NCBI RefSeq assembly: GCF_009663685.2
Contig: NZ_RCOG02000022.1
Coordinates: 124,558 to 188,557 of the forward strand
Direction of reading: 5' to 3'
DNA from: Cupriavidus sp. U2
Lineage (GTDB): Bacteria > Pseudomonadota > Gammaproteobacteria > Burkholderiales > Burkholderiaceae
Length of the DNA stretch: 64,000 nt
Each line of letters opens with the position of its first letter. Positions within the stretch are counted from its first letter, which is position 1. This document shows, in pieces, positions 1 through 64,000 of the stretch. The notes below the pieces were generated by a model. The model worked only from the letters and a program-made list of their open reading frames with translations, was not told the DNA's origin and searched no databases. A program made the position numbers and the translations under genes.

Positions 1-221
1 ACAACGTAAAGCTGCGCAACCTGCGACGCTTCCTGGAGGATGGGGATAAGACCAAGATCACGCTGCGTTTCCGCGGTCGTGAGATGGCCCACCAGGAAAT
101 TGGCGCGCGCATGCTCGAGCGTCTGAAGGCTGACCTGGAAGAACTGGGTCAGGTCGAGCAGATGCCGAAGATGGAAGGTCGCCAGATGGTGATGGTGCTG
201 GCTCCCAAGAAGAAGAAGTAA
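1..221 (+). CDS. infC: Translation initiation factor IF-3, C-terminal part
   Basis: This is the last 72 or so codons of IF-3, read in the frame that begins at base 3 and stops with TAA at 219-221. IF-3 binds the 30S subunit and checks start codon and initiator tRNA. The visible part is the C-terminal domain, with the family-typical stretch [12 protein letters not shown] near residue 20 of the fragment and a Lys-rich end (KKKK). The start lies outside the window. The infC-rpmI-rplT order that follows is the usual ribosomal operon, so identity is well supported although only about 40% of the protein is present. Confidence 0.95.
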
Positions 222-239
222 TTCCTGTGTGGGGCGGCG

Positions 240-264
240 GCCGGGATGCCGGGGGTATCCCGGC
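240..264 (+). promoter_or_regulatory. Stem-loop in the infC-rpmI leader
   Basis: A perfect 8-bp stem (GCCGGGAT at 240-247 paired with ATCCCGGC at 257-264) lies in the 180-nt gap between infC and rpmI. In several bacteria this leader is where L20 represses its own operon. Here I see only the hairpin, with no U-run after it, so an attenuation or L20-binding role is inference. Confidence 0.3.
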
Positions 265-401
265 GTCGCCCTGCGCGGAAATCGTGCGTGGTGTACGGGG
301 TTTGCGCCCCGGTGCCGCGTACAAAAACAAGTGGATGCGGGTTTTGCAAGTGATGGCGCCAGTCATCCACCTGCATGCATGTCATAGAGCTGGAGTTATT
401 C

Positions 402-599
402 ATGCCTAAGATGAAGACCAAGAAAAGCGCCTCCAAGCGCTTTACGGCGCGCCCGAACGGTTCGTTCAAGCGCGGCCAGGCCTTCAAGCGTCACATCCTG
501 ACGAAGAAGACCACCAAGAACAAGCGTCAACTGCGCGGCACCCAGGACGTCCATGAGACGAACCTGAAGTCCGTTCGCGCGATGATGCCTTACGCATAA
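402..599 (+). CDS. rpmI: 50S ribosomal protein L35
   Basis: A 65-residue basic protein that begins [14 protein letters not shown], the standard L35 N-terminus, and ends with the conserved VRAMMPYA-type tail. L35 is a small protein of the large ribosomal subunit. An in-frame ATG lies nine codons upstream (375), but the ATG at 402 gives the normal family length and has a GGAG ribosome-binding site at 392-395. It sits 28 bp before rplT and is surely co-transcribed with it. Confidence 0.97.
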
Positions 600-627
600 C
601 CCCAACCGATAACGAAAGGAGTATTAC

Positions 628-984
628 ATGCCTCGAGTAAAGCGTGGGGTCACTGCACGGGCCCGTCACAAGAAGGTTATCGACGCTGCCAAGGGTTACC
701 GCGGCCGTCGCAATAATGTCTACCGTATCGCCAAGCAGGCGGTCATGCGTGCTGGCCAGTACGCATACCGCGATCGTCGCAACAAGAAGCGCGTGTTCCG
801 CGCGCTGTGGATTGCACGTATCAATGCCGCGACGCGTGAGCATGGCATGACCTACAGCGTGTTCATGAACGGCCTGAAGAAGGCTTCGATTGAACTGGAC
901 CGCAAGGTGCTGTCGGACATGGCCATCCATGACAAGCCTGCCTTTGCCGCCATCGTCAACCAGGTGAAAGCCTCCGTTGCCTGA
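628..984 (+). CDS. rplT: 50S ribosomal protein L20
   Basis: 118 residues starting [16 protein letters not shown], the hallmark basic N-terminus of L20, with the usual family length. L20 binds 23S rRNA early in 50S assembly and represses the rpmI-rplT operon in many bacteria. A clear AAAGGAG ribosome-binding site precedes the ATG. Two hairpins follow the gene: one at 995-1015 without a U-run and a proper terminator at 1044-1072. Confidence 0.97.
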
Positions 985-1043
985 TGGCCGTTCGGGAAGC
1001 GCGTAACGCGCTTCCGGGCAAGCACCGACCGCAAGGTCTGCTG

Positions 1044-1072
1044 AAACGGGGCTCCTCACCGAGCCCCGTTTT
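1044..1072 (+). terminator. Intrinsic terminator after rplT
   Basis: Stem AACGGGGCTC / GAGCCCCGTT with a 6-nt loop (CTCACC) followed by TTTT. A second perfect 9-bp hairpin (GGAAGCGCG-TAA-CGCGCTTCC, 995-1015) lies just upstream and lacks a U-run. Together they should end most infC-rpmI-rplT transcripts before pheS. Confidence 0.75.
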
Positions 1073-1233
1073 CATTTCGAATGCCATGCCGGACCGGGGC
1101 TTTCCCGGGCCGAGGCGGCATCCGAAATGACAATGCATCGCCGCGTGCGACCTACCGTGTATCGCGTATCGCGCCCGGCGGCAGTGCCTATCCTTCCTAT
1201 GCACCATCCACGTACCGTCCACGTATAGCCGTC

Positions 1234-2265
1234 ATGTCCCTGGATCTGGATCAAATCGTCGCCGACGCACAGGCCGCCTTCGCCGCCGCCAACGACAACG
1301 CCACGCTGGAAAACGAGAAGGCCCGCTTCCTGGGCAAGACCGGCGCGCTGACCGAACTGCTCAAGGGCCTCGGCAAGCTGGACCCGGAAGCCCGCAAGAC
1401 CGAGGGCGCCCGTATCAACCAGGTCAAGCAGCAGGTGGAGGGTGCGCTGCAGGCGCGCCGCCAGGCGCTGGCCGATGCGCTGATGAACGCACGCCTGGCC
1501 GCAGAGGCCATCGATGTGACGCTGCCGGGCCGCGCCGTGGCGCGCGGCAGCGTGCACCCGGTGATGCGTACGTGGGAGCGTGTCGAGCAGATCTTCGGTT
1601 CGATCGGCTTCGATGTGGCCGACGGCCCCGAGATCGAAACCGACTGGATGAACTTCACCGCGCTGAACAACCCGGACAACCATCCGGCACGGTCGATGCA
1701 GGACACGTTCTATGTGGACGGCCGCGACAGCGACGACAAGCTCCTGCTGCTGCGTACCCATACGAGCCCGATGCAGGTGCGCTACGCCCGCATGCACGTG
1801 CAGAAGTACGCCGGCAAGCCGATGCCGCCGATCAAGGTGATCTGCCCGGGCCGCACCTATCGCGTGGACAGCGACGCCACGCACTCGCCGATGTTCAACC
1901 AGGTGGAAGGCCTGTGGATTGGCGAGGATGTCAGCTTTGCCGACCTGAAGGGTGTCTACACCGATTTCCTGCGCAAGTTCTTCGAACGCGACGATATCCA
2001 GGTGCGCTTCCGCCCCTCGTACTTCCCGTTTACCGAGCCGTCGGCCGAAATCGACATGGCCTTCGGCAATGGCAAGTGGCTGGAAATTTCCGGCTCCGGC
2101 CAGGTTCACCCGAACGTGCTGCGGAACATGGGCCTGGACCCCGAGCGTTATATCGGCTTCGCGTTCGGCTCCGGCCTGGAGCGCCTGACGATGCTGCGCT
2201 ACGGCATCAACGACCTGCGCCTGTTCTTCGAGGGCGACGTGCGCTTCCTGCGCCAGTTCGCCTGA
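1234..2265 (+). CDS. pheS: Phenylalanine--tRNA ligase alpha subunit
   Basis: The catalytic alpha subunit of the alpha2-beta2 phenylalanyl-tRNA synthetase, cytoplasmic. The 343-residue product starts [13 protein letters not shown] with the N-terminal coiled-coil arm that holds tRNA (about residues 1-85). The class II aminoacylation core follows, with motif 2 around [14 protein letters not shown] and motif 3 at [15 protein letters not shown]. An upstream in-frame ATG at 1084 would add 51 unmatched residues starting at the edge of the rplT terminator, so the ATG at 1234 is preferred. It is followed 66 bp later by pheT, the beta subunit, as in nearly all bacteria. Confidence 0.96.
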
Positions 2266-2331
2266 TCGTCGCAGGCCGCTGCCCGCATATCGTCAAAGAC
2301 ATCACAGAATACCTACCGGATCAGAAGCGCC

Positions 2332-4779
2332 ATGCAATTCTCGGAATCCTGGCTTCGCACATTCGCCAATCCTGAAAAGATCTCGACCGACGCGCTGTCG
2401 CACAGCCTGACGATGGCCGGCCTCGAAGTGGAAGAGGTTGGCCCGGTTGCGCCGCCGTTCAACAAGATCGTGGTGGCCAGCGTGCTGGCGACCGAACGTC
2501 ATCCCAATGCCGACCGCCTGAACGTTTGCCAGGTGGACGCCGGCACCGGCGAGACGCTGCAGATCGTTTGCGGCGCGCCCAACGTGAAGCCGGGTATCAA
2601 GGTGCCGTGCGCGCTGGTGGGCGCCGTGCTGCCGCCGGCCGAAGAGGGCGGCAAGCCGTTCGAGATCAAGGTGGGCAAGCTCCGGGGCGTGGACAGCTTC
2701 GGCATGCTGTGCTCGGCCCGCGAACTGAAGCTGTCGGAAGACCACGGCGGCCTGCTGGTGCTGCCGGACGACGCGCCGGTGGGCCAGGACATCCGCCAGT
2801 ACCTGGACCTGGACGACCAGGTCTTCACGATCAAGCTGACGCCAAACAAGGCGGACTGCCTGTCGATCCACGGCGTGGCGCGCGAGGTGTCGGCCCTGAC
2901 CGGTGCCGTGCTGACGCTGCCCGAGATGTCGCCGGTGGCCGTGACGCTGCAGGACAAGCTGCCGGTCAGGATCTCGGCGCCCGACCTGTGCGGCCGTTTC
3001 TCGGGCCGCATCATCCGCGGCGTGAACGCCCGCGCGGCCACGCCGGCCTGGATGGTGCAGCGCCTGGAGCGTTCGGGCCAGCGCAGCATCTCGGCACTGG
3101 TCGATATCTCCAATTACGTGATGCTCGAACTGGGCCGTCCGTCGCACGTGTTCGACCTGGACAAGATCCACGGCGGGCTGGACGTGCGCTGGGGCCGCAA
3201 GGGCGAACAGCTCAAGCTGCTGAACGGCAATACCGTCGAGGTGGACGAGCAGGTTGGCGTGATTTCCGACGACAAGGAAATCGAAAGCCTGGCGGGCATC
3301 ATGGGCGGCGACAGCACTGCCGTGTCGCTGGACACCACGAACATCTATCTGGAAGCCGCGTTCTGGTGGCCCAATGCCATCCAGGGCCGCGCGCGCCGCT
3401 ACAACTTCTCGACCGATGCCGCCCATCGGTTCGAGCGTGGCGTGGACTACGCCACCACGGTCGAGCACATCGAACGCATCAGCGCGCTGATTCTTGAGAT
3501 CTGCGGCGGCCAGGCCGGCCCCGTGGACGACCAGATCGTCAACCTGCCGCAGCGCAAGCCGGTGGCCCTGCGCGTGGCGCGCGCCGAGCGCGTGTTGGGT
3601 ATCGAACTGTCGTCGGCCGAGATTGCCGATGTGTTCCAGCGCCTGAAACTGCCGTTCACGCGTTCGCAGGGCGCGGATGGCGAGGTGTTCGAGGTTACGC
3701 CGCCGAGCTATCGCTTCGACATCGAGATCGAGGAAGACCTGATCGAGGAAGTGGCACGGATCTACGGCTTCGAGCGTATCGTGGCCCGTCCGCCGATCGC
3801 CGAGAGCGAAATGCGCCCGACCAACGAAGGCCGCCGCTCGCAGCACGTGGTGCGCCACGCGCTGGCCGCGCGCGACTTCAACGAAGTGATCAACTTCGCC
3901 TTCGTGGAAGAGCAGTGGGAGCGCGACTTTGCCGCCAATGACAACCCGATTCGCCTGCTGAACCCGATCGCGAGCCAACTGGCCGTGATGCGTTCGACGC
4001 TGATCGGTGGCCTGGTCGACAAGGTGCGCTACAACCTCAACCGCAAGGCGGCGCGCGTGCGCCTGTTCGAGGTGGGCCGCGTGTTCCATCGCGACCCCAG
4101 CGTGGCCGATGGCGGCCTGACCGTGGCCGGCTACCGCCAGCCGATGATGGCAGCGGGCATCGCGTACGGCCCGGCATTCGAGGAGCAATGGGGTGTGGCA
4201 ACGCGCCCGGTGGACTTCTTCGACATCAAGGGTGACGTGGAGGCGCTGTTCCATCCGCGCACGCCGCGCTTCGAGCCGGTGGCGCATCCCGCGCTGCACC
4301 CGGGCCGCGCCGCGCGCGTGATCGTCGATGGCAAGTCCGTGGGCGTGGTGGGTGAAATTCACCCGCGCTGGCTGCAGGAGTATGAGCTGACCAACGCGCC
4401 GGCGGTGTTCGAGCTGGAACTTGACGCGCTGCGCGACGTGGGCCTGCCGGTCTACACGGAAATCTCCAAGTTCCCGGCCGCCGTGCGTGACCTGGCCGTG
4501 GTGGTCAAGCAGCAGGTGCGCGTGCAGGACATGATCGATGCCATGCGCGCGGCGCTGGACAAGGCCGGCTCGGGCCACTTTGTCCAGAGCCTGGTTCTGT
4601 TTGACGAGTTCCGTCCCAAGGCGGCGTCGGCGTCAATTGGCGCCGACGAGAAAAGTCTTGCCTTCCGGGTAACGTTGCAAGATACTGGGGCGACCCTCCA
4701 GGACGAGACAGTCGACAGCGCGGTGCGTTGCATGGTCGATGCGCTGACAGCGGGCTTTGATGCCCGCCTGCGCGGCTGA
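2332..4779 (+). CDS. pheT: Phenylalanine--tRNA ligase beta subunit
   Basis: An 815-residue beta subunit of PheRS, close to the usual 800. From the N-terminus it shows the EMAP/OB-type tRNA-binding domain (about 40-150, with [13 protein letters not shown] and [12 protein letters not shown]), B3/B4 editing domain (about 210-380), B5 (about 400-475), the catalytic-like core and a C-terminal ferredoxin-fold anticodon-binding domain (about 720-815, [12 protein letters not shown]). It pairs with PheS made from the gene just upstream. No truncation or frameshift is visible. Confidence 0.96.
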
Positions 4780-4854
4780 GCCACCATCGCAGTTGGAGCG
4801 CCCGGGCACAGCTCCCGGGCGGATCGCCAGACAGATGCAAGAGAGCGATCAAGG

Positions 4855-5271
4855 ATGAACGATCGAGACGCGATTTCCATGAATGCTGCAGACCTGGGTG
4901 AGGCAAGCGACCGGCATGCTGCCTCCTTCGACGATGCATCGCCGGAAGCCCGCGCTACCGAGGTGCCTACCCTGACCAAGGCCGAACTCGCAGAAATGCT
5001 ATTCGACCAGGTTGGCCTGAACAAGCGCGAATCGAAGGATATGGTCGAGGCTTTCTTCGACGTGATTCGCGAAGCCTTGGAGAAGGGCGACAGCGTGAAG
5101 CTGTCCGGCTTCGGCAACTTCCAGTTGCGCGACAAGGCGCAACGTCCCGGCCGCAATCCCAAGACGGGCGAGATCATTCCGATCACCGCGCGCCGTGTGG
5201 TGACGTTCCACGCCAGCCAGAAGCTCAAGAGCCTGGTCGAGGAACGCGCCGACGTGGCGCTTCCGGGCTGA
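4855..5271 (+). CDS. ihfA: Integration host factor subunit alpha
   Basis: IHF alpha, a DNA-bending nucleoid protein that forms a heterodimer with IhfB. The conserved domain runs from about residue 39 ([20 protein letters not shown]) to the end and includes the DNA-contacting arm [14 protein letters not shown] and the family pattern [12 protein letters not shown]. The N-terminal 38 residues are an extra, acidic extension; a second in-frame ATG lies at 4879, so the exact start is uncertain. Its place after pheT matches many beta- and gamma-proteobacteria. IHF could also assist the integrase of the adjacent prophage. Confidence 0.94.
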
Positions 5272-5283
5272 CGACGTGGCAGC

Positions 5284-5304
5284 ACTGACGCCCCGCGCGT
5301 CAGT
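5284..5304 (+). terminator. Hairpin downstream of ihfA
   Basis: Perfect 8-bp stem ACTGACGC / GCGTCAGT with a 5-nt loop just after the ihfA stop. No U-run follows, so it may stabilise the 3' end rather than terminate. The rest of the gap to 5467 shows no gene. Confidence 0.4.
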
Positions 5305-5467
5305 TGCCTGCCGAACGATGATCGTCGCGGCGCACAGACACCTGTATCAATTTGCCACATCGGTTGGATTGCCCGGGGCGGTGGCTATCTGTATCCTGCA
5401 ATGCCGCGCGCGCGTCGCGCCAACCGCGTCTGGCCCCCGAGGGGGCTGACATCAGCTTCTCCATCGC

Positions 5468-5905
5468 ATGACGGAAAAATCCAGCGAGCGCGTCTCGCTG
5501 CCGCCGATTCCCGCAAAACGCTATTTCACGATTGGTGAAGTCAGCGAGCTTTGCGCCGTCAAGCCGCACGTCCTGCGTTACTGGGAGCAGGAGTTCACGC
5601 AGCTCAAGCCCGTGAAGCGCCGCGGCAATCGCCGCTACTACCAGCACCATGAAGTCCTGCTGATCCGGCGGATTCGCGAACTGCTCTACGAGCAAGGCTT
5701 CACGATCAACGGTGCGCGCAATCGGCTGGACGAAGGGCGTCATCATGGCGTCGGAGCAGCCGTGCCGGACGAAGCCGTCGCGGCGCAGCCCGACGCGGCA
5801 GTGCAACCGCCGGTGCTGTCGGTCGACCTGAACACGCTGCGCGGCGACCTGGTGGAAGTCCAGCATCTGCTGGCGCAACTGAAGCAAATCGCGAAGCCCG
5901 AATAA
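5468..5905 (+). CDS. MerR-family transcriptional regulator
   Basis: 145 residues with an N-terminal MerR-type winged helix (about 19-85): KRYFTIGEVSELCAVKPHVLRYWEQEF followed by the RRYY wing motif. The C-terminal part is short, lacks the Cys pattern of metal-sensing MerR proteins, and ends in a likely dimer helix (VDLNTLRGDLVEVQHLLAQL). It follows ihfA, a placement that recurs in Burkholderiaceae, and its ligand or target is unknown. The protein would act as a DNA-binding dimer in the cytoplasm. Confidence 0.85.
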   Translation: MTEKSSERVSLPPIPAKRYFTIGEVSELCAVKPHVLRYWEQEFTQLKPVKRRGNRRYYQHHEVLLIRRIRELLYEQGFTINGARNRLDEGRHHGVGAAVPDEAVAAQPDAAVQPPVLSVDLNTLRGDLVEVQHLLAQLKQIAKPE

Positions 5906-5961
5906 ATTCACTGCAAACCACTAGCCATTACGGTCGGCTCTGATATAATCTCGTTCTTCTT

Positions 5962-6043
<82 letters not shown>

Positions 6044-6045
<2 letters not shown>

Positions 6046-6085
6046 GCCCGCACAATCAACAGGTTGTGCGGGCTTCGTCTTTTTT
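6044..6085 (+). terminator. Phage-borne terminator for tRNA-Pro
   Basis: A 12-bp stem (AAGCCCGCACAA / TTGTGCGGGCTT) followed by CGTCTTTTTT. It lies just inside attL, so it comes from the phage. The host-type counterpart, of the same design but different loop side, is at 50184-50224. Confidence 0.85.
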
Positions 6086-6107
6086 GATTCCCGCCTTTCG
6101 ATGCCGA

Positions 6108-6128
6108 ATATTGGACGGTGTCCAATAT
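6108..6128. promoter_or_regulatory. Perfect palindrome, candidate integrase arm site (left)
   Basis: ATATTGGAC-GGT-GTCCAATAT: 9-bp perfect arms with a 3-nt centre, 63 bp inside attL. The core GTGTCCAA (6118-6125) also occurs near attR at 50003-50010 and, inverted, at 50072-50079; a one-mismatch inverted copy is at 6162-6169. The pattern suggests arm-type integrase/excisionase sites. An operator for the next gene is the alternative. Confidence 0.4.
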
Positions 6129-6182
6129 GATGTCCCGTGCAGCCTATGATCGAATCCCAAATTGGTCACGTTTGAGGGTGTG

Positions 6183-6989
6183 ATGAAAGCGGAATTGCTT
6201 CGGCCAGTCGACCTTAAACTAACGCGCGCTGCCGTTCAATTGGCTGTTCTCGCCGATTCTATGCAACGGTGGGCCGCCGGCAGCCAGTTAGCGCACAAGG
6301 GTGAGCTTCTGGATGGCCGATTGGGCTTTCGCATAACCATAGCGGAGTGGGAGGTTACGCCTCCGATCGAAGAGTGGGGCCTGCTCGTAGGCGAATTGGT
6401 GCACAACCTTAGAACTAGCCTCGACAACCTCGCCTACGCACTTGCCTGTGTGCGACAGAATCCACCGGCGCGACCATGGGAACTTGCGTATCCAATTTTC
6501 GGCGATCAGGCTGACTTTGATCGCAGAGGGCGGCGTGGACTTAACCTGTTGCCGGACGCAGCAGCTCAGTTGATCGAGCATATTCAGCCTTTTCAGCGCG
6601 AAGTGTGGCCCTGGGATGTACCAGAATTCCATCCCCTGATGATGCTGCAGCGGCTGAGCAACAGTGACAAACACCGACTTCCCAAAATTGCTGTGGTAGT
6701 GCCACAGGAAATGAAGCCCCGTTGCACTTTGGAGTTTCACTCAGACGAGGAAGCGCGCGCGCAGGATATTGAGGGTGGCACTACCATTTGGGGCGGACCG
6801 ATCGAACCTGGCGTGGTGCTGTTTGAGCTTCGGACTACAGCACCGATCAAAAAAGTGGATTTTCAGTTTGAAGGGAAATTCGCTGTTTCGTTGGAAGAGG
6901 AACACCGTGCTCCCGCCCCGGAGGTATTGGGCAACATACTGAGCCATATCCACGAGGTGGTGGGCTTGTTCAGGCATCATTTCGCGTAG
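6183..6989 (+). CDS. Unknown accessory protein next to attL
   Basis: A 268-residue soluble protein without signal peptide or membrane segment. ATG 6183 is chosen because GAGG lies five bases before it; TTG 6162 and GTG 6180 are in frame. Notable blocks are LVHNLRTSLDNLAYALA (about residue 70-95) and LSNSDKHRLP (about 155). These resemble a widespread family of bacterial proteins of unknown function with a conserved LR-x2-LD helix and N-x-DKHR motif; that is recall, not a search. The gene is visibly less G+C-rich than the host genes and converges on the integrase gene. It looks like prophage cargo rather than a phage function. A defence role is possible but unproven. Confidence 0.6.
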   Translation: MKAELLRPVDLKLTRAAVQLAVLADSMQRWAAGSQLAHKGELLDGRLGFRITIAEWEVTPPIEEWGLLVGELVHNLRTSLDNLAYALACVRQNPPARPWELAYPIFGDQADFDRRGRRGLNLLPDAAAQLIEHIQPFQREVWPWDVPEFHPLMMLQRLSNSDKHRLPKIAVVVPQEMKPRCTLEFHSDEEARAQDIEGGTTIWGGPIEPGVVLFELRTTAPIKKVDFQFEGKFAVSLEEEHRAPAPEVLGNILSHIHEVVGLFRHHFA

Positions 6990-7009
6990 ACCACAACAGT
7001 AATTGGGCG

Positions 7010-8134
7010 CTATGCCGCCGGTAACGTTAGCTTGACGGTGGACAAGGGCACGTCCCGCTGCTTAATGTACCCCTCGGTCGTTGCCCTATCGGCGTGGGCA
7101 CCGGCCACCTGCAAGGCCTCAATGTCGTAGCCCGCGCGCTTCGCATCCGTCAGCGCCTTCGCCCGAATATCCTTCACCACGTAGTCCTTGTCGCCCAGCT
7201 TTGCGCGCTCCAGCGCGTCGCGCCATGCTTCGCGGCAGGCGGCCGCTGTCTTCGGCTTGCCCTGGCGGTTCACCACCACATAGTCGTCGGCCGTCAGGGT
7301 GCGCACCTTGGCCCCGCGCGCAACCGTCTTGGCGCGGCGCAGCACCCGTGCGATCTCGGGCGTGATCGGCCAGTCTACGGCTTGGCCGGTGCTTTTAGCC
7401 GTCTTGGTCGGCTTAAACCGGATCACGCCTGCCAGCTCGTCCACCTGCGACCAGCGCAGCTCTCGGATGTCGGTCGACCGCTGGCAGGTCAGGTAGCACA
7501 GGTCGACGAAGACCTGCATCTCCGGCCCGGTTGGCACCTTCGCCTCGACCTCCACCTCCTGCCCGTCTTTCATCCGTTTGTACCTGTAGACCGACAAGGC
7601 GTCACGGATGGCCACGAAGTGTGCGTGCGGGATGTACACGTCCCGGCCCTTGGGCTTCGACACCTTCACTTCCCGGCATGGGTTGGCGGTGGCATGGCGC
7701 CGGCGTACCGCCCATGAGAAGAAGGCCGACAGCCAACCCTTCATGGCTGTCTGGGTCGCTGGCTTGTCCGACCATTCGGCGATCAGGAAGTCCTCGATCA
7801 CGCCGGCGTCGACCTGGGCGATGTCGTAATTCTGGAAGGCGGTGCGGCACTGCGCGCCGCGGCGCTCCCATTCGTCCCGGAACGATTCGGCGTAGCCGCC
7901 CTTGAACTGCTCGATGTAGACCTTTACCAGGCGGGACATGCTGCCCTCCAGGCCGTCCGCCTCCACCTTCCGCTTCTCGATGGTCAGGCGTTCGAGCATG
8001 CGCGTCTCGCCTTCCTCCACGCGGCACAGCTTGATCCACTTCTCGTCGGTGTTCCGGACCCAGAAATAGCTGTTGCGGCGGATGTACACCCGACTGGGCA
8101 GACCATCCAGCTTTGTGCGACGACGTGCGTTCAT
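7010..8134 (-). CDS. int: Tyrosine-type phage integrase
   Basis: 374 residues, reading from ATG at 8134. The first ~70 residues form the arm-binding region, about 75-150 the core-binding (SAM-like) domain, and about 165-374 the catalytic domain. Catalytic residues visible are Arg219 (TCQRSTDIRELRW), a Lys in KPTKTAK (243-247), Arg324 in KDIR, His347 in GAHADR and the nucleophile Tyr356 (EGYIKQR). The first His of the usual H-x-x-R box is Lys321 here, a variation known in some phage integrases. It catalyses integration at tRNA-Pro. Its start overlaps the stop of the upstream gene (ATGA), so it is translated as the last gene of the leftward early operon. Confidence 0.95.
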   Translation of the reverse strand: MNARRRTKLDGLPSRVYIRRNSYFWVRNTDEKWIKLCRVEEGETRMLERLTIEKRKVEADGLEGSMSRLVKVYIEQFKGGYAESFRDEWERRGAQCRTAFQNYDIAQVDAGVIEDFLIAEWSDKPATQTAMKGWLSAFFSWAVRRRHATANPCREVKVSKPKGRDVYIPHAHFVAIRDALSVYRYKRMKDGQEVEVEAKVPTGPEMQVFVDLCYLTCQRSTDIRELRWSQVDELAGVIRFKPTKTAKSTGQAVDWPITPEIARVLRRAKTVARGAKVRTLTADDYVVVNRQGKPKTAAACREAWRDALERAKLGDKDYVVKDIRAKALTDAKRAGYDIEALQVAGAHADRATTEGYIKQRDVPLSTVKLTLPAA

Positions 8135-8370
8135 GCTGCCTTCCGGAGAGGGACCAGGGCGGGGCGCTGGTTGGTCTCGGCCGTCGGCAGCACGCCGGCG
8201 CGCTTCGCCTGCAGAGCTTCGAATGCTGCCCAGGTCATGATGATGCGCCGGTCTGCCCGCTGCACCGGCGTCACGCCAAAATGGCGCTCGAACCACAGCA
8301 TTTGCAGCTTGGGCCGCTTCAGGCCGGTCACGTCACGCAGGTCCTGCTCGCTCATCAGTCGGTTGTCCAT
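8131..8370 (-). CDS. DUF4224-like small protein, excisionase candidate
   Basis: 79 residues from ATG 8370, which has GGGAG seven bases upstream; a TTG at 8427 would add 19 residues but has no ribosome-binding site. The N-terminus MDNRLMSEQDLRDVTGLKRPKLQ matches the pattern of DUF4224 proteins (an L-T-x-E-E-L-x-x-L-TG-YK/RP helix-turn-helix), which commonly sit just before phage integrases. It overlaps int by four bases. Excisionase or recombination directionality function is inferred from size, fold pattern and place. Confidence 0.65.
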   Translation of the reverse strand: MDNRLMSEQDLRDVTGLKRPKLQMLWFERHFGVTPVQRADRRIIMTWAAFEALQAKRAGVLPTAETNQRPALVPLRKAA

Positions 8371-8427
8371 TTGCTGCTCCCAGAGTCGCCGGGTCGTTTC
8401 GATAATGCGCGCTGCTGTTTCGGTCAA

Positions 8428-8859
8428 TTATTGGTTCTGAATAATTTGGGATAAAACGTCGGCCGGCACTTCGAAGAAGCCCAGGCGACCGGCCAGCGGC
8501 GTGAAGGGCAGGGGCTGGGCGCCGCGCAGGGCGAAGCCGTGGCAGCCCGGCATGTGCCAGTACGAAGTCCGGCGTTCTGGCGGCACGCAGCCGGCGACCT
8601 CGGTCATGCCGACGATGCCGCCGCGCTGCAGATCCTCCAAACGGGGGAAGTGGGCTCGGATGCCGGCCTGGTCAAACATCAGCAGCGCCGCGCTGTACTC
8701 CAGCCGGGTCATGCCCTTGGCCGCATGGATCAGCACCGGCCCACGGAACCGCGTGGCCCACGACCGGTTCTCGATGTCCTTGCGGCCGTTGACGATCAGC
8801 CAGGCCCACGGCTGGCGGATGGATAGGGCTTTGGTGGGAAGGGGACGAGCCAGCGTCAT
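8428..8859 (-). CDS. ASCH-domain protein
   Basis: 143 residues from ATG 8859, overlapping the stop of the methylase gene (ATGA). The N-terminal half reads KALSIRQPWAWLIVNGRKDIENRSW, the signature start of ASCH domains (PUA-like beta-barrels that bind nucleic acid; one family, YqfB, hydrolyses N4-acetylcytidine). Further blocks are GPVLIHAAKG and GGIVGMTEVAGCV. Phage ASCH proteins mostly have no assigned role. Lying between a DNA methylase and the integrase, it may recognise modified or phage nucleic acid; that is inference. Confidence 0.75.
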   Translation of the reverse strand: MTLARPLPTKALSIRQPWAWLIVNGRKDIENRSWATRFRGPVLIHAAKGMTRLEYSAALLMFDQAGIRAHFPRLEDLQRGGIVGMTEVAGCVPPERRTSYWHMPGCHGFALRGAQPLPFTPLAGRLGFFEVPADVLSQIIQNQ

Positions 8860-9716
8860 GCGATCAGCTCCATCTGGGAACGCTCTCGCTCGAGTGCGGC
8901 GGAGCATGCCGGGTTGATCCAAACCACTTCCGTGCGCGCGCGCCCGCCGTCGGCCATGTGCCGCCGCTCGTGGCGTTCCCAATCGGCAAATAGCTCGTCG
9001 TCGTACAGTGCGCTGGGGTAGCCGGATAGCACCACCATCGCAGTGCTCGCACGGAGTACTGCGGCCAACGCGCGATGGTCGTCGTCGGTCATCTCGTGCC
9101 GGTAGCCGTGGGTCTTCGCGGACCGGCCCATGATCGCGGACCTGGTGCTGTGGGCGTAGGGTGGATCCGCGTAGATCAGCGCATTTGGGTTGTCCATCCG
9201 AGCGATCACCTCGAGTGCGTCGCGATTCTCCAGCAGTACTCCCTGCAGCCGACGGGTGAACGAAGGGATTGCATCGGCCCAGCGCGACCATTCTGCCGAC
9301 GGCAACCCACGGCCATCCGTCAACTTCGAGCGGAAGCCGGTGCGGCAGCCGCGCGTGGCGCTGTCGCTGCCGTGGCCGAAGAACGAGCGCACGATCATCT
9401 TGTGGGCGCTGTCGATATCGTCGACGGACGGTTCGTACGACCAGTCGAATTCATCCCGCGAGAACGGGGTTAGGGCGACGCGACGCTGTAGCTCGAGTGC
9501 TTTGCCCTGCTCGCGCAATACACGGAAGACGTTCACCACCTGGCCGTCGAGGTCGTTGTAGCACTCGGCTGGCACGCGGTCCTTCTGCAGCAGGATCCCG
9601 GCGCCGCCGCCGAACGGCTCTACGTAGCACGAGTGGGCGGGAAAGAATCCCATCACCCACGGCGCCAGGCGGAACTTGCTGCCGTGGTAGCGAAGAACGG
9701 GGCGTGTCACCGTCAT
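8856..9716 (-). CDS. Dam-type (D12 class) N6-adenine DNA methyltransferase
   Basis: 286 residues. The SAM-binding motif is at 33-40 (EPFGGGAG) after the N-terminal RYHGSKFRLAPW typical of the D12/Dam family, and the catalytic motif DPPY is at 184-187. The enzyme would transfer a methyl group to the N6 of adenine, probably to protect phage DNA or change promoter activity. No cognate endonuclease is adjacent, so it is an orphan methylase. It is in the leftward early operon and its stop overlaps the ASCH gene. Confidence 0.92.
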   Translation of the reverse strand: MTVTRPVLRYHGSKFRLAPWVMGFFPAHSCYVEPFGGGAGILLQKDRVPAECYNDLDGQVVNVFRVLREQGKALELQRRVALTPFSRDEFDWSYEPSVDDIDSAHKMIVRSFFGHGSDSATRGCRTGFRSKLTDGRGLPSAEWSRWADAIPSFTRRLQGVLLENRDALEVIARMDNPNALIYADPPYAHSTRSAIMGRSAKTHGYRHEMTDDDHRALAAVLRASTAMVVLSGYPSALYDDELFADWERHERRHMADGGRARTEVVWINPACSAALERERSQMELIA

Positions 9717-9745
9717 GCTAGGATGCCTCCAAAAAAGGAGACCCT

Positions 9746-10009
9746 ATGAACTGGGAGCCGGAGTTTCAGTACAACTACACGCGAACCAAGGGCGAGCGCT
9801 TCACATACGACGTCAAGATTGACGTGTCCGAGGTGGAAGGACTGTCGGGCCACTTTGTGACACGTACGTGGATATTTCGCGACGGGAACTACAAAGGCAG
9901 CGGCGTCAACTACGGGACGGTCATTGTCGGGAGCCGAACAGAGGCTGCAGATCATGCGTTCAGGCACGCGCAGCGTGACATTGAACTGCAAGTGGGCATG
10001 TACGAGTAG
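9746..10009 (+). CDS. Small unknown protein, opposite strand to its neighbours
   Basis: 87 residues rich in aromatic and charged residues (MNWEPEFQYNYTRTKGERF...), with no membrane segment or recognisable domain. It is preceded by a strong AAAAAAGGAGACCCTATG start region. It is the only rightward gene within the 10-kb leftward operon and ends two bases before the convergent TGT-like gene. I do not recognise it. The good ribosome-binding site and clean stop support it being real. Confidence 0.6.
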   Translation: MNWEPEFQYNYTRTKGERFTYDVKIDVSEVEGLSGHFVTRTWIFRDGNYKGSGVNYGTVIVGSRTEAADHAFRHAQRDIELQVGMYE

Positions 10010-10011
10010 CA

Positions 10012-10770
10012 TCACGCGGCCTCCCCGAACAGGCCGCGCTGGATCGGTGCCGCCATGCGCTCCCAGAAGGTCAGGGACTGCCGCGATTCAATCCGCTCGC
10101 GCATGACCGCTGCGCGCGATTCCTTGCTGGCCGGCGTGTAGGTCCCGCGCCAGGCGCTGTCGATGCCCACGTTCTGGGCGATGTTCGTGCTGTCGGCGCT
10201 GGCGAAGGGGAAGCGGCTGAAGACTTCCGGGTCAAGCATGCGCAGACCGTGCAGTTTGCAGACCGGCCGGCCGTCTCGGTCGCACACCGCGTCCATAGCC
10301 TCGGCCATGCGGGTCCACCAGCGCAGCGTGCCGATCTGGGCGAACTCGCCGGAGCTGCCGAGGCAGACGCGAGGCCACGCCAGCGACAGACGTTCCAACC
10401 GTTCCAGGCTTTCGTGCAGGTGCCAGACCGGCGCACCTACCCACGGCGCCCGCTCGCGCCACGGCCATTCCGCCACCAGGACGTCGTTCGCCGCCTCGTC
10501 GCCGTCGATAACATCAGGGATCACCGCAAAGTCGAAGGCTGGGTAGCGGTGCAGTTCGGCCACCCAGGCGTAGTACTCGCTCCAGTCCGTCACCGGCGCG
10601 CCAGAGCGCCAGGCGCTGAAGGCGCCGTTATCCACGGCGAAGGACTGGGCAACGTCCAGCACGATGCCCAATTGCTCGGGGTAGCGAAAAGAGACGAACG
10701 CGTGGCCGGAGAACACCGCCTTAGCGGCGGCCGTGGTCGGCGTGATCGGCATGCCGTGGTAATGGATCAT
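10012..10770 (-). CDS. TGT/DpdA-like phage protein (putative base-exchange enzyme)
   Basis: 252 residues from ATG 10770, overlapping the stop of the PP-loop gene (ATGA). Motifs in order are FAVDNGAFSAW (44-54), AVIPDVIDGD (82-91), PVWHLHE (114-120), RVCLGSSGEFA (134-144), KLHGLRML (172-179) and SADSTN (191-196). The D-x-GAFS block and the D/G-rich strand ends look like those of phage proteins related to tRNA-guanine transglycosylase and DpdA, which put 7-deazaguanines into tRNA or DNA. That match is from memory. No preQ0 synthesis genes (folE, queD, queE, queC) are in the window, so a substrate would have to come from the host. Confidence 0.5.
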   Translation of the reverse strand: MIHYHGMPITPTTAAAKAVFSGHAFVSFRYPEQLGIVLDVAQSFAVDNGAFSAWRSGAPVTDWSEYYAWVAELHRYPAFDFAVIPDVIDGDEAANDVLVAEWPWRERAPWVGAPVWHLHESLERLERLSLAWPRVCLGSSGEFAQIGTLRWWTRMAEAMDAVCDRDGRPVCKLHGLRMLDPEVFSRFPFASADSTNIAQNVGIDSAWRGTYTPASKESRAAVMRERIESRQSLTFWERMAAPIQRGLFGEAA

Positions 10771-11756
10771 TCGCAGAGTCCATACGACGACGAGCAAGCA
10801 GTCGGCTCGTCGAGTTGATCGAGAAGGTTGTATTGCCGGCCGCCGCGCGTGGTCTTGCTCCACTCCACCACGGAGTGGATGGTCGATGTCTGCCCGGCAT
10901 GGCCTTGGGTGCCGAGATGAAAGAACGAGACCGGCGATCGCGGCCGGCATACGCCGGACACCAGGCGCTCCCATTCGGCAATGCGTTCGATGTGCTGCGG
11001 CCACCGGCGCGCGATCTCGCGCAACTCGGCCTTGCTGCAGTTGATGCAGGGCATGCACCCGACGCGTGCCTGACCTTGCAGATAGAGCGGATTGGGACGG
11101 ATCCCGGCGAGTTCGTGCGCCTGGAAGACATCGGGTGCCAACCACCGAAGGATGGGCCGGTAGTTGTAGAGGCCGCCGCCGACCTCTTCGAAAGCGCTTA
11201 CGCAGGCGCCAGTGCCCTGCAACAAGCGCCGCCGGCGTGGGCTCTCTTCGAGGCGAACGCCTTGCCAAGACCAGACGGCGTAGCCAGAGTCGATGATGTC
11301 GATGGCATATGCCGTCAGTGGCTCCGTCTTCAGATATTCGGTGCAGTACTGTCGGTTCAAGGAAGGGAAGCCGCCCTTGAGCAAGCACATATCCAGATAT
11401 GGGATGCCTGTCGGGTGAAGCAACTCAAGCGCTCGCGCCGCTGCCTCTGGCGTCCACTGATACATGAACTTGCGGCGGCCATAGACGGCAGTCTCTGGCT
11501 CCCCTGCGGCCAACCGAGCCAGATTGGCGCGCTTCGTCGCGAATTCGTCGGTAAAGTCGGCTCTCACCACATCCACTCGGATGCCGAGCGCCTGGGGCAG
11601 ATAGTCCAGCGCGTACTCGACCGTCGCTTCATGCTCGTTGCCGGTGTCGGCGAAGACGAAGCGACAGGCCTCGCGGCCATGCTGCTCGATAGCGAGGATG
11701 GCGGTGGCGGTGCTGTCCTTGCCGCCGGACATGGAGACGACGTGAATGATGCTCAC
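10767..11756 (-). CDS. PP-loop (PAPS reductase-like) phage protein
   Basis: 329 residues with the PP-loop nucleotide-binding motif SGGKDS at about 10-15, then DTGNEHEATVEY, typical of the PAPS reductase/DndC/thiolation superfamily, which activates substrates with ATP. A Cys cluster (CMPCINCSK, about 233-241) could bind zinc or iron-sulfur. The start is GTG 11756, overlapping the previous stop as GTGA. It is translationally coupled to the TGT-like gene, so both may act in one nucleic-acid modification step. True sulfate-assimilation function is unlikely in this context. Confidence 0.8.
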   Translation of the reverse strand: MSIIHVVSMSGGKDSTATAILAIEQHGREACRFVFADTGNEHEATVEYALDYLPQALGIRVDVVRADFTDEFATKRANLARLAAGEPETAVYGRRKFMYQWTPEAAARALELLHPTGIPYLDMCLLKGGFPSLNRQYCTEYLKTEPLTAYAIDIIDSGYAVWSWQGVRLEESPRRRRLLQGTGACVSAFEEVGGGLYNYRPILRWLAPDVFQAHELAGIRPNPLYLQGQARVGCMPCINCSKAELREIARRWPQHIERIAEWERLVSGVCRPRSPVSFFHLGTQGHAGQTSTIHSVVEWSKTTRGGRQYNLLDQLDEPTACSSSYGLCE

Positions 11757-12385
11757 GCGCCCACCTCGCCACCGCTATTCACCGCAGAATTTGCGGAGAT
11801 TACGGCCGTATTCTCCGCACGGCCCTCGAACAGGGCTTCTATTTCGGTGTTTGGGGCGGTGGATATGGCGGCCATCTGGGCATCAATAGCGGCGCGGGGA
11901 GTGCAATACCACGCGCGCTGCGATTCGTCGAAGCCTGGCCAATACAGGTGATACCGCTTTTCGCCTTCACCGTTGGTGATCGTGTCAATGATCGCGCCAT
12001 CCTCAAGAAGGAAGTCCAGTCGCTTCACGTCCCGCGCATCGTTCGATCCTTGTGCCGAGGCGGCGAGAATCGCGCGGACTGCAGCGATGAATGCAGGCTC
12101 TGCCTTCGGGTCGTGCCCGGGGCGGAAGTGCTGACGACCAATTGCCAGAATCTGCTCATCCGTCGGCGCCATACCGTCACCGGTGATTGCCGTCGATTCG
12201 TTGTCCTTTTGGCGATTGATGCTCTCCAGCACGTCGCTCTGCTTCCATTCCGTTTCACGGTCGAGGAAGCTACGGCCGAGCGGGTGGCCGGCGCCCAGGC
12301 CGTCGTTGAAGGCCAACTGCCAGGCCTCGTCCCACGCGGACTTGGCGACCTCGGTCAGCGCACCACGTGCGTCATTGGTAGTCAT
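11753..12385 (-). CDS. Phage protein of unknown function
   Basis: 210 residues from ATG 12385, which has AGGAA six bases upstream; a GTG immediately before it (12388) is the alternative. The middle contains RDVKRLDFLLEDG and further on YHLYWPGFDE and TPRAAIDAQMA, a pattern seen in many phage early proteins of unknown role (R-R-L-D-W ... R-x-AID-x-AM). No enzyme motif is visible. It lies between the recombination genes and the PP-loop gene. The 211-bp gap behind it (12389-12599) shows nothing. Confidence 0.7.
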   Translation of the reverse strand: MTTNDARGALTEVAKSAWDEAWQLAFNDGLGAGHPLGRSFLDRETEWKQSDVLESINRQKDNESTAITGDGMAPTDEQILAIGRQHFRPGHDPKAEPAFIAAVRAILAASAQGSNDARDVKRLDFLLEDGAIIDTITNGEGEKRYHLYWPGFDESQRAWYCTPRAAIDAQMAAISTAPNTEIEALFEGRAENTAVISANSAVNSGGEVGA

Positions 12386-12599
12386 CACGGTTTCCTGTAG
12401 GGTGGGCGGGCCGGCGACTGTCCCAATCAGGAGATGGCGTCGCGCGCTGTTTTTTGGGACTCGGCGTTGTCCCGCCGCCGTCCGCCCATTGAAGGGTGGG
12501 GTACTCGCTGCACCGTCCTCACCTGAGGTGTTCCGCCTGCGGCCGACGACGCTGTGGCGGGCTCAGGATCGGCGGACGGCATCCGCTTTCCCCCGTTGA

Positions 12600-13100
12600 T
12601 CAGTCGATGAGGTCGGCCTGCTCTTCGCCTTCATTCAGGCTGGCATGGACCTCGGTCTTCTCGATGTGGATCAGCGCGTCCATGCTGTTGTCACCCAGCA
12701 GCGACTGGAGCAGGAACTCGATCGTCGTGGACCCGCCTTCCATCGGGTGGATCACGAACTTGCTGACCTTGGCATCCGCGAACACGATGTCGTCGGCCTC
12801 GCGCACGCCCTGGTGGAAGCGGAAGTCGATGTGCTCGTGCTTGTCCTTCCACTTCAGCGGTTCGAGCTTCGGGTTCTTGATGTTCGGCAGGTGCGACGGG
12901 TCGCGGATGATGTCGCCCTGGACGCTCTCGTCCAGGTAGTAGAGCGACGATTTCAGCGTGGGCGAGAAGTGCGCCAGCACATCGTTGGTGGTGCGGTAGA
13001 CGATCTTGATGTCCACGGCCGGCACGTCCTCGTCACCGTGCTTTTCGATGCGGTGCTTGACGTGGGCGATCTTGACCAGTTCTTTTTCGAAGGTGAGCAT
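12600..13100 (-). CDS. Phage recombination-module protein, unknown function
   Basis: 166 residues, acidic, no membrane segment. Blocks include VPAVDIKIVYRTTNDVLAHFSP near the start and KVSKFVIHPMEGGSTTIEF near the middle. Proteins of this type commonly lie beside Bet/exonuclease pairs in Burkholderiales and Pseudomonas phages. A beta-rich single-strand-binding or recombination-accessory role fits the position but is not shown by any motif. Confidence 0.65.
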   Translation of the reverse strand: MLTFEKELVKIAHVKHRIEKHGDEDVPAVDIKIVYRTTNDVLAHFSPTLKSSLYYLDESVQGDIIRDPSHLPNIKNPKLEPLKWKDKHEHIDFRFHQGVREADDIVFADAKVSKFVIHPMEGGSTTIEFLLQSLLGDNSMDALIHIEKTEVHASLNEGEEQADLID

Positions 13101-13130
13101 TTGCTGGGCTCCGGTGGTGGGTGAAATAGA

Positions 13131-13955
13131 TCAGGCCGCGCGGGCCGACATGACGGCGTCGGGGTAGGCCTCGACGCCAGGCAACTTCATGGCGTCCTTC
13201 TGAGCCTTGGCCAGCTGGTTGATGGCGGACTGGTTCACGTCGAGCAGGTGCTGGTGCTCGGGGTGTGCGGCCACGAACTTGATCAGGGCCATCTTGTCGG
13301 TCAGCCGAGCCTTCCAGTTCTGGCGGGTGGAGAGGCCTGCCACCTTCGGCGCGGCCGTGGCCACCGGCACCGGCGCCGCCGTGACCATTTCCGCTTCCAT
13401 GGCGATGGTCTCCGCCTGCGCGGCGCCGTCGGCGGCGGTCTGCTCGGCCTGTTGCTGCAGCTCGGCGGCCTTGGCGGCGTCTCCGGCGGCGGCAGCGTCG
13501 GCCGCTTCCTTGGCAATGCGGTCGGCTTCTTCCTGCGCCTTGCGCGCGGCCTCCCGGGCCTCGGCTTCGATCCGCTGGCGTTCCTCGCGGGCGACGCGCT
13601 CGGCTTCGCGGCGGGCCTCGTCGGCCTTGCGCTGCTGCTCGCGGTCGTAGGTGATCATGGCGCCCTTCAGCGCCGTCTCGGCCGTGGCCAGGAAGTCCTT
13701 CGGCGCGCGGAAGAGGTCGTTCACAGCCTTCACTGCCTGGTTGAGCGGGCCGGTGATGGCCGTGCGCTTTTCCTCGACGTCCTTGGCCAGCGCCTTGACC
13801 TTCTGCAGGTCGCCGGCCGCCAGCTCATACATGGTCGGGCTGTCGATGACGAACGCCTGCGCGGTGGCCAGCAGGCGCTGGGCCTTGCCCGCGAGCAAGA
13901 CGGCGTCGCTGGCGTCGTAGGCGACGCTGCCCTGGGTGTTGGTGGTTTCGGTCAT
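13131..13955 (-). CDS. Coiled-coil phage protein beside the exonuclease
   Basis: 274 residues. Residues about 80-195 are a long charged coiled coil (repeated E-A-x-R-x-A-x-E and AEA/AAA runs). The N-terminal ~80 residues include KVKALAKDVEEKRTAITGPLNQAV, and the C-terminal ~65 residues carry RQNWKARLTDKMALIKFVAAHPEHQHLL. The ends resemble phage DUF1351-like proteins that travel with RecT/Bet systems. It probably forms oligomers and helps recombination, but no function can be read directly. Confidence 0.65.
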   Translation of the reverse strand: MTETTNTQGSVAYDASDAVLLAGKAQRLLATAQAFVIDSPTMYELAAGDLQKVKALAKDVEEKRTAITGPLNQAVKAVNDLFRAPKDFLATAETALKGAMITYDREQQRKADEARREAERVAREERQRIEAEAREAARKAQEEADRIAKEAADAAAAGDAAKAAELQQQAEQTAADGAAQAETIAMEAEMVTAAPVPVATAAPKVAGLSTRQNWKARLTDKMALIKFVAAHPEHQHLLDVNQSAINQLAKAQKDAMKLPGVEAYPDAVMSARAA

Positions 13956-13983
13956 GGTCGGAATCTCCGGAGGAAGGCCGCGC

Positions 13984-14568
13984 TCAGGCGGCGTGCTTGT
14001 TCTTGAAACGGTGCAGGGCGAGGCAACCGAGGAAGACCTGCCAGTCCTCCGGGTCGGTCATCTCGTGCAGGCGGTAGGTGCCGTCGTCGCGCAGCTCGAT
14101 CGCGTAGCGGCCCTCGACGCGCTTGCCGCTGGCCTTCTCGACGGCGTTCTTGTACGCAGCGGTCTGCGGGCCGTAGCTGGGAAACATGGCGCCCGTCTTC
14201 AGATCGAAGATGCAGCGTTTGCCGTCCAGCATCACCAGGCGGTCGTAGGTGCCGGCGTAGCGGTGGGCCGGGTGGAACACGCGCTCTTCCATGCCCAGGA
14301 TCTCGAACGGCAGTTCAGCGCGCAGCCGGATCCAGCCATCGAGGTACGGCTGCACCAGCGGCGAGACGGTGCTTTCGTCCAGCTCGCCCAGGTCGTACAG
14401 CTCAGTGGCCTTGTGCACGGCGGTGCCGAGGTCGCGCTTGAACTGCAGCACGTCCGGCTTGATGAACGACAGGTCGTTCAGCGGCGCGAGGATCTGCGTC
14501 ACGCTGGGCACGCGCACACCGTTTTCGGTGTAGGTGTGCGTCGCCTCGTCGAAGTGCAGGGCGGACAT
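13984..14568 (-). CDS. PD-(D/E)XK exonuclease of the Bet system
   Basis: 194 residues of the RecB/Cas4-type nuclease fold. Key residues are His52 in GTAVHKATE, Asp109 in GTYDR, and Asp122/Lys124 in FDLKTG. It should resect double-stranded DNA ends so that the annealase can load. It begins one base inside the stop of the bet gene (TGATG), a coupling typical of exonuclease/annealase pairs. Confidence 0.85.
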   Translation of the reverse strand: MSALHFDEATHTYTENGVRVPSVTQILAPLNDLSFIKPDVLQFKRDLGTAVHKATELYDLGELDESTVSPLVQPYLDGWIRLRAELPFEILGMEERVFHPAHRYAGTYDRLVMLDGKRCIFDLKTGAMFPSYGPQTAAYKNAVEKASGKRVEGRYAIELRDDGTYRLHEMTDPEDWQVFLGCLALHRFKNKHAA

Positions 14569-15533
14569 CAGCAGTTCTCCTGAATGTAGTCCTGCAGCGC
14601 CACGAAGCCGTCACGGGTCAGACCGTCGAGCGTGTCCGGGGTGGAAAGGCCCAGCGTGTCGAGCGCTTCCTGCAGCGGGATTTCTGCGCCGGCCAGCTTT
14701 GTCCGCACGTACTGCTTCTCGCCATCGGTGGCCAGGTCGGCACCATCCGCCGGCTCGCCGCCCGTCGGCGCGACGTCCTGCGCGGCTTCCTTGGCCTGCT
14801 GGCGCTGGGCCACGGGCTGACGCGTGCGCTGTGCCGGCTGCTCGACGACGTCTGCCGGTTGTGACGCGACCTGCTTTGGCCGGGCCTGCGGCATGGCCAC
14901 CCGGGATGCTGGCTGCGCCACGGTCTCGGCGGCGCCCATGTCGCGCTCGACGATGCGGTCGGCCTCGTCCTCGTCGTAGATGCCGGCGAAGCCGAAGGCG
15001 ATACGCGCCCCCTGGATCAGCACCTTGTGGCGCAGCATGCGTTTCGTGTGGCTCTGCCACGGACCGTTGATCTTGTTCTCGCCGCGCGGGCCCTGGTACG
15101 TCTCGTCAAGGTATTCGCGGACGATGGTCGGCCGGTCGCGGTCCTTGCGGTAGATCAGTATCTCGCACCACACCGGGCAGGCCTTGCCGGCCGCCGGCGT
15201 TTCCATTTCCTCGGAGTACCGGAACTCCAGGCCGTTGAAGGCGGGGTGCTCGTTGATGATCCGGGCCCAGCCGTCGACGCTGACCACCGGCACGATGGCG
15301 CCCTTGTCCTCGTACGCGAAGATTTCCTTCGTGAACGGGTTGAGCTTGTACTGGTCGGCCACGATCAGCAGCGCGGCCATCTGCTCGTCGGTGATGTCGC
15401 GGTTGTTCCTCTGGCGGAATGCCGTTGCCTTCAACGTGGCCAGAAGCTTGTTCGGGTCGATGTTGTAGCGGCCGGCGAACTTCGCGACCAGACTTTGGTT
15501 CGGGGCCGGGCGCTCGGCAACGGCAGTAGACAT
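14568..15533 (-). CDS. bet: Bet/RecT-type single-strand annealing protein
   Basis: 321 residues from ATG 15533 (upstream in-frame sequence overlaps other small genes and is rejected). The conserved domain is about residues 5-200, with FRQRNNRDITDEQMAALLIVADQYKLNPFTKEIFAY and VVSVDGWARIINEHPAFNG, hallmarks of Redbeta/RecT annealases. The rest is a Gln/Ala/Pro-rich linker and a small C-terminal domain with DTLGLSTPDTLDGL, possibly for contact with host SSB. It anneals complementary strands during phage recombination. Confidence 0.93.
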   Translation of the reverse strand: MSTAVAERPAPNQSLVAKFAGRYNIDPNKLLATLKATAFRQRNNRDITDEQMAALLIVADQYKLNPFTKEIFAYEDKGAIVPVVSVDGWARIINEHPAFNGLEFRYSEEMETPAAGKACPVWCEILIYRKDRDRPTIVREYLDETYQGPRGENKINGPWQSHTKRMLRHKVLIQGARIAFGFAGIYDEDEADRIVERDMGAAETVAQPASRVAMPQARPKQVASQPADVVEQPAQRTRQPVAQRQQAKEAAQDVAPTGGEPADGADLATDGEKQYVRTKLAGAEIPLQEALDTLGLSTPDTLDGLTRDGFVALQDYIQENC

Positions 15534-15556
15534 GCGGGTCTCCAGTAGAAGGCGGA

Positions 15557-15700
15557 TTACAGGGCGCCGGCGCGCAGGGCGACGGCCAGGTACCAGACGA
15601 GGGGCGCGGCGATGACGAAGCCGGCGGCGCACGCGTATTCGATCGAGCGCTTGCGCTTCGCGAGCGCCAGCAGCTGGTTGCTGTCGGGGTCGTAGGTCAT
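15557..15700 (-). CDS. 47-aa membrane micro-protein
   Basis: Begins MTYDPDSNQLLALAKRKRS and then has one strongly hydrophobic helix (FVIAAPLVWYLAVAL). It overlaps the stop of the preceding 37-aa gene as ATGA, which supports translation. Basic residues before the helix suggest N-in topology. Function unknown. Confidence 0.55.
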   Translation of the reverse strand: MTYDPDSNQLLALAKRKRSIEYACAAGFVIAAPLVWYLAVALRAGAL

Positions 15701-15810
15701 GCCAGCAACTCCCACAGGACTTCCACCAGAACGAACCCGAGGGCCAGCCAGGTCAGGTCGGCAAGCCAGTGGTTGTTGCGGTTGATGGCGGTGTCGTTGC
15801 GCGGCTTCAT
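15697..15810 (-). CDS. 37-aa membrane micro-protein
   Basis: MKPRNDTAINRNNHWLADL followed by a hydrophobic helix (TWLALGFVLVEVLWELLA) to the end. Start and stop overlap both neighbours as ATGA. Longer upstream in-frame reading is low-complexity Arg/Pro sequence and is rejected. Function unknown. Confidence 0.55.
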   Translation of the reverse strand: MKPRNDTAINRNNHWLADLTWLALGFVLVEVLWELLA

Positions 15811-15902
15811 TGCGCCACCATCGACAGGACGGCGCCGGCCAGCACCACCAGCGGCGGCGCGACGCAGATCAGCAGGGCCGTGTAGAAGAAGTCGCGGCTC
15901 AT
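15807..15902 (-). CDS. 31-aa membrane micro-protein
   Basis: MSRDFFYTALLICVAPPLVVLAGAVLSMVAQ is too short for most gene finders and is almost wholly one membrane helix. It is coupled by ATGA overlaps to the genes on both sides. Function unknown. Confidence 0.5.
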   Translation of the reverse strand: MSRDFFYTALLICVAPPLVVLAGAVLSMVAQ

Positions 15903-16225
15903 GATTGCGCTCCCGTTGCGCGGGCGATGACGGCTGCCCGTTCGTGGAACCGGGTCGTGCCATCGCTGTCGTTGCCGCTGGCAACGTTCAAGAATGCCCA
16001 GTCGGTCCTCTGGGCTGGAGTCATTAGCGAAAGAGCGTTCCGCACAATCTCGTGTGCCAGCTGCAGCTCTCGCAGCAATTCGGCGTTGACCTTCCCTTCG
16101 GCAGTTGCGCACACGCGGCGCTCTGCGGCCGCCGATTGAGCCGGCTTGGCCATGCAGCTGCCGTCGCACTGCCCGGTCGGGTAGTCGCAGCCGGACGCCG
16201 CGTGCTTGCAGGTGCCGGCGCTCAT
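15899..16225 (-). CDS. Cys-rich small phage protein
   Basis: 108 residues. The N-terminus has Cys/His residues spaced as a possible zinc site (CKHAASGCDYPTGQCDGSC), then an alpha-helical segment (AELLRELQLAHEIVRNALSLM). It overlaps its neighbours by four bases on both sides. I do not recognise a family. Confidence 0.6.
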   Translation of the reverse strand: MSAGTCKHAASGCDYPTGQCDGSCMAKPAQSAAAERRVCATAEGKVNAELLRELQLAHEIVRNALSLMTPAQRTDWAFLNVASGNDSDGTTRFHERAAVIARATGAQS

Positions 16226-16461
16226 GCTGCCCTCGCTACGCGGGTCGCCGTTTGTGCTGCGGCCTGGGCGTTGCCCAGCAGCAGGCCGGCGTATTCGATG
16301 ACTTGCTCACGGTTGATCGCGCCCCAGCTGACGCGCTTCTGCGCGGCGGCCACGTAGTTCGAGAGCAGCATGGCGGCCTGCGGCTTGCGCGCCAGGTCGT
16401 CGATGAACGCGATCTCGGCGCTGGTGCCGTAGACGTTGAGGGTGTTGTCGGTCGTCGTCAT
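16222..16461 (-). CDS. Small unknown phage protein
   Basis: 79 residues, helical and Ala-rich (NTLNVYGTSAEIAFIDDLARK ... GLLLGNAQAAAQTATRVARAA). Start ATG 16461. It belongs to the leftward early operon and overlaps the next gene by four bases. No domain recognised. Confidence 0.55.
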   Translation of the reverse strand: MTTTDNTLNVYGTSAEIAFIDDLARKPQAAMLLSNYVAAAQKRVSWGAINREQVIEYAGLLLGNAQAAAQTATRVARAA

Positions 16462-16473
16462 GGCGTCCGGCCC

Positions 16474-16746
16474 TCAGTTCGAGTTGTAGTAGCGCAGCAG
16501 GCTGACCCACTCCTGGCCGTCGAGCCGGGTGGACTGCACTGCGGGCGAGCGGTACGCGTCGATGCCGTTGGCGTGCTGGCCGGCGGCCTGCTGCACGGCT
16601 TCACGGTTGGTACCGCGGAATTCGATCTCGACGATGGAGCTGCCGAGCGGGCGGCGCAGCGTGCGCTGGCGGACGCCGGCCGGCATGACCGGGCGCCGGG
16701 GCAGGGGAATGTCGACGCGCGGGGCGCCGAGGCGGATGGCGCTCAT
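16474..16746 (-). CDS. Small basic phage protein
   Basis: 90 residues from ATG 16746, overlapping the previous stop as ATGA. Very basic in the first 45 residues (MSAIRLGAPRVDIPLPRRPV...), then FRGTNREAVQQAAGQHANGIDA and LDGQEWVSLLRYYNSN. Could bind nucleic acid; no family recognised. The longer upstream reading passes through the promoter/operator region and is rejected. Confidence 0.55.
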   Translation of the reverse strand: MSAIRLGAPRVDIPLPRRPVMPAGVRQRTLRRPLGSSIVEIEFRGTNREAVQQAAGQHANGIDAYRSPAVQSTRLDGQEWVSLLRYYNSN

Positions 16747-16844
16747 TTGCGGCTCCCGAACGGGCCGCCGCATACGCCGATGCCGAAGAACACGACGGCG
16801 ACGTACAGGAAGATTGCGAGGGGCAGTGCCACTGGGACCTCCAT
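16743..16844 (-). CDS. 33-aa membrane micro-protein, first gene of the left operon
   Basis: MEVPVALPLAIFLYVAVVFF and then GIGVCGGPFGSRK: one membrane helix. Its ATG lies about 13-20 bases after the expected start of the left early promoter, and its TGA overlaps the next ATG. It would be the first protein made when the repressor is removed. A superinfection or host-takeover role is a guess. Confidence 0.5.
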   Translation of the reverse strand: MEVPVALPLAIFLYVAVVFFGIGVCGGPFGSRK

Positions 16845-16863
16845 CGGTGAGTTGATGGAGTCC

Positions 16864-16905
16864 ATTAAACATGACGTTTAAGAAAACGTCAAACAAAATG
16901 TTTAA
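16864..16905 (-). promoter_or_regulatory. Left early promoter with two repressor operators
   Basis: On the minus strand, -35 TTGACG (16887-16892), 17-bp spacer and -10 TTTAAT (16864-16869) make a strong sigma-70 promoter aimed at the left operon. Two operators overlap it: TTAAAC-ATGAC-GTTTAA (16865-16881, perfect) and TCAAAC-AAAAT-GTTTAA (16889-16905, one mismatch), centres 24 bp apart. The same site occurs at the right switch region. Confidence 0.8.
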
Positions 16906-16914
16906 TCACGGGCG

Positions 16915-16940
16915 AAAAAAATGCCCGCGCTGTGGCGGGC
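16915..16940 (-). terminator. Terminator of the repressor-lipoprotein transcript
   Basis: Read leftward: GCCCGC, 6-nt loop CACAGC, GCGGGC, then ATTTTTTT. It separates the cI-lipoprotein transcript from the left early promoter only 10 bp further on. Confidence 0.8.
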
Positions 16941-16946
16941 GTGGTC

Positions 16947-17312
16947 TCAGGACCGGGATTCGTACCGGGATGGCTCAGGCGGCGGTTCAGGTTTCACCGT
17001 CGTGCACCCCTTGTCATAGGCCGCGACTTCGAGCTGGTAGTACCGCTGCTGGGCGCTCTCGATGGCGGCCGAGCGAGCGGCGGAGTTGCCGATGCCGAAG
17101 TCCCCGAACGCGGCAAGGACGTCGCGCCCGTCGAACTGGCTCTGCTTGTCTACGTGCTGGGCAAAGCCCATAACCTTGGCCTGTTCCATCTGGATGTCGC
17201 TGCAACTGAGGTTCTGCCGCTCGTAGTCGGTTAGCGGAGGCTGAGTGCCGAAGTTCTTCGTTGCGCATCCCGTCAGGGTGAATGCCAAAGTCATCAGGAA
17301 CAGTCGTTGCAT
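16947..17312 (-). CDS. Small lipoprotein co-transcribed with the repressor
   Basis: 121 residues from ATG 17312, with AGG seven bases upstream; a GTG at 17324 is in frame. The N-terminus MQRLFLMTLAFTLTGC is a short signal peptide with a lipobox (LTGC), so the mature protein should be a lipid-anchored envelope protein. The rest is hydrophilic with SDIQMEQAKVMGFAQHVDKQ and two further Cys. It follows cI directly and would be made in the lysogen, the position of lysogenic-conversion and superinfection-exclusion genes such as rex in lambda. That role is inferred from context only. Confidence 0.7.
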   Translation of the reverse strand: MQRLFLMTLAFTLTGCATKNFGTQPPLTDYERQNLSCSDIQMEQAKVMGFAQHVDKQSQFDGRDVLAAFGDFGIGNSAARSAAIESAQQRYYQLEVAAYDKGCTTVKPEPPPEPSRYESRS

Positions 17313-17320
17313 GGTTTGCC

Positions 17321-18301
17321 TCACAACCTTGTTTTGATCTTGCGGGCTGGCACGGGGTGGGCCACGTAGTACATCCAGGTCACGGCGTCCGGGTCGAACG
17401 TGAAGACCTCCGGGTCGTTATAGCTGCCCAGGCGAATACCCTGGCGGCGCGATAGCAGGCGCTTGATCATGGTCTCGCCAGTGTTGAGGCGGACCAGCAC
17501 GTCGTCTTCCAGCTCCGGCTCGGTGCCCGGCTCCACGAGCGCAAATTCCCCTGGATTGAAGCGCGGAATCATCGAGAGCCCGACCACGGGTGTCAGAAAA
17601 GCGAGCGGGTCGGCGCTGGCCGCTTCCGCGAACTGCTGTGTTGCTTCCACCGGATAGTCTCCATCCGTCCAGATCCGCTCCGGCAGGCCGCCCTGGGCGC
17701 GCCCGATTACCGGAATCTCACGGTACTTTGCCACGTTGGCCTGGTAGGTGAGAGGGGTAGCGTCTGCTGGTTCGGGATCTTTCTTTTTCGGTTTTGCTGT
17801 CTTAAGCGGTACGGGGCGTGGACGCGGGTCATCGTAGACCGCAGCGCGGGGCAATCCCTTGCCCATCACCAACCACACGGCGTTGAAGCCGAACGCCTCC
17901 TGGATGCCCACCGCCTGATCCAGCGAGATCGTCTTGATGCTGCCGGATTGCCATTGGCTGACTGTCTCTTGCGTCACCCCTGCAGCCTTTGCCAACGCGG
18001 CAGGGCGTACGTCCGGCTCTTGAAGCAAGAGGTTGATGCGCTCACTCAGGCCATCGGCCGAGTCGTTCGCGGTCCGGATTGACTCGTCGTAGGTCATCGA
18101 CCCCTTGCCAGTCTGCAACCAGGTCGCGCTGCAGCCGATGTGCTTCTGCGCCTCGATCATGCCCGGCCGCGACATGCCGCGGCGCTCCCAGTTGTTCACG
18201 GTCTGCTGGGATTGGTTCAGCGCCCGGGCGACGTCGGTAGGCGTCTCAAGGTTCTTGAGGGTACGTGCGGCCTCGTAGAGGCGGACCATGGTTGGATGCA
18301 T
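17321..18301 (-). CDS. cI: CI-type repressor with two HTH domains and S24 peptidase domain
   Basis: 326 residues from ATG 18301; the in-frame ATG at 18385 is rejected because that stretch encodes the operators. HTH 1 spans about 1-68 (VARALNQSQQTVNNWERRG) and HTH 2 about 85-150 (LAKAAGVTQETVSQWQSG). Both end in a matching pattern (ATWLQTGKG, AVWLVMGKG), which points to an internal duplication. After a basic linker comes a LexA/CI-type autopeptidase domain (190-326) with Ser243 in GLSM and Lys280 in MIKRL; the cleavage region is near VIGRAQGG (198-205). It should hold the prophage silent and be inactivated by RecA during SOS. Typical CI proteins have one HTH and about 230 residues. Confidence 0.9.
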   Translation of the reverse strand: MHPTMVRLYEAARTLKNLETPTDVARALNQSQQTVNNWERRGMSRPGMIEAQKHIGCSATWLQTGKGSMTYDESIRTANDSADGLSERINLLLQEPDVRPAALAKAAGVTQETVSQWQSGSIKTISLDQAVGIQEAFGFNAVWLVMGKGLPRAAVYDDPRPRPVPLKTAKPKKKDPEPADATPLTYQANVAKYREIPVIGRAQGGLPERIWTDGDYPVEATQQFAEAASADPLAFLTPVVGLSMIPRFNPGEFALVEPGTEPELEDDVLVRLNTGETMIKRLLSRRQGIRLGSYNDPEVFTFDPDAVTWMYYVAHPVPARKIKTRL

Positions 18302-18334
18302 GCGCGCGATGGTCTCACAGGTAAACGGCCCGTT

Positions 18335-18377
18335 GATAAACAGGGTGTTTGCCTTTTCGTTAAACGTAGTGTTTAAT
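18335..18377. promoter_or_regulatory. Right switch region: repressor and Cro promoters with two operators
   Basis: Operators: TTAAAC-GTAGT-GTTTAA (18360-18376, perfect) and ATAAAC-AGGGT-GTTTGC (18336-18352, weaker), centres 24 bp apart as in the left pair. Rightward promoter: TTGCCT (18349-18354), 17 bp, TTTAAT (18372-18377). Leftward repressor promoter: TTAACG (minus strand, 18358-18363), 17 bp, TTTATC (18335-18340). The operators overlie -10 or -35 boxes of both promoters. Confidence 0.8.
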
Positions 18378-18383
18378 GTGGTC

Positions 18384-18599
18384 ATGGAACCCGACGCCTC
18401 TATCGCTATGGACCGTGAACTCATTGATCGCCTTGGCGGCCCCGCCAAGGTTGCTGAACTGCTTGGCTTCGACAAGAAGGGAGGCGTTCAACGCGTCCAC
18501 AACTGGAAGGAGCGGGGAATTCCTCCTGCCGTGAAGCTGGCCTATCCGGACATCTTTCTAACTCCGCCGAAGGCCGACGAGCCAGCCGTCCAGGTTTGA
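18384..18599 (+). CDS. Cro-like (YdaS-type) DNA-binding protein
   Basis: 71 residues with a small HTH: LIDRLGGPAKVAELLGFDKKGGVQRVHNWKERGIPPAVKL, the pattern of YdaS/Cro antitoxin-like phage regulators. It is divergent from cI and the first gene of the rightward operon, so it should bind the same operators and favour lytic growth. The ATG at 18384 coincides with the expected transcription start, seven bases after the -10, so the mRNA may be leaderless; an in-frame ATG at 18408 has no ribosome-binding site. Confidence 0.85.
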   Translation: MEPDASIAMDRELIDRLGGPAKVAELLGFDKKGGVQRVHNWKERGIPPAVKLAYPDIFLTPPKADEPAVQV

Positions 18600-18602
18600 T
18601 CC

Positions 18603-18629
18603 AAAGGCGTCTTCTCGACGCCTTTATTT
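18603..18629 (+). terminator. Terminator-like hairpin after cro
   Basis: 9-bp stem AAAGGCGTC / GACGCCTTT, 5-nt loop, followed by a weak ATTT. Its position is that of lambda tR1, early in the rightward operon; read-through or antitermination would be needed for downstream genes. Confidence 0.6.
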
Positions 18630-18640
18630 GAGTCTTCCGC

Positions 18641-18663
18641 CAACTGTGGAAGCAACTGTGGAA
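18641..18663. repeat. Tandem 11-bp repeat upstream of the next regulator gene
   Basis: CAACTGTGGAA occurs twice (18641-18651 and 18653-18663) with a 12-bp period, close to one helical turn. Read on the other strand the core is TTG-N9-TTG, loosely like a CII-type direct-repeat site. Its role is unknown. Confidence 0.35.
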
Positions 18664-18695
18664 TCGATTGAATTTTCCAATCAGGAGAAGAAGAA

Positions 18696-19082
18696 ATGCG
18701 GGTAGCCGAACAGCCGGGAACCGGCGCCGGTATTGGGTCTCAGGGATTTTTCGATAGTGGCAAAGGCCGCTTTCTGTCCGATGCCGAGATTGCTGGCTGC
18801 GGAACCTTCCGCGATGCCTGCGCGCTGGCCTGGGATCGCCGCGCGCAACCCGGCCTGACCCTCCAGGCGCTGGCCGCTCTGGCCGATCTGTACCCATCCC
18901 ACGTCAGTGACTATTTCCAGCGCGAGGCCCTGAACGCGAAGGGCAATCCGCGTCGCTCCCTGCCGGCCGAGAAGATTGCCGACGTCGAGCGCGTGCTGGG
19001 TAACCGGGTCCTGAGCCAGTACCTCATGCACCGCGGCGCGCTGACCATTTTTGAAGCGATTGTGGCAGCGAGGGGTGCATGA
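18696..19082 (+). CDS. Putative HTH phage regulator (CII position)
   Basis: 128 residues, preceded by AGGAGAAGAAGAA. Residues about 38-110 look like a DNA-binding helix-turn-helix protein: FRDACALAWDRRAQPGLTLQALAALADLYPSHVSDYF and then RSLPAEKIADVERVLGN. It stands where lambdoid phages carry cII. It could be a CII analogue or a replication-linked regulator; no family is certain. The stop overlaps the next start (ATGA). Confidence 0.6.
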   Translation: MRVAEQPGTGAGIGSQGFFDSGKGRFLSDAEIAGCGTFRDACALAWDRRAQPGLTLQALAALADLYPSHVSDYFQREALNAKGNPRRSLPAEKIADVERVLGNRVLSQYLMHRGALTIFEAIVAARGA

Positions 19083-19264
19083 CGTATTTGGAAGCGATCG
19101 AAGTGGCCACGAAAGCCATGCAAGACGCGGTGGGGAAGAGCGGGGGAGACGACATCCAGCTGACCAAGGCCATCGCCGAGGCGCAGCAGGACCCGCACAT
19201 CGCTGAGGCGTTCGCGACGGTGGGTCTGCACGACCTGCTGGCCGAACAGAACACGCAGCACTGA
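19079..19264 (+). CDS. Small unknown phage protein
   Basis: 61 residues, acidic and helical (MTYLEAIEVATKAMQDAVG ... HDLLAEQNTQH). Coupled to the previous gene by a four-base overlap. No function recognised. Confidence 0.55.
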   Translation: MTYLEAIEVATKAMQDAVGKSGGDDIQLTKAIAEAQQDPHIAEAFATVGLHDLLAEQNTQH

Positions 19265-19271
19265 GGCAACC

Positions 19272-19445
19272 ATGGACACACAGCAGGCACTCCAGGCCCA
19301 GCGCGCCTACGTCAACGAACTGCTGCACCGGATCACGGTGGCCGAGACGCGCGGCGCCCGGCTGCACCTGGTGGCCGAGACGAAGCGGGCGATCGACGAG
19401 CTGGAGCGCATGCTGCTGGCGCGCGCAGCAGGGACGCACCCATGA
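19272..19445 (+). CDS. 57-aa helical phage protein
   Basis: MDTQQALQAQRAYVNELLHRI and onward, a single amphipathic helical protein ending ...ARAAGTHP. ATG 19272 follows the previous gene by seven bases, and its TGA overlaps the ATG of the replication gene. Too short for easy detection, but the coupling on both sides supports it. Confidence 0.5.
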   Translation: MDTQQALQAQRAYVNELLHRITVAETRGARLHLVAETKRAIDELERMLLARAAGTHP

Positions 19446-20254
19446 ATTTCTACAAGCGCCATATCGGCGACTACATCAAGGACGCTGCGCACCTCACGCT
19501 GCTCGAGCACGGAGTCTACGCGCGCTTGATGGACGTCTACTACACGCGTGAGGCTGGCATCCCCGATGGCCAGGCCGCGCGCCTCATCGGTGCCCGTTCG
19601 AAGGACGAGCAGCAGGCCGTGCAGAACGTGCTGGTCGAGTTCTTCCACCTGACCGATGGCCTCTGGCTCCAGAACCGCTGCGAACGTGAGATTGAGGAAG
19701 CCAACGCACAAGCGGACAAGAACCGAGCCAACGGTAAAAAGGGTGGTCGGCCAAAGCGAAACGAAACCGAACAAAAACCCACTGGGTTTTCTTTGGGTTC
19801 CGATTCGGAAACCCAAAAAAACCTTAGCCAGACACCAGACTCCAGACACCAGACTCCAGAAGAACCCATAACCACCACTGACGTGGTGGTCGTCGACAGC
19901 GCTCCCGCTGCCGACCTGCTGGACGCCAGACCGGCAAAGCCGGGAAAACCCGACTGCCCGCACCAGGCCATCGTGGCGCTGTACCACGAGCTGCTGCCGA
20001 CATGCCCGACCATCCGTGACTGGACGCCGAGCCGAGCACAGGCGCTGCGAGCCCGATGGAACGAAGACCCGATGCGGCAGGATCTGGGCTACTGGCGCAG
20101 GTTCTTCGCCTACGTTGCCGAGTCCGAATTCCTGACCGGGCGGAGTGCCAGCGCCGGCCGCAAGCCCTTCTTCGCCAGTCTGGACTGGATCGTGAAGGCC
20201 GAGAACTTCACAAAGATTCGTGAAGGCCGCTACCACGAGCAGGTGACCGCATGA
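19442..20254 (+). CDS. DUF1376 (YdaU-type) phage replication protein
   Basis: 270 residues. The N-terminal domain (about 1-90, MNFYKRHIGDYIKDAAHLTLLEHGVYARLMDVYY) is the DUF1376/YdaU signature of phage replication initiators. A hydrophilic, repeat-rich linker (about 90-165) follows, then a C-terminal domain with WTPSRAQALRARWNED and FFASLDWIVKAENFTKI, as in helicase-loading proteins. It overlaps the dnaB-like gene by four bases, so it probably loads that helicase. The linker DNA holds direct and inverted repeats that may be the origin. Confidence 0.88.
   Translation: MNFYKRHIGDYIKDAAHLTLLEHGVYARLMDVYYTREAGIPDGQAARLIGARSKDEQQAVQNVLVEFFHLTDGLWLQNRCEREIEEANAQADKNRANGKKGGRPKRNETEQKPTGFSLGSDSETQKNLSQTPDSRHQTPEEPITTTDVVVVDSAPAADLLDARPAKPGKPDCPHQAIVALYHELLPTCPTIRDWTPSRAQALRARWNEDPMRQDLGYWRRFFAYVAESEFLTGRSASAGRKPFFASLDWIVKAENFTKIREGRYHEQVTA
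19774..19860. repeat. Repeat cluster inside the replication gene, candidate origin
   Basis: Palindrome AAAACCC-ACT-GGGTTTT (19774-19790), further GGGTT/AACCC inverted pieces, A-tracts, and a 14-bp tandem repeat CCAGACACCAGACT at 19828-19841 and 19842-19855 with a 5-bp third start. The stretch is AT-richer than its surroundings. Lambda keeps its iteron origin inside the initiator gene O in the same way; here the origin role is inference. Confidence 0.45.
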
Positions 20255-21642
20255 ACGCGCCCGACGACTTTCCGCAGGCGCGCGTGCTGCACAGCATCGA
20301 GGCCGAACAGGCCGTGCTGGGTGGCCTGCTGCTCGACAACGATGCGATCGACCGCATCAGCGGGCTGGACGCCGCGCACTTTTACCGCGACGACCACCGC
20401 GTGATCTACGGCGCCATCGTGCGCCTGGTGTCGGCGAACAAGCCGGCCGACGTGCTGACCGTGTTCGAGCAGCTGCAGGTCGAGGGCCGCGCGGAGCGGG
20501 TGGGTGGGCTGTCGTACCTGAACGCCGTGGCGCAGAACACGCCCAGCGCGGCCAACATCGCCCGCTATGCCGAGATCGTACGCGACCGCGCGCTGCTGCG
20601 TGACACCGCCGCCACCGCGCGCAAGGTGCTGGAGCTGGTCGAGACGCCGGGGCCGATGAAGGGCGCCGAGATCGTCGACAAGGCACAAGGCCTGCTGGGG
20701 CAGCTGACCCAGGTCGGCGTGCAGCGCGGTCCGAAGATGCTGTACGACCTGATGACCGATTTCGTGGAGCGCGTCGACGAGCGGTACCACAGCCGCGTCG
20801 AGCCGGGCGTCCCCACCGGCATTGGCTCGCTCGATCGCGCGCTGAACGGCGGGTTCCACGACGGCAACCTGATCATCGTGGCCGGCCGCCCATCGATGGG
20901 CAAGACGGCGCTGACCACGGACATCGGCCTGAACATGGCCGACGCCGGCCGCAGCGTGCTGCTCGATTCGATGGAGATGTCCGACCAGGAGCTGGTCGCC
21001 CGCGCGGCGGCGAACCGCGGCGGGATTCACCTGTCGGCGCTGCTGAGCGGCCGGCTGGGCGACGGTGACTGGCCGCGCCTGACCCACGCCATCCAGCTGA
21101 TGGGCGACATGCGGTTCGCCATCGATGACACGCCGGCCATGACGCTGCTGGAGGTCCGGACCAAGGCCAAGGCGCACAAACGCAAGTTCGGCCTGGACGC
21201 CCTGATCGTCGACTATCTGGGCCTGATGTCCGGCGGCGAGGAAAAGATGCGCACCCAGCAGATCGGCGCCTACTCGCGCGGCCTGAAGTCGCTGGCCAAG
21301 GAACTGAACATCCCGGTGATCGCGCTGGCGCAGTTGAGTCGCAAGAACGAAGAGCGGCCGGACAAGAAGCCGATCCTTTCCGACCTGCGCGACTCGGGCG
21401 ACATCGAGCAGGACGCGGACGTCGTGATCTTCGTGCACCGCCCGGAGATGTACGACCCGAACAACGACGAGCTGAAGGGCTACGCCGAGCTGCTGATCCG
21501 CAAGAACCGGAACGGCGCGCTGTGCGACGTGCCGCTGCTGTATCGCGGCGCGGTGACGAAGTTCGACGAATGGACGGGCCCGCTGCCGATGCTCAGCCAC
21601 GGCCCAGCCGTCCGCAAGCGCGGCATCGCCGCGGACCTTTGA
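20251..21642 (+). CDS. Replicative DNA helicase (DnaB type)
   Basis: 463 residues: the DnaB N-terminal domain (about 10-115, SIEAEQAVLGGLLLDNDAID), then a RecA-type motor with Walker A GRPSMGKT at 212-219, Walker B LDALIVDYLGLM and the H4-type LAQLSRKNEERPDKKP ... DLRDSGDIEQDADVV. This hexameric helicase would unwind DNA at the phage fork. Slightly shorter than chromosomal DnaB. Co-translated with the DUF1376 gene. Confidence 0.95.
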   Translation: MNAPDDFPQARVLHSIEAEQAVLGGLLLDNDAIDRISGLDAAHFYRDDHRVIYGAIVRLVSANKPADVLTVFEQLQVEGRAERVGGLSYLNAVAQNTPSAANIARYAEIVRDRALLRDTAATARKVLELVETPGPMKGAEIVDKAQGLLGQLTQVGVQRGPKMLYDLMTDFVERVDERYHSRVEPGVPTGIGSLDRALNGGFHDGNLIIVAGRPSMGKTALTTDIGLNMADAGRSVLLDSMEMSDQELVARAAANRGGIHLSALLSGRLGDGDWPRLTHAIQLMGDMRFAIDDTPAMTLLEVRTKAKAHKRKFGLDALIVDYLGLMSGGEEKMRTQQIGAYSRGLKSLAKELNIPVIALAQLSRKNEERPDKKPILSDLRDSGDIEQDADVVIFVHRPEMYDPNNDELKGYAELLIRKNRNGALCDVPLLYRGAVTKFDEWTGPLPMLSHGPAVRKRGIAADL

Positions 21643-21678
21643 TTCGAAACGGAAACCACACGCAGCAACGGGTACGCC

Positions 21679-22140
21679 ATGACCAAGATCGTTCTGACCC
21701 TCCCATACCCCGTGAGCGCAAACCGCTACTGGCGCACGTACATGCCGAAGGGCTTCAAGGCGCCGGTGACGACGCTGAGCGCCGAGGCCAAGGCCTATAA
21801 GTCCGAGGTGGGCTGGCTCGCCAAGGCCGCCGGCATCCGCGCGCCGCTGGTAGGCCGCGTGGCGGTCGCCTACACGCTGTACCCGAACCGGCCGCAGGAC
21901 TGGCAGAAGCGCATGCGTCGAGACGGTGCCGCCTGGGACGACACCGTGCAGTGCATCGACCTGGACAACGCGCAGAAGGTGCTGATGGATGCACTGAAGG
22001 GCGTCGTGTTCGAGGACGACCGCTGGGTGCGCCGGATCACGGCGGAGCGGGCCGAGCCGGATGGGGAAGGGCGCCTGGTCGTGACGGTGACGGCGATCGA
22101 GTCCGATCTGGTGCAGGCCGGCTTGTTCGCGGAGGCCTGA
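21679..22140 (+). CDS. rusA: Holliday junction resolvase RusA-like
   Basis: 153 residues. Motifs are LPYPVSANRYWR at the start and CIDLDNAQKVLMDALKGVVFEDD in the middle, where the Asp residues of D-x-D-N and EDD bind the catalytic metal in RusA. It resolves four-way junctions in recombined or replicating phage DNA. Usual RusA proteins have about 120 residues; the extra length is in a loop after VAYTLYPNRPQDW. Confidence 0.88.
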   Translation: MTKIVLTLPYPVSANRYWRTYMPKGFKAPVTTLSAEAKAYKSEVGWLAKAAGIRAPLVGRVAVAYTLYPNRPQDWQKRMRRDGAAWDDTVQCIDLDNAQKVLMDALKGVVFEDDRWVRRITAERAEPDGEGRLVVTVTAIESDLVQAGLFAEA

Positions 22141-22143
22141 GCC

Positions 22144-22710
22144 ATGGCCGCACGCTGGACACCCGAAGAGGTCGAGAAGCTGCGCGAGCTGTGCGCCACC
22201 GGCCAGTCCTACCGCATCATCGGCGCGCACCTCGGCCGGTCGGCCGACACCGTGTTCCACAAGGCCAAGGCGCTCGGGCTGGGGCCGAAGCCGCTGACCA
22301 CCGAGCGGTCGACCACCTGGCTGGCCATCCAACGCGTCTGCGCCGACGGCGTTGCGCGAACGGTGCACGAGCTGGCGGCCGTGACCGGCGCGTCGCGGCA
22401 CACGATCGATCTGTTGCTGGCGGGCCGGCAGAAATCCGGCCAGGCCCACGTGAAGCGCTGGCGGACTGGCCACGGCGCGCCGGCGCCGTACTGGCTGACG
22501 GTGCCGGGCAAAAGCGCGCGCCGGCCGAAGCCGCTGACCCGGGCCGAAATGTCGAAGCGCTTCCGCGACCGGCTGCGCGAGAGCGACCCGATTGCATACC
22601 GCGTCTACCTGGCGCGCAACACCGCGCGCGCTGCGCTCAAGGCTGGCAAGCCAAAGCGCCAGCACGATGTCGTGCGCGCGCTCTTCGGAATGGGAGGGAC
22701 CACATCGTGA
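22144..22710 (+). CDS. Putative DNA-binding phage protein (SANT/Myb-like start)
   Basis: 188 residues, strongly basic. The N-terminus MAARWTPEEVEKLRELCATGQSYRIIGAHLGRSADTV reads like a GcrA/Myb-type helix-turn-helix. A second possible HTH follows (TVHELAAVTGASRHTIDLLLAG), and the C-terminal end is Arg/Lys-rich. It probably binds DNA. The role is unknown; the stop overlaps the next start. Confidence 0.6.
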   Translation: MAARWTPEEVEKLRELCATGQSYRIIGAHLGRSADTVFHKAKALGLGPKPLTTERSTTWLAIQRVCADGVARTVHELAAVTGASRHTIDLLLAGRQKSGQAHVKRWRTGHGAPAPYWLTVPGKSARRPKPLTRAEMSKRFRDRLRESDPIAYRVYLARNTARAALKAGKPKRQHDVVRALFGMGGTTS

Positions 22711-22811
22711 TGAGCGACTGGAACGGCTACTGCATCCGCTGCGGCGGCTTTGGGCACCGCGCGTCGAGCTGCACGCGCTGGAAGGGCGTCCGTCTGGCGA
22801 GGCCGGCATGA
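22710..22811 (+). CDS. 33-aa CCHC zinc-knuckle micro-protein
   Basis: MSDWNGYCIRCGGFGHRASS followed by C and a basic tail. The spacing C-X2-C-X4-H-X4-C is exactly that of retroviral-type zinc knuckles, which bind single-stranded nucleic acid. Start and stop overlap the neighbouring genes (TGATG and ATGA). It is below most gene-finder length limits. Confidence 0.6.
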   Translation: MSDWNGYCIRCGGFGHRASSCTRWKGVRLARPA

Positions 22812-23011
22812 GCGCGCACCCGAACGGAAACTGCCTGAGGTGCCGGAAGCCATGCCAGGTGTTTGGCTGTCGGTGGTGCGCGGCCTGCTACTACCCCGGG
22901 ATCGATGAAACCTATCGGCGCTACCGCGACATGATCGAGGAAGGCTATACCCGCTACCAGGCCAAGGTTCAATCCGGCTGGGGCGATCCGGACGAGGCGC
23001 GGGAGGACTGA
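22808..23011 (+). CDS. Cys-rich small protein
   Basis: 67 residues. The first third holds six Cys (CLRCRKPCQVFGCRWCAAC), likely one or two zinc sites; the rest is a polar helix (ETYRRYRDMIEEGYTRYQAK). Coupled by ATGA to the zinc-knuckle gene. Unknown phage function, perhaps nucleic-acid binding. Confidence 0.6.
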   Translation: MSAHPNGNCLRCRKPCQVFGCRWCAACYYPGIDETYRRYRDMIEEGYTRYQAKVQSGWGDPDEARED

Positions 23012-23014
23012 CCG

Positions 23015-23434
23015 ATGGCGCTGTACCGCGAGTTCACTCTGAAGTCGCCGGGCATCTGGCCCACTGTGCTGGCCTTCATCAAGGCCAATGCCGCGGCCTG
23101 CGCGGAGAAGGGCACGCCCATCCGGCTGATCGTCACGTCGGAAGAGCGCCGCCGGACGAAGGAGCAGAACGCCTACTACTTCGGCGTGGTGCTGCGTGAC
23201 ATCGCGGAGCAGGCCTGGGTGGACGGCGAGCAGTTCGGCACGGCAGCGTGGCACGAGCACTTCGCCGAGCAGTTTGCACCGCGCGAGGAACTGCGCCTGC
23301 CCAGCGGCCGGCTGGTCACCCACCGCAAGTCCACGAAGGATTTCACGGTGGCCGAGTTCGGCGAGTACCTGACCAAGGTTCAGGCCAGCGCGGCAAACGA
23401 GTTCGGCGTGTCGTTCGATGGGGTGCACGGGTGA
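23015..23434 (+). CDS. ninB: NinB-family recombination protein
   Basis: 139 residues matching the NinB/lambda Orf family: RRTKEQNAYYFGVVLRDIAEQ ... WHEHFAEQFAPREE ... RKSTKDFTVAEFGEYLTKVQASAANEFGV. In lambda this protein replaces RecFOR functions and helps load RecA on SSB-coated DNA. Position between RusA and the late regulator is that of the lambda nin region. Confidence 0.88.
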   Translation: MALYREFTLKSPGIWPTVLAFIKANAAACAEKGTPIRLIVTSEERRRTKEQNAYYFGVVLRDIAEQAWVDGEQFGTAAWHEHFAEQFAPREELRLPSGRLVTHRKSTKDFTVAEFGEYLTKVQASAANEFGVSFDGVHG

Positions 23435-23499
23435 TGGCGGCACAACCCATGCGTTGTAAAGCGGGAATACAACCGATTCGTTGTGAGGTGATCGCATGA
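23434..23499 (+). CDS. 21-codon coupling ORF with tandem palindromes
   Basis: MAAQPMRCKAGIQPIRCEVI, then A. The ORF starts at TGATG with the ninB stop and ends at ATGA with the next gene. Its DNA carries two palindromes ACAAC-N6-GTTGT at 23442-23457 and 23469-23484, 27 bp centre to centre, so the peptide also repeats (QP-M/I-RC). It may be a regulatory element rather than a working protein. Confidence 0.35.
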   Translation: MAAQPMRCKAGIQPIRCEVIA

Positions 23500-23693
23500 C
23501 GCTGCCGGCCTACATGTACCGCGACCCGGCCGAGGTCTACGAACAGAACGAGGCGCGCAGCTGCAAGGGCTGCATCTACGAGAAGACCGCCCGCCTGATG
23601 GGCACCACGCACACGGTATGCACGAAGCTGCTGCCGGGCGGGAAACGAAGGAATCACGGCAAGAGATGTCCGTCTTACGGGGAAAAGCAATGA
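23496..23693 (+). CDS. Small Cys-rich phage protein
   Basis: 65 residues with Cys in SCKGCIYEK, TVCTKL and RCPSY, a probable zinc-binding arrangement seen in many small phage early proteins. Start ATG 23496 and stop overlap both neighbours. No function recognised. Confidence 0.6.
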   Translation: MTLPAYMYRDPAEVYEQNEARSCKGCIYEKTARLMGTTHTVCTKLLPGGKRRNHGKRCPSYGEKQ

Positions 23694-24055
23694 AGGTATC
23701 TGAACTGGAAGGGGCGCTGCTCGATTACTGGGTGGCCAAAGCTGAAGGGTATGAGGCAGAGCTCTGCAGGGACGACCAAGGATCGTTCTGCGTCCGGACG
23801 AAGCGCTATGCCGGCGAGGGTGGGCAGTTTCGCGGGCCGTTCTTCCCAAGCAGGGAGTGGGCTGACGGCGGTCCTATCCTCGCGCGAGAGCGTATCGGCT
23901 TGATGCCGGCCATTGAAGGCCGTAGGGAGTTTTGGATTGCGGCCCATCCGAGTTATTCGTGGCCCAGGCGGGGAAACACGCCGCTGATCGCGGCGATGCG
24001 TGCATACGTCGCGTCCAAGTTCGGAGCCGAAGTCCCGGAGGTCGCCCATGGATAA
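23690..24055 (+). CDS. DUF2591 (NinX-like) phage protein
   Basis: 121 residues from ATG 23690, beginning MKVSELEGALLDYWVAKAEG, the characteristic start of DUF2591/NinX proteins (M-K-x-S-E-L-x-G-x-x-L-D-Y-W-V-A-x-A). The end has TPLIAAMRAYVASKFGAEV, also typical. Role in phage biology unknown. It lies between the Cys-rich gene and the putative late regulator. Confidence 0.82.
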   Translation: MKVSELEGALLDYWVAKAEGYEAELCRDDQGSFCVRTKRYAGEGGQFRGPFFPSREWADGGPILARERIGLMPAIEGRREFWIAAHPSYSWPRRGNTPLIAAMRAYVASKFGAEVPEVAHG

Positions 24056-24674
24056 GCCACTGTTCGCAGACGTCTCGCACGCGCTGCACGTCTCCTACCT
24101 GGTGCTGTCCCTGCCGCCGCGCCAGAAGGCACCGTTCCGCAACATGCTGATCCAGCTGCTTGAGGCGCTGGACGAGCCGACGCTGGCCCAGGAGCGCTGG
24201 CTGGTGGAACTCCGTGGCGAGGTCTCGGAGCGGGGCTATGGCGGAAGCCTGTCGATGGACGAGTACCGGGCCCAATGCGCCATGATCACCGACGCGGTGA
24301 AGACCCGGCTGCCCAGTCCCGAGTATGCGGCGGTGCTGGCGCGCTTTGGCCACGGGCCCGAGAAGTTGGCTGGGTGCAAGCGCCTGGCGACCTACGCGCG
24401 CCGCTCCAGTGGGATTACCGCGCTGACGCTGCTGCTTGACCTGACCGCCCGGCATTACCTCCCCAAGCAGCAGCGGCAGGACCTGACATTCCGCGCCCTG
24501 GCCGACAAGCACGGCGGTTCGCCGGCAACGCTGTTCCGCGCCGCCCGGTGGATGGACCAGAATTTTCGGAAGCTGGAGGCGCTGGCCATCGAGCGGCTGG
24601 AGCCGTCGTTCGTCGCCCACGGCGTCGTCCCGGACCGTACAGCATGCGATTCGGCGCAATCTGTTGCTGCGTAA
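24048..24674 (+). CDS. Putative late-gene regulator (Q-like position)
   Basis: 208 residues from ATG 24048. The C-terminal part has a helix-turn-helix-like stretch (DLTFRALADKHGGSPATLFRAARWMDQNF, about 145-175). It is the last gene before a promoter followed at once by a terminator (24696-24776), exactly where lambda Q-type antiterminators lie. No sequence family is recognised for sure, so the role rests on context. Confidence 0.6.
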   Translation: MDKPLFADVSHALHVSYLVLSLPPRQKAPFRNMLIQLLEALDEPTLAQERWLVELRGEVSERGYGGSLSMDEYRAQCAMITDAVKTRLPSPEYAAVLARFGHGPEKLAGCKRLATYARRSSGITALTLLLDLTARHYLPKQQRQDLTFRALADKHGGSPATLFRAARWMDQNFRKLEALAIERLEPSFVAHGVVPDRTACDSAQSVAA

Positions 24675-24695
24675 GGACTGGCGGCTTTTCCGACC

Positions 24696-24724
24696 TTGCT
24701 TTCTTGAAACAAGTGCGCTAAATT
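24696..24724 (+). promoter_or_regulatory. Late promoter (pR'-like)
   Basis: TTGCTT (24696-24701), 17-bp spacer, TAAATT (24719-24724). Expected start near 24731, only about 10 bases before a strong terminator. The short leader arrangement is that of Q-dependent late promoters. Confidence 0.65.
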
Positions 24725-24740
24725 CACCTCATGCTACGGC

Positions 24741-24776
24741 AAGCCCCGCCCGGATCACTCCCGGCGGGGCTTTTTC
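24741..24776 (+). terminator. Late-leader terminator (tR'-like)
   Basis: 10-bp stem AAGCCCCGCC / GGCGGGGCTT with a 12-nt loop and then TTTTTC. It would stop transcripts from the late promoter after some 40 nt unless antiterminated. Confidence 0.85.
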
Positions 24777-24790
24777 ATGGACATGCGGCC

Positions 24791-25078
24791 TTACTCTTCT
24801 GCAGGATCTTCGCCCATTGCGCTGGTGAAGGCTTCGGCCGTAGCAAATATCTGCTCGACCGACTTCTCAAATGCCAACTGCACTTTGATCCACTCGGGGC
24901 CAACGTTCTCGACACCTGGCGGCACAAACTCCAGCACCTGAGCTATGAGGGCGTCGCGCATGTCGGGGAGTCCGCCGGGGCGTCCCTTGACCGCGCGGTA
25001 CGACCAAGCAACTGCCATGGCCATGCATGACCGAAGCGCCAGTAGTTCGCCGGTAGTTTTCAGATGTTGTTCGTCCAT
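24791..25078 (-). CDS. Small unknown protein on the minus strand (moron-like)
   Basis: 95 residues from ATG 25078, with AGGAGA upstream on its strand. Sequence MDEQHLKTTGELLALRSCMA ... PPGVENVGPEWIKVQLAFEK, helical, acidic end (GEDPAEE). It is the only leftward gene in the late region and is not needed for phage structure, so it resembles a moron expressed on its own. No function recognised. Confidence 0.55.
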   Translation of the reverse strand: MDEQHLKTTGELLALRSCMAMAVAWSYRAVKGRPGGLPDMRDALIAQVLEFVPPGVENVGPEWIKVQLAFEKSVEQIFATAEAFTSAMGEDPAEE

Positions 25079-25156
25079 ATCACTTCTCCTAGATGATGTG
25101 GCGATTATGACACCGGCTGTATGCCGCGGATTTCCAGCCCTCCAACGGAGCCTCCC

Positions 25157-25693
25157 ATGTCGTCGAAGATCATGAACGCCCAGGGCAACCCGTTTGTGCT
25201 GGCACTGATCGATGCGCTTGGCCTGCCGAAGCACACCATTTCCTTCGAGATGCGGTGCGCGGTGGACGAGGTGGTGACGATCCGGTGCGCCTACCACCCT
25301 CAGGCCGACGCCGCTGAGGGCTTCGACGCCCGGCCGCTCCTAGCGAACTACAAGCTCGTGCCAGCCAGCGCCGTCACGGCGGGTGACCCGGCGGAGGCAT
25401 TCGCTGATGAAGGTCCCGGCGGCGCTGTCAAGGTGGTCCAACACATCAATTTGGCGCCCGGCACCGATGCCGCCGCCATTGCTGAAGTGATGCGCCAAGC
25501 GAAGGACGTCGCGGTCGCAGATATCAAGGCGAACCTTGCGCGGCCTGCTGTTCCCGACCCGCGCCCGTTCATTCCCCAGCCGCAGCCGCTGCGAGACCGG
25601 ACAGCTATCTCTGCTGCCGCTATCGGTTGGGGCGTCTTCGGTATGGCGTGCGCTGGCGCTGCACTGGCCTACGCCTTCGGGTTCCTGCCGTGA
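25157..25693 (+). CDS. Membrane-anchored protein with tape-measure C-terminal motif
   Basis: 178 residues from ATG 25157, with GGAG six bases upstream. Residues 91-129 (VKVVQHIN ... AVADIKANLAR) align without gaps to residues 881-919 of the tape measure protein in this same prophage, with about 20 of 39 identical by eye. A Pro-rich stretch and one C-terminal membrane helix (about 155-176, AIGWGVFGMACAGAALAYAF) follow. It could be anchored with the motif in the cytoplasm. A tail-assembly or genome-delivery accessory role is possible; no named family is known to me. Confidence 0.6.
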   Translation: MSSKIMNAQGNPFVLALIDALGLPKHTISFEMRCAVDEVVTIRCAYHPQADAAEGFDARPLLANYKLVPASAVTAGDPAEAFADEGPGGAVKVVQHINLAPGTDAAAIAEVMRQAKDVAVADIKANLARPAVPDPRPFIPQPQPLRDRTAISAAAIGWGVFGMACAGAALAYAFGFLP

Positions 25694-26085
25694 CCAAGCG
25701 CGGGCGCCTGCCTACCTTGGGCGCCAGGGTGGCGCAGGCCGGCAGCCGTACGCCCACCATGCAGCCTGGCTCGTGGCGCACCAGTGCCCAGACCAGCAGC
25801 CAGCGTGGGTATGACTACCGCTGGCAGAAGGCTCGGGCGGCCTTCCTGCGTGACCACCCGTTCTGTGTGTACTGCCTGCGCGAGCGGCGGATCGCCGCCA
25901 CGTTGGTGGCCGAGGTGATCGTGGAGTGCGCGGCGCGCGGTATCCCGCTGCCCTACGGCAACGTGGTCGACCACATCGTGCCGCACCGGGGCGACCGGAC
26001 GCTGTTCTGGGATAAGGCGAACTGGCAGACCTGCTGCGCCACGCACCACAGCCGCGACAAGCAGCGGCAGGAGAACGCACCATGA
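25690..26085 (+). CDS. HNH endonuclease
   Basis: 131 residues from GTG 25690, which overlaps the previous stop as GTGA. The HNH fold is clear: HPFCVYC (zinc Cys), NVVDHIVPHRGD (catalytic His), FWDKANWQTCCATHHSRKD-like end (here HHSRDKQRQ). It lies just upstream of the small terminase subunit, where HNH proteins of HK97-like cos phages assist terminase cleavage. Confidence 0.9.
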   Translation: MTKRGRLPTLGARVAQAGSRTPTMQPGSWRTSAQTSSQRGYDYRWQKARAAFLRDHPFCVYCLRERRIAATLVAEVIVECAARGIPLPYGNVVDHIVPHRGDRTLFWDKANWQTCCATHHSRDKQRQENAP

Positions 26086-26339
26086 TGCCGCCCCTGAAGA
26101 CCAACCACACCAACGTCATGCTCGGTGCCCCAGTGGACTGGGACCCGGCAGTGCATGGCGAGTGCATTGGCTTGCCCGTGCACCGTGACCAGCAGCAGGG
26201 CGTCTGGCTCTCGTGGTACCAGCCCACCGAGCAGGACATTGCCAACATCCTGGCAGGCATGCCCATCCGGCTGTCCGTGTTCGGTAATGGACACCCGCCC
26301 GTCGCGATCTCGGTCACGGCAGGCACCGAACCCCTGTGA
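26082..26339 (+). CDS. Small phage protein between HNH and terminase
   Basis: 85 residues. Blocks NVMLGAPVDWDPAVHGECIGLPV and LSWYQPTEQDIANILAGMPIRLSVFG match the pattern of a small phage protein often found near terminase genes in Burkholderiales and enterobacterial phages. Function unknown. ATG 26082 overlaps the HNH stop. Confidence 0.65.
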   Translation: MMPPLKTNHTNVMLGAPVDWDPAVHGECIGLPVHRDQQQGVWLSWYQPTEQDIANILAGMPIRLSVFGNGHPPVAISVTAGTEPL

Positions 26340-26523
26340 AAGTGCGCGTTTCGGCGCTCATTGCTCAGAAAATGGGCAGAAATGGGCCGAAACGAGCACA
26401 AGGGAGGGGTGGGTCGAAAGTCTAGGTGACCTTTTCGGCCTAGACCGCCCGTTCCCCCACGCAGAGGTTTTTTTCCTCCGGCGGAATTTCAGCCCGACCG
26501 GGTTATTGCGCAGAATTCGAAAT
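26340..26523. other. Non-coding gap before terminase, candidate cos/packaging site
   Basis: 184 bp without a gene. It holds a perfect 7-bp inverted repeat GTCTAGG-N12-CCTAGAC (26420-26426 / 26439-26445) and the near-repeat AAAATGGGC/AAATGGGC upstream. The place beside HNH and terS is that of cos in related phages. The exact nick sites cannot be read. Confidence 0.4.
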
Positions 26524-26934
26524 ATGGCGAGACCGACATACAAACCGACCGTGGCGACGCGGCGGAAGGTCGCTATTGCCGCCGGCGCAGGCATGTCGCA
26601 CGAGGAAATCTCCATCGGCTTGGGCATTTCCCGCAACACGCTGGAAAAGCATTTCGAGGCCGAGCTGTCGCATGGCGCGTATGCCAAACGGCTCGAAGTC
26701 CTGGTGGCCATGCACGCCGCCGCGAAGAAGGGCAACGTGGCGGCGCAGAAGGCGTACACCGCAATGCCCATGCCGCGTGCCGCTGCTACGCCGCTGCCGC
26801 CTGACGAAGCAGGCGCGCCCAAGCCGAAGGCACCGACCAAGGGCAAGAAGGAGCAGGCGCAGGCTGAAGCGCTGACGGCGCAGGCCGGCACCGACTGGCA
26901 AGACTTGCTGCCAGGCTCGGCGGCGCTGCAATGA
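26524..26934 (+). CDS. Terminase small subunit
   Basis: 136 residues from ATG 26524. An N-terminal helix-turn-helix (VAIAAGAGMSHEEISIGLGISRNTLEKHFEAEL, about 13-45) for cos/pac recognition is followed by an oligomerisation helix and a Lys/Ala/Pro tail that would contact the large subunit. It overlaps the large subunit gene by four bases. Confidence 0.88.
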   Translation: MARPTYKPTVATRRKVAIAAGAGMSHEEISIGLGISRNTLEKHFEAELSHGAYAKRLEVLVAMHAAAKKGNVAAQKAYTAMPMPRAAATPLPPDEAGAPKPKAPTKGKKEQAQAEALTAQAGTDWQDLLPGSAALQ

Positions 26935-28625
26935 CGTGGGATCTGTCCTGCCCCGACTGGGAAGACCGCCTGCGCACCGGTCGGCCGCTGGTGCCGGACC
27001 TGCCGCTCAACCAGGCCGAGGGCGACCGGGCGGTGGCCGTACTGAACAAGCTGCGGCTCGCGGACGTCCCGGGCACGCCGACGCTGGCAGACGCCACGGG
27101 CGACTGGTTCCGCGACCCCACCAGGGCGCTGTTCGGCTCGCTGGATCCTGTCACGCAGGCGCGGCGCATCCGCGAACTGTTCCTGCTGGTGCCGAAGAAG
27201 AACAGCAAGACGACGAACGGCGCGCTGCTGATGCTGACGGCGCTGCTGCTGAACCGCCGGCCGCATGCCTCCATGATCATGACGGCGCCCGTACAGGACG
27301 TCGCAACCCTCGCGTTCGACGCGGCCCACGGTGCGATCGAACTGGACCCAGTGCTGCAGAAGAAGCTGCACGTGCGCGAGCACCTGAAGAAGATCGTCCA
27401 CCGGGAGACGAAGGCCGAACTGGAGATTATGTCGTTCGACCCGTCGGCGCTGACCGGCCAGAAGCCGGTGGCGGTCCTGATCGACGAGTTACACGTGGTG
27501 GCCAAGATGAGCAAGGCCGCCAGCGCCATCCGGCAGCTGCGCGGCGGGATGCTTCCATTCCCGGAAGCCTTCATGGCGTTCATCACCACGCAGAGCGAAG
27601 AGGCGCCGGTGGGCGTCTTCAAGGCCGAGCTGATGAAGGCCCGGGCGATTCGGGACGGCCGCCAGCGCGGCGCCATGCTGCCGGTGCTGTACGAGTTCCC
27701 GCCGGCGATGCAGAAGGACCCTTCGCAGTGGCAGAACCCGGCGAACTGGCCCATGGTCACGCCGAACAACGGCAAGTCCATCACGGTCGAGCGCCTTCAG
27801 GAAGAGTTCGAGACTGCCCGCAACACCGGCGAAGAAGAGCTGCGCGCGTGGGCGTCGCAGCATTTGAACGTCGAGATCGGCTTGGCGCTGCGGTCTGACA
27901 GCTGGGCCGGCGCCGAGCAGTGGGAGAAGCAGGCGGCGCCGAAGCGCTGCACTCTCGCTGCGTTGCTGCGCCGCTGCGAAGTGATCGACGTGGGCGTGGA
28001 CGGCGGCGGCCTGGACGACTTGCTCGGGCTGGCTGCCGTGGGCCGATGCCGGGAAACCGGGGACTGGCTCGCGTGGTGCAAGGCCTGGGCGCACCCGATT
28101 GTGCTGGAGCGCCGCAAGTCGGAAGCCGCGAAGCTGCTCGACCTGGCCGGTTCCGGCGACCTGGTGATCGTCGACGCGATCGGCGACGACGTCGAGCAAC
28201 TGGCGCAGGACGTCCTGCAAATCTACGAAGCCGGGTTGCTGGACAAGATCGGCGTCGACCCGAGCGGCATCGGCGCGGTGCTGGATGCGCTGTCCGCCGC
28301 CGGCATCCCGGAGAAGAACGCCAACGGCGAGGACATGATCGTCGGCATCACGCAGGGCTACAAACTGAACGGCACGATCAAGACGACCGAGCGAAAGCTG
28401 GCCGAAGGCACGCTGTGGCACGGCGGCAGCGAGCTGATGAACTGGTGCGTCGGGAATGCGAAGGTGGAGCCCAAGGGCAACGCGATCCTGATCACGAAGC
28501 AGGCCAGCGGCACGGCGAAGATCGACCCGCTGATGGCGCTGTTCAGTGCGGTAGCGCTGCTCTCCCTCAATCCCCAGCCGGCTGACGACCTGGCCGACTT
28601 TTTGGCGAATCCGATCATCGTATGA
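26931..28625 (+). CDS. Terminase large subunit (HK97 type)
   Basis: 564 residues. The ATPase has a Walker A-like KKNSKT at 89-94 and Walker B LIDE at 183-186, followed by the nuclease domain with VDGGGLDDLLGLAAVGR and a late DPLMALFSAVALLSLNP. It cuts concatemers and drives DNA into the prohead. Full family length. Confidence 0.95.
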   Translation: MTWDLSCPDWEDRLRTGRPLVPDLPLNQAEGDRAVAVLNKLRLADVPGTPTLADATGDWFRDPTRALFGSLDPVTQARRIRELFLLVPKKNSKTTNGALLMLTALLLNRRPHASMIMTAPVQDVATLAFDAAHGAIELDPVLQKKLHVREHLKKIVHRETKAELEIMSFDPSALTGQKPVAVLIDELHVVAKMSKAASAIRQLRGGMLPFPEAFMAFITTQSEEAPVGVFKAELMKARAIRDGRQRGAMLPVLYEFPPAMQKDPSQWQNPANWPMVTPNNGKSITVERLQEEFETARNTGEEELRAWASQHLNVEIGLALRSDSWAGAEQWEKQAAPKRCTLAALLRRCEVIDVGVDGGGLDDLLGLAAVGRCRETGDWLAWCKAWAHPIVLERRKSEAAKLLDLAGSGDLVIVDAIGDDVEQLAQDVLQIYEAGLLDKIGVDPSGIGAVLDALSAAGIPEKNANGEDMIVGITQGYKLNGTIKTTERKLAEGTLWHGGSELMNWCVGNAKVEPKGNAILITKQASGTAKIDPLMALFSAVALLSLNPQPADDLADFLANPIIV

Positions 28626-29929
28626 ACCAGACCAAGCAGAAACCGCCGGGGCGGGTGAAATCCGCCATCGCGGGAGCGCTCGCTGGTTGGATTGGCGTGC
28701 CTCTCGGCCTCGAATCGTGGGCATTCTGGGCTGCCTGGTTCGGTGGGCGCAATTTCACCGGGGAATCGGTGACTGTGAACTCGACGCTACAGCTCAGCAC
28801 CGCCTGGGCCTGCGTCCGCCTGCTGGCCGATACGCTGTCCACGCTCCCGCTGAACGTCTACCGGGAAAGTGGCGACACCAAGACCCTGGCGAAGGATCAC
28901 GAGCTGTACAGGTTGCTGCATACCCGCCCCAACGCCGACATGACGGCAGCCGTTTTCTGGCAGGTGTATGTCGCGTGCCTGATGCTCTGGGGCGCGGCGT
29001 ACGTGGAAAAGCGCCGGAACGTGACCGGCGGCCTGACCGCCCTGGACATCCTCCAGCCGGCGTGCATGAAGCCGCCCCGCGTGCGCGAGGACGGCAGCGT
29101 GGAATGGCGGTATGCCGATCCTGTCCTGAAACGCGAGCGCGTCATCCCCGAGGACGACCTGTGGTACCTGCCGGCGTTCACGCTGGATGGCCTGAACGCC
29201 CTGTCGCCGGTTCAGATGGGCGCAAACGTATTTGGCGGCGCCATTGCTGCCGATCGGGCCAGTGCTGCGACCTTCAAGGACGGCATGAAGTCGGCCGGCC
29301 TGGTCACGATGGATGCGGTGCTCAAGCCGGGCCAGCGTGATGACATCCGCAAGCACGTGAAAACCGTCAGCGACGAAGGCGGGTACATGGTGCTGGAGAA
29401 GGGGGCAGGCTTCCAGCAGCTGAAGATGAATCCGCAGGACGCGGAGCTGCTGGCCACGCGCGGCTTCAACGTGGAAGAGATCTGCCGGTGGTACCGCGTG
29501 CCGCCCTGGATGGTGGGCCACACCGAGAAATCGACGTCGTGGGGGACTGGCATCGAGCAGCAGATGATCGGGTTCGTGACCTTCAGCCTGCGGCCGTGGG
29601 CGGTGCGCATCGAGCAGTCGATCAGCAAGGACCTGGTGCGCGTCCCCGAGCGTGACGTGGTATCGGCGGAATTCGCTCTGGAAGGCCTGTTGCGCGGCGA
29701 CAGCGCGTCCCGTGCCGCCTTCTACTCGCAGATGACGCAAAACGGCATCTACACGCGGGACGACTGCCGCAAGAAGGAAAACATGCCGCCGATGGGCGGG
29801 AATGCGGACGTGCTCACCGTCCAGTCCAATCTGGTGCCCATCGACAAACTGGGCGAGAACAATCCGGCCACCACGGCGAAGGATGCCTTGGCCGCCTGGC
29901 TCACCTCGGAGAGCAGCGATGCAACGTAA
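28622..29929 (+). CDS. Portal protein (HK97 family)
   Basis: 435 residues with family blocks STAWACVRLLADTLSTLPLNVYRE, LHTRPNADMTAAVFWQVYVA and VEEICRWYRVPPWMVGH. The dodecameric portal forms the DNA channel at one capsid vertex and docks the terminase. The start overlaps the terminase stop (ATGA). Confidence 0.95.
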   Translation: MNQTKQKPPGRVKSAIAGALAGWIGVPLGLESWAFWAAWFGGRNFTGESVTVNSTLQLSTAWACVRLLADTLSTLPLNVYRESGDTKTLAKDHELYRLLHTRPNADMTAAVFWQVYVACLMLWGAAYVEKRRNVTGGLTALDILQPACMKPPRVREDGSVEWRYADPVLKRERVIPEDDLWYLPAFTLDGLNALSPVQMGANVFGGAIAADRASAATFKDGMKSAGLVTMDAVLKPGQRDDIRKHVKTVSDEGGYMVLEKGAGFQQLKMNPQDAELLATRGFNVEEICRWYRVPPWMVGHTEKSTSWGTGIEQQMIGFVTFSLRPWAVRIEQSISKDLVRVPERDVVSAEFALEGLLRGDSASRAAFYSQMTQNGIYTRDDCRKKENMPPMGGNADVLTVQSNLVPIDKLGENNPATTAKDALAAWLTSESSDAT

Positions 29930-30593
29930 ATCCGCCGCGTTCAAGACACGCGCGTTCGAATGGGACACCAAGGCCGTCAAAGATGACGGCCTTTTTTCTG
30001 GCTACGGCTCCGTGTTCGGTGTGGTCGACAGTTATCGCGAAGTGGTGGCGCCCGGGGCCTTCAAAGCCAGCCTGGCCGACCTCGATGCGAAGGGCCGATC
30101 CTTGCCGATTCTGTGGCAACACCGCACCGGCGAGCCGATTGGCGACTGGACTTCGCTCGTCGAGGACAGCACCGGCCTGAAGGGGGACGGCGCCCTTTGG
30201 CTGGACGACGCGCCGTACGCAAAGATCGCCTATCGGGGCATGAAGGCGAAAGCCATCACGGGCCTGTCGATCGGCTACTACGTGCGCGACGACAGTTTCG
30301 ACGAGAAGACCCGGGTGCGGACGCTGAAGGCGGTGGACCTGGTCGAAGTGTCGATCGTGACTGTGCCGGCCAACGACGCCGCGCGTATCGACGCCGTCAA
30401 GTCGGCCATCGCGCACGGCGCCCTCCCATCCCTTTCCGACTTTGAAGGGCTCCTGCGCGAGGCAGGCTTTTCGAAGTCACAGGCTGCGGTCATCGCCAAT
30501 CGTGGCCTGAAACACCTGCTCCAGAGCGAGTCTGGCAGCACGGCGAACGATGTAAATCGGCTGCTGGACAGCCTCAAATCCCTATCCTTCTGA
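29919..30593 (+). CDS. Prohead maturation protease (S78 family)
   Basis: 224 residues from ATG 29919, inside the end of the portal gene. S78-type motifs are FSGYGSVFGVVDSYREVVAPGAF, LPILWQHRTGEPIGDW (catalytic His) and AITGLSIGYY (catalytic Ser), then LVEVSIVTVPAN. It would remove the delta domain of the capsid protein. The C-terminal 60 residues are probably the protease's own scaffold-binding part. Confidence 0.93.
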   Translation: MQRKSAAFKTRAFEWDTKAVKDDGLFSGYGSVFGVVDSYREVVAPGAFKASLADLDAKGRSLPILWQHRTGEPIGDWTSLVEDSTGLKGDGALWLDDAPYAKIAYRGMKAKAITGLSIGYYVRDDSFDEKTRVRTLKAVDLVEVSIVTVPANDAARIDAVKSAIAHGALPSLSDFEGLLREAGFSKSQAAVIANRGLKHLLQSESGSTANDVNRLLDSLKSLSF

Positions 30594-30600
30594 GGACACG

Positions 30601-32004
30601 ATGATGAAACGAAACTATCTGGGCACTTTCTGCGCTGTCGCCGGCGCGCTGATGGCGTCGATGCTGACGATCGACGCGCACGCCGCGACGACCGTGGTAT
30701 CGAGCGTGCTCAACCACGCCGACATCCTCGGTGCGCTGAGCGATCACGGTCTGGGCCTCGCTGGTCTCGGCGCGGCGGGCACCGTTGCATCGATGGCACG
30801 CAAGAGCGGCACGGGCGGCGATCCGTCGCCCGAGCAGGTGATGGAGCAGGTCACCGCCGAGCTGAAGCGGATCGGCGACGAGGTCAAGAAGTCGGGCGAG
30901 CTGGCGCTGAAGGAAGCCAAGAGCGCTGGCGAGGTGAGCGCCGAGACCAAGGAAGCGGTCGACAAGCTGCTGGTGAAGCAGGGCGAACTGCAGGCGCGCC
31001 TGGACGACGCCGAGAAGAAGCTGCTGCGCCGCGGCTCGAACGACCCGGAAGGTGCCAAGTCGGTCGGCTCGGAGTTCGTCGAATCGGAGGGCTACAAGGC
31101 CTACGTGGCCGAGGGTAACTACAAGAAGGGCTTCAGCCACCAGGTGAAGGCCGTGGTTACCATCACGTCGGACCCCGCTGTCGCAGGCGACACCATCGCC
31201 CCGGACCGCCTGCCGGGCATCCAGACGCCGCCGCAACGCCGCCTGACGGTGCGCGACCTGCTCACCCCGGGCCGCACGGCATCGAACCTGATCCAGTACG
31301 TCAAGGAAACCGGCTTCCAGAATATGGCCGCGACGGTCGCGGAAGGCGCGAAGAAGCCGCAGTCGGACCTGACGTTCGACCTGCTGGCCCAGGCGGTGGT
31401 AAAGATCGCGCACTTCGTGAAGGCATCGACCGAAATTCTGGCCGACGCCCCGATGATGCAGAGCTATATCGACGGTCGCCTGCGTTACGGCCTGGCCTTC
31501 AAGGAAGAAGCCCAGCTGCTCAACGGCTCCGGTGTGGGCAACAACCTGAACGGCATCTACACGCAGGCCACGGCCTACGTGGCGCCGATCACCATCGCCA
31601 ACCCCACCCGAATTGACGTGCTGCGCCTGGCGCTGCTGCAGGCTGAGCTGGCCGAGTACCCCTCGACCGGCATCGTGCTGCACCCGTCCGACTGGGCCGC
31701 GATCGAGCTGACCAAGGACACCACCGGCGCATACATCTTCGCGAATCCGCAAGGCATCGCGCAGCCGGCGCTGTGGGGCCGTCCGGTGGTGGCGACGCAA
31801 GCCATGACGGTGGACACGTTCCTGACGGGCGCGTTCAAGCTCGGCGCCCAGATCTTCGACCGCCAGCAAGCTTCGGTGATGGTGGCCACCGAGAACGAGG
31901 ACGACTTCGTGAAGAACATCGTCACGATCCTGATCGAAGAACGGCTGGGCCTCGCTGTGTACCGTCCGGAAGCCTTCGTGAAGGGCGACATCACGCCGGC
32001 GTAA
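30601..32004 (+). CDS. Major capsid protein (HK97 fold) with signal-peptide-like N-terminus
   Basis: 467 residues. A coiled-coil delta/scaffold domain (about 75-145) precedes the HK97-fold capsid domain (about 165-467; RRLTVRDLLTPGRTASNLIQYV, GIVLHPSDWAAIEL, RLGLAVYRPEAFVKGDI). The odd part is residues 1-66: MMKRNYLGTFCAVAGALMAS with an AHA-A site looks like a Sec signal peptide, then a Gly-rich hydrophobic stretch. ATG 30601 has GAGGA upstream and follows the protease by seven bases; the internal ATG at 30793 has no ribosome-binding site. The extension would be lost with the delta domain on maturation. Confidence 0.9.
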   Translation: MMKRNYLGTFCAVAGALMASMLTIDAHAATTVVSSVLNHADILGALSDHGLGLAGLGAAGTVASMARKSGTGGDPSPEQVMEQVTAELKRIGDEVKKSGELALKEAKSAGEVSAETKEAVDKLLVKQGELQARLDDAEKKLLRRGSNDPEGAKSVGSEFVESEGYKAYVAEGNYKKGFSHQVKAVVTITSDPAVAGDTIAPDRLPGIQTPPQRRLTVRDLLTPGRTASNLIQYVKETGFQNMAATVAEGAKKPQSDLTFDLLAQAVVKIAHFVKASTEILADAPMMQSYIDGRLRYGLAFKEEAQLLNGSGVGNNLNGIYTQATAYVAPITIANPTRIDVLRLALLQAELAEYPSTGIVLHPSDWAAIELTKDTTGAYIFANPQGIAQPALWGRPVVATQAMTVDTFLTGAFKLGAQIFDRQQASVMVATENEDDFVKNIVTILIEERLGLAVYRPEAFVKGDITPA

Positions 32005-32056
32005 CAGCGCCGTCCGCAACGCCCCCGGCTACGGCCGGGGGCCACGGAGACCCATC

Positions 32057-32278
32057 ATGATCACAGTGAAAGCACTGACCCGCTTCGTGCATCACGACAT
32101 CGACGCACATGCCGGCGACGAGGTGCAGATGAGCGAAGCGCTGGCCAAGGACCTGGGCAAGGTCGGACTGGTCGAAGCCCCGAAATCGACGTCGACCGAC
32201 AAGCCGGCACCGGCCGAAAAGGCCGCGCCGACGCCCGCGAACAAGAAGGCGCCGGACCCGAAGAACAAGGGAGCCTGA
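32057..32278 (+). CDS. Small head-region protein
   Basis: 73 residues: a short domain (VKALTRFVHHDIDAHAGDEV ... LAKDLGKVGLVE) and a Lys/Pro/Ala-rich tail. The first half matches the pattern of small proteins found after capsid genes in HK97-like phages. Perhaps capsid decoration or connector-linked; no direct evidence. Confidence 0.65.
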   Translation: MITVKALTRFVHHDIDAHAGDEVQMSEALAKDLGKVGLVEAPKSTSTDKPAPAEKAAPTPANKKAPDPKNKGA

Positions 32279-32279
32279 C

Positions 32280-32624
32280 ATGCCGATCCTCGCTCTCGAC
32301 ATGGTGAAGTCGCACCTGCGGGTCACGTGGGCGGACGAGGATCAGCTGATCGGCCTGTACCTGGCAGCGGCTGAAGGCGCCGCCGCGTCGTTCCTGAACC
32401 GTCAGTTCTACAAGACCACCGAGGAAATGGCTGCGGCCGTCCTGGCGGGCACGGCCGGCGACGACCCGATGGTGGCCAACGCCGAGATCCAGGCCGCCGT
32501 CCTGCTGACTGCTGGCCACCTGTACAGCAACCGCGAGGACGTTGTGGTTGGCGCAACTGTCGCCGAGCTGCCGCGCGGCGCCCGCGACATGCTGCAGCCC
32601 TACCGCGTGGGGCTGGGTGTATGA
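32280..32624 (+). CDS. Head-tail connector (HK97 gp6-like)
   Basis: 114 residues, all-helical: MVKSHLRVTWADEDQLIGLYLAAAEGAAASFLNRQFY is the signature of gp6/gp15-like adaptors that form a ring under the portal. The rest is AEIQAAVLLTAGHLYSNRED. Position after the capsid gene agrees. Confidence 0.88.
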   Translation: MPILALDMVKSHLRVTWADEDQLIGLYLAAAEGAAASFLNRQFYKTTEEMAAAVLAGTAGDDPMVANAEIQAAVLLTAGHLYSNREDVVVGATVAELPRGARDMLQPYRVGLGV

Positions 32625-32956
32625 GGGCCGGCCAGCGCAGCGAGCTGGTGCAGATCCAGCGCCCCGCCGACGGCCAGGACGATCTCGGCCAGCCTACCGT
32701 TGGCTGGGCCACGGTCCGGCCGGTGTGGGCCAACATCCTGCACCGCTCCGGCATCGAAGCAATTCGCGCGGACGCGCCGGCATCGATCGTGCAGGCCAGC
32801 GTGCGGATTCCGTGGCCTGCGGCTGACGGCGTGACCACGGCCATGCGCGTCCTGTGTGCCGACGGCACCGCATACGGGATCAAGGCGATCTTGCCGGACC
32901 GCGTGAAGCGCCAGTTCGTGGACCTGGTGTGCGAGACAGGGGCGTCCGATGGCTAA
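32621..32956 (+). CDS. Head closure protein (SPP1 gp16-like)
   Basis: 111 residues beginning MRAGQRSELVQIQRPADGQD, the typical start of the PF05521-type head-tail adaptor/closure family, followed by beta strands (WATVRPVWANILHRSGIEAIRAD). It seals DNA in the capsid and binds the tail. Overlaps both neighbours. Confidence 0.85.
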   Translation: MRAGQRSELVQIQRPADGQDDLGQPTVGWATVRPVWANILHRSGIEAIRADAPASIVQASVRIPWPAADGVTTAMRVLCADGTAYGIKAILPDRVKRQFVDLVCETGASDG

Positions 32957-33299
32957 TTCGGCAGAAGCGATTGTCGTCGGGGCGCTGAAAACCATCACCG
33001 GCCTGAAGATATTTCCAGACGTGGCGCCCACGGGAACGGCCGGGCCGTACGTCACCTATCAGGCCGTCGGCGGCCAGGACGTGAACGGGCTGGACGGTCC
33101 CGCCGACCTCGAGAATCAGCGCATGCAGATCACGGTGTGGTCCGCCACGCGCTCGGCGACGGTCGACACGATGCGCGCTGCCCGCGCGGCTCTGGTGGCT
33201 GCCGGGGGCATCCCGATTGGCGCTGCCGTGAGCCAGTACGAGGAAGACACCAAGCTGTACGGCAGTCGGCTGGATTTCTCGGTCTGGTTTCGGCCCTGA
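32949..33299 (+). CDS. DUF3168 tail terminator-like protein
   Basis: 116 residues with the family features KTITGLKIFPDVAPTGTAGPYVTYQAVGG and LENQRMQITVWSATRSATVDTMRAAR. DUF3168 proteins cap the tail tube and join it to the head. The order connector, closure, terminator, tail tube is normal except that the gp10-like protein is found further downstream. Confidence 0.85.
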   Translation: MANSAEAIVVGALKTITGLKIFPDVAPTGTAGPYVTYQAVGGQDVNGLDGPADLENQRMQITVWSATRSATVDTMRAARAALVAAGGIPIGAAVSQYEEDTKLYGSRLDFSVWFRP

Positions 33300-33316
33300 T
33301 TCACTGATTTTCCCTC

Positions 33317-33338
33317 GCCCGCCCTGCGCGGGCTTTTT
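33317..33338 (+). terminator. Terminator-like hairpin before the tail tube gene
   Basis: GCCCGC, 5-nt loop CCTGC, GCGGGC, TTTTT in the 56-bp gap inside the late operon. It may lower read-through or protect the 3' end of the head messages; full termination would silence tail genes unless the polymerase is antiterminated. Confidence 0.6.
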
Positions 33339-33355
33339 CATCTGAAGAGGTCAAC

Positions 33356-33997
33356 ATGCCATCTACCGCAATCTCCGCGCAGGGCTCGAAACTGGAAATC
33401 TCCAGCACCGCTGGCTCGGCGAAGACGCTCACCGCCATCGCGCTGGGCTTCCCGACCATCCTGACGTCCGCCGCCCACGGCCTGACCAACGGTGACGTCG
33501 TGACCCTGGCCGGGCTGACCGGCGCTGATGCCGCTCTGCTGAACGGCCTGACGTTCGTGGTCAAAAACAAGACCACTAACACGTTCGCAATCGACGTCGA
33601 CACGACCGGGAAGACGGTGACGGCCGCCGGTACTGCCACGCCGCTGAACTGGGTCAAGATCGAGAACTTCGTGTCGTTCAAGGGCTTCGATGGTCAGGCC
33701 AGCGACATCGACGTCACGGATCTGGATTCGACCGCGAAGGAGTCGATCAGCGGCCTGCAGGACTGGGGCAACTTCAGCTTCGACGTGAACAAGGACTTCA
33801 CTGATCCGGGCCAGCTGGCGCTCGACGCGGCCAAGCGCGCGAGCCAAAAGAAGACCTTCAAGCTGACCCTGCCTAACCTCAAGACCAAGACGTTCGACGG
33901 CAACGTCAAGAACACGCCCCTGGAGGGCGGCGTCGACCAGGTGCTGAAGGCCACGGGCGTGAACATCAAGATTTCTGGCGACGTGGTGGACGCATAA
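33356..33997 (+). CDS. Major tail tube protein
   Basis: 213 residues. The tube-protein parts are at the ends (MPSTAISAQGSKLEISSTAG; VKIENFVSFKGFDGQASDIDVTDLDSTAKE ... WGNFSFDVNKD). Between them (about 25-95) is an inserted small beta domain with HGLTNGDVVTLAGL and LNGLTFVVKNKTTNTFAIDVDTT, the pattern of the FCCH-like/beta-barrel domain found in many phage proteins. The insert probably decorates the tube surface. Confidence 0.9.
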   Translation: MPSTAISAQGSKLEISSTAGSAKTLTAIALGFPTILTSAAHGLTNGDVVTLAGLTGADAALLNGLTFVVKNKTTNTFAIDVDTTGKTVTAAGTATPLNWVKIENFVSFKGFDGQASDIDVTDLDSTAKESISGLQDWGNFSFDVNKDFTDPGQLALDAAKRASQKKTFKLTLPNLKTKTFDGNVKNTPLEGGVDQVLKATGVNIKISGDVVDA

Positions 33998-33998
33998 C

Positions 33999-34403
33999 AT
34001 GCCGATTCTCTCCAAAAAGGCGATTCTCGAAGCGGCGGACCTCGAAACCAAGGATGTCGAGGTCCCCGAGTGGGGCGGTAGCGTGCGCGTGGCTGTGATG
34101 TCTGGCCGCGATCGGGACGAGTACTACGCGCGCCAGGGCGAGGGCAAACTGCCCTACAGCCTGTTCTCGGCGAGCATCCTGGTGGCCACAGTGGTGGACG
34201 AGGACGGCAAGCCGCTCTTCACCGCCGAAGACATCGATCCGCTGCGGGCGAAGAGCCAGGCAGCAATGGATCGGGTGTTGGCTGTGGCGCTCAAGATCAA
34301 CGGGCTTGGTCCCGGCGCCATCGAGGAAGCGGAAAAAAACTCCGACGCCGCCCCGAGCGGCGATTCTGGTTCCGCCTCGCAGCTCTCCTCGGCTGCCCAG
34401 TAG
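33999..34403 (+). CDS. Tail assembly chaperone, short form (gpG-like)
   Basis: 134 residues (MPILSKKAILEAADLETKDVEVPEW ...), with the usual position between tail tube and tape measure. It keeps the tape measure soluble while the tail forms. The message has a slippery A-AAA-AAC at 34334-34340; a -1 shift there fuses 114 residues of this protein to the next reading frame, giving the long gpGT form. Without the shift the Ser/Ala-rich tail ends at TAG 34403. Confidence 0.88.
   Translation: MPILSKKAILEAADLETKDVEVPEWGGSVRVAVMSGRDRDEYYARQGEGKLPYSLFSASILVATVVDEDGKPLFTAEDIDPLRAKSQAAMDRVLAVALKINGLGPGAIEEAEKNSDAAPSGDSGSASQLSSAAQ
34334..34340 (+). promoter_or_regulatory. Programmed -1 ribosomal frameshift site
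   Basis: Heptamer A-AAA-AAC in the correct frame (codons gaA AAA AAC). After slipping, the -1 frame is open from 34340 through RFWFRLAALLGCPVAEAQ into the downstream ORF up to 34696, with no stop between. This is the classic G/GT arrangement of lambda-like tails. Confidence 0.9.
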
Positions 34404-34414
34404 CCGAAGCGCAA

Positions 34415-34696
34415 ATGCGGGTCTCGGCGGCGGAGTTCGTCGAGTGGATGGCCTTCTATAGCATCGAGCCGTGGGGCAGCCACTACGACGATCTCCGAGC
34501 CGGCACGATCGCATCGATGATCGCCAACGTGAACCGCAACCCGAAGGCTGCGCCAGACCCATTCAGGGCATTGGACTTCATTCCATGGAATGACAGCTCG
34601 GGCGCCCGCGAGCCGGAGCCCGAGCCGGTGCTGCTGGACGACCCGGAGGCGCAGTCGAGGCTGATCGAGCAGGTGATGTTCCCGAAGAGATCGTGA
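34415..34696 (+). CDS. Tail assembly chaperone T domain (made as a frameshift fusion)
   Basis: Displayed from the first ATG, 93 residues (VSAAEFVEWMAFYSIEPWGSHYDDLRAGTIASMIANVNRN ...), typical DUF4035/T-domain sequence. The true product is expected to be a G-T fusion of about 232 residues that starts at 33999 and shifts at 34334-34340. The ATG itself has no ribosome-binding site. The T domain binds tail tube subunits while G binds the tape measure. Confidence 0.88.
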   Translation: MRVSAAEFVEWMAFYSIEPWGSHYDDLRAGTIASMIANVNRNPKAAPDPFRALDFIPWNDSSGAREPEPEPVLLDDPEAQSRLIEQVMFPKRS

Positions 34697-35142
34697 TGGC
34701 ATCCCGCAAAAACTTCGAAGTCGTGAATGGTGACGCGCTTCGGAACGTCCTGCTCGCCGCCGAAGAGGTGGCCAGCGAGTCCGTTCTGCGCCAGGCAGCT
34801 GTCGCCGGCGCGCGCGTCATCCATGCCGAGGTGCAGCTGCGCGCGCCGGTGGCAACAGTCCTGTTCGAAGGGCGGAAGCGGAAGCATCCACCCGGGTTCC
34901 TACGCAAGAACATCATCATCGCGTATGACGACGATGAATCGGTCCCCGGAAAGCTTGCGTCCTACTTGGTCACCTGGACAAAGGAAGCGTACTACGGCCG
35001 ATTCGTTGAATTCGGCACGTCGAATATGGCTGCTCAACCGTTCCTGCGGCCCGGGTTCGAAGCGAAGAAGAGGGCGGCGGCAGCTGCTGTCGACGAGGTC
35101 ATCCAGAGGAAGGCCAAGGAGCTGATGAGTGGGAACCGCTAA
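34696..35142 (+). CDS. HK97 gp10-like tail protein, in an unusual position
   Basis: 148 residues from ATG 34696. The diagnostic end is [41 protein letters not shown], which defines the HK97-gp10 family of tail completion proteins. These normally lie between head closure and DUF3168 genes. Here it sits between the T chaperone and the tape measure. It overlaps both neighbours. Confidence 0.85.
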
Positions 35143-37918
35143 CAACGAAACCGTCGTCCGCGTCAGTGCAGACGCCAGCGGCTACAGCGCAAGCCTCGAA
35201 GCCGCCAAGCGCAGTGTCGATAATTTCCTGAATGCCCAGGAAGCTGCCGCGCGCCGGACCAAGGCAGCGCAGGACGCGATCGCCGAGGCGGCGAAGAACG
35301 GTTCGGACGCCAGCGCGCGCGCCATCAACACGTTCGTGCAGCAGGTCGCCCGCATGTCCGATACGGCCGGCAAGACCCGGTCGCAGTTGCTCGAGCAGAA
35401 GGCCGCGCAGTTGGGTGTCACCGAGGCGGTGTCCGATTACCTAAACAAGCTGAAGGAGGTGGAGCGCAGCGCGGCCGGCGGCAGGAAAGTGCAGGAATCG
35501 CTGGATGCAGTCGGCGTGTCCGCGCGCCAAACCGCTGCCGCCATGCGCATGGTGCCCGCGCAGATGACGGACATCGTCACGCAGTTGGCTGGCGGACAGA
35601 GCCCTCTTCTGGTCCTGACGCAGCAGGGTGGCCAGCTGAAGGACATGTTCGGTGGCATCGGTCCGGCGATCCGAGCAACGGCAACCTATGTCGGCAGCCT
35701 GATCAACCCGCTGACGCTGACGGCGGCAGCAGCTGCGGCCCTGGCATACGCCATGTCGCAGGGTTCGAGCGAGTCGAAGGCCTACAACCAGGCGTTGATC
35801 ATGACCGGCAACTACGCCGGCACGACCTCTGATCAGTTGGCCACTATGGCGGCCACTGTCAGCCGCAGCATCGGGACGCAGGGCAAGGCGGCCGAAGTGC
35901 TGGCAGAGATTGCGGCCACGGGCAAGATCGCCGGCGACCAGATGGTTGCTATCGGTGTCGCGGCCGAGGCAATGGAGAAGGCCACCGGGACAGCGGTCAG
36001 CAAGACCATCGACCAGTTCGTGTCCCTGGCCGACGAGCCAGTGAAGGCTTCGCTGAAGCTGAACGAGCAGTATCACTACCTGACAGCGGCTGTCTACGAC
36101 CAGATCGTCGCGTTGGAGGAGCAGGGCAAGAAGGATCAGGCGGCGGCATTGGCCCAGCAGACGTACGCTGAGCAGATGAAGGCACGCGCCGACAAGGTGA
36201 TTGCGAACCTGGGCTACATGGAGCGCGCGTGGAATGCAGTCACCGGCGCTGCAAAGGGCGCTTGGGACGCCATGCTCGGGCTCGGTCGGGCCGCTACGCT
36301 GGATGACATCCGCGGCGCGATCACGCGTACCCAGCAAGAGATTGCAAAGCTGGAAAGCTCTCCCACAGCAAAGGAGGGCGGAAGCAACTTCAATCGTGCG
36401 GCCCTGACACGTCTTCGCCAGAACCTCGAACAGCTGCAGGCCCAAGCGAAGACGCTGGAAACGTCGAACGGACAGCAGACCGCCAGCGGGGAGCAGCAGC
36501 GCCAGCAGGATGCCATGATTGCGGCCAAGACACGCCTGGATGCGCAGGCTAAGGCAACGCGATCGCGGGCCGAGCAGCGCAAGGACGAGATCGACCAACT
36601 GAAGCGGGATGCTGCAACGGTTGGCATGGCCGCCGACGAGTACAACAAGCGCGCCGCTGCGATCGAGGAAAGGTACAAGGACCCGAAGGTCGCCAAGCCG
36701 AAGAAGGAAAAGGCGTACCAGGACGACGCGGCAACCCGGTTCCTGCAGCAGCTGCGCGACCAGGACGCCGCCACGCGCACTGCGTTGGAATCGTCGGAGA
36801 AGCTGACCGGCGCCGAGAAGCAGCAGGCCGAATTCCTGCAGAAGATCGCCGACCTGAAGGGCAAGGACATCCTGACGGCGGACCAGAAGAGCCTGCTGGC
36901 GAATCAGGACGCCATCAAGACCCAGCTCGCGCAGAACGTCGAGCATGAGAAGGCGCTGAAGTACAAGGAAGAGATCGCCAAGCTGGAAGAGCGGTCCGCC
37001 GCGGTGAACGCCCAGATCGGCAACTACCAGAAGTCGCAGGCCGAGCAGTACCAGCGCCAGCTCGATGCCATGGGGCGGGGCAGCGACGCGCAGCGTCAGG
37101 CCGAGCAGGTCAAGTCGATCTACACCCAGTACCAGAACCTGCAGTTGCAGCTGGAAAAGGCCACGCCAGACGCCGCGCGCGGATCCGAGAAATACCTGAA
37201 GGCGCAGCAGGACATCCGGGACGGTCTGCAGCAGTCGTTGGCCGACTATGACACCTACTACGCGACGCTGAAGGAGAAGCAGGCGGACTGGGTCAACGGC
37301 GCGACCGAGGCCATGGCCAACTACGCCGATTCGTCGCGCAATGCCATGGCGCAGGCCAGCAGCGCTGCGACGAACGCGTTCAAGCGGATGGAGGACGGCA
37401 TTGTCGCGTTCGCCACCACGGGCAAGTTCAACTTCGGCGACTTCGCCCAGGCGGTGATTGCGGACCTGATCCGGATTCAGGCTCGCGCGGCGCTGTCGGG
37501 CCTGTTCTCGCAATTGGGCGGCCTGATCATGGGGGCGGTCGGCGGCGCGGCCGGGGCTGATACCGGCACGGCTGGGATTTCGAGCACGTCACCGGTCGAC
37601 ATGTCTTCGGTGCAGGGGATCGAACTGCGCGCGGCGGGCGGGCCGGTGAGTGCCGGACAGCCGTACATCGTCGGCGAGGTGGGCCCTGAGCTGTTCGTGC
37701 CTCCGGCCTCGGGCAGTATCGTGCCGAACCATGCCCTGGCTGGCGCTGGTGCGGCCGGTGGCGGCGATGTCACTATCGTCCAGCACATCAACGTCGACAG
37801 CCGCTCGGATCAAGCGTCGATCGTCCAGGCGATGAAGGCGGCAAAGGACGCGGCCGTGGCCGAGGTGAAATCGAACATGGCCCGCGGTGGCGACCTGAGC
37901 CAAATGGCCAGGAGGTAA
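35129..37918 (+). CDS. Tail length tape measure protein
   Basis: 929 residues from GTG 35129, with AAGGAG eight bases upstream. An N-terminal coiled coil precedes the lambda-type tape measure region: [37 protein letters not shown] (about 140-175), membrane-like helices (about 185-215), and long coiled coils (about 320-720). The C-terminal domain holds [50 protein letters not shown] and the last motif [15 protein letters not shown]... (881-919). Its length sets the tail length, and the hydrophobic part may enter the host membrane. Confidence 0.95.
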
Positions 37919-37921
37919 TTG

Positions 37922-38515
37922 ATGGCAACAATCGATTGGCCAGAAAGTCTGGTTCCGGCGAAGGCGACGTGGGGATTGCAGTCCAATACCGAATCCTTCA
38001 CGTCGCCCCTGAACCGGACGGTTCAAACGGTCGAGCGTCCAGGCGCCCGCTGGAAGGCGAACCTGGAGTTTCCCCCGCTCGACATGATCCAGGCAGGCCG
38101 CCTACAGGCATTTCTTGCTTCTCTCGGCGGCATGGCCGGCCGGTTCACGCTGTGGCCACATGGTCGGCCGGGGCAGTCATCCTTTGCGCCGCTGGTGAAT
38201 GGTGCCATGACGGATTACCGGATTCTCCCCACGAGATCCTGGCCAGCAAGCACGCTCGTGCTCCGGGCTGGTGACTACGTGGCGGTGGGCAGTGAGTTGA
38301 AGATGGTGACGGCTGACGTCACGAGCACTGCAGGCGGGCTCGCCAGCGTCCCGGTGGCCCCGCCGTTCCGAAACGCCCCGGCCGACGGCTCGGCGCTGAC
38401 ACTGAACAAGCCGCGCGCCACCATGATGCTGTCGTCCGATGAGTTCGCGATCGCCACTGTCCCTGGACGCATTGCCGAAGCGGTCGTGATCAGTGCAGTA
38501 GAGGTGCTGCTATGA
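37922..38515 (+). CDS. Minor tail protein (distal)
   Basis: 197 residues from ATG 37922 with AGGAGG seven bases upstream. Beta-rich; blocks IDWPESLVPAKATWGLQSNTESFTSPLN and AGRLQAFLASLGGMAGRFTLW are common in tail-tip genes that follow the tape measure in Burkholderiales phages. Takes the place of lambda M. Exact function not shown. Confidence 0.75.
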   Translation: MATIDWPESLVPAKATWGLQSNTESFTSPLNRTVQTVERPGARWKANLEFPPLDMIQAGRLQAFLASLGGMAGRFTLWPHGRPGQSSFAPLVNGAMTDYRILPTRSWPASTLVLRAGDYVAVGSELKMVTADVTSTAGGLASVPVAPPFRNAPADGSALTLNKPRATMMLSSDEFAIATVPGRIAEAVVISAVEVLL

Positions 38516-39066
38516 CGATCCGGCCGATGGACGCGGGCACGGCGGCGGCCGTGATTGCCGGACACGTTCCGTACATCTTCTTCGTGCGTCTCGACTTTTC
38601 GCAACCGCTGTGCGTGTGTAGCGCCGCTTACAACGTCTTCTGGTACGGGATCGAGTGGACGGGCCTCGGCAACCTTGGCGGCATGGAGCCGCTGCAGGAG
38701 CAGGCCGGGCTCGAAGCGATCGGCGTGCGCCTGACGCTGTCTGGCGTGCCGAGCGAGATGATTGCGCTCACCCTGGGCGAGCAGTATCAGGGCAAGCCAT
38801 GTCAAATCTGGTTCGCGCCACTCCGAGATGATCTCCGACTGCTGGTGGACCCGGTCCGGCTGTTCTATGGCCGGATGGACACGATGAACGTCGAGGTCGG
38901 CGATACGGCGACCATTACGGTGTCCGCTGAATCACGGATGGCCACGTGGGACCGCGCGAGGGTGCGGCGGTACAACAACGAGGACCAACAGAGCCGGTAT
39001 CCCGGAGACAAGGGCTTCGAGTTCGTGCCGCAGATGGTGGAGAAGAACCTGCAATGGGGACGGTAA
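38512..39066 (+). CDS. Minor tail protein (lambda L position)
   Basis: 184 residues. Blocks are FFVRLDFSQPLCVCSAAYNVFWYGIEWTGLG, LTLSGVPSEMIALTLGEQYQGK and RRYNNEDQQSRYPGDKGFEFVPQM, the last resembling the C-terminal end of tail-tip proteins. It lies between the distal tail protein and the peptidase-like gene, as lambda L does. Starts within the previous stop (ATGA). Confidence 0.75.
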   Translation: MTIRPMDAGTAAAVIAGHVPYIFFVRLDFSQPLCVCSAAYNVFWYGIEWTGLGNLGGMEPLQEQAGLEAIGVRLTLSGVPSEMIALTLGEQYQGKPCQIWFAPLRDDLRLLVDPVRLFYGRMDTMNVEVGDTATITVSAESRMATWDRARVRRYNNEDQQSRYPGDKGFEFVPQMVEKNLQWGR

Positions 39067-39467
39067 TGCAGCGCTTGCCTGACTGGCCGACGCGCCTGGC
39101 CGCGTTCATCGAAGCCCGCCGCGAGCGGGCTTTTTCATGGGGTGATTCGGATTGCTGCCTCTTCGTCTGTGACGGGATCGAAGCAATGACTGGAACGGAC
39201 CCCGGCGAGCGTTGGCGGGGGCTGTACCAGTCGGAGCGGGGCGCCCGTCGCGTGCTGCGCGACAACGGCGGCGTTTCTGGCCTAGCCACCCTGATCCTCG
39301 GGCAGCCCGTGCAGTCGGCTTTGGCGGGGCGTGGGGATGTGGTGCTGATCGATACGCCAGCGGGCGAGGCGCTCGCATTGTGCGTCGGAAACACGATCGC
39401 CGCACAGGGCGGCCCGGGAATCGAGTTCCATCCGAACAACGCGGCAAAGGCCGCATGGAAGGTATAG
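39066..39467 (+). CDS. NlpC/P60-like tail protein (DUF6950 type)
   Basis: 133 residues from ATG 39066, coupled to the preceding stop (TAATG); ATG 39054 is also in frame. The motif FSWGDSDCCLFVCDGIEAMTG contains the nucleophile-type Cys of papain-like NlpC/P60 folds, and RGDVVLIDTPAGEALALCVGNTIA completes the core. The usual catalytic His is not evident, so enzyme activity is doubtful. Equivalent to lambda K in position. Confidence 0.78.
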   Translation: MQRLPDWPTRLAAFIEARRERAFSWGDSDCCLFVCDGIEAMTGTDPGERWRGLYQSERGARRVLRDNGGVSGLATLILGQPVQSALAGRGDVVLIDTPAGEALALCVGNTIAAQGGPGIEFHPNNAAKAAWKV

Positions 39468-39476
39468 GAGAGCCAG

Positions 39477-42400
39477 ATGCCAGCAGCAGCTGCAGCCGCA
39501 GTCGCCACCGCCATTCTGGCCGCTGGTTCTAGCGTCGCAGTGGCAACCGCTGTGGGGATGCTTGTCTACGCGGTCACGGCGTTTGCGATCTCGTTCGCCA
39601 TCGGCTCCATCATGGGAGCCATCTTCAAGCCGAAGTCGAACAACGGCTTTGCCGCCGAGGCGCAAGGGCGGGCGCAGGTTGTGCGTTCCAATGTCCAGCC
39701 GCGCAACCTGATCTACGGGCGCGCCATGACCTCCGGCCCGCTGGTATTCGCTGAGAGCACTGACGGAAACGGCAAGAGAAACCAGTTCATGCACCTGGTG
39801 ATCGCGCTGGCCGATCACGAGTGCGATGCGGTCGAGGAGGTGTTCATCGGGGAGTCTCCAGTCGGCCCACTCGACGCGAATGGGTATGCGCTGGCCGCGC
39901 CATACAAGAAGATCAAGATGGTGAACCGGCGGTTCTCCGCCGCCCCTTCCGGGCAGACCCTTGTGCTCGCGCCAGGCGAGGCGATCCATCGCATCATCTC
40001 GATTACGTCGTCCGGATTGGGGGAAAACTTCGGCGGAGGGCTGAATTACTCGTTTACGCCGGATTCCATGTCGGTGACGGTGACGGACATCGAGGCGAAC
40101 ACGACATTGGTGACGATGGAGTACGAGGCCGAGGTAGGAGACGCGCTGGTGCGGGTGAGGGCCCATCTCGGATCGCCCTATCAGGAAGCCGATCCCGTCA
40201 TGGTGTCCGAGATCCCGGGCTGGACGTGGGCGCATCGGCTGCGCGGCGTCTGCTTCATCTACGTCCGCCTCCAGTACGACTCAGACGTGTTTCCCAACGG
40301 TCTGCCCAATATCAAGGCGATGGTGCGGGGCAAGAAGGTGCTGGACCCGCGCACTGGCCAGACTGCCTGGAGCGACAACTGGGCGCTCTGCGTGAACGAT
40401 TACCTGCGAGACGAAAGGGGGTTCGGCTGCGCTGACTCAGACATCGACGCGGCCACCATTAACGCCGCGGCGAATCTCTCCGACGAGTATGTCGAGGTCT
40501 TCCCCCTGCGGTACCACCAGCGCTATCGCTGCAATGGCGTGGTCATGCTCGACAAGTCGCCGCGCGACAACCTCGCGGAGATGGTGACAGCCGGCGGCGC
40601 CACGGTGACCATCACCGGGGGTGTGTTTCGCGTATTCGCGGGTGCCTACGACATCCCGACCGTCACGCTCACGGAAAGCGATCTGCGCGGGCCTGTGAAG
40701 GTTCAGGCACGCACGGCAAGAAAGGACCTGTTCAACCGGGTCAAAGGGACGTTCATCAACCCTTCGAACAACTGGCAGCCGAGCGACTTCCCAGCCGTAG
40801 AGAATGCGCTGTACGCAACGCAGGACGGGGAGGTGATCGACCGCGACATCGAGCTGCCATTCACCACGGATGTTCTCCAGGCCCAGCGTCTGGCGAAGAT
40901 CATCCTGGAGCGATCGCGGCAGGGCATCGTGGTCGACTTCCCGGCCAAGCTGACGGCATTCCCCTTGACGGCCTACAGCACGGTCAAGGTGACGCTGGCG
41001 AAGTTCGGGTGGAGCAACAAGGTCTTCCGCGTCATGTCGTGGAAGATGTCCGAGGACGGCGGGATCGACCTTGTGCTGAACGAGGAAGCCGCTGCGGTCT
41101 ACGACTGGAACTACGGCAACGCCACGGTGATCGATCCAGCGCCCGACACCAACCTGCCGAACCCGTTCCTCGTGGAAGCGCTCGGGGCGCTGGTGCTCGA
41201 CTCTGGCGAAGACCAGCTGGTGCTGAGTGGCAGCGGACAAGTCGTGTCCCGAATTTTGGTGACATGGCCACCGGTGTCCGACGCGCTGGTGGCCGGTACC
41301 GGGCAGATAGAACTCGAGTACCGGAAGATTCAGGCCGAGGCCTGGACTCCCTTGGCACCGGTCAGTTCCGGGACGACTGGCGCGTACATCTCGCCGGTGG
41401 AGGACGGTGAGGTCTACCTGGTCCGTGGGCGCATCGTGTCGGCTATCGGTGTGAGAAGCAGGGAGTGGACCTACTCGGCGCCGCATATGGTCGTGGGGAA
41501 ACTGGCCCCGCCGGCGAACCTTACGGGCTTGTCGCTCGCAGCGATCAACGGCTTTGCCAACCTGACTTGGGACGCGTCCGACGAACTGGATGTGCGGGTT
41601 GGCGGCCAGGCGCGCATCCGCCACACAACCGATACCGTGCAACCTAGTTGGGGAAGCGCCATCGACATCGGTGGGTACATCTCCGGTGCCGCGAATTCCG
41701 CCCAGTTGCCGCTGCTGACCGGCGTGTACTTGGCCAAGTGGATCGATTCGACGGGCCACGAATCGCCGGCAGCGACCTTGGTCATCACCACGGCGCCATC
41801 GCTCGATAGCCTCAATGTGGTTGCGGAGATTGCCGAGCAGCCGACATTCGCAGGCGCGAAGACCAACGTCGTGTTCGACCCAGCGCTGAACGGAATAAAG
41901 CTGATCGGGAGCGGACTGATCGATGACCAGGGGCTCATCGATGCGAGCGGACTCTGGGACACCCAGGGTCTGATCGACAGCCTTGGGCCGATCGATACGG
42001 TCGTCGGCGCCGGCGGTTGGGGGCTGATCGATTCTCTTGGCGGCATCGTCAGCAGCGGCGCCTATCAATTCGCCGGAGCGCTGGACCTTGGTTCTGTCGA
42101 GAAGTCGCGCCTGACGGCCACGATCGACGCGGTGTCGTTCGACATAGGAGACACCATCGATGACCGGTTCGAGTTGATCGATTCATGGCAATCCATCGAC
42201 GGCACCTTGATCAGTGACACCGCCGTCACGCTCTTTGTCCGAACCACCAATGATGACCCGGCCGGTGCACCGACCTGGACGGAATGGCAGCGGTTTTCGG
42301 TGGGGGACTACGAGGCTCGCGCCTTCCAGTGGAAGGTGACGCTGGAGAGCGGGTCACCGACGCACAACATCGTCGTGACCGGGCTCTCGGTGTCCGTTGA

Positions 42401-42638
42401 TATGCCTGACCGGCGGGAATCCGGACGCGACATCGTGTCGACCGCCGGCGCCATGCAGATCACCTACGGAAAGCCGTTCCGCGTCAGCCCCAACCTCGGA
42501 ATCACCGCGCAGAACATGGCCCAAGGGGACTACTTCGTCATCACCGAAAAGCTGCCGTCGGGTTTCAAGATCACCTTCCTCAACTCTGCCAGCACGCCGG
42601 TGTCCCGCAAGTTTGACTGGGATGCCGTCGCATACTAA
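39477..42638 (+). CDS. Tail tip / host specificity protein (lambda J-like)
   Basis: 1053 residues. The N-terminus has a hydrophobic segment (about 1-50: AAVATAILAAGSSVAVATAVGMLVYAVTAFAISF), as in lambda I/J-region proteins. A J-like core (about 60-560; RNLIYGRAMTSGPLVFAES, RLRGVCFIYVRLQYD) is followed by fibronectin-like modules (about 590-790). Residues about 805-850 contain a run of short LID-type repeats before the last receptor-binding region. It forms the central fibre that meets the host receptor. No separate I-like gene is seen; it may be fused here. Confidence 0.9.
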   Translation: MPAAAAAAVATAILAAGSSVAVATAVGMLVYAVTAFAISFAIGSIMGAIFKPKSNNGFAAEAQGRAQVVRSNVQPRNLIYGRAMTSGPLVFAESTDGNGKRNQFMHLVIALADHECDAVEEVFIGESPVGPLDANGYALAAPYKKIKMVNRRFSAAPSGQTLVLAPGEAIHRIISITSSGLGENFGGGLNYSFTPDSMSVTVTDIEANTTLVTMEYEAEVGDALVRVRAHLGSPYQEADPVMVSEIPGWTWAHRLRGVCFIYVRLQYDSDVFPNGLPNIKAMVRGKKVLDPRTGQTAWSDNWALCVNDYLRDERGFGCADSDIDAATINAAANLSDEYVEVFPLRYHQRYRCNGVVMLDKSPRDNLAEMVTAGGATVTITGGVFRVFAGAYDIPTVTLTESDLRGPVKVQARTARKDLFNRVKGTFINPSNNWQPSDFPAVENALYATQDGEVIDRDIELPFTTDVLQAQRLAKIILERSRQGIVVDFPAKLTAFPLTAYSTVKVTLAKFGWSNKVFRVMSWKMSEDGGIDLVLNEEAAAVYDWNYGNATVIDPAPDTNLPNPFLVEALGALVLDSGEDQLVLSGSGQVVSRILVTWPPVSDALVAGTGQIELEYRKIQAEAWTPLAPVSSGTTGAYISPVEDGEVYLVRGRIVSAIGVRSREWTYSAPHMVVGKLAPPANLTGLSLAAINGFANLTWDASDELDVRVGGQARIRHTTDTVQPSWGSAIDIGGYISGAANSAQLPLLTGVYLAKWIDSTGHESPAATLVITTAPSLDSLNVVAEIAEQPTFAGAKTNVVFDPALNGIKLIGSGLIDDQGLIDASGLWDTQGLIDSLGPIDTVVGAGGWGLIDSLGGIVSSGAYQFAGALDLGSVEKSRLTATIDAVSFDIGDTIDDRFELIDSWQSIDGTLISDTAVTLFVRTTNDDPAGAPTWTEWQRFSVGDYEARAFQWKVTLESGSPTHNIVVTGLSVSVDMPDRRESGRDIVSTAGAMQITYGKPFRVSPNLGITAQNMAQGDYFVITEKLPSGFKITFLNSASTPVSRKFDWDAVAY

Positions 42639-42653
42639 TCCGGAGAGAAAAGC

Positions 42654-43328
42654 ATGTCTCAACATGACATGGACGTCGCCAACCAGGCGGGCGCCGCCTT
42701 TCGTGCTGATCTGAATGCCGCGCTTCAGGCTATCGCCTCGCAGCAATCGGGATCGACCCAGCCCCCTGCAACCTTCGCCTACCAGCTATGGGCTGACACC
42801 AGTGCCGGTGTGCTGCGTATGCGCAACGCTGCCAACAATGCCTGGATAACAGTGGGTGTGCTGGGCGTGGCTAACCTCGGCCATATCTTGCCCGGGACGG
42901 TTGCCTATTTTGCCGCCAGTTCCCCACCTGCAGGCTACCTGAAGACAAATGGGGCCGCTGTGTCGCGCTCCACGTATTCCGATCTCTATGCTGCTATCGG
43001 CACACTTTTCGGCGCTGGGGATGGATCGAACACCTTCAACGTGCCTGATCTGCGTGGTGAGTTCTTGCGCGGCTGGGACGACGGACGCGGGCTCGACGTT
43101 GGCCGTGGCCTTGGCACACTCCAGCAGGAAATGGTGGGTCCGCATACCCACAATACTGTGACGGCAGCATCAGGCGTGACGAGCGGCGCAGAGAGTATCG
43201 CGTACATGCCTGGTGACAATAACGGGCGATTCACGGTGATCAGCAATTCCATGCATGGCGTTCAGCCCAACACTGGCACGGAGAACCGGCCACGCAACAT
43301 CGCGCTGCTGGCCTGCATCAAGTACTGA
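42654..43328 (+). CDS. Tail fibre protein with phage collar domain
   Basis: 224 residues. The N-terminal ~75 residues bind the tail. Residues about 75-215 form a tail-collar-like domain: GTVAYFAASSPPAGYLKTNGAAVSRSTYSDLYAAIGTLFG, NTFNVPDLRGEFLRGWDDG, and a late HTHNTV and NRPRNIALLACIKY, the classic ending. It likely forms trimers at the tail tip. Confidence 0.92.
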   Translation: MSQHDMDVANQAGAAFRADLNAALQAIASQQSGSTQPPATFAYQLWADTSAGVLRMRNAANNAWITVGVLGVANLGHILPGTVAYFAASSPPAGYLKTNGAAVSRSTYSDLYAAIGTLFGAGDGSNTFNVPDLRGEFLRGWDDGRGLDVGRGLGTLQQEMVGPHTHNTVTAASGVTSGAESIAYMPGDNNGRFTVISNSMHGVQPNTGTENRPRNIALLACIKY

Positions 43329-43338
43329 GGACACTAGT

Positions 43339-43941
43339 ATGGACATCCACAATTACCACCCCAGCACTGGCCAGCATCTTGGCATCGGCTTCGCGGATGA
43401 GAACCCGCTCGATCCCGAGAACCCCATTGTGCCTGGCTATGCCACGCCGACGGCTCCGCCCGCCGTGCAACAGGGCAGGGTGGCCGTGTATCGCCAGGCA
43501 GATGGCACCCCGCCTCAGAATTGGGGTGACGGTGACTGGACTATCGTGCCGGATTACCGGGCAATTCGGCTGTTTCGCACCTCCGACGGCACGGCGTTCG
43601 ATCTGGGACAGGAATACAACGGCTTGGGCGACCTTCCGCCGTTCCTGACCGACGAGCCGCGCCCGACCGCCGCCCATGTCTGGCTGAACGACGAATGGGC
43701 GCTGGACGAGGCGCTGGAGACGTCGCAGATGATCACGGCAGCCACCGCAAAGCGTGACGCGCTGCTTGCCGAGGCGGACCAGCTGATCGCGCCGCTGATG
43801 GACGGTTTCGTGCTGGACGAGCTGTCGACTGAAGAATCTGCCTTGCTGAAGGCCCTGAGCCAGTACCGGAAGGCGCTGCGGGCCGTGACGGGCCAGGCGG
43901 GCTTTCCGCGCACCATCAACTGGCCGGTGAAACCGGCGTAG
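43339..43941 (+). CDS. Tail fibre assembly protein (chaperone-like)
   Basis: 200 residues from ATG 43339. The end (RDALLAEADQLIAPLMDGFVLDELSTEE ... ALRAVTGQAGFPRTINWPVKP) is the usual helical C-terminus of Tfa-type fibre assembly proteins; the front (HLGIGFADENPLDPENPIVPGYATP) is the strand-rich binding part. It follows the collar fibre gene directly and should fold it. Confidence 0.85.
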   Translation: MDIHNYHPSTGQHLGIGFADENPLDPENPIVPGYATPTAPPAVQQGRVAVYRQADGTPPQNWGDGDWTIVPDYRAIRLFRTSDGTAFDLGQEYNGLGDLPPFLTDEPRPTAAHVWLNDEWALDEALETSQMITAATAKRDALLAEADQLIAPLMDGFVLDELSTEESALLKALSQYRKALRAVTGQAGFPRTINWPVKPA

Positions 43942-43964
43942 ACGCTCGCCGCATTGCTCTCACC

Positions 43965-43989
43965 GGCCGCCATAGAGCGGCCATTTTTA
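43965..43989 (+). terminator. Terminator-like hairpin after the fibre chaperone
   Basis: GGCCGC, 6-nt loop CATAGA, GCGGCC, then ATTTTTATT. It separates the first fibre pair from the collagen-fibre pair. Confidence 0.7.
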
Positions 43990-44000
43990 TTGGTGCCACA

Positions 44001-44321
44001 ATGACGACAGCTTTCAAACGCGGACAGACCTTCGCATATGCCGGGCAAGTTCTGGACGGCGGCAATGTCGCAGACTTCACCGGGTGGTCGATCTCATCTC
44101 AGCTGCGCACCAGCGGCGCCCGGGAGCTGGTGCAGACGCTTGATGCTTCGTTCGTCGACGCGGCAACCGGGGTTGTGTCGCTCAAAGCCACTGCCGCGCA
44201 GACGACCGCATGGCCTGTGGAACTGTTGGTGATGGACATCCGGCTGCAGGACCCCGCCGGGCAGGTCGTCATTTCGGACACCGTGACGATCAACGTGGTG
44301 GAGCGCGTGACCTATGCCTGA
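44001..44321 (+). CDS. Small beta-rich protein preceding the collagen fibre
   Basis: 106 residues: [32 protein letters not shown] ... [17 protein letters not shown]. This is an immunoglobulin-like beta pattern similar to the N-terminal attachment domains of phage baseplate/fibre proteins. It overlaps the fibre gene by eight bases, so it is probably its adaptor. Confidence 0.65.
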
Positions 44322-46377
44322 TCTGACGCCCTACAACCTGTCGCTGAAGCTGTTCGACGCGGAAAATGTTCAGCTCGACGTGAGTTTCGCGGCCTTCTTC
44401 AAAGGCGATCCGGGAGATGCGGGCTCGGGCGGCGGAGCAGGGGGACAGGGACCAATCGGCCCAACCGGTCCCACGGGCGCGACCGGCGCTACAGGTTCGG
44501 CCGGCCCGACAGGGTCCACTGGCGCAAACGGGGCGACCGGCGCCACAGGTCCCACGGGTGCCACCGGTGCTGCCGGGGCAACTGGGGCAACGGGCGTCGC
44601 CGGCCCAACCGGGGCTACAGGAGCAACAGGGGCAACTGGGGTCAGTGGCCCGACCGGAGCCACAGGGCCAACTGGGGCCACTGGTGGTGATGGCCAGCCT
44701 GGCGCCCAAGGTGCCACGGGACCAGATGGCAATCCCGGCGCCACCGGAGCTACCGGGCCCACTGGGCCGACTGGGCCGACTGGGCCGACGGGCGGCGCAG
44801 GCCCAACTGGACCAACCGGTCCTACGGGGAACCCGGGCGAAGCGGGCGCCACGGGCGCGACGGGGGCGACGGGCCCTACCGGTGCCAACGGCAATGCCGG
44901 GCCCACCGGCGCCACCGGTAACCCTGGCGCGACGGGTCCGACCGGACCGACGGGCGCCACCGGTCCTGACGGCAACAAGGGCGCGAGCGGCGACGCGGCG
45001 CTGGGCTTTGTGTTGCCGAGTCAGATCAATCTGCGGAAGGCGCAGGCGGTCACTGCCAGCACGCTGACGACCACAAACAATGCCGCGCTGACGCGGTTCT
45101 GGCCCGCCATCGAAACGGATCGCTCGGTTGCTCAAGGGGCATCGATCATCACCGGCCCGTACTTCACGTACACCCGCGCCGGGGCGCCGTCCGTGAAGGG
45201 TACGGCGGATTGGGACCATCTGTTCGTCACGTGGAAGAACGTCAGCTACGGGGCAACGAAGACCAGCAACGGCTACTGCGTGGCCTTCCTGTTCGACGGG
45301 GACATGCTGTCGTTCGACGTGCAGGGCATAGGTGGCGGGTCGATCATGTGGCGCGTCGACGATCAGTTCGTGAGCCTGACGCCGACCGCCGTGCCAGGCA
45401 ACGGCGCCGAGAACTATGCCTTCTTGAACTTCGGCTCGCGGGCCCTGCGCCGCGTGGAACTGTGGGGATCGTCGGCGCCGTTCTCCGGGGTCTACACGAA
45501 GCCCACCGACTCGATCGTGCCGGCGCCAATTCGTGGCCCGCGCACACTCTTCATCGGGGATTCGTTCACGGAAGGCGCGGGCGCCAATGGTGGCCTCAAC
45601 GACTATGTGGCCAACTTCGCCACAGCCCTGAACTGGGACGATGTGTGGGGCTCCGGCGTGGGTGGCACCGGGTATCTGGCGGTCAACGGCTCGTCGCAGA
45701 AATACCGCGACCGAATCGCGACAGACGTCATCCCGTTCGCACCGCAGCTGATCTTCATCACCGGTGGGTACAACGATAGTGCCTCAACTGCGGCGGCGAT
45801 CGCGACCGAGGCTCAGGCCTTGGTGACGGCGTTGAAGACCGCGCTGCCGGCGGCCAAGATCGTGATGGTGGCCCCGTACTGGACCGGCGGGCCTGCCACG
45901 ATGAGCAAGCTGATCCTCGACCAGACAGCGGCACTGAAGGGCGTTGCCGATGCGAACGGACTCTACTGGATCAGCCTCACCGAGCTGCCGCTTCGGAATG
46001 GCGTTGCGCCGATGGCCACCACGCTCGGCGCAGCTGCTGCGGCGAATGCGACCTCCCTGACGGTGAGCGGTCGTGTCGGCGTGAATCAGACCTTCAAGTT
46101 CCCCGACGGCACCAAGTTCCAGGTGAAGGCCGTCACGGGCGCCGGTCCGTTCACGGTGACAACAGATGGTCCGATCCAGACTGCGCAAGCGAACGGAGCT
46201 GCCATCACCGAAGTCGGCCCGAGCCTGTGGCAGGGGACCGGCGCGGTCGGCGCCACCTCGGGCTGGGGCAACTCCGACCTGATCGTCAGCAGTGACCACG
46301 TTCACCCGTCGGCCGCAGGTCACACCCTTATGGGCCAGACGCTCGCCACCCGCGCGATCGACGTGCTCCGCTCGTGA
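44314..46377 (+). CDS. Tail fibre: collagen-like stalk fused to SGNH hydrolase
   Basis: 687 residues. A short attachment domain (1-30) is followed by about 60 G-x-y collagen triplets (about 30-230, mostly GPT and GAT), a beta-rich domain (about 235-405) and an SGNH/GDSL hydrolase (about 408-687). Catalytic residues are Ser417 in FIGDSFTEG, Asn487 in GGYND, and Asp661 with His664 in DHVHP. A small beta domain (about 565-640) interrupts the hydrolase. The enzyme would remove acyl groups from surface polysaccharide during adsorption, and the collagen helix would hold it as a trimer. Confidence 0.9.
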
Positions 46378-46398
46378 GCGGCGGGCAACCAACTGCAT

Positions 46399-46420
46399 AG
46401 CCACCTTCGGGTGGCTTTTT
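46399..46420 (+). terminator. Terminator with UUCG loop before lysis genes
   Basis: AGCCACC-TTCG-GGTGGCT followed by TTTT. The tetraloop is exceptionally stable. It ends the fibre transcript or dampens lysis gene expression. Confidence 0.8.
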
Positions 46421-46437
46421 CATTTCTGGAGAGGGCC

Positions 46438-46971
46438 ATGGACAAGCAGACATTCAAGCTGGCCGCCGGCCTGACGCAGGCAATGGCCGATCGCTGGCAC
46501 GCGCCTGTTCTCGCCACGTGGGCGGAATTCGGTATCAACACGCCGACGCGCCAGGCGGCTTGGCTCGCCCAGATCGGGCACGAGTCAGGCGGCTTCATCT
46601 ACACGCGCGAGTTGTGGGGGCCGACGCCGGCGCAGCAGCGGTACGAAGGGCGGGCAGACCTTGGCAACACGCAGCCCGGCGACGGGAAGCGGTACATGGG
46701 CCGTGGCCTGATCCAGGTCACCGGGCGGGCCAACTACCGCGCGTGCGGTGCGGCGCTGGGGGTCGACCTGGAGGCCTCGCCGGAGCTGCTGCAGGGGGAC
46801 GTGCTCGCCGCCAGGTCGGCTGGCTGGTTCTGGCAGCGGAAGAACCTGAACGCGCTGGCCGATGCCGGCGACTTCGTAACCCTCACCCGCCGGATTAACG
46901 GCGGCACCAACGGCCTGGCCGACCGGCAGCAGCGTTGGGAACGCGCCAAGCGCGCACTGGGAGTCGTGTGA
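46438..46971 (+). CDS. Endolysin, GH19 chitinase-like
   Basis: 177 residues from ATG 46438. GH19 features are AAWLAQIGHESGGFIYTREL (catalytic Glu), RYMGRGLIQVTGRANYRACG and TRRINGGTNGLADRQQRWERAK. It cleaves the glycan chains of peptidoglycan. No signal peptide, so it needs a holin, which follows immediately. Confidence 0.92.
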   Translation: MDKQTFKLAAGLTQAMADRWHAPVLATWAEFGINTPTRQAAWLAQIGHESGGFIYTRELWGPTPAQQRYEGRADLGNTQPGDGKRYMGRGLIQVTGRANYRACGAALGVDLEASPELLQGDVLAARSAGWFWQRKNLNALADAGDFVTLTRRINGGTNGLADRQQRWERAKRALGVV

Positions 46972-47204
46972 TGCAGATCGTCGAGAACTGGAACAAGTTG
47001 TGGAAGAGCACCACCGTGCTGCTGTCGGCGCTGCTGGCCATGCTGTCGGCCGCGCAGCTCGTCCTTCCGTCCCTGCAGGCGGTGATGGAGCCGAAGCTGT
47101 TCGCCCAGATCACGCTGGCGCTGGCCGTGCTGATCGGCGCGCTGCGCTACGTCGCCCAGCAGTCCATCAAGCCGGACGAGCAGCCGCCGACTGACCAACC
47201 GTGA
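46971..47204 (+). CDS. Holin-like membrane protein
   Basis: 77 residues from ATG 46971, overlapping the endolysin stop. Two probable membrane helices (TTVLLSALLAMLSAAQLVLP and FAQITLALAVLIGALRYVA) with a polar C-terminus. Size, topology and place fit a class II holin; the family (DUF7940-like) is from memory. Confidence 0.75.
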   Translation: MQIVENWNKLWKSTTVLLSALLAMLSAAQLVLPSLQAVMEPKLFAQITLALAVLIGALRYVAQQSIKPDEQPPTDQP

Positions 47205-47239
47205 TCTGCCACCAGAGCAGCACGAACAACGGAGCCGTG

Positions 47240-47578
47240 ATGGACCTATCTGTGATGACAGTGCCGGGGGGCACGGGCGGGGCGCTGGGCTTCGTGGTGG
47301 CCGCGATCGTGGGGGCGCTGTGGTTCATTCGCGGCGCCTGGCGAAAGGACAGGGTCGAAGGTGTCCAGAGCCAGGCCCACATCGACATCATCGCGCGGCT
47401 TGAGGCGCAGCTCGACCGGGCCAATGAGCGGGTGACGCTGGCCGAGCAGCGGGCCGACCTGGCCTACAAGGAACGCAACGAGGCGCTCCAGGCTATCGGG
47501 AAGCTCGAGGCCAAGATCTCCGCTCTGGAAATGCAGGTGCAGATGATGCGGGAGCGATTCGATGGCAAAGCTACGTGA
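47240..47578 (+). CDS. Membrane-anchored coiled-coil lysis-region protein
   Basis: 112 residues from ATG 47240 with GGAG upstream; a GTG at 47201 is in frame. One N-terminal membrane helix (GGALGFVVAAIVGALWFI) and a long charged coiled coil (HIDIIARLEAQLDRANERVTLAEQRADLAYKE...). Possibly a holin partner or antiholin. No named family. Confidence 0.65.
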   Translation: MDLSVMTVPGGTGGALGFVVAAIVGALWFIRGAWRKDRVEGVQSQAHIDIIARLEAQLDRANERVTLAEQRADLAYKERNEALQAIGKLEAKISALEMQVQMMRERFDGKAT

Positions 47579-47990
47579 TTGGCTGGCGCGGTACCGGGCG
47601 AAGTTCATCCTGGTCGGCCACCGGATGGAAGCGGTGACGGTGCTGATTCTGCTGCTGGGCGGCGGGATGGGCACCGGCTATCTTTTCTGCGTCTGGCAGT
47701 ACCGCGAGCTGATGGCCCAGCAGCGCGACGACCACCAGGCCGAGATCGCTCGGCTGCAGGAAGCCTACACGCAGACGCTGGCGGCGCTGACGCCCAAGGT
47801 CGCTGCCGCAGCCAATGCGTCGGCCCAGGCGGCTGAGGCGTCCGTGGAGGCTGCCAAGTCCGTGAAGCGGGCCGCGCGCCCCGTTCCGCCGCTGGCAGCT
47901 GCGCCGCGCCCGCTCACCGAGGCCGAGCGCCTGGACGTGAACCGCGACATCGAGGCGGCAAACCGGAAGGTGAGGGAGGCCCGAAAGTGA
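47562..47990 (+). CDS. Membrane-anchored periplasmic coiled-coil protein (spanin-like)
   Basis: 142 residues. A basic N-terminus, one membrane helix (VTVLILLLGGGMGTGYLFCV, about 25-44), then a helical region (MAQQRDDHQAEIARLQEAY...) and a Pro/Ala-rich part. The design is that of an inner-membrane spanin, and the next overlapping gene is a small lipoprotein. A classical Rz/Rz1 pair lies 200 bp on, so this would be a second set. Confidence 0.55.
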   Translation: MAKLRDWLARYRAKFILVGHRMEAVTVLILLLGGGMGTGYLFCVWQYRELMAQQRDDHQAEIARLQEAYTQTLAALTPKVAAAANASAQAAEASVEAAKSVKRAARPVPPLAAAPRPLTEAERLDVNRDIEAANRKVREARK

Positions 47991-48175
47991 GATCCATCCT
48001 GCTCTGTCTGGTGCTGGCCGGCTGCGCCGCACCGGAGCCACCGGCCGTGCCGCCGGCGCCGCGCAACTGTCCGATCCTCCCTACCTTGAAGGAGGGGGCA
48101 GGGCGGGCCGAAATGCTCGCCCACATTCGCCTGGTCGCGCACCTCTACGGCCGTTGCGCTGGAGGTGGGCCATGA
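47987..48175 (+). CDS. Small Pro-rich lipoprotein (outer spanin-like)
   Basis: 62 residues from GTG 47987 (overlap GTGA). MRSILLCLVLAGCAAP is a signal peptide with lipobox LAGC; the mature part starts Pro-rich (PEPPAVPPAPRNCP), then a short helix. Typical of outer-membrane spanin subunits. Overlaps the Rz gene start. Confidence 0.65.
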   Translation: MRSILLCLVLAGCAAPEPPAVPPAPRNCPILPTLKEGAGRAEMLAHIRLVAHLYGRCAGGGP

Positions 48176-48573
48176 TCCCGCTCATTGCCGCCCGGGCCGC
48201 GCTGGCCGCCGTACCTTGGCGCGCCATCGGCGCCGGGCTGCTGGCCGTGGCCATCTTCTCCGCCGGCTGGGTGGCCAACGGCTGGCGCAAGGATTCCGAG
48301 ATCGATCGGATGAAGACGGCCAGCGCCCAGGCCGACCTGGCCGGCGCCAACAAGGCGCTCGATGACCTTGGCAAGGCCAGCGCCACGATCCGGACCAAGG
48401 CCGACGAGTTCAACGCCACCCAGACCGAGCTGGGCGCCAAGGTCGATGCCGCCGTGAAGGAATTCCGAAATGCGAAGAAGCCTCTGCCTGTTGGTTGCCG
48501 CCCTGACGATTTCCGGGTGCGCAAGCTGTCCGACGCCGTCGACGCGGCCAAGCAAGCCGCCGCCGCTCGATAG
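48172..48573 (+). CDS. Rz-like inner-membrane spanin
   Basis: 133 residues from ATG 48172. One N-terminal membrane helix (AIGAGLLAVAIFSAGWVANGW) then a periplasmic coiled coil (DLAGANKALDDLGKASATIRTKADEF...). Conserved end VGCRPDDFRVRKLSDAVDAAKQ is like many Rz proteins (GxG/C-x-xxxRL). It spans the periplasm with Rz1 to fuse the membranes in the last step of lysis. Confidence 0.82.
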   Translation: MIPLIAARAALAAVPWRAIGAGLLAVAIFSAGWVANGWRKDSEIDRMKTASAQADLAGANKALDDLGKASATIRTKADEFNATQTELGAKVDAAVKEFRNAKKPLPVGCRPDDFRVRKLSDAVDAAKQAAAAR

Positions 48574-48721
48574 CGCTCTAGCCACGCCATGCCGGATTCC
48601 GGACGCGCCGGCCGCCGCCGACTATGACGCCTGGCAGGAATGGGTGATGGGGGACCTGCTGAAGGCGCTCGGCGAATGCGCGGCGAAGCACCGGAAGACG
48701 GTCGAGGCCTGGCCCCAATAA
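48470..48721 (+). CDS. Rz1-like outer-membrane spanin lipoprotein (overlapping gene)
   Basis: 83 residues. Starts inside the Rz gene in another frame and runs 148 bp beyond it. MRRSLCLLVAALTISGCASC is a lipoprotein signal (ISGC), and the mature part is Pro-rich (PTPSTRPSKPPP) before a helical end with WQEWVMGDLLKALGECAAKH. The overlap is the standard Rz/Rz1 layout. Confidence 0.85.
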   Translation: MRRSLCLLVAALTISGCASCPTPSTRPSKPPPLDSALATPCRIPDAPAAADYDAWQEWVMGDLLKALGECAAKHRKTVEAWPQ

Positions 48722-48749
48722 AAAATGCCACGGCCGCCATGGCCGTGGC
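48721..48749 (-). terminator. Terminator for leftward transcription after the DUF2188 gene
   Basis: 9-bp perfect stem GCCACGGCC / GGCCGTGGC with a 5-nt loop; on the minus strand it is followed by ATTTTTT. It would end transcripts from the minus-strand gene at 48978-49196. The space between (48750-48977) shows no gene. Confidence 0.7.
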
Positions 48750-48977
48750 TGAACGATTTAGGAAGTAGTGCCGGTCTCCCGGCAGGGCAAAGAATGGCAC
48801 AGTGAGCCCCGCCCGCGCATCGCCCGAACGGGTGAAATCTAGCGTTTGAAGCGTTCTGGCGGCACCGCGCCTGGCCGCTTAGCCAACCGGCCTCGTGCGG
48901 TATGGCCTTTCTCTCGACGCGGAGCATGGGCGAGAGCTGATCCAGCGTCGGCGCGGGCGCGCCGCGCGGCATGTCGG

Positions 48978-49196
48978 TCAGCCCTTAGCGTCGCGCGGGT
49001 CATGACCAAGAGAACTTCGCTCGTGGAGTTGGCCGTTGCGGCTGTGGATCAGCAGTTCGACCTTGTCGGTCTTCGCGCGCTCCCATCCGGCGCGGATCGC
49101 TTCCTCCTGCGTCACGTAAAAGGTTCGCCTGCCGCTGCCGGCCGCTTCGACCGCCCAGCCTTCGCCGGCCGGTACGACGTGGATGTCTGCTGCCAT
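48978..49196 (-). CDS. DUF2188-domain protein
   Basis: 72 residues from ATG 49196 with AGGAG upstream on its strand. The sequence IHVVPAGEGWAVEAAGSGRRTFYVTQEEAIRAGWERAK ... ELLIHSRNGQLHERSSLG has the full DUF2188 pattern (VHVVP-x-xGGWAV ... TQxEAI ... ELxVHxRxGxIxxxxSxGxDP). Function unknown; such genes occur both in chromosomes and at prophage ends. It is opposite in direction to the late operon, so it is accessory cargo. Confidence 0.85.
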   Translation of the reverse strand: MAADIHVVPAGEGWAVEAAGSGRRTFYVTQEEAIRAGWERAKTDKVELLIHSRNGQLHERSSLGHDPRDAKG

Positions 49197-49320
49197 GATC
49201 GTCTCCTGAAGCGATATGGAAATAGTCTGCGTATGGCCCAAGCCGCTCACTATCCGTAGGCATCTGACATCGACCGCAGAAAAATGCGCGTCGGTCGATG
49301 GCGGATCAAAATTTGGGACG

Positions 49321-49348
49321 AAAAAAAACCACGCAGCATTGTGCGTGG
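49321..49348 (-). terminator. Strong leftward terminator
   Basis: Minus-strand reading: CCACGCA, 6-nt loop, TGCGTGG, then eight T. It lies between the SOS-box gene and the DUF2188 gene, so the two are separate transcripts. Confidence 0.8.
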
Positions 49349-49468
49349 CGGGATGGGAATCGCGGGGTCAATCGCGGTATCTAGTGTCCCCCACCGGAGT
49401 GATCTTGTCGTCCCTACGCGAGAGGGGATGCGACGCGCTAAAGGTTAATTTCCTCTGTGACGTTATAC

Positions 49469-49542
49469 CGGGTTCACTTGCTTACCAGTGAACCCGTTTA
49501 AGGAAGAGTTCAGGGCTGGCGTTCTCGCCAGCCCATTTTTTT
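49469..49542 (+). ncRNA. Two strong hairpins, possible small RNA 3' end
   Basis: A 10-bp perfect stem CGGGTTCACT / AGTGAACCCG (49469-49496) is followed by GGGCTGGCG-TTCT-CGCCAGCCC and ATTTTTTT (49513-49542), an excellent rightward terminator. No protein gene precedes it on this strand for 800 bp (the lysis genes end at 48721). The 355-bp gap 49197-49551 may therefore encode a small RNA; I see no clear promoter, so this is tentative. Otherwise it is only the late-operon terminator. Confidence 0.35.
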
Positions 49543-49551
49543 GCACCGCGC

Positions 49552-49944
49552 CTAAAGCTGATCCTTTCGCGGCAGCGTCTGCCGGATTTTCTCCAGCACC
49601 CGCCGGTGCTTGTCCTCAGCCTCTTCCCACGTCTCCGAGTAGAAGCACTTGTTCAGGCCACCGCTGATCTTGGTCCGGAACATGGGCGGCTTGTCATCCT
49701 GCAGGCGGGCCCAGCCGGAGAAGTAGGTCCAGACGTCAACCGCGTATTCCGGCAGGCGGTCCATGATCTGCCAGCCTTTGCCCTCTGAGTCTTGCCAGAT
49801 CGCGTGCTCGGTGTAGTCGTAGCACCGGACGGGGTGACCGGCTTCGTCGAGGGTGTAGTAGCGGTCGTAATCCGGGCGGATCGGGTTCACCGGCAGCCCG
49901 CCCGGTGTAACGGGCAATCGGGGCTTGGGACTGAGACGAGGCAT
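49552..49944 (-). CDS. SOS-box accessory protein of unknown function
   Basis: 130 residues from ATG 49944. A basic Pro-rich start (MPRLSPKPRLPVTPGGLPVN), then YYTLDEAGHPVRCYDYTEHAIWQ, MDRLPEYAVDVWTYFSGWARL and a helical end (EEAEDKHRRVLEKIRQTLP). Many aromatic residues; no membrane segment. A perfect LexA box ends 12 bases before the start codon, so it should be induced by DNA damage together with the phage. I do not recognise a family. It is the last prophage gene before attR. Confidence 0.65.
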   Translation of the reverse strand: MPRLSPKPRLPVTPGGLPVNPIRPDYDRYYTLDEAGHPVRCYDYTEHAIWQDSEGKGWQIMDRLPEYAVDVWTYFSGWARLQDDKPPMFRTKISGGLNKCFYSETWEEAEDKHRRVLEKIRQTLPRKDQL

Positions 49945-49955
49945 GGCTACAAATG

Positions 49956-49975
49956 TACTGTATGTACGTACAGTA
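49956..49975. promoter_or_regulatory. LexA (SOS) box in the prophage
   Basis: TACTGTATGTACGTACAGTA, a perfect CTGT-N8-ACAG LexA box with TA ends. On the minus strand a TATACT -10 overlaps its edge. It controls the 130-aa gene that starts at 49944. Confidence 0.85.
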
Positions 49976-50002
49976 TATCTCGTGGGCTCGGACGCCTCGA
50001 AA

Positions 50003-50079
50003 GTGTCCAATAAGTTCGAGATGACCCTTGGGAAACCCGCGTCGCTCTATATAGATAGTGGGCGTATTCTCTTGGACAC
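50003..50079. repeat. Candidate integrase arm sites (right)
   Basis: GTGTCCAATA at 50003-50012 and its core inverted (TTGGACAC) at 50072-50079 share GTGTCCAA with the palindrome beside attL. They lie 50-130 bp inside attR, the usual range for arm-type sites. Confidence 0.4.
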
Positions 50080-50130
50080 GATGACGGCGAAACGCCGCCA
50101 GCAATGGCTAAGCGGTTCACAGTGTGCCCG

Positions 50131-50183
<53 letters not shown>

Positions 50184-50184
<1 letters not shown>

Positions 50185-50224
50185 GCCCGCGTAATCGATT
50201 GGTTACGCGGGCTTTGTCTTTTCC
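50184..50224 (+). terminator. Displaced host terminator of tRNA-Pro
   Basis: Stem AAAGCCCGCGTAA / TTACGCGGGCTTT with TGTCTTTT. Same design as the phage-borne terminator at attL but with a different stem top, so it is likely the original chromosomal tRNA terminator pushed away by integration. Confidence 0.75.
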
Positions 50225-50401
50225 GATTCGGCGAATGCGCTGGCGATATTGCCAGTCGGGCAGGTCTGGGTGGGCCACCGCAAAATTTCCTTACATCTCA
50301 GACATTGTTCTGCGTCTGTGATGGTCTAGCCTTAACCCCATTCATCGAACTCATGGAATGCCGCACGACGACGCGTGATCGTGCGGTTGCATTTATTACT
50401 G

Positions 50402-50500
50402 ATGACCTGGCGTGACGTTTTACTGATCGGTTGTGGTTGGGTAGGTGCCTGCGTGGCCGCGGGGTGGATTCTGACCGCGGCGGTCGGGGTGTTCGGGTGA
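50402..50500 (+). CDS. Possible 32-aa hydrophobic peptide
   Basis: MTWRDVLLIGCGWVGACVAA followed by a further hydrophobic stretch. It would be a single membrane helix. No clear ribosome-binding site, and the rest of 50225-50514 shows no gene, so this is weakly supported. Confidence 0.2.
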   Translation: MTWRDVLLIGCGWVGACVAAGWILTAAVGVFG

Positions 50501-50514
50501 ACCTGCCGGCCCCC

Positions 50515-51246
50515 TCACTGCGCTTTCGATACCAGCACCGGATCGTTCCGATAGAGGTCCGGGAACATCTTCTTCAGGTTGCCGATCTTCGGCAGGTCGT
50601 TGAAGACGATGTACATGTCGCGCGGGTTCCGGGCCAGATAATCCTGGTGGTAGCTCTCGGCGGCATAGAACGGCTTGTTGGGTTCCACGCGCGTCACGAT
50701 CGGTGACGGCCAGGCCTTGCTGCTGCCCAGCTGTGCAATATAGGCCTCGGCAATCGATTTTTGCTCCGGCGTGAGCGGGAAAATGGCCGAGCGGTATTGC
50801 GTGCCGTGGTCCGGCCCCTGGTAGTTCAGTTGCGTCGGATTATGGGCGACCGAGAAAAACACCTGCAGCAGCTTGCCGTAGGTAATTTGTGTGGGGTCGT
50901 AACGGATTTCCACCGACTCGGCGTGTCCGGTATTGCCGGCGCCCACTTTCTCGTACTGCGCCGTATTGGCCGAGCCCCCCGCGTAACCGGACGTGACCAG
51001 TGTTACGCCACGTACATGCTGGAACACGCCTTGCACGCCCCAGAAGCAGCCGCCCGCTAAGACCGCCGTGGCGGAATGGCTGGTGCCCGGTTTTTCATCG
51101 ACGGTCGGGGCGGGAACTTTCACTGCGTCCTCGGCCGACAGGGCGGGTATCCGGTAGGTGGTGGCGATGGCCGCGACGAAGGCCAGCCCGATCATCTTGA
51201 GCGTGGTAGGGCGGGTCCAGCGTTGCAGCGTGGTGATGGCGGTCAT
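50515..51246 (-). CDS. msrA: Periplasmic peptide methionine (S)-sulfoxide reductase
   Basis: 243 residues. A signal-anchor (about 15-40) precedes the MsrA domain with the catalytic GGCFWGVQGVFQHVRGV motif (Cys at about 67) and downstream ESVEIRYDPTQI and YHQDYLARNP. It reduces S-form methionine sulfoxide in exported proteins. Co-directional with and just downstream of the thiol transporter that could supply electrons. Confidence 0.93.
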   Translation of the reverse strand: MTAITTLQRWTRPTTLKMIGLAFVAAIATTYRIPALSAEDAVKVPAPTVDEKPGTSHSATAVLAGGCFWGVQGVFQHVRGVTLVTSGYAGGSANTAQYEKVGAGNTGHAESVEIRYDPTQITYGKLLQVFFSVAHNPTQLNYQGPDHGTQYRSAIFPLTPEQKSIAEAYIAQLGSSKAWPSPIVTRVEPNKPFYAAESYHQDYLARNPRDMYIVFNDLPKIGNLKKMFPDLYRNDPVLVSKAQ

Positions 51247-51308
51247 GGTGATGTTCCTTTCCCTGTTGAAATCAGTGTGGATGGCTTGAATCAGTCTTGG
51301 TCACGGCC

Positions 51309-53180
51309 TCAGCCGAACGTGAACGCGTAGGCTTGCACGCCGGGGTCCAGAAACTCGATGGCAAAGGTGCGGTCGCGTATCGCGCCGTCTTGCCGCACAA
51401 GCTGGTAAAGGCGTTGGTCGGTGACCGTGCCGGTGCCGTCGGCGGCCACGTCCGTGCCGTGAGAGGCGCCTGGAGCCTGGCCATCGATCGTCACGCGAAA
51501 GCGCACCGGCTTGCCGTCGCGGCCCGGGCCCAGCACCAGATGCAGGTCGCGCGCATGGAAGCGGTAGATGATGCGGCCATCGGGCTTCATCAGCGAGGCG
51601 TGTTCCTGGCCGACATTCCACTGGCCGGCCAGGCCCCAGTGGTTCAGCGCGGGCTGGACGGGTGCGCTGTAGTCCTTGGTGGCGTCTTCGCGGGCACCGC
51701 CGGGCGAGGCGAAGTTCTCGGCCCGCGCGTAGCCGACGTAGGTTTCCGGCGACTGCACGGCGCGGGCGTCGGCAGCCAACTCCACGCCCTTTGCCATGCC
51801 CTGGACCGTCCCTTCCGCCGCACCCGCACCGACGGCAGCCATCTTGCCCACATCGCCGTGGCCGGCCTCGGCCAGCAGTTGCCGGATCACGGCTTCAGAC
51901 TTGTCATACTCGCCTTCGCCGAAATGGTGGAAACGCACGCGTCCCTGGGCGTCGATGAAGTAGTGCGCCGGCCAGTAGTTGTTCTGGAAGGCGCGCCAGA
52001 TGGCGTAGTTGTTGTCGATCGCGACCGGGTAGGTCACGCCCAGGTCCTTCGCGGCCTTGCGGACGTTGTCGACATTGCGCTCGAACGCGAACTCGGGCGC
52101 ATGCACGCCGATCACCACCAGCCCCTGGTCGCGATACTTCTCCGCCCATGCCTTCACGTAAGGCAGCGAGCGCAGGCAGTTGATGCACGAATACGTCCAG
52201 AAATCGACCAGCACGACCTTGCCACGCAGGGCCTCTGCCGTGAGCGGCGGCGAATTCAGCCACGCCACCGCGCCATCGACACCGGGAAACTTGCCTTCGA
52301 CCGGCAGATCCGATGCCGGGCCGGCCGCCGCGCGCATCATCATCGACCCACCGGATGCCTCGGGCGTGGCCGACATCGCCATGGTGTTCTGCGCCATCGC
52401 CTGGGGCTTGGCCTGCATCATCATCGCGCCGCCAGCGCTGTCGCTGGCGTCCTTGCGGCCCGCGAAGGCATCGACCAGCCGCTGCTCCAGCCCGCCGGTG
52501 GCCACCGTGGAAATGCGCGTGAGGATGCCGGTATCGAGCCCGAGCGCGATGGCGCCTACGCCCACGAGCATGGCAGCGCCGATGGCGCGCCGGATCCATT
52601 CGCCCGCGCCCAGCGACCGCTTCATGGCGGCGAACACGCGGCCGCCCACCAGCAGCGCCACGGCCAGCGACGTGGCGGCCCCGGCGGCATAGGCGAGCAG
52701 CAGCAGGGTGGTGCCAATGCTGGCCCCCTGCAGGGCGGCGCCCGTCAGCACCAGGCCCAGGATCGGGCCCGCGCAGGGCGCCCAGAGCAGGCCGGTGGCG
52801 ATGCCGAGCAGGAACGACGACGCCGGGCTGGCCGGGCGTCCGTCGGCCTGGGCGAAGTTTGTCAGGCGGCTGCCGGCACGCACCAGCGGCTGGGTCAGCC
52901 GTTCGGCCAGGCTCGGCAGCAGCAGTGTCACGCCGAACACGGCCAATAGGGCGATGGCCAGCCAGCGGCCGAGCTCATTGGCCTGCGCCACCCAGCCGCC
53001 GCCCACGGCGGCCAGCGTGGCCACGCCGGCGAACGTAATACCCATGCCGGCCAGCAGGGGCAGGCCGCTGCGCACGAACGGCTGGTCGGCCCGCGCGAAG
53101 ACGAAGGGCAGGACGGGCAGGATGCAGGGGCTCAGGATCGTCAGGACCCCGCCCAGGTAGGCAAGTATCAGCAGCAGCAT
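51309..53180 (-). CDS. DipZ-like membrane thiol:disulfide transporter with thioredoxin domain
   Basis: 623 residues. Residues 1-230 are a CcdA/DsbD-type membrane domain with six or seven helices and redox Cys19 (LSPCILP) and Cys136 (WAPCAGP). A Met-rich linker (about 250-285, nine Met) follows, then a periplasmic TlpA/thioredoxin-like domain with the CINC site at 332-335 (TYSCINCLRSLPY), and a C-terminal beta domain (about 460-623). It carries reducing power across the membrane. Between msrB and msrA it is the likely electron source for both. Confidence 0.9.
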   Translation of the reverse strand: MLLLILAYLGGVLTILSPCILPVLPFVFARADQPFVRSGLPLLAGMGITFAGVATLAAVGGGWVAQANELGRWLAIALLAVFGVTLLLPSLAERLTQPLVRAGSRLTNFAQADGRPASPASSFLLGIATGLLWAPCAGPILGLVLTGAALQGASIGTTLLLLAYAAGAATSLAVALLVGGRVFAAMKRSLGAGEWIRRAIGAAMLVGVGAIALGLDTGILTRISTVATGGLEQRLVDAFAGRKDASDSAGGAMMMQAKPQAMAQNTMAMSATPEASGGSMMMRAAAGPASDLPVEGKFPGVDGAVAWLNSPPLTAEALRGKVVLVDFWTYSCINCLRSLPYVKAWAEKYRDQGLVVIGVHAPEFAFERNVDNVRKAAKDLGVTYPVAIDNNYAIWRAFQNNYWPAHYFIDAQGRVRFHHFGEGEYDKSEAVIRQLLAEAGHGDVGKMAAVGAGAAEGTVQGMAKGVELAADARAVQSPETYVGYARAENFASPGGAREDATKDYSAPVQPALNHWGLAGQWNVGQEHASLMKPDGRIIYRFHARDLHLVLGPGRDGKPVRFRVTIDGQAPGASHGTDVAADGTGTVTDQRLYQLVRQDGAIRDRTFAIEFLDPGVQAYAFTFG

Positions 53181-53226
53181 GGCGTGGTGCTCGTGGTCAG
53201 TGGCCAGGGGTGTCGGCCGGTCAAGG

Positions 53227-53745
53227 TCAGGCGGCCGCTGGCCGGAAGGTCATCGCCACGCCGTTCATGCAGTAGCGCAGGCCGGTGGGCTTGGGGCCGT
53301 CATCGAAGACATGGCCCAGGTGACCGCCGCAGCGGCGGCAATGCACGGCGGTGCGAATCATCCCGAACGTCACGTCCTGGGTGGTGCCCACCGCATTGGC
53401 CAGCGGGGCCCAGAAGCTGGGCCAGCCAGTACCGCTGTCGAACTTGGTATGCGACGCGAACAGGTCGAGCTGGCAGCCCGCGCAGGCAAACACGCCCTTG
53501 CGGTGCTCGTCGTTGAGCGGGCTGCTGAACGGCCGTTCCGTGCCTTCCTGCCGCAGCACGTTGTACTGGGCGGCGGTCAGCTTCTTGCGCCATTCGGCAT
53601 CGCTCATGGTCACTTCGAACGTGTCGGGGGCTTGCGGGCCAGTGCCGGCGCTGGCCGGGCCAGCCAGCAGGCGCCAGCCGCCCAGGGCGGCCACCGCGGC
53701 GGTCAGGGTGCCGCCGGACAGCAGAAAGCGTCGGGTGATGCGCAT
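53227..53745 (-). CDS. msrB: Tat-exported peptide methionine (R)-sulfoxide reductase
   Basis: 172 residues from ATG 53745. A twin-arginine signal (MRITRRFLLSGG) ends near PASAG. The MsrB domain has zinc Cys pairs CAGC and CRRC and the catalytic Cys in LRYCMNGVAM. It repairs the R-form of methionine sulfoxide in the periplasm. First gene of the msrB-dipZ-msrA operon, divergent from the two-component genes. Confidence 0.94.
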   Translation of the reverse strand: MRITRRFLLSGGTLTAAVAALGGWRLLAGPASAGTGPQAPDTFEVTMSDAEWRKKLTAAQYNVLRQEGTERPFSSPLNDEHRKGVFACAGCQLDLFASHTKFDSGTGWPSFWAPLANAVGTTQDVTFGMIRTAVHCRRCGGHLGHVFDDGPKPTGLRYCMNGVAMTFRPAAA

Positions 53746-53870
53746 GGTGGACTCCGTGCTCGGGAAGGGGTGATCGGATGGTAGGCAACGGGGCGTATCG
53801 GAGTCCTCGCCGAACCTTAAACAATTCGTGATAACTGCCTCGGGCGGATTTCTGCACAATAGCGACACAT

Positions 53871-53894
53871 TCCCGATTTCCCGATTTCCCGATC
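53871..53894. repeat. Three tandem 8-bp repeats before the response regulator gene
   Basis: TCCCGATT-TCCCGATT-TCCCGATC just 30 bp upstream of the regulator ATG, in the divergent promoter region. Could be a binding site or a slippage-prone repeat. Confidence 0.4.
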
Positions 53895-53924
53895 TTTCCC
53901 GCGCCCCTGCCCACCCGGTACAAC

Positions 53925-54668
53925 ATGGAACACCCGAAACGAATCCTGCTGGTCGAAGACGATGCCGGCATTGCCAACGTGCTGGCCATGCATCTGCGCG
54001 ACGAACGCTACGAGGTCGTCCACAGTGCGGACGGGGCCGAAGGCCTGCGCCTGCTGGAGCAGGGCGGCTGGGACGCGCTGGTGCTGGACCTGATGCTGCC
54101 CGGCGTGGACGGGTTGGAAATCTGCCGGCGGGCGCGTGCGATGACGCGCTACACGCCGATCATCATCACCAGCGCGCGGTCCAGCGAGGTGCACCGCATC
54201 CTGGGCCTGGAACTGGGCGCCGACGACTACCTGGCCAAGCCGTTCTCGGTGCTGGAACTGGTGGCACGTGTCAAGGCGCTGCTGCGGCGCGTGGAGGCGA
54301 TGGCCCGCGATGTGCGTGCCGATGCCGGCAGCCTGGAACTGGCGGGCCTGGCCATCGACCCGCTGGCGCGCCAGGCCTCGGTGGACGGCCGGCGGCTCGA
54401 TCTCACGCCGCGCGAGTTCGACCTGCTGTACTTCTTCGCGCGCCATCCCGACAAGGTGTTCTCGCGCATGGACCTGCTCAACGCGGTCTGGGGCTACCAG
54501 CACGAAGGCTACGAACACACCGTGAACACGCATATCAACCGGCTGCGCACCAAGATCGAGGCGGACCCGGCGCGGCCGATGCGCATCCTGACGGTCTGGC
54601 GCCGGGGTTACCGTTTTGTGGCCGACCCGGCAGCCGCGCCATTGGGGGAAGAAGGGGAGCCATCGTGA
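53925..54668 (+). CDS. OmpR-family response regulator
   Basis: 247 residues. Receiver domain (1-120) with acidic pocket ED (11-12), phospho-acceptor Asp in LVLDLMLPGVDG and Lys in DDYLAKPF. Winged-helix effector (about 140-235): LDLTPREFDLLYFFARHPDKVFSR, NTHINRLRTKIE and RGYRFV. The kinase gene follows with a GTGA overlap. Its nearest candidate target is the divergent msr operon. Confidence 0.94.
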   Translation: MEHPKRILLVEDDAGIANVLAMHLRDERYEVVHSADGAEGLRLLEQGGWDALVLDLMLPGVDGLEICRRARAMTRYTPIIITSARSSEVHRILGLELGADDYLAKPFSVLELVARVKALLRRVEAMARDVRADAGSLELAGLAIDPLARQASVDGRRLDLTPREFDLLYFFARHPDKVFSRMDLLNAVWGYQHEGYEHTVNTHINRLRTKIEADPARPMRILTVWRRGYRFVADPAAAPLGEEGEPS

Positions 54669-56116
54669 AGCTGTCGCTGACCCAGCGCCTGTCCGCCGTG
54701 TTCGCGGCGCTGCTGCTGGCGTGCTGCGGGGCGTCGGCCTGGCTGCAGGTGCGCGCCAACGCGATGCACGAGAAAGAGGTGATCCAGAGCCTGTCGCGCG
54801 GCCTGGCCGCCTACATCGCGCGCAATGCCTTGCTGGAGGACCAGAGTGCCATCGCGCCGCAGGCGCTACGCCAGCTGTTCGGTCAGCTCATGGTGGTGAA
54901 CCCGAGCGTCGAGGTGTATCTGCTGGACGACCAGGGCCATATCCGCGGCCACGATGCGCCCAGCGGCCACCTGATCCGCGATCGGGTAGATCTGGCGCCG
55001 GTAAAGAAGCTGATCGACGGCGGCGCGCTGCCGATCCTGGGCGACGACCCGCGCAGCGCGTCCGGGCGCAAGGTGTTCAGCGCCGCGCCGTTGCGACAGG
55101 GCGGCTATATCTATGTGGTGCTGATGGGCGAGACGCACGACCGGCTGGCCGCGCGGGCGTCGCAGGATTCGGTGATGCGGACCACACTGTGGTCGATGGC
55201 GCTGGTGGCCTCGCTGGGCCTGATCGCCGGCCTGGTGGCGTTTGCGCTGATCACGCGGCCGCTGCGCCGGCTGACCAACGAGATCCGGCAGTTCGATTCC
55301 GGCGATGCCTACACCGCCGGCGACCCGCAGGCGACGCCGGCGGAGCCCGTGCCGCGCGACGAGATGGCGGCGCTGGAATCGGCGTTTCGCCAGATGTCGG
55401 ACCGCATCGACAGCCAGTGGCGAGCGCTCAAGCAGCAGGATCAGGAGCGGCGCGAGATGGTGGCCAATATCTCGCACGACCTGCGCACGCCGCTGACGTC
55501 ATTGCACGGCTACCTGGAAACCTTATCGGTCAAGGCCGACAGCCTGAGCGCGGACGAACGCCAGCGCTATCTGGCGATTGCGCTGGCGCAGAGCGCCAAG
55601 GTCGGCGGACTGGCCCAGGCGCTGTTCGAGCTGGCGCGGCTGGAGCATGGCATGGTGCAGGCCGTGCCCGAGGATTTTTCGATGGTTGACCTGACGCAGG
55701 ATGTGCTCGAAAAATTTGCCTTGCCCGCCGAGGCCAAGCACTTGCAACTGCGCGCCGGGGTGCCCCCCGCGCTGCCGGCCGTGTCGGCCGACCTGGGCAT
55801 GATCGAACGGGTGCTGACCAACCTGCTGGACAACGCGATCCGGCACACGCCGGCCGGCGGTACGGTGGAGATCGACCTGGCCAGCCAGGACGGCAGAGTG
55901 GCGGTTACCGTCAGCGATACGGGGCCGGGCATTCCGCCGGCGCTGCGCGAGTCGATCTTCCAGCGGCCGTTTCCATCGGGCGGCGCACATCGGGGCGGCG
56001 GCCTGGGCTTGCTGATCGTGCAGCGCATGCTGCAGTTGAATGGCAGCCAGGTGAAGCTGGTGGACCGGCAGGGCGGTACGACACTGACGTTTGCGCTGCG
56101 GGCGGCGGCGCGCTAG
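54665..56116 (+). CDS. Sensor histidine kinase
   Basis: 483 residues from GTG 54665. Two membrane helices (about 10-30 and 180-200) flank a periplasmic sensor of about 145 residues. A HAMP (about 200-255) and the HisKA box VANISHDLRTPLTSLHGYLETL (phospho-His at about 268) follow, then the ATPase with NLLDNAIRHTPAGG, DTGPGIPP and GGGLGLLIV. The signal is unknown; periplasmic redox or metal stress would fit the msr neighbours. Confidence 0.94.
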   Translation: MKLSLTQRLSAVFAALLLACCGASAWLQVRANAMHEKEVIQSLSRGLAAYIARNALLEDQSAIAPQALRQLFGQLMVVNPSVEVYLLDDQGHIRGHDAPSGHLIRDRVDLAPVKKLIDGGALPILGDDPRSASGRKVFSAAPLRQGGYIYVVLMGETHDRLAARASQDSVMRTTLWSMALVASLGLIAGLVAFALITRPLRRLTNEIRQFDSGDAYTAGDPQATPAEPVPRDEMAALESAFRQMSDRIDSQWRALKQQDQERREMVANISHDLRTPLTSLHGYLETLSVKADSLSADERQRYLAIALAQSAKVGGLAQALFELARLEHGMVQAVPEDFSMVDLTQDVLEKFALPAEAKHLQLRAGVPPALPAVSADLGMIERVLTNLLDNAIRHTPAGGTVEIDLASQDGRVAVTVSDTGPGIPPALRESIFQRPFPSGGAHRGGGLGLLIVQRMLQLNGSQVKLVDRQGGTTLTFALRAAAR

Positions 56117-56168
56117 CGGTCATGGCTGGCAGGGGATGTCCGGCAGCCCTTGGCAGGCCTTTCCTTCG

Positions 56169-57080
56169 TCATGAAAGGGGCATGCTGTGCCCGCCATCCG
56201 GCCCCTCCACGATCTGGCCGCCCAGGCGTTCCCTCAGCCAGCCGACGAATGCCGCGATATCGGCGTGAATGCCGTCGCGGATCTGACGTTCGGCTGGCAC
56301 TGCCATCAGCCCGCCGTCGAACGCCGTGAAGCCATACGGCGCCACCAGCGCGCCCGAATCCAGTTCGCCGCGAATCAGCCGCTGCTCCACCAGCGCCACG
56401 CCCAGCCCCGCCAACGCCGCCTGGATGCACAGATGGGTGTGCGGGAACGTCAGCCCGCCATGGGGCGCGATACGCTTGCCCGTCTTTGCTTCCCATTGAT
56501 CCCATGCGCTCGACGTGAAATCGTGGGTAATCCGCACGCCCGTGGCGATCTGCCTGGCGTGGGCCGGCGTGCAGACCGGGCCGAACAGGACTGGCGCCAG
56601 CGGCATCGCGCGCTGCCGGTCGGCGGCCGGGTACGACGATAGATCCCACGCGATCACGACATCGGCGCCTTCGGTGCGCATCTCGCGCGCGGAAGTTATC
56701 GACAGCCGGATCCGGATATCGGGCCGGACGCGATAAAAATCCGCCAGTTCCGGCACCAGCCAGCGCATCGCGAACGTCGCGCTGCAGGCCACATGCAGTG
56801 TAGGACCGCGCGACTGGTCCAGAACGCGGTCGTAGCCTTGCTCCAGCTGGTCGAACACCGCGCGCACCACATCGTAGAACGCACGGCCATGGTCGTTGAG
56901 CCGTACGCCGGTGCCGTCACGGTCGAACAGTTCGACGCCCGCATGCTCCTGCAACAGCCGCAACTGCCGGCTGACCGCGCCATGGGTGCGGCACAGTTCC
57001 TCGGCGGCGCGCGTGACGGAACCCGTGCGGGCCGTGGCCTCGAACGCGCGCAGCGTGGACATCGGGGGCAGGGTACGCAT
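56169..57080 (-). CDS. LysR-family transcriptional regulator
   Basis: 303 residues from ATG 57080. N-terminal HTH with LRAFEATARTGSVTRAAEELCRTHGAVSRQLRLLQEHAGVELFDR, then the substrate-binding domain (about 95-300). The pattern is close to GcvA-type LysR proteins. It is divergent from an enolase gene, with nested inverted repeats between, so it probably regulates that gene. Confidence 0.93.
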   Translation of the reverse strand: MRTLPPMSTLRAFEATARTGSVTRAAEELCRTHGAVSRQLRLLQEHAGVELFDRDGTGVRLNDHGRAFYDVVRAVFDQLEQGYDRVLDQSRGPTLHVACSATFAMRWLVPELADFYRVRPDIRIRLSITSAREMRTEGADVVIAWDLSSYPAADRQRAMPLAPVLFGPVCTPAHARQIATGVRITHDFTSSAWDQWEAKTGKRIAPHGGLTFPHTHLCIQAALAGLGVALVEQRLIRGELDSGALVAPYGFTAFDGGLMAVPAERQIRDGIHADIAAFVGWLRERLGGQIVEGPDGGHSMPLS

Positions 57081-57089
57081 GGTCGTTAT

Positions 57090-57188
57090 GTGAGAAAAAC
57101 TGACGAATTGAAGAAAATAACGCGATATTCGCCGGGCAGGAAGGTGTCTACGATCCATCCATCGATATTTTCTTCACGAAGTTCTCAC
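57090..57188. promoter_or_regulatory. Nested inverted repeats between lysR and the enolase gene
   Basis: Outer pair GTGAGAA (57090-57096) / TTCTCAC (57182-57188) and inner pair GAAGAAAATA (57110-57119) / TATTTTCTTC (57166-57175), all perfect. They fill the 121-bp divergent promoter region. Likely LysR binding sites, possibly forming a loop; promoter boxes are not clear. Confidence 0.5.
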
Positions 57189-57201
57189 TGGAGGAGTTGG
57201 C

Positions 57202-58479
57202 ATGGCGCGCATCGTGGCGGTGGCGGGACTGGAGGTTCTGGACAGCCGGGGCAACCCGACCGTCGAAGTGGAAGTGATGCTGGACGATGGCGCAAGCGGT
57301 CGCGCCATCGTGCCGTCGGGGGCGTCCACCGGCGCGCGTGAGGCGCTGGAACTTCGCGATGGCGATCCGCGCCGTTTTCTGGGGCGGGGCGTGTCGCGGG
57401 CCGTGCGGGCGGTCGACACCACCCTGCGCGATGCCCTGTGGGGATGCGACGCCCTGGATCAGGCGCAGGTCGACACGATCATGATCGACGTCGATGGCAC
57501 GCCCGACAAAAGCCGGCTCGGCGCCAACGCCATGCTCGGCGTGTCACTGGCCGTGGCGCGGGCGGCGGCCGATTCGAGGCGCCAGCCGCTGTTCGCCAGC
57601 CTTGGCGGCGATCGCGCCACGCTGTTGCCGCTGCCGTTGATCAACGTGATCAATGGCGGCGCGCATGCCGATAACGCGCTCGATTTTCAGGAATTCATGA
57701 TTGCCCCGGTGGGCGCGGCCACGTTTGCCGATGCGGTGCGCGGCAGTGCCGAGGTATTCCATACGCTGCGCGGCCTGCTCAAGGCCGAGGGCCACAACAC
57801 GAACGTGGGCGACGAGGGCGGCTTCGCGCCTGCGCTGCGCACCGCCGAATCGGCACTGGACTTCCTGGTCGAAGCGATTGGGCGCGCTGGATACCGCGCG
57901 GGGCAGGACATCGCGCTGGCCCTGGACCCCGCCGCGAGCGAGCTGTACGCGGACGGGCAGTACTGCTATCCAGGCGAAGGCCTCACGCGTTCGCGCGTCG
58001 AGCAGGTGGACTATCTAGTCGGACTGGCAGCGCGCTACCCGATCGTGTCGATCGAAGACGGCATGGCCGAGGACGATGCGGAAGGCTGGCAGATGCTGAC
58101 GCAGCGGCTGGGCCAGCGTTGCCAACTGGTGGGCGACGATGTGTTCTGCACCCATCCCACGCTGCTGCGCGAAGGCGTGGATCGGCATATCGCCAACGCC
58201 ATTCTGGTCAAGCCCAACCAGATCGGCACCCTCAGCGAAATGCTGGAGACGGTACGCGTGGCCCATGGCCACGGCTATGCCGCGGTGATGTCGCATCGCT
58301 CGGGCGAGACCGAGGATGTCACGATTGCCGAACTGGCCGTGGCCACGCGCTGCGGGCAGATCAAGACCGGGTCGTTGTCACGTGCGGATCGTACGGCCAA
58401 GTACAACCAGTTGCTGCGCATCGAGCGCATGCTGGGTAGCCGGGCGAGCTATGCGGGCGGCGGGGCCTTGCGGCGCTGA
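57202..58479 (+). CDS. eno: Enolase paralogue
   Basis: 425 residues of full enolase type: [15 protein letters not shown] at the start, acid residues [10 protein letters not shown], catalytic Lys in [13 protein letters not shown], and [17 protein letters not shown]. It converts 2-phosphoglycerate to phosphoenolpyruvate, or a related substrate. Unlike the housekeeping eno, which usually lies with pyrG and kdsA, it is beside a divergent LysR gene, which suggests an inducible paralogue. Substrate change cannot be excluded, although the core residues are kept. Confidence 0.9.
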
Positions 58480-58517
58480 TGCCCGGGGATGCCTGGAGAC
58501 GCCCGCAGCCAGGCCAC

Positions 58518-58778
58518 CTAAAGCAGTGCGAAGCGGGCGGCCTGCGGCCCCACCACCGCCGGCCGGCTGACCGCGTACCGATGATGGTCGCCGCCGGCCT
58601 CGAACGACAGGTAGTCGGGCGTCCAGCGCAGGCCGCGCAGGAAACGGGTTTCGAGGCCATCGACAACAATGGCGCCACCCTGCACGGTGACGCTGTCACA
58701 AGGCAGGCGCAGCAACTCGGCGTCGTCGCCGAAGTAATGGGCTTCCAGCAGGATCGAAGCGGCTTGGTAGGCGGGCAT
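58518..58778 (-). CDS. Small SOS-box protein of unknown function
   Basis: 86 residues from ATG 58778: MPAYQAASILLEAHYFGDDAEL ... DGLETRFLRGLRWTPDYLSFEAGGDHHRYAVSRP. Beta-rich, soluble. A perfect LexA box lies 23 bases before the start codon, so it should be SOS-induced. No family recognised. It is outside the prophage. Confidence 0.6.
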   Translation of the reverse strand: MPAYQAASILLEAHYFGDDAELLRLPCDSVTVQGGAIVVDGLETRFLRGLRWTPDYLSFEAGGDHHRYAVSRPAVVGPQAARFALL

Positions 58779-58801
58779 GGTCGTCGGTGTGGCGGATCGG
58801 A

Positions 58802-58821
58802 TACTGTATATACATACAGTA
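58802..58821. promoter_or_regulatory. LexA (SOS) box in the chromosome
   Basis: TACTGTATATACATACAGTA, a perfect CTGT-N8-ACAG site. On the minus strand TATACT overlaps one edge, as at the prophage box. The rest of 58822-59046 shows no gene. Confidence 0.85.
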
Positions 58822-59046
58822 GTATAGCGGCCTTGCCGTGCGGCTGCACGTGCCTGATTCTCAATTTTCGCGCCCGATCCCCGATTCAGAAAAGTCTTGC
58901 TTCGGCGACACCACATCGCGCCGGGCGCACATCCATGGCCGCAATCGCTGCCCCATCGCCAGATTGGTATAACCTGAAGTGCAGGAACCTCCGATCTTCC
59001 GGCGTCTCTCGACATCGGAGAAACGTCTCGAAGCGGGAGGCTGCGG

Positions 59047-59475
59047 ATGTTGGAAAGGGAAAGCAGGACGTGCTGGTTTGCTGCGGGATTGCTGACGGGG
59101 GCCATCACGGCGGGCATATGTGCATGGCTGGGCGTTCAACGCGCGCGACCCGCCAGGTTGCCAGGCGGAACGCCGGGCGGGGCCGATGCCGGTGATGCCG
59201 AAGCGCCGGCCGTTGCCGCTGCCGGGCCGGTACCTTCGGTGGCCGCCTCGCACCAGATCGACGGTGGGTCCGACATGTTCGAGTACCGTGGGTTTGTCGT
59301 GCATCTGTTCTGGCAGGCCCTGGCGCCGGAGCGTTATCGCGCGTGGTGCGATATCTGGGAAGCCGGGGCCGTGGTGCAGGAAGCAGGCGGTCCGCCGGCC
59401 ACGTTCCTGACTGCGGCCGAAGCGCGGCTGGCTGCTGGGGCATGGGCACGCCACTGGGTGCAGAACAATGGCTAG
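59047..59475 (+). CDS. Membrane-anchored protein of unknown function
   Basis: 142 residues. One N-terminal hydrophobic helix (about 10-30, WFAAGLLTGAITAGICAWLGV), an Ala/Gly/Pro linker and a C-terminal domain (about 75-142) with FEYRGFVVHLFWQALAPERYRAWCDIW. Probably an inner-membrane protein with an exposed small domain. Not recognised. Confidence 0.5.
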   Translation: MLERESRTCWFAAGLLTGAITAGICAWLGVQRARPARLPGGTPGGADAGDAEAPAVAAAGPVPSVAASHQIDGGSDMFEYRGFVVHLFWQALAPERYRAWCDIWEAGAVVQEAGGPPATFLTAAEARLAAGAWARHWVQNNG

Positions 59476-59576
59476 GGCAGTCACGCCATCCCGCCGACGT
59501 GGGGCGTGAATCATGCGGATGCGCGGTGTGACGCGCGATGGCTGCGTGATACGATGACTCGCTTCATTTGGAGTTC

Positions 59577-59816
59577 ATGATGTTTGTCTGCCAGAACCAG
59601 CCTTGCGGCGCGCAGTGGTCGCCCGACGAGGTGGAGATCCGGAACGAAGGGCAGGGCCCGCTGTTTCGCTGCCCGCTATGTGGCGCGCGCAATCACCTGG
59701 AGGCCCGTCGAGGGCCGGACGGCGCGCCAGGATACCGCCAGGTTCCTCGCGCTCCCGCCGCCGCGGCGCCGGAGCGTCCGTCCAGGCCGGCGCCTCACCG
59801 TGGAAAGCGGCACTGA
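59577..59816 (+). CDS. Small zinc-ribbon-like protein
   Basis: 79 residues from ATG 59577 (ATG 59580 is equally possible). Cys pairs in FVCQNQPCGAQW and FRCPLCGARNHLEARR form a likely zinc ribbon; the C-terminal half is Pro/Arg-rich and disordered. May bind nucleic acid. Its function is not known. Confidence 0.6.
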   Translation: MMFVCQNQPCGAQWSPDEVEIRNEGQGPLFRCPLCGARNHLEARRGPDGAPGYRQVPRAPAAAAPERPSRPAPHRGKRH

Positions 59817-59898
59817 TTGCGCCGCGCAAGCGGGGGGCCTTCCATCGCGATAGCGATGCCTCCTCAAGGCGGCGCGGTCTCGTACCGTTAAGACACCC

Positions 59899-60288
59899 AT
59901 GGACATTAGCGATATCTCTCACGATGCCGCCTCCAATGCCGAAATCATTGGATGGTCGGGCGCATCCCCACAGGTCATTGCCAGAGTGCTGAACACCGCG
60001 CTGGCCGCGCAGGATCTCTCGGGCTTTGCCGCGCTGCTGTCTGACATCGCACGAGACCGCGGCCTCAAGGGGGCGCGCGGCACGCATCAGTCGATCTACG
60101 ACATGCCGTATGCGAGCCTGCTGCCGCGTCAGAAGCATATGCTGGCCGATGCGTTCGACCTGTTCCTGCGCCTGGGGCTGGAATTCCGCGCGCGCGGCGA
60201 CGGGGCGGACGATGATCTGACCGATGATGGCGACGACGCGCCGCCGCTGCGCGACATGGACGACGACGACGTGATCGACGACGACTGA
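59899..60288 (+). CDS. Conserved-looking small protein with acidic tail
   Basis: 129 residues. Helical middle (SPQVIARVLNTALAAQDLSGFAALLSDIARDRGLKG ... YDMPYASLLPRQKHMLADAFDLFLRL) and a very acidic end (many Asp). Not recognised. The 122 bp to the next gene hold nothing clear. Confidence 0.5.
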   Translation: MDISDISHDAASNAEIIGWSGASPQVIARVLNTALAAQDLSGFAALLSDIARDRGLKGARGTHQSIYDMPYASLLPRQKHMLADAFDLFLRLGLEFRARGDGADDDLTDDGDDAPPLRDMDDDDVIDDD

Positions 60289-60410
60289 AGCCGCAGCACC
60301 GGACCCTTCACTTCATACGACGGTCCATACGACTGTTTGACCACCCCATCTTCCGGCCCGCCAGGTGCGGGCCGTTGCCATTTGCGCTGCGGTCAACGCG
60401 TGCACCCGCG

Positions 60411-63400
60411 TCAGGCACGTTCCAGCAGGCCGATCTCCCTGACCGCCACCGACAGCATCGACAGCGCCGCCGCGCCCGACACGCCCGACGCGCGCTGGTC
60501 GGTCAGCATCTGGGCGTAGCGGTCCAGCGCCACCTGGCGGCTGGCGCGCCAGCCATGGATCATTGCCGCCGCATCGTCGCTGTCCCGGGCCTGCGCCAGC
60601 ACGCTGGTGGTCAGGGCGCGCTTGAGCCGGCCCAGGTCTTCCAGCGTGGTCGTGCGCGCGAGCAGGTCCCAGTGCGTATCGGCCGGCAGCGACAGCGCGC
60701 GTTCGCGCAGCCAGCCGAAGTTGAGTTCGGTGTCGAGTGCAAAGTAGACCGCCGCCACCGCGCCCAGGCTGCGTTGGCACGCCCCGGCCACTTCGGCAAT
60801 GTCGAGCGCGGCGGCAGCGTTGTCGCTGGCCGCCACGCGCAGGGCCAGGTCGTCGTCGACACCCGCCTCGGTCAGCGACAGGGCCGCATCGGCCATGGCC
60901 TGCGACGTCTCGGGCGGCAGCAGCACGGCCAGTTGCGGCGTCAGCCACTGCGCGGCCTCCACGAAACGGGTCGCCCCCGGCTCCACGGTGCCACCGCCCC
61001 GCAGGTAGCGCACAAACCAAAGCGTCGCGCGTTCCAGCAGCCGGCCCAGCGCGCCGAACATGCGCGCCTGGATGGCATCGTCCACGCGGTTGTCCAGTGC
61101 GTCGATGCGTTGCCACAGCCCGGTCAGCCCGAATACGTCGCGTGCCAGCATGCAGGCGCGCACGATGTCGGCGGGCCGGGCGTCGGTTTCTTCCATCAGC
61201 CGATGGACGAAGGTGGCGCCGATGCGGTTCACCAGCATGTTGGTCAGGTGCGTGGCCAGGATCTCGCGCCGCAACGGGTGCCGCTGCATGGCCGCCGCAT
61301 GCTGCTGCTGCAGCGGCTTGGGGAAGTAGTCGATCAGCAGGCCCGCCACCAGTGGGTCTTCGGGCAGGTCGGACACCAGCAGTTCGTCGTAGAGCCACAT
61401 CTTGCTGTAGGCCAGCAGCACCGCGCGCTCGGGCGATGTCAGGCCCTGGCCCAGCGACTTGCGTTCGGCGATGTCGGTGTCGGACGGCAGGAATTCCAGC
61501 GGACGGTTGAGGCGGCCTGCGCGCTCCAGCCAGCGGATCAGCCGGCCCTCGGCATCGACCAGCGTCGGCGCCTCGCGACCCGCCACCGACAGCGCCTGGG
61601 TCTGGTAGTAGTTGTCCTCCAGCACCAGCCGGCCCACCTCGTCGGTCATCTCGGCCAGCAGCTTGTTGCGCTGCTTCCCGGTCATCTCGCCATCGGCCAC
61701 CACCAGGCCGAGCAGGATCTTGATGTTGACCTCGTGGTCGGAGCAATCGACGCCGGCCGAGTTGTCGATGGCATCGGTATTGATGCGGCCGCCATTGCGC
61801 GCGAACTCGATGCGGCCCAGTTGCGTGAAGCCCAGGTTGCCGCCTTCGCCCACCACCTTGCAGCGCAGCTCGTTGCCATTCACGCGGATCGCGTCGTTGG
61901 ACCGGTCGCCGGCCTGCAGGTGCGTCTCGGTGCTGGCCTTGACGTAGGTGCCGATGCCGCCGTTGTAGAGCAGGTCCACCGGCGCGGTCAGGATGGCGTG
62001 CATCAGTTCGTTTGGCGACAGCGCCGACGCCTGGATGCCCAGCGCGGCCTGCACCTGCGGCGACAGCGCAATCGTCTTGGCTGTGCGCGGGAACACGCCG
62101 CCGCCGGCCGATATCAGCGCCGTGTCGTAGTCGGCCCAGCTGGAGCGGGGCAGGTCGAACAGGCGCTGGCGCTCGGCCAGGGCCTTCGCGCAATCGGGGT
62201 CCGGGTCCAGGAAGATATGCCGATGGTCGAACGCGGCCAGCAGCTTGATATGGGGCGACAGCAGCATGCCATTGCCGAACACGTCGCCGGACATATCGCC
62301 CACGCCCACCACGGTGAACGGCGTGCTCTGGATATCGACGCCCATTTCGCGGAAGTGCCGCTTGACGCTTTCCCACGCGCCGCGTGCCGTGATGCCCATC
62401 TTCTTGTGGTCATAGCCCACCGAGCCGCCCGACGCGAAGGCGTCGTCGAGCCAGAAGCCGTATTCGGCCGAAATGGCGTTGGCATAGTCCGAGAACGTGG
62501 CCGTGCCCTTGTCGGCCGCCACCACCAGGTAGGGGTCGTTCTCGTCGTGGCGCACCACGTCGGGCGGGGGCACCAGCTGGCCCGATACCAGGTTGTCGGT
62601 CAGGTCCAGCAGGCCGCGCAGGAAGGTCTGGTAGCAGGCCACGCCTTCGGCCAGGAAGGCATCGCGATCTGTGGCCGGCGGCGGGCGCTTGACCACGAAG
62701 CCGCCCTTGGAGCCCACGGGCACGATCACGGTGTTCTTGACCATCTGGGCCTTCATCAGGCCCAGCACCTCGGTACGGAAGTCCTCGCGGCGGTCTGACC
62801 AGCGCAGGCCGCCGCGTGCCACACGCCCGCCGCGCAGGTGCACGCCTTCGACGCGCGGCGAGTAGACCCAGATCTCGAACATCGGGCGCGGCTCGGGCAG
62901 GCCCTGCACCAGCGCCGGATTGAACTTGAACGACACGTACGGGCGCGGCTGCCCGTCCGTGCCGCGATGGAAATAGTTGGTGCGCACCGTGGCGTCGATC
63001 AGGTTCAGGAACAGCCGCAGGATGCGGTCCTCGTCCAGGTTGGGCACCTGGTCGAGCGCGGCATCGATTTCGGCCAGCCACTTGCGGGTGCGCGGGTCGT
63101 CGGTCTTTTCGGCATGATCGGGGGCGGGTGCGGCCGCCGTGGCCGGGTCGAAGCGCGCCAGGAACAGCGACACCAGCATCGACGCGATGTTGGGATTGGC
63201 CGTCAGCGCGCGTTCGATATACGCATTGCTGAACGTGGAGCCCACCTGGCGCAGGTACTTGGTGTAGGCGCGCAGGATGGTCACGTCGCGCGCGGCCAGG
63301 CCCGCGCGCAGCACCAGCCGGTTGAAGTCGTCGTTCTCGATCTCGCCATTCCAGGCGCGCGCGAAGGCATCCTCGAACAGCGGCTTGATCTTCTCGATAT

Positions 63401-64000
63401 CGATGTCCAGCGGCTTGCCGTCGGGGTCGGCCACGATTTCCAGTCCGAAGTCGTGAATCCACACCGGCTCGCAGCCGTCGGGCTCGATCAGGTAGGGCCG
63501 CTCTTCGTCCACGCGCACGCCCAGGTGTTCCAGCATCGGCAGGCTCAGCGACAGCGCGATGGGTTCGCCGGCGCGGTACACCTTGAAGCGGAACACGCCC
63601 GATGGGGCCTCGATCGGCCGGTACAGGTTCATCGCCAGCTTGCTGGGATGCTGGCGCGCGTGTTCCATCAGCTCGATATCGCGCACGGCGGTGCGGGCGG
63701 CGTAGTCCTCGCGAAAGCCGGCCGGGAACGAGTCGCCGTAGCGGCGCAGCAGCCGGTTGCCCTGTTCCTCGCCGCGGCTGTCGTGCAGCGCCTGGGCCAG
63801 ATCGTCCTGCCAGCGGCGCGTGGCCTGCACGATCTTTTCTTCGAGCTCGCGCGTGTCCACCTCGGGCATCGTGCCCGGTTGGCCGCGTACCGTCAGCTGG
63901 ATGCGCGCCAGCGGCGATTCCGACAGCTGCGGCGTGAACTCGCAACTGGTGCCGTTGAACGACTGCACCAGCAGCTTCTGGATGCGCTGGCGCAGGTCGG
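60411..64000 (-). CDS. gdhB: NAD-dependent glutamate dehydrogenase, large (180-kDa) type, C-terminal part
   Basis: The last 1196 or so residues of a protein that should have about 1600; the reading frame is still open at 64000. It oxidises glutamate to 2-oxoglutarate with NAD. Visible are RPYVSFKFNPALVQGLPEPRPMFEIWVYSPRVEGVHLRGG, the catalytic-region RWSDRREDFRTEVLGLMKAQMVKN, VPVGSKGGFVVK (Lys) and the NAD-binding GVGDMSGDVFGNGMLLS. The C-terminal helical region follows (from about 62000 down). The N-terminal ACT-like regions are outside the window. The symbol follows common use for the large class and is not certain. Confidence 0.93.
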   Translation of the reverse strand, partial: DLRQRIQKLLVQSFNGTSCEFTPQLSESPLARIQLTVRGQPGTMPEVDTRELEEKIVQATRRWQDDLAQALHDSRGEEQGNRLLRRYGDSFPAGFREDYAARTAVRDIELMEHARQHPSKLAMNLYRPIEAPSGVFRFKVYRAGEPIALSLSLPMLEHLGVRVDEERPYLIEPDGCEPVWIHDFGLEIVADPDGKPLDIDIEKIKPLFEDAFARAWNGEIENDDFNRLVLRAGLAARDVTILRAYTKYLRQVGSTFSNAYIERALTANPNIASMLVSLFLARFDPATAAAPAPDHAEKTDDPRTRKWLAEIDAALDQVPNLDEDRILRLFLNLIDATVRTNYFHRGTDGQPRPYVSFKFNPALVQGLPEPRPMFEIWVYSPRVEGVHLRGGRVARGGLRWSDRREDFRTEVLGLMKAQMVKNTVIVPVGSKGGFVVKRPPPATDRDAFLAEGVACYQTFLRGLLDLTDNLVSGQLVPPPDVVRHDENDPYLVVAADKGTATFSDYANAISAEYGFWLDDAFASGGSVGYDHKKMGITARGAWESVKRHFREMGVDIQSTPFTVVGVGDMSGDVFGNGMLLSPHIKLLAAFDHRHIFLDPDPDCAKALAERQRLFDLPRSSWADYDTALISAGGGVFPRTAKTIALSPQVQAALGIQASALSPNELMHAILTAPVDLLYNGGIGTYVKASTETHLQAGDRSNDAIRVNGNELRCKVVGEGGNLGFTQLGRIEFARNGGRINTDAIDNSAGVDCSDHEVNIKILLGLVVADGEMTGKQRNKLLAEMTDEVGRLVLEDNYYQTQALSVAGREAPTLVDAEGRLIRWLERAGRLNRPLEFLPSDTDIAERKSLGQGLTSPERAVLLAYSKMWLYDELLVSDLPEDPLVAGLLIDYFPKPLQQQHAAAMQRHPLRREILATHLTNMLVNRIGATFVHRLMEETDARPADIVRACMLARDVFGLTGLWQRIDALDNRVDDAIQARMFGALGRLLERATLWFVRYLRGGGTVEPGATRFVEAAQWLTPQLAVLLPPETSQAMADAALSLTEAGVDDDLALRVAASDNAAAALDIAEVAGACQRSLGAVAAVYFALDTELNFGWLRERALSLPADTHWDLLARTTTLEDLGRLKRALTTSVLAQARDSDDAAAMIHGWRASRQVALDRYAQMLTDQRASGVSGAAALSMLSVAVREIGLLERA

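Follow-up and report, generated by a model that had tools for sequence, protein, structure and literature searches.

A singleton DpdA gene and its neighbours in a prophage of Cupriavidus sp. U2

Four minus-strand genes, encoding a PP-loop protein, a TGT-like protein, an adenine methylase and an ASCH-domain protein, occupy positions 8428-11756 of the 64,000-nucleotide stretch of DNA from Cupriavidus sp. U2 that we analysed (hereafter the window). A sequence-only reading had taken them for a possible prophage cluster that makes a base modification from host preQ0 or another substrate. Do these genes form one pathway, and what does the TGT-like protein probably do?

Layout of the locus

All four ORFs were found in place, and their family matches lay far beyond chance level (Table 1). 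The two ATGA couplings noted earlier are real 4-nt overlaps, one pairing the PP-loop gene with the TGT-like gene (10767-10770) and the other pairing the methylase gene with the ASCH gene (8856-8859). The motifs listed in the sequence-only reading were also present: the PP-loop protein has SGGKDS and the Cys cluster, the TGT-like protein has DNGAFS, LGSSGEF and HGLRM, and the methylase has DPPY. Pfam matches bore out the D12 methylase and ASCH domain of that reading. The block is flanked by integrase and excisionase genes and by exonuclease and RecT-like genes; past the integrase lies a tRNA-Pro gene, which may be the prophage attachment site.

Between the TGT-like and methylase genes, we found a plus-strand ORF with a GC3 of 0.74, as against 0.55 for a minus-strand alternative at 9713-10015. 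Because neither small ORF has a homologue (no PHROG match; no tblastn match at E 1e-4 in the surveyed loci), the plus-strand gene is one that we infer. It is likely to be real and to split the cluster, and the four genes therefore look like two coupled pairs, not one operon.

Table 1. Features of the locus, with positions in the window
Feature	Position	Strand	Evidence
tRNA-Pro(ggg)	5962..6038	+	ARAGORN
Integrase	7010..8296	-	PHROG 1, 5.1e-39
Excisionase-like	8131..8427	-	PHROG 1266, 2.1e-6
ASCH-domain protein, 143 aa	8428..8859	-	PF04266 5.7e-6; PHROG 3193 6.3e-44
D12-class adenine methyltransferase, 286 aa	8856..9716	-	PF02086 1.3e-13; PADLOC MTase_II 1.7e-55
Probable 87-aa gene, opposite strand	9746..10009	+	AAAGGAG upstream, GC3 0.74
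Singleton DpdA / TGT-like transglycosylase, 252 aa	10012..10770	-	PHROG 887, model, fold match, homologues
Phage PAPS-reductase-like PP-loop protein, 329 aa, SGGKDS	10767..11756	-	PF01507 2e-18; PHROG 424 5.7e-67
Exonuclease	13984..14568	-	PHROG 298, 3e-33
Bet/RecT-like annealing protein	14568..15632	-	PHROG 252, 4.3e-74

The TGT-like protein and its relatives

The earlier description of the 252-aa protein as TGT/DpdA-like held up. The protein matched PHROG 887 ('queuine tRNA-ribosyltransferase') at 9.8e-73, and its predicted structure is a TIM barrel (pLDDT 89, pTM 0.88). A Foldseek search of the PDB placed archaeosine TGT (1j2b) first at E 7.1e-4, with the next TIM barrel in the list at E 1.9e-3, so that the margin for TGT is slight. 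A missing TIM-barrel/TGT fold had been set beforehand as refutation of the claim; structure prediction points to a TGT-type TIM barrel. We aligned the protein with 238 others (not dereplicated, with ORFs of at least 420 aa and short matches left out) and found D47 (236/237), D86 (237/238), H117 (237/238), G138 (238/238), H174 (239/239) and D193 (236/237) to be conserved. All six lie at or near strand ends in the predicted model, as expected for a TIM-barrel active site. Against viral models, Foldseek gave 30 matches at E 0.001, of which eight were named (putative) queuine or queuosine tRNA-ribosyltransferases, one was otherwise named and 21 were uncharacterised or nameless. One of these 21 comes from Vibrio phage nt-1.

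Canonical TGTs have a Zn-binding CxCxxC...H subdomain. The 252-aa protein shares the TIM barrel with canonical bacterial TGT and with archaeal arcTGT, its top fold match, but differs from them in having no PF01702 match in Pfam up to E 1, no CxCxxC motif in its sequence and no significant profile match. Indeed, nothing in Pfam or NCBIfam matched up to E 1, and the best phmmer match among solved structures reached an E of only 0.07. A profile-profile link to bacterial TGT, for which we used the 19 of 24 host TGT loci bearing the searched motif, was rejected as not significant (probability 0.2-0.3%) with shallow or deep alignments.

By homology to the group, we assign the protein to the phage singleton DpdAs (PHROG 887; DpdA/TGT_1). 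It is 40% identical to gp38 of Pantoea phage MED16 over 255 aligned columns and 37% identical to the homologue in Salmonella phage 7-11 over 221, and the blocks DNGAF, PDxI/V-G, PxWH, HGLRxLD and ADS are kept in both; MED16 gp38 is placed in the DpdA/TGT_1 cluster of PMC8306585. dADG is reported at 354 per million nt in MED16 DNA and at 50 in 7-11 DNA, and the papers on these phages report no preQ0 genes and propose host supply; modification in CAjan requires DpdA, which is essential for it (PMC8306585, PMC6884629). By our own arithmetic, these levels correspond to about 33 and 9 dADG residues per double-stranded genome, respectively, so few that another source of the base is possible. Whereas dADG was measured in the DNA of MED16 and 7-11, a 7-deazaguanine is a prediction for the prophage; MED16, moreover, is described as lytic, and in the prophage, unlike in these two systems, a PP-loop gene overlaps the start of dpdA. 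The queuine tRNA-ribosyltransferase-type proteins of BTP1 and HK106 are 53% and 39% identical to the 252-aa protein, respectively, and their genes are likewise sited between integrase/excisionase and recombination genes, although, unlike here, no PAPS reductase gene is annotated within the 6.7 kb examined.

Neighbours of DpdA relatives and host supply

We surveyed the best 80 loci per pattern scan (one scan gave 56), and the resulting rates therefore describe close and middling relatives. Loci were counted only when they extended 3 kb to either side of the anchor (133/230 for DpdA, 55/79 for PAPSr, 46/56 for Dam and 38/80 for ASCH), and clustering at 90% yielded 89, 31, 38 and 33 clusters, respectively, with PAPSr and GRTS matches below 100 bits dropped from the clustered counts. 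ORFs were called mechanically, and neighbour picking missed some overlapping genes, such as the window's own PP-loop gene.

Vut_1-like genes lay within 3 kb of DpdA in 7 of 89 clusters, as against none of the 102 clusters used as controls (p=0.004), and QueD-like genes gave the same counts (7/89 versus 0/102, p=0.004); both search models were built from genes beside DpdA, which favours finding such genes there, and the Pfam identity of each was taken from one representative. The occurrence of Vut_1/YhhQ-like and QueD-like genes beside DpdA, and not beside the tested control genes, argues that the group handles 7-deazaguanines. This linkage is a lead on the role of singleton DpdAs, an acknowledged open question (PMC6884629, PMC8306585); for phage YhhQ homologues, PMC6884629 reports no correlation with any phage group. 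C5 methylases were rejected as partners, as they occurred near DpdA at the control rate (22/89 versus 25/102 clusters, p=1.0).

The host genome has one above-cut-off match each for QueC, QueF, PTPS/QueD, TGT and Vut_1. A search covering QueC, PTPS and QueF located their matches on contigs C8, C8 and C3, respectively, the window being on C5. Among 34 DpdA-bearing genomes searched (drawn from 35 of the best 80 DpdA loci, with one left out), 33 had a QueC match and one had none; QueC was matched in 12 of 14 control genomes as well, so its presence in hosts hardly discriminates.

Of the proposal that a base modification is made from host preQ0, the supply part stands as a fair supposition, since dADG occurs in MED16 and 7-11 DNA and the accounts of these phages cited above report no preQ0 genes. 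We think it probable that the singleton DpdA puts a host-derived 7-deazaguanine into nucleic acid, most likely phage DNA, and that its neighbours are separate accessory genes. It would be a compact enzyme of base exchange, taking out guanine and putting in a 7-deazaguanine, either preQ0 or an amide derivative of preQ0, drawn from the host queuosine pathway. The target would most likely be phage DNA, modified at low density, which may thereby be partly shielded from host restriction. The PAPS-reductase-like, adenine methylase and ASCH genes would belong to the early region as accessory genes and would not be steps of the pathway. The analysis itself shows the family, the fold, the conserved blocks, the supply genes of the host and the linkage of the family to QueD-like and Vut_1-like genes; that the 252-aa protein acts on DNA, which base it inserts and what the phage gains are points that we infer.

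The TGT-like fold would also suit a diverged TGT that acts on host tRNA or other host nucleic acid and not on phage DNA, and the trace dADG could stem from other enzymes. PMC6884629, in its remarks on singleton DpdAs, leaves their functional divergence undecided and calls for further studies of it. The protein's failure to match a TGT family model, its missing CxCxxC motif and the dADG measured in MED16 and 7-11 DNA (PMC8306585, PMC6884629) speak against this alternative, which we regard as unlikely.

The PP-loop, methylase and ASCH genes

The PP-loop protein belongs to a phage family that resembles PAPS reductase (PHROG 424, 'phosphoadenosine phosphosulfate reductase'). When its predicted fold was compared with the PDB, the best match was APS reductase (2goy, E 4.5e-8). 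It thus has the PAPS_reduct domain and fold of CysH, yet it scored below the cut-offs of the CysH equivalogs (TIGR00434, 16 against 165 bits; PRK02090, 43 against 154 bits). CysH has a CysH-type loop and a C-terminal ECGLH; this protein differs from true CysH in its SGGKDS loop and YGLCE C-terminus. Cys138, Cys234, Cys237, Cys321 and Cys328 are invariant in 40 aligned sequences and, with the SGGKDS loop, suggest that the enzyme uses ATP and carries a metal or Fe-S site. Identification as QueC (PF06508, 17.5 against 22 bits; TIGR00364, 19.8 against 150.3) or DndC (TIGR03183, 18.8 against 290.4 bits) was rejected. A PADLOC scan of the four block proteins gave the PP-loop protein a match of 4.9e-20 to SspD, a model without a curated cut-off. 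Orf84 of phage 186 and 'cysH' of a Peduovirus P2 record are 42% and 41% identical to the protein, respectively, over residues 2-329.

Such an enzyme, ATGA-coupled to DpdA, might adenylate or thiolate the 7-deazaguanine that DpdA inserts, or a precursor of that base, while Dam would serve as an accompanying writer and ASCH as a reader. PP-loop family genes do lie directly beside DpdA in other loci, in both gene orders (L023, L167/L126, L091 and L108), and L023 repeats the 4-nt overlap seen in the window; L185/L186 have a more distant PP-loop type there, and genome G141 has another PAPSr-like subfamily beside its DpdA gene, which subfamily matched only two survey loci. However, the family was not significantly commoner near DpdA (4/89 clusters) than near controls (1/71; p=0.38), nor were PP-loop genes when further types were included (13/133 DpdA loci versus 5/84 control loci, p=0.45) or when only those directly adjoining the anchor were counted (6 versus 2 loci, p=0.49). 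DpdA lay within 3 kb of the PP-loop family in 3/31 clusters, but it was found as often near the ASCH family (3/33). Neither MED16 nor 7-11 is among the 28 phage records that the PP-loop protein matches at E 1e-5, a threshold at which more distant PP-loop types may be missed, and a comparison by eye found none of the 60 best of 102 DpdA phage records there. The neighbourhood survey proposed for this pair therefore spoke against a conserved module, the association being not significant relative to methylase- and ASCH-anchored control loci, and we consider cooperation of this kind improbable. That the coupled PAPS-reductase-like ATP pyrophosphatase acts on DpdA's product or precursor to give a sulfur-bearing or new 7-deazaguanine in phage DNA is a long shot; if true, the two genes would be a hypermodification unit fed by host preQ0.

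ASCH and methylase genes were not enriched near DpdA relative to controls, and the Dam and ASCH genes show no specific link to it. N4/N6 methylases seemed more frequent beside the PP-loop family in unclustered counts (15/55 loci), but the excess was not significant once loci were clustered (6/31 versus 24/160, p=0.59). With PP-loop, Dam and ASCH genes all lacking enrichment near DpdA, and with a probable plus-strand gene separating the pairs, the idea of four genes in one modification pathway was not upheld. The prophage DpdA gene is another example of a known phage group, to which it adds a well-conserved prophage member; a new pathway is not supported.

That these are unconnected passenger genes without current modification activity would fit their accessory position between integrase and recombination genes and the rarity of the DpdA gene, which 3 of the 299 genomes from the family of the host carry, host included, but is very improbable in view of the gene's intact reading frame, the near-invariant active-site blocks of the DpdA family and the selective QueD-like and Vut_1-like neighbours in relatives.

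Gene block and probable prophage setting

The sequence-only reading had described four minus-strand genes at window positions 8428–11756, and all four were recovered as two overlapping pairs. The pairs are separated by a probable plus-strand gene, which has a good ribosome-binding site and a GC3 of 0.74, versus 0.55 for the minus-strand ORF at the same place; we found no homologue of its 87-aa product. Integrase/excisionase and exonuclease/RecT-like genes flank the four-gene region in the window and, together with a tRNA-Pro(ggg) gene, suggest that it is an accessory region of a prophage. The TGT-like gene has homologues at a comparable site in phages BTP1 and HK106.

Features in the window and at survey loci (L-numbers) in other phages and genomes
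Feature	Location	Strand	Remark
tRNA-Pro(ggg)	5962–6038		Beyond integrase
ASCH gene	8428–8859	-	ATGA overlap with methylase gene
D12 methylase gene	8856–9716	-	ATGA overlap with ASCH gene
Probable 87-aa gene	9746–10009	+	Between the two gene pairs; AAAGGAG upstream
TGT-like gene (DpdA)	10012–10770	-	ATGA overlap with PP-loop gene
PP-loop gene	10767–11756	-	ATGA overlap with TGT-like gene
Vut_1/YhhQ-like proteins	L037 1827–2336, L039 3319–3828, others		Near DpdA
QueD-like (PTPS) genes	L053 3743–4075, L296 4195–4524, L176 9675–10004, L257 9591–10004, others		
PAPS-reductase-like protein, genome G141	L479 4253–5020	-	
Genes beside DpdA, Pseudomonas phage Epa33	L477 8740–10830, 11267–11938		
88-aa protein	L288 10747–11013		

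The TGT-like protein and its likely role

The 252-aa TGT-like protein matched PHROG 887 ("queuine tRNA-ribosyltransferase") at 9.8e-73 and no Pfam or NCBIfam model. Searches with tblastn found homologues, each below 60% identity, in 102 of 50,697 phage records, and PHROG 887 is carried by 3 of 299 genomes of the host's family. Among the matches listed, the closest named genome is Cupriavidus necator (84%); identity is 40% to gp38 of Pantoea phage MED16 and 37% to the homologue in Salmonella phage 7-11.

The relation to TGT that had been read from sequence held for the fold and not for profiles of bacterial TGTs. The structural model (33 sequences; pLDDT 89, pTM 0.88) shows the strand–helix alternation of a TIM barrel. 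Foldseek placed archaeosine TGT 1j2b first in the PDB (E 7.1e-4; TM 0.54, query length), with other TIM barrels following from E 1.9e-3. A profile comparison against 19 bacterial TGTs gave no significant match, although its weak alignment set DNGAF opposite the DSGGF block of TGT. Against viral models, 30 matches were obtained at E 0.001: eight named as (putative) queuine/queuosine tRNA-ribosyltransferases, one with another name and 21 uncharacterised or nameless, including a Vibrio phage nt-1 protein that may be the published DpdA2. Six residues near-universal among 239 aligned sequences (D47, D86, H117, G138, H174 and D193) lie at or near strand ends in the model; judged by TGT motifs, D47 (DNGAF) probably binds the substrate and D193 (ADSTN) probably acts as the nucleophile.

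Two papers (PMC8306585, PMC6884629) identify MED16 gp38 as a DpdA and report 354 dADG per million nucleotides in MED16 DNA, with dpdA the only pathway gene found in that phage, and 50 per million in DNA of 7-11, one of a 76-phage group with DpdA and without preQ0 genes. From these rates we calculated about 33 residues per double-stranded genome for MED16 and about 9 for 7-11, so the marks may be site-specific, inefficiently made or partly of other source. According to PMC6884629, Mycobacterium phage Orion, which shares the gene-content group of 7-11, has no 7-deazaguanine and its host is without preQ0 genes; DpdA is essential for DNA modification in phage CAjan. MED16, 7-11 and CAjan are the basis for tying the family to DNA modification. 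The window's DpdA joins this known but poorly understood group and, by analogy with these phages, would most likely modify DNA. It would swap guanine for host preQ0 (or its amide form) at low density, and the methylase would add m6A separately. The host genome has one above-cut-off match each to QueC, QueF, PTPS/QueD, TGT and Vut_1. QueC was present in 33 of 34 DpdA-bearing genomes searched (taken from the best 80 genomic loci) and also in 12 of 14 control genomes, so host QueC is consistent with preQ0 supply but not discriminating.

The PP-loop protein and its possible association with DpdA

The 329-aa PP-loop protein matched PF01507 (2e-18) and PHROG 424 (5.7e-67); over residues 2–329 it is 42% identical to a protein of phage 186 and 41% identical to one in a Peduovirus P2 record. 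APS reductase 2goy was the best match to its model (E 4.5e-8), followed by PAPS reductases and sulfurtransferases such as TtuA. Across 40 sequences, SGGKDS is invariant except for the nearly invariant G11, and Cys138, Cys234, Cys237, Cys321 and Cys328 are invariant, a pattern suggestive of an ATP pyrophosphatase mechanism and of a metal or Fe-S site.

We surveyed flanks of up to 10 kb around 150 viral and 80 genomic DpdA, 79 PP-loop, 56 methylase and 80 ASCH loci, the genomic DpdA and ASCH sets being the best 80 relatives each. The pairing of PP-loop and DpdA, proposed as part of a single modification cluster, was not significantly commoner than at control anchors. With loci clustered at 90% and a distance of 3 kb, the PP-loop protein's own family lay near DpdA in 4/89 clusters versus 1/71 at methylase and ASCH anchors (p=0.38), and with other PP-loop/PAPS-reductase types added the counts were 13/133 versus 5/84 loci (p=0.45). 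These counts are no higher than a shared accessory zone would give. DpdA itself was near the PP-loop family in 3/31 clusters, near ASCH in 3/33 and near the methylase in 0/38. ASCH occurred near DpdA in 3/89 versus 2/69 clusters (p=1.0), and the methylase was rarer by DpdA (1/89 versus 5/64, p=0.08). What is new here is that DpdA has no strong link to the PP-loop gene at this sample size. A link is possible, given repeated adjacency in both orders. Within the host's family, a PAPS-reductase-like gene directly adjoins the PHROG 887 gene in two of the three carriers (the host and genome G141), that of G141 belonging to a different subfamily.

The G141 protein, encoded directly after DpdA, has the variant loop FSAGAAS. 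In Epa33, a C5 cytosine methylase gene comes after the DpdA homologue, and a gene noted as ASCH lies two genes further along. A literature search by co-occurring terms returned no paper on phage queuine tRNA-ribosyltransferase together with phosphoadenosine phosphosulfate reductase.

Transporter and QueD-like neighbours of DpdA

The survey newly linked the DpdA family to transporter and QueD-like genes, with search models built from DpdA neighbours and one representative of each Pfam-checked. Vut_1-like genes occurred at 44/150 viral and 3/80 genomic DpdA loci and QueD-like genes at 15/150 and 4/80, versus 0/215 for each in the other anchor sets. After clustering at 90%, each was within 3 kb in 7/89 DpdA clusters versus 0/102 controls (p=0.004 each). 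The Vut_1/YhhQ-like neighbours possibly provide phage-borne uptake of 7-deazaguanine precursors. In 44 loci such a protein (one Pfam-checked) lies 300 bases or less from DpdA, downstream in 43.

Some QueD-like loci are near-identical; across the 19, the gene overlaps the DpdA ORF by 4 nt in 10, and 16 proteins are without GHKC, which we take to be the cysteine block of QueD, and keep the FxAAH and HGH histidines. Visual inspection of the first 60 residues of the ORFs near these genes, at the six loci listed, revealed no queC, queE or folE. Possibly the QueD-like proteins are inactive; alternatively, they may have acquired a new, DpdA-linked activity. An 88-aa protein without a Pfam match adjoins DpdA in 26/169 clusters.
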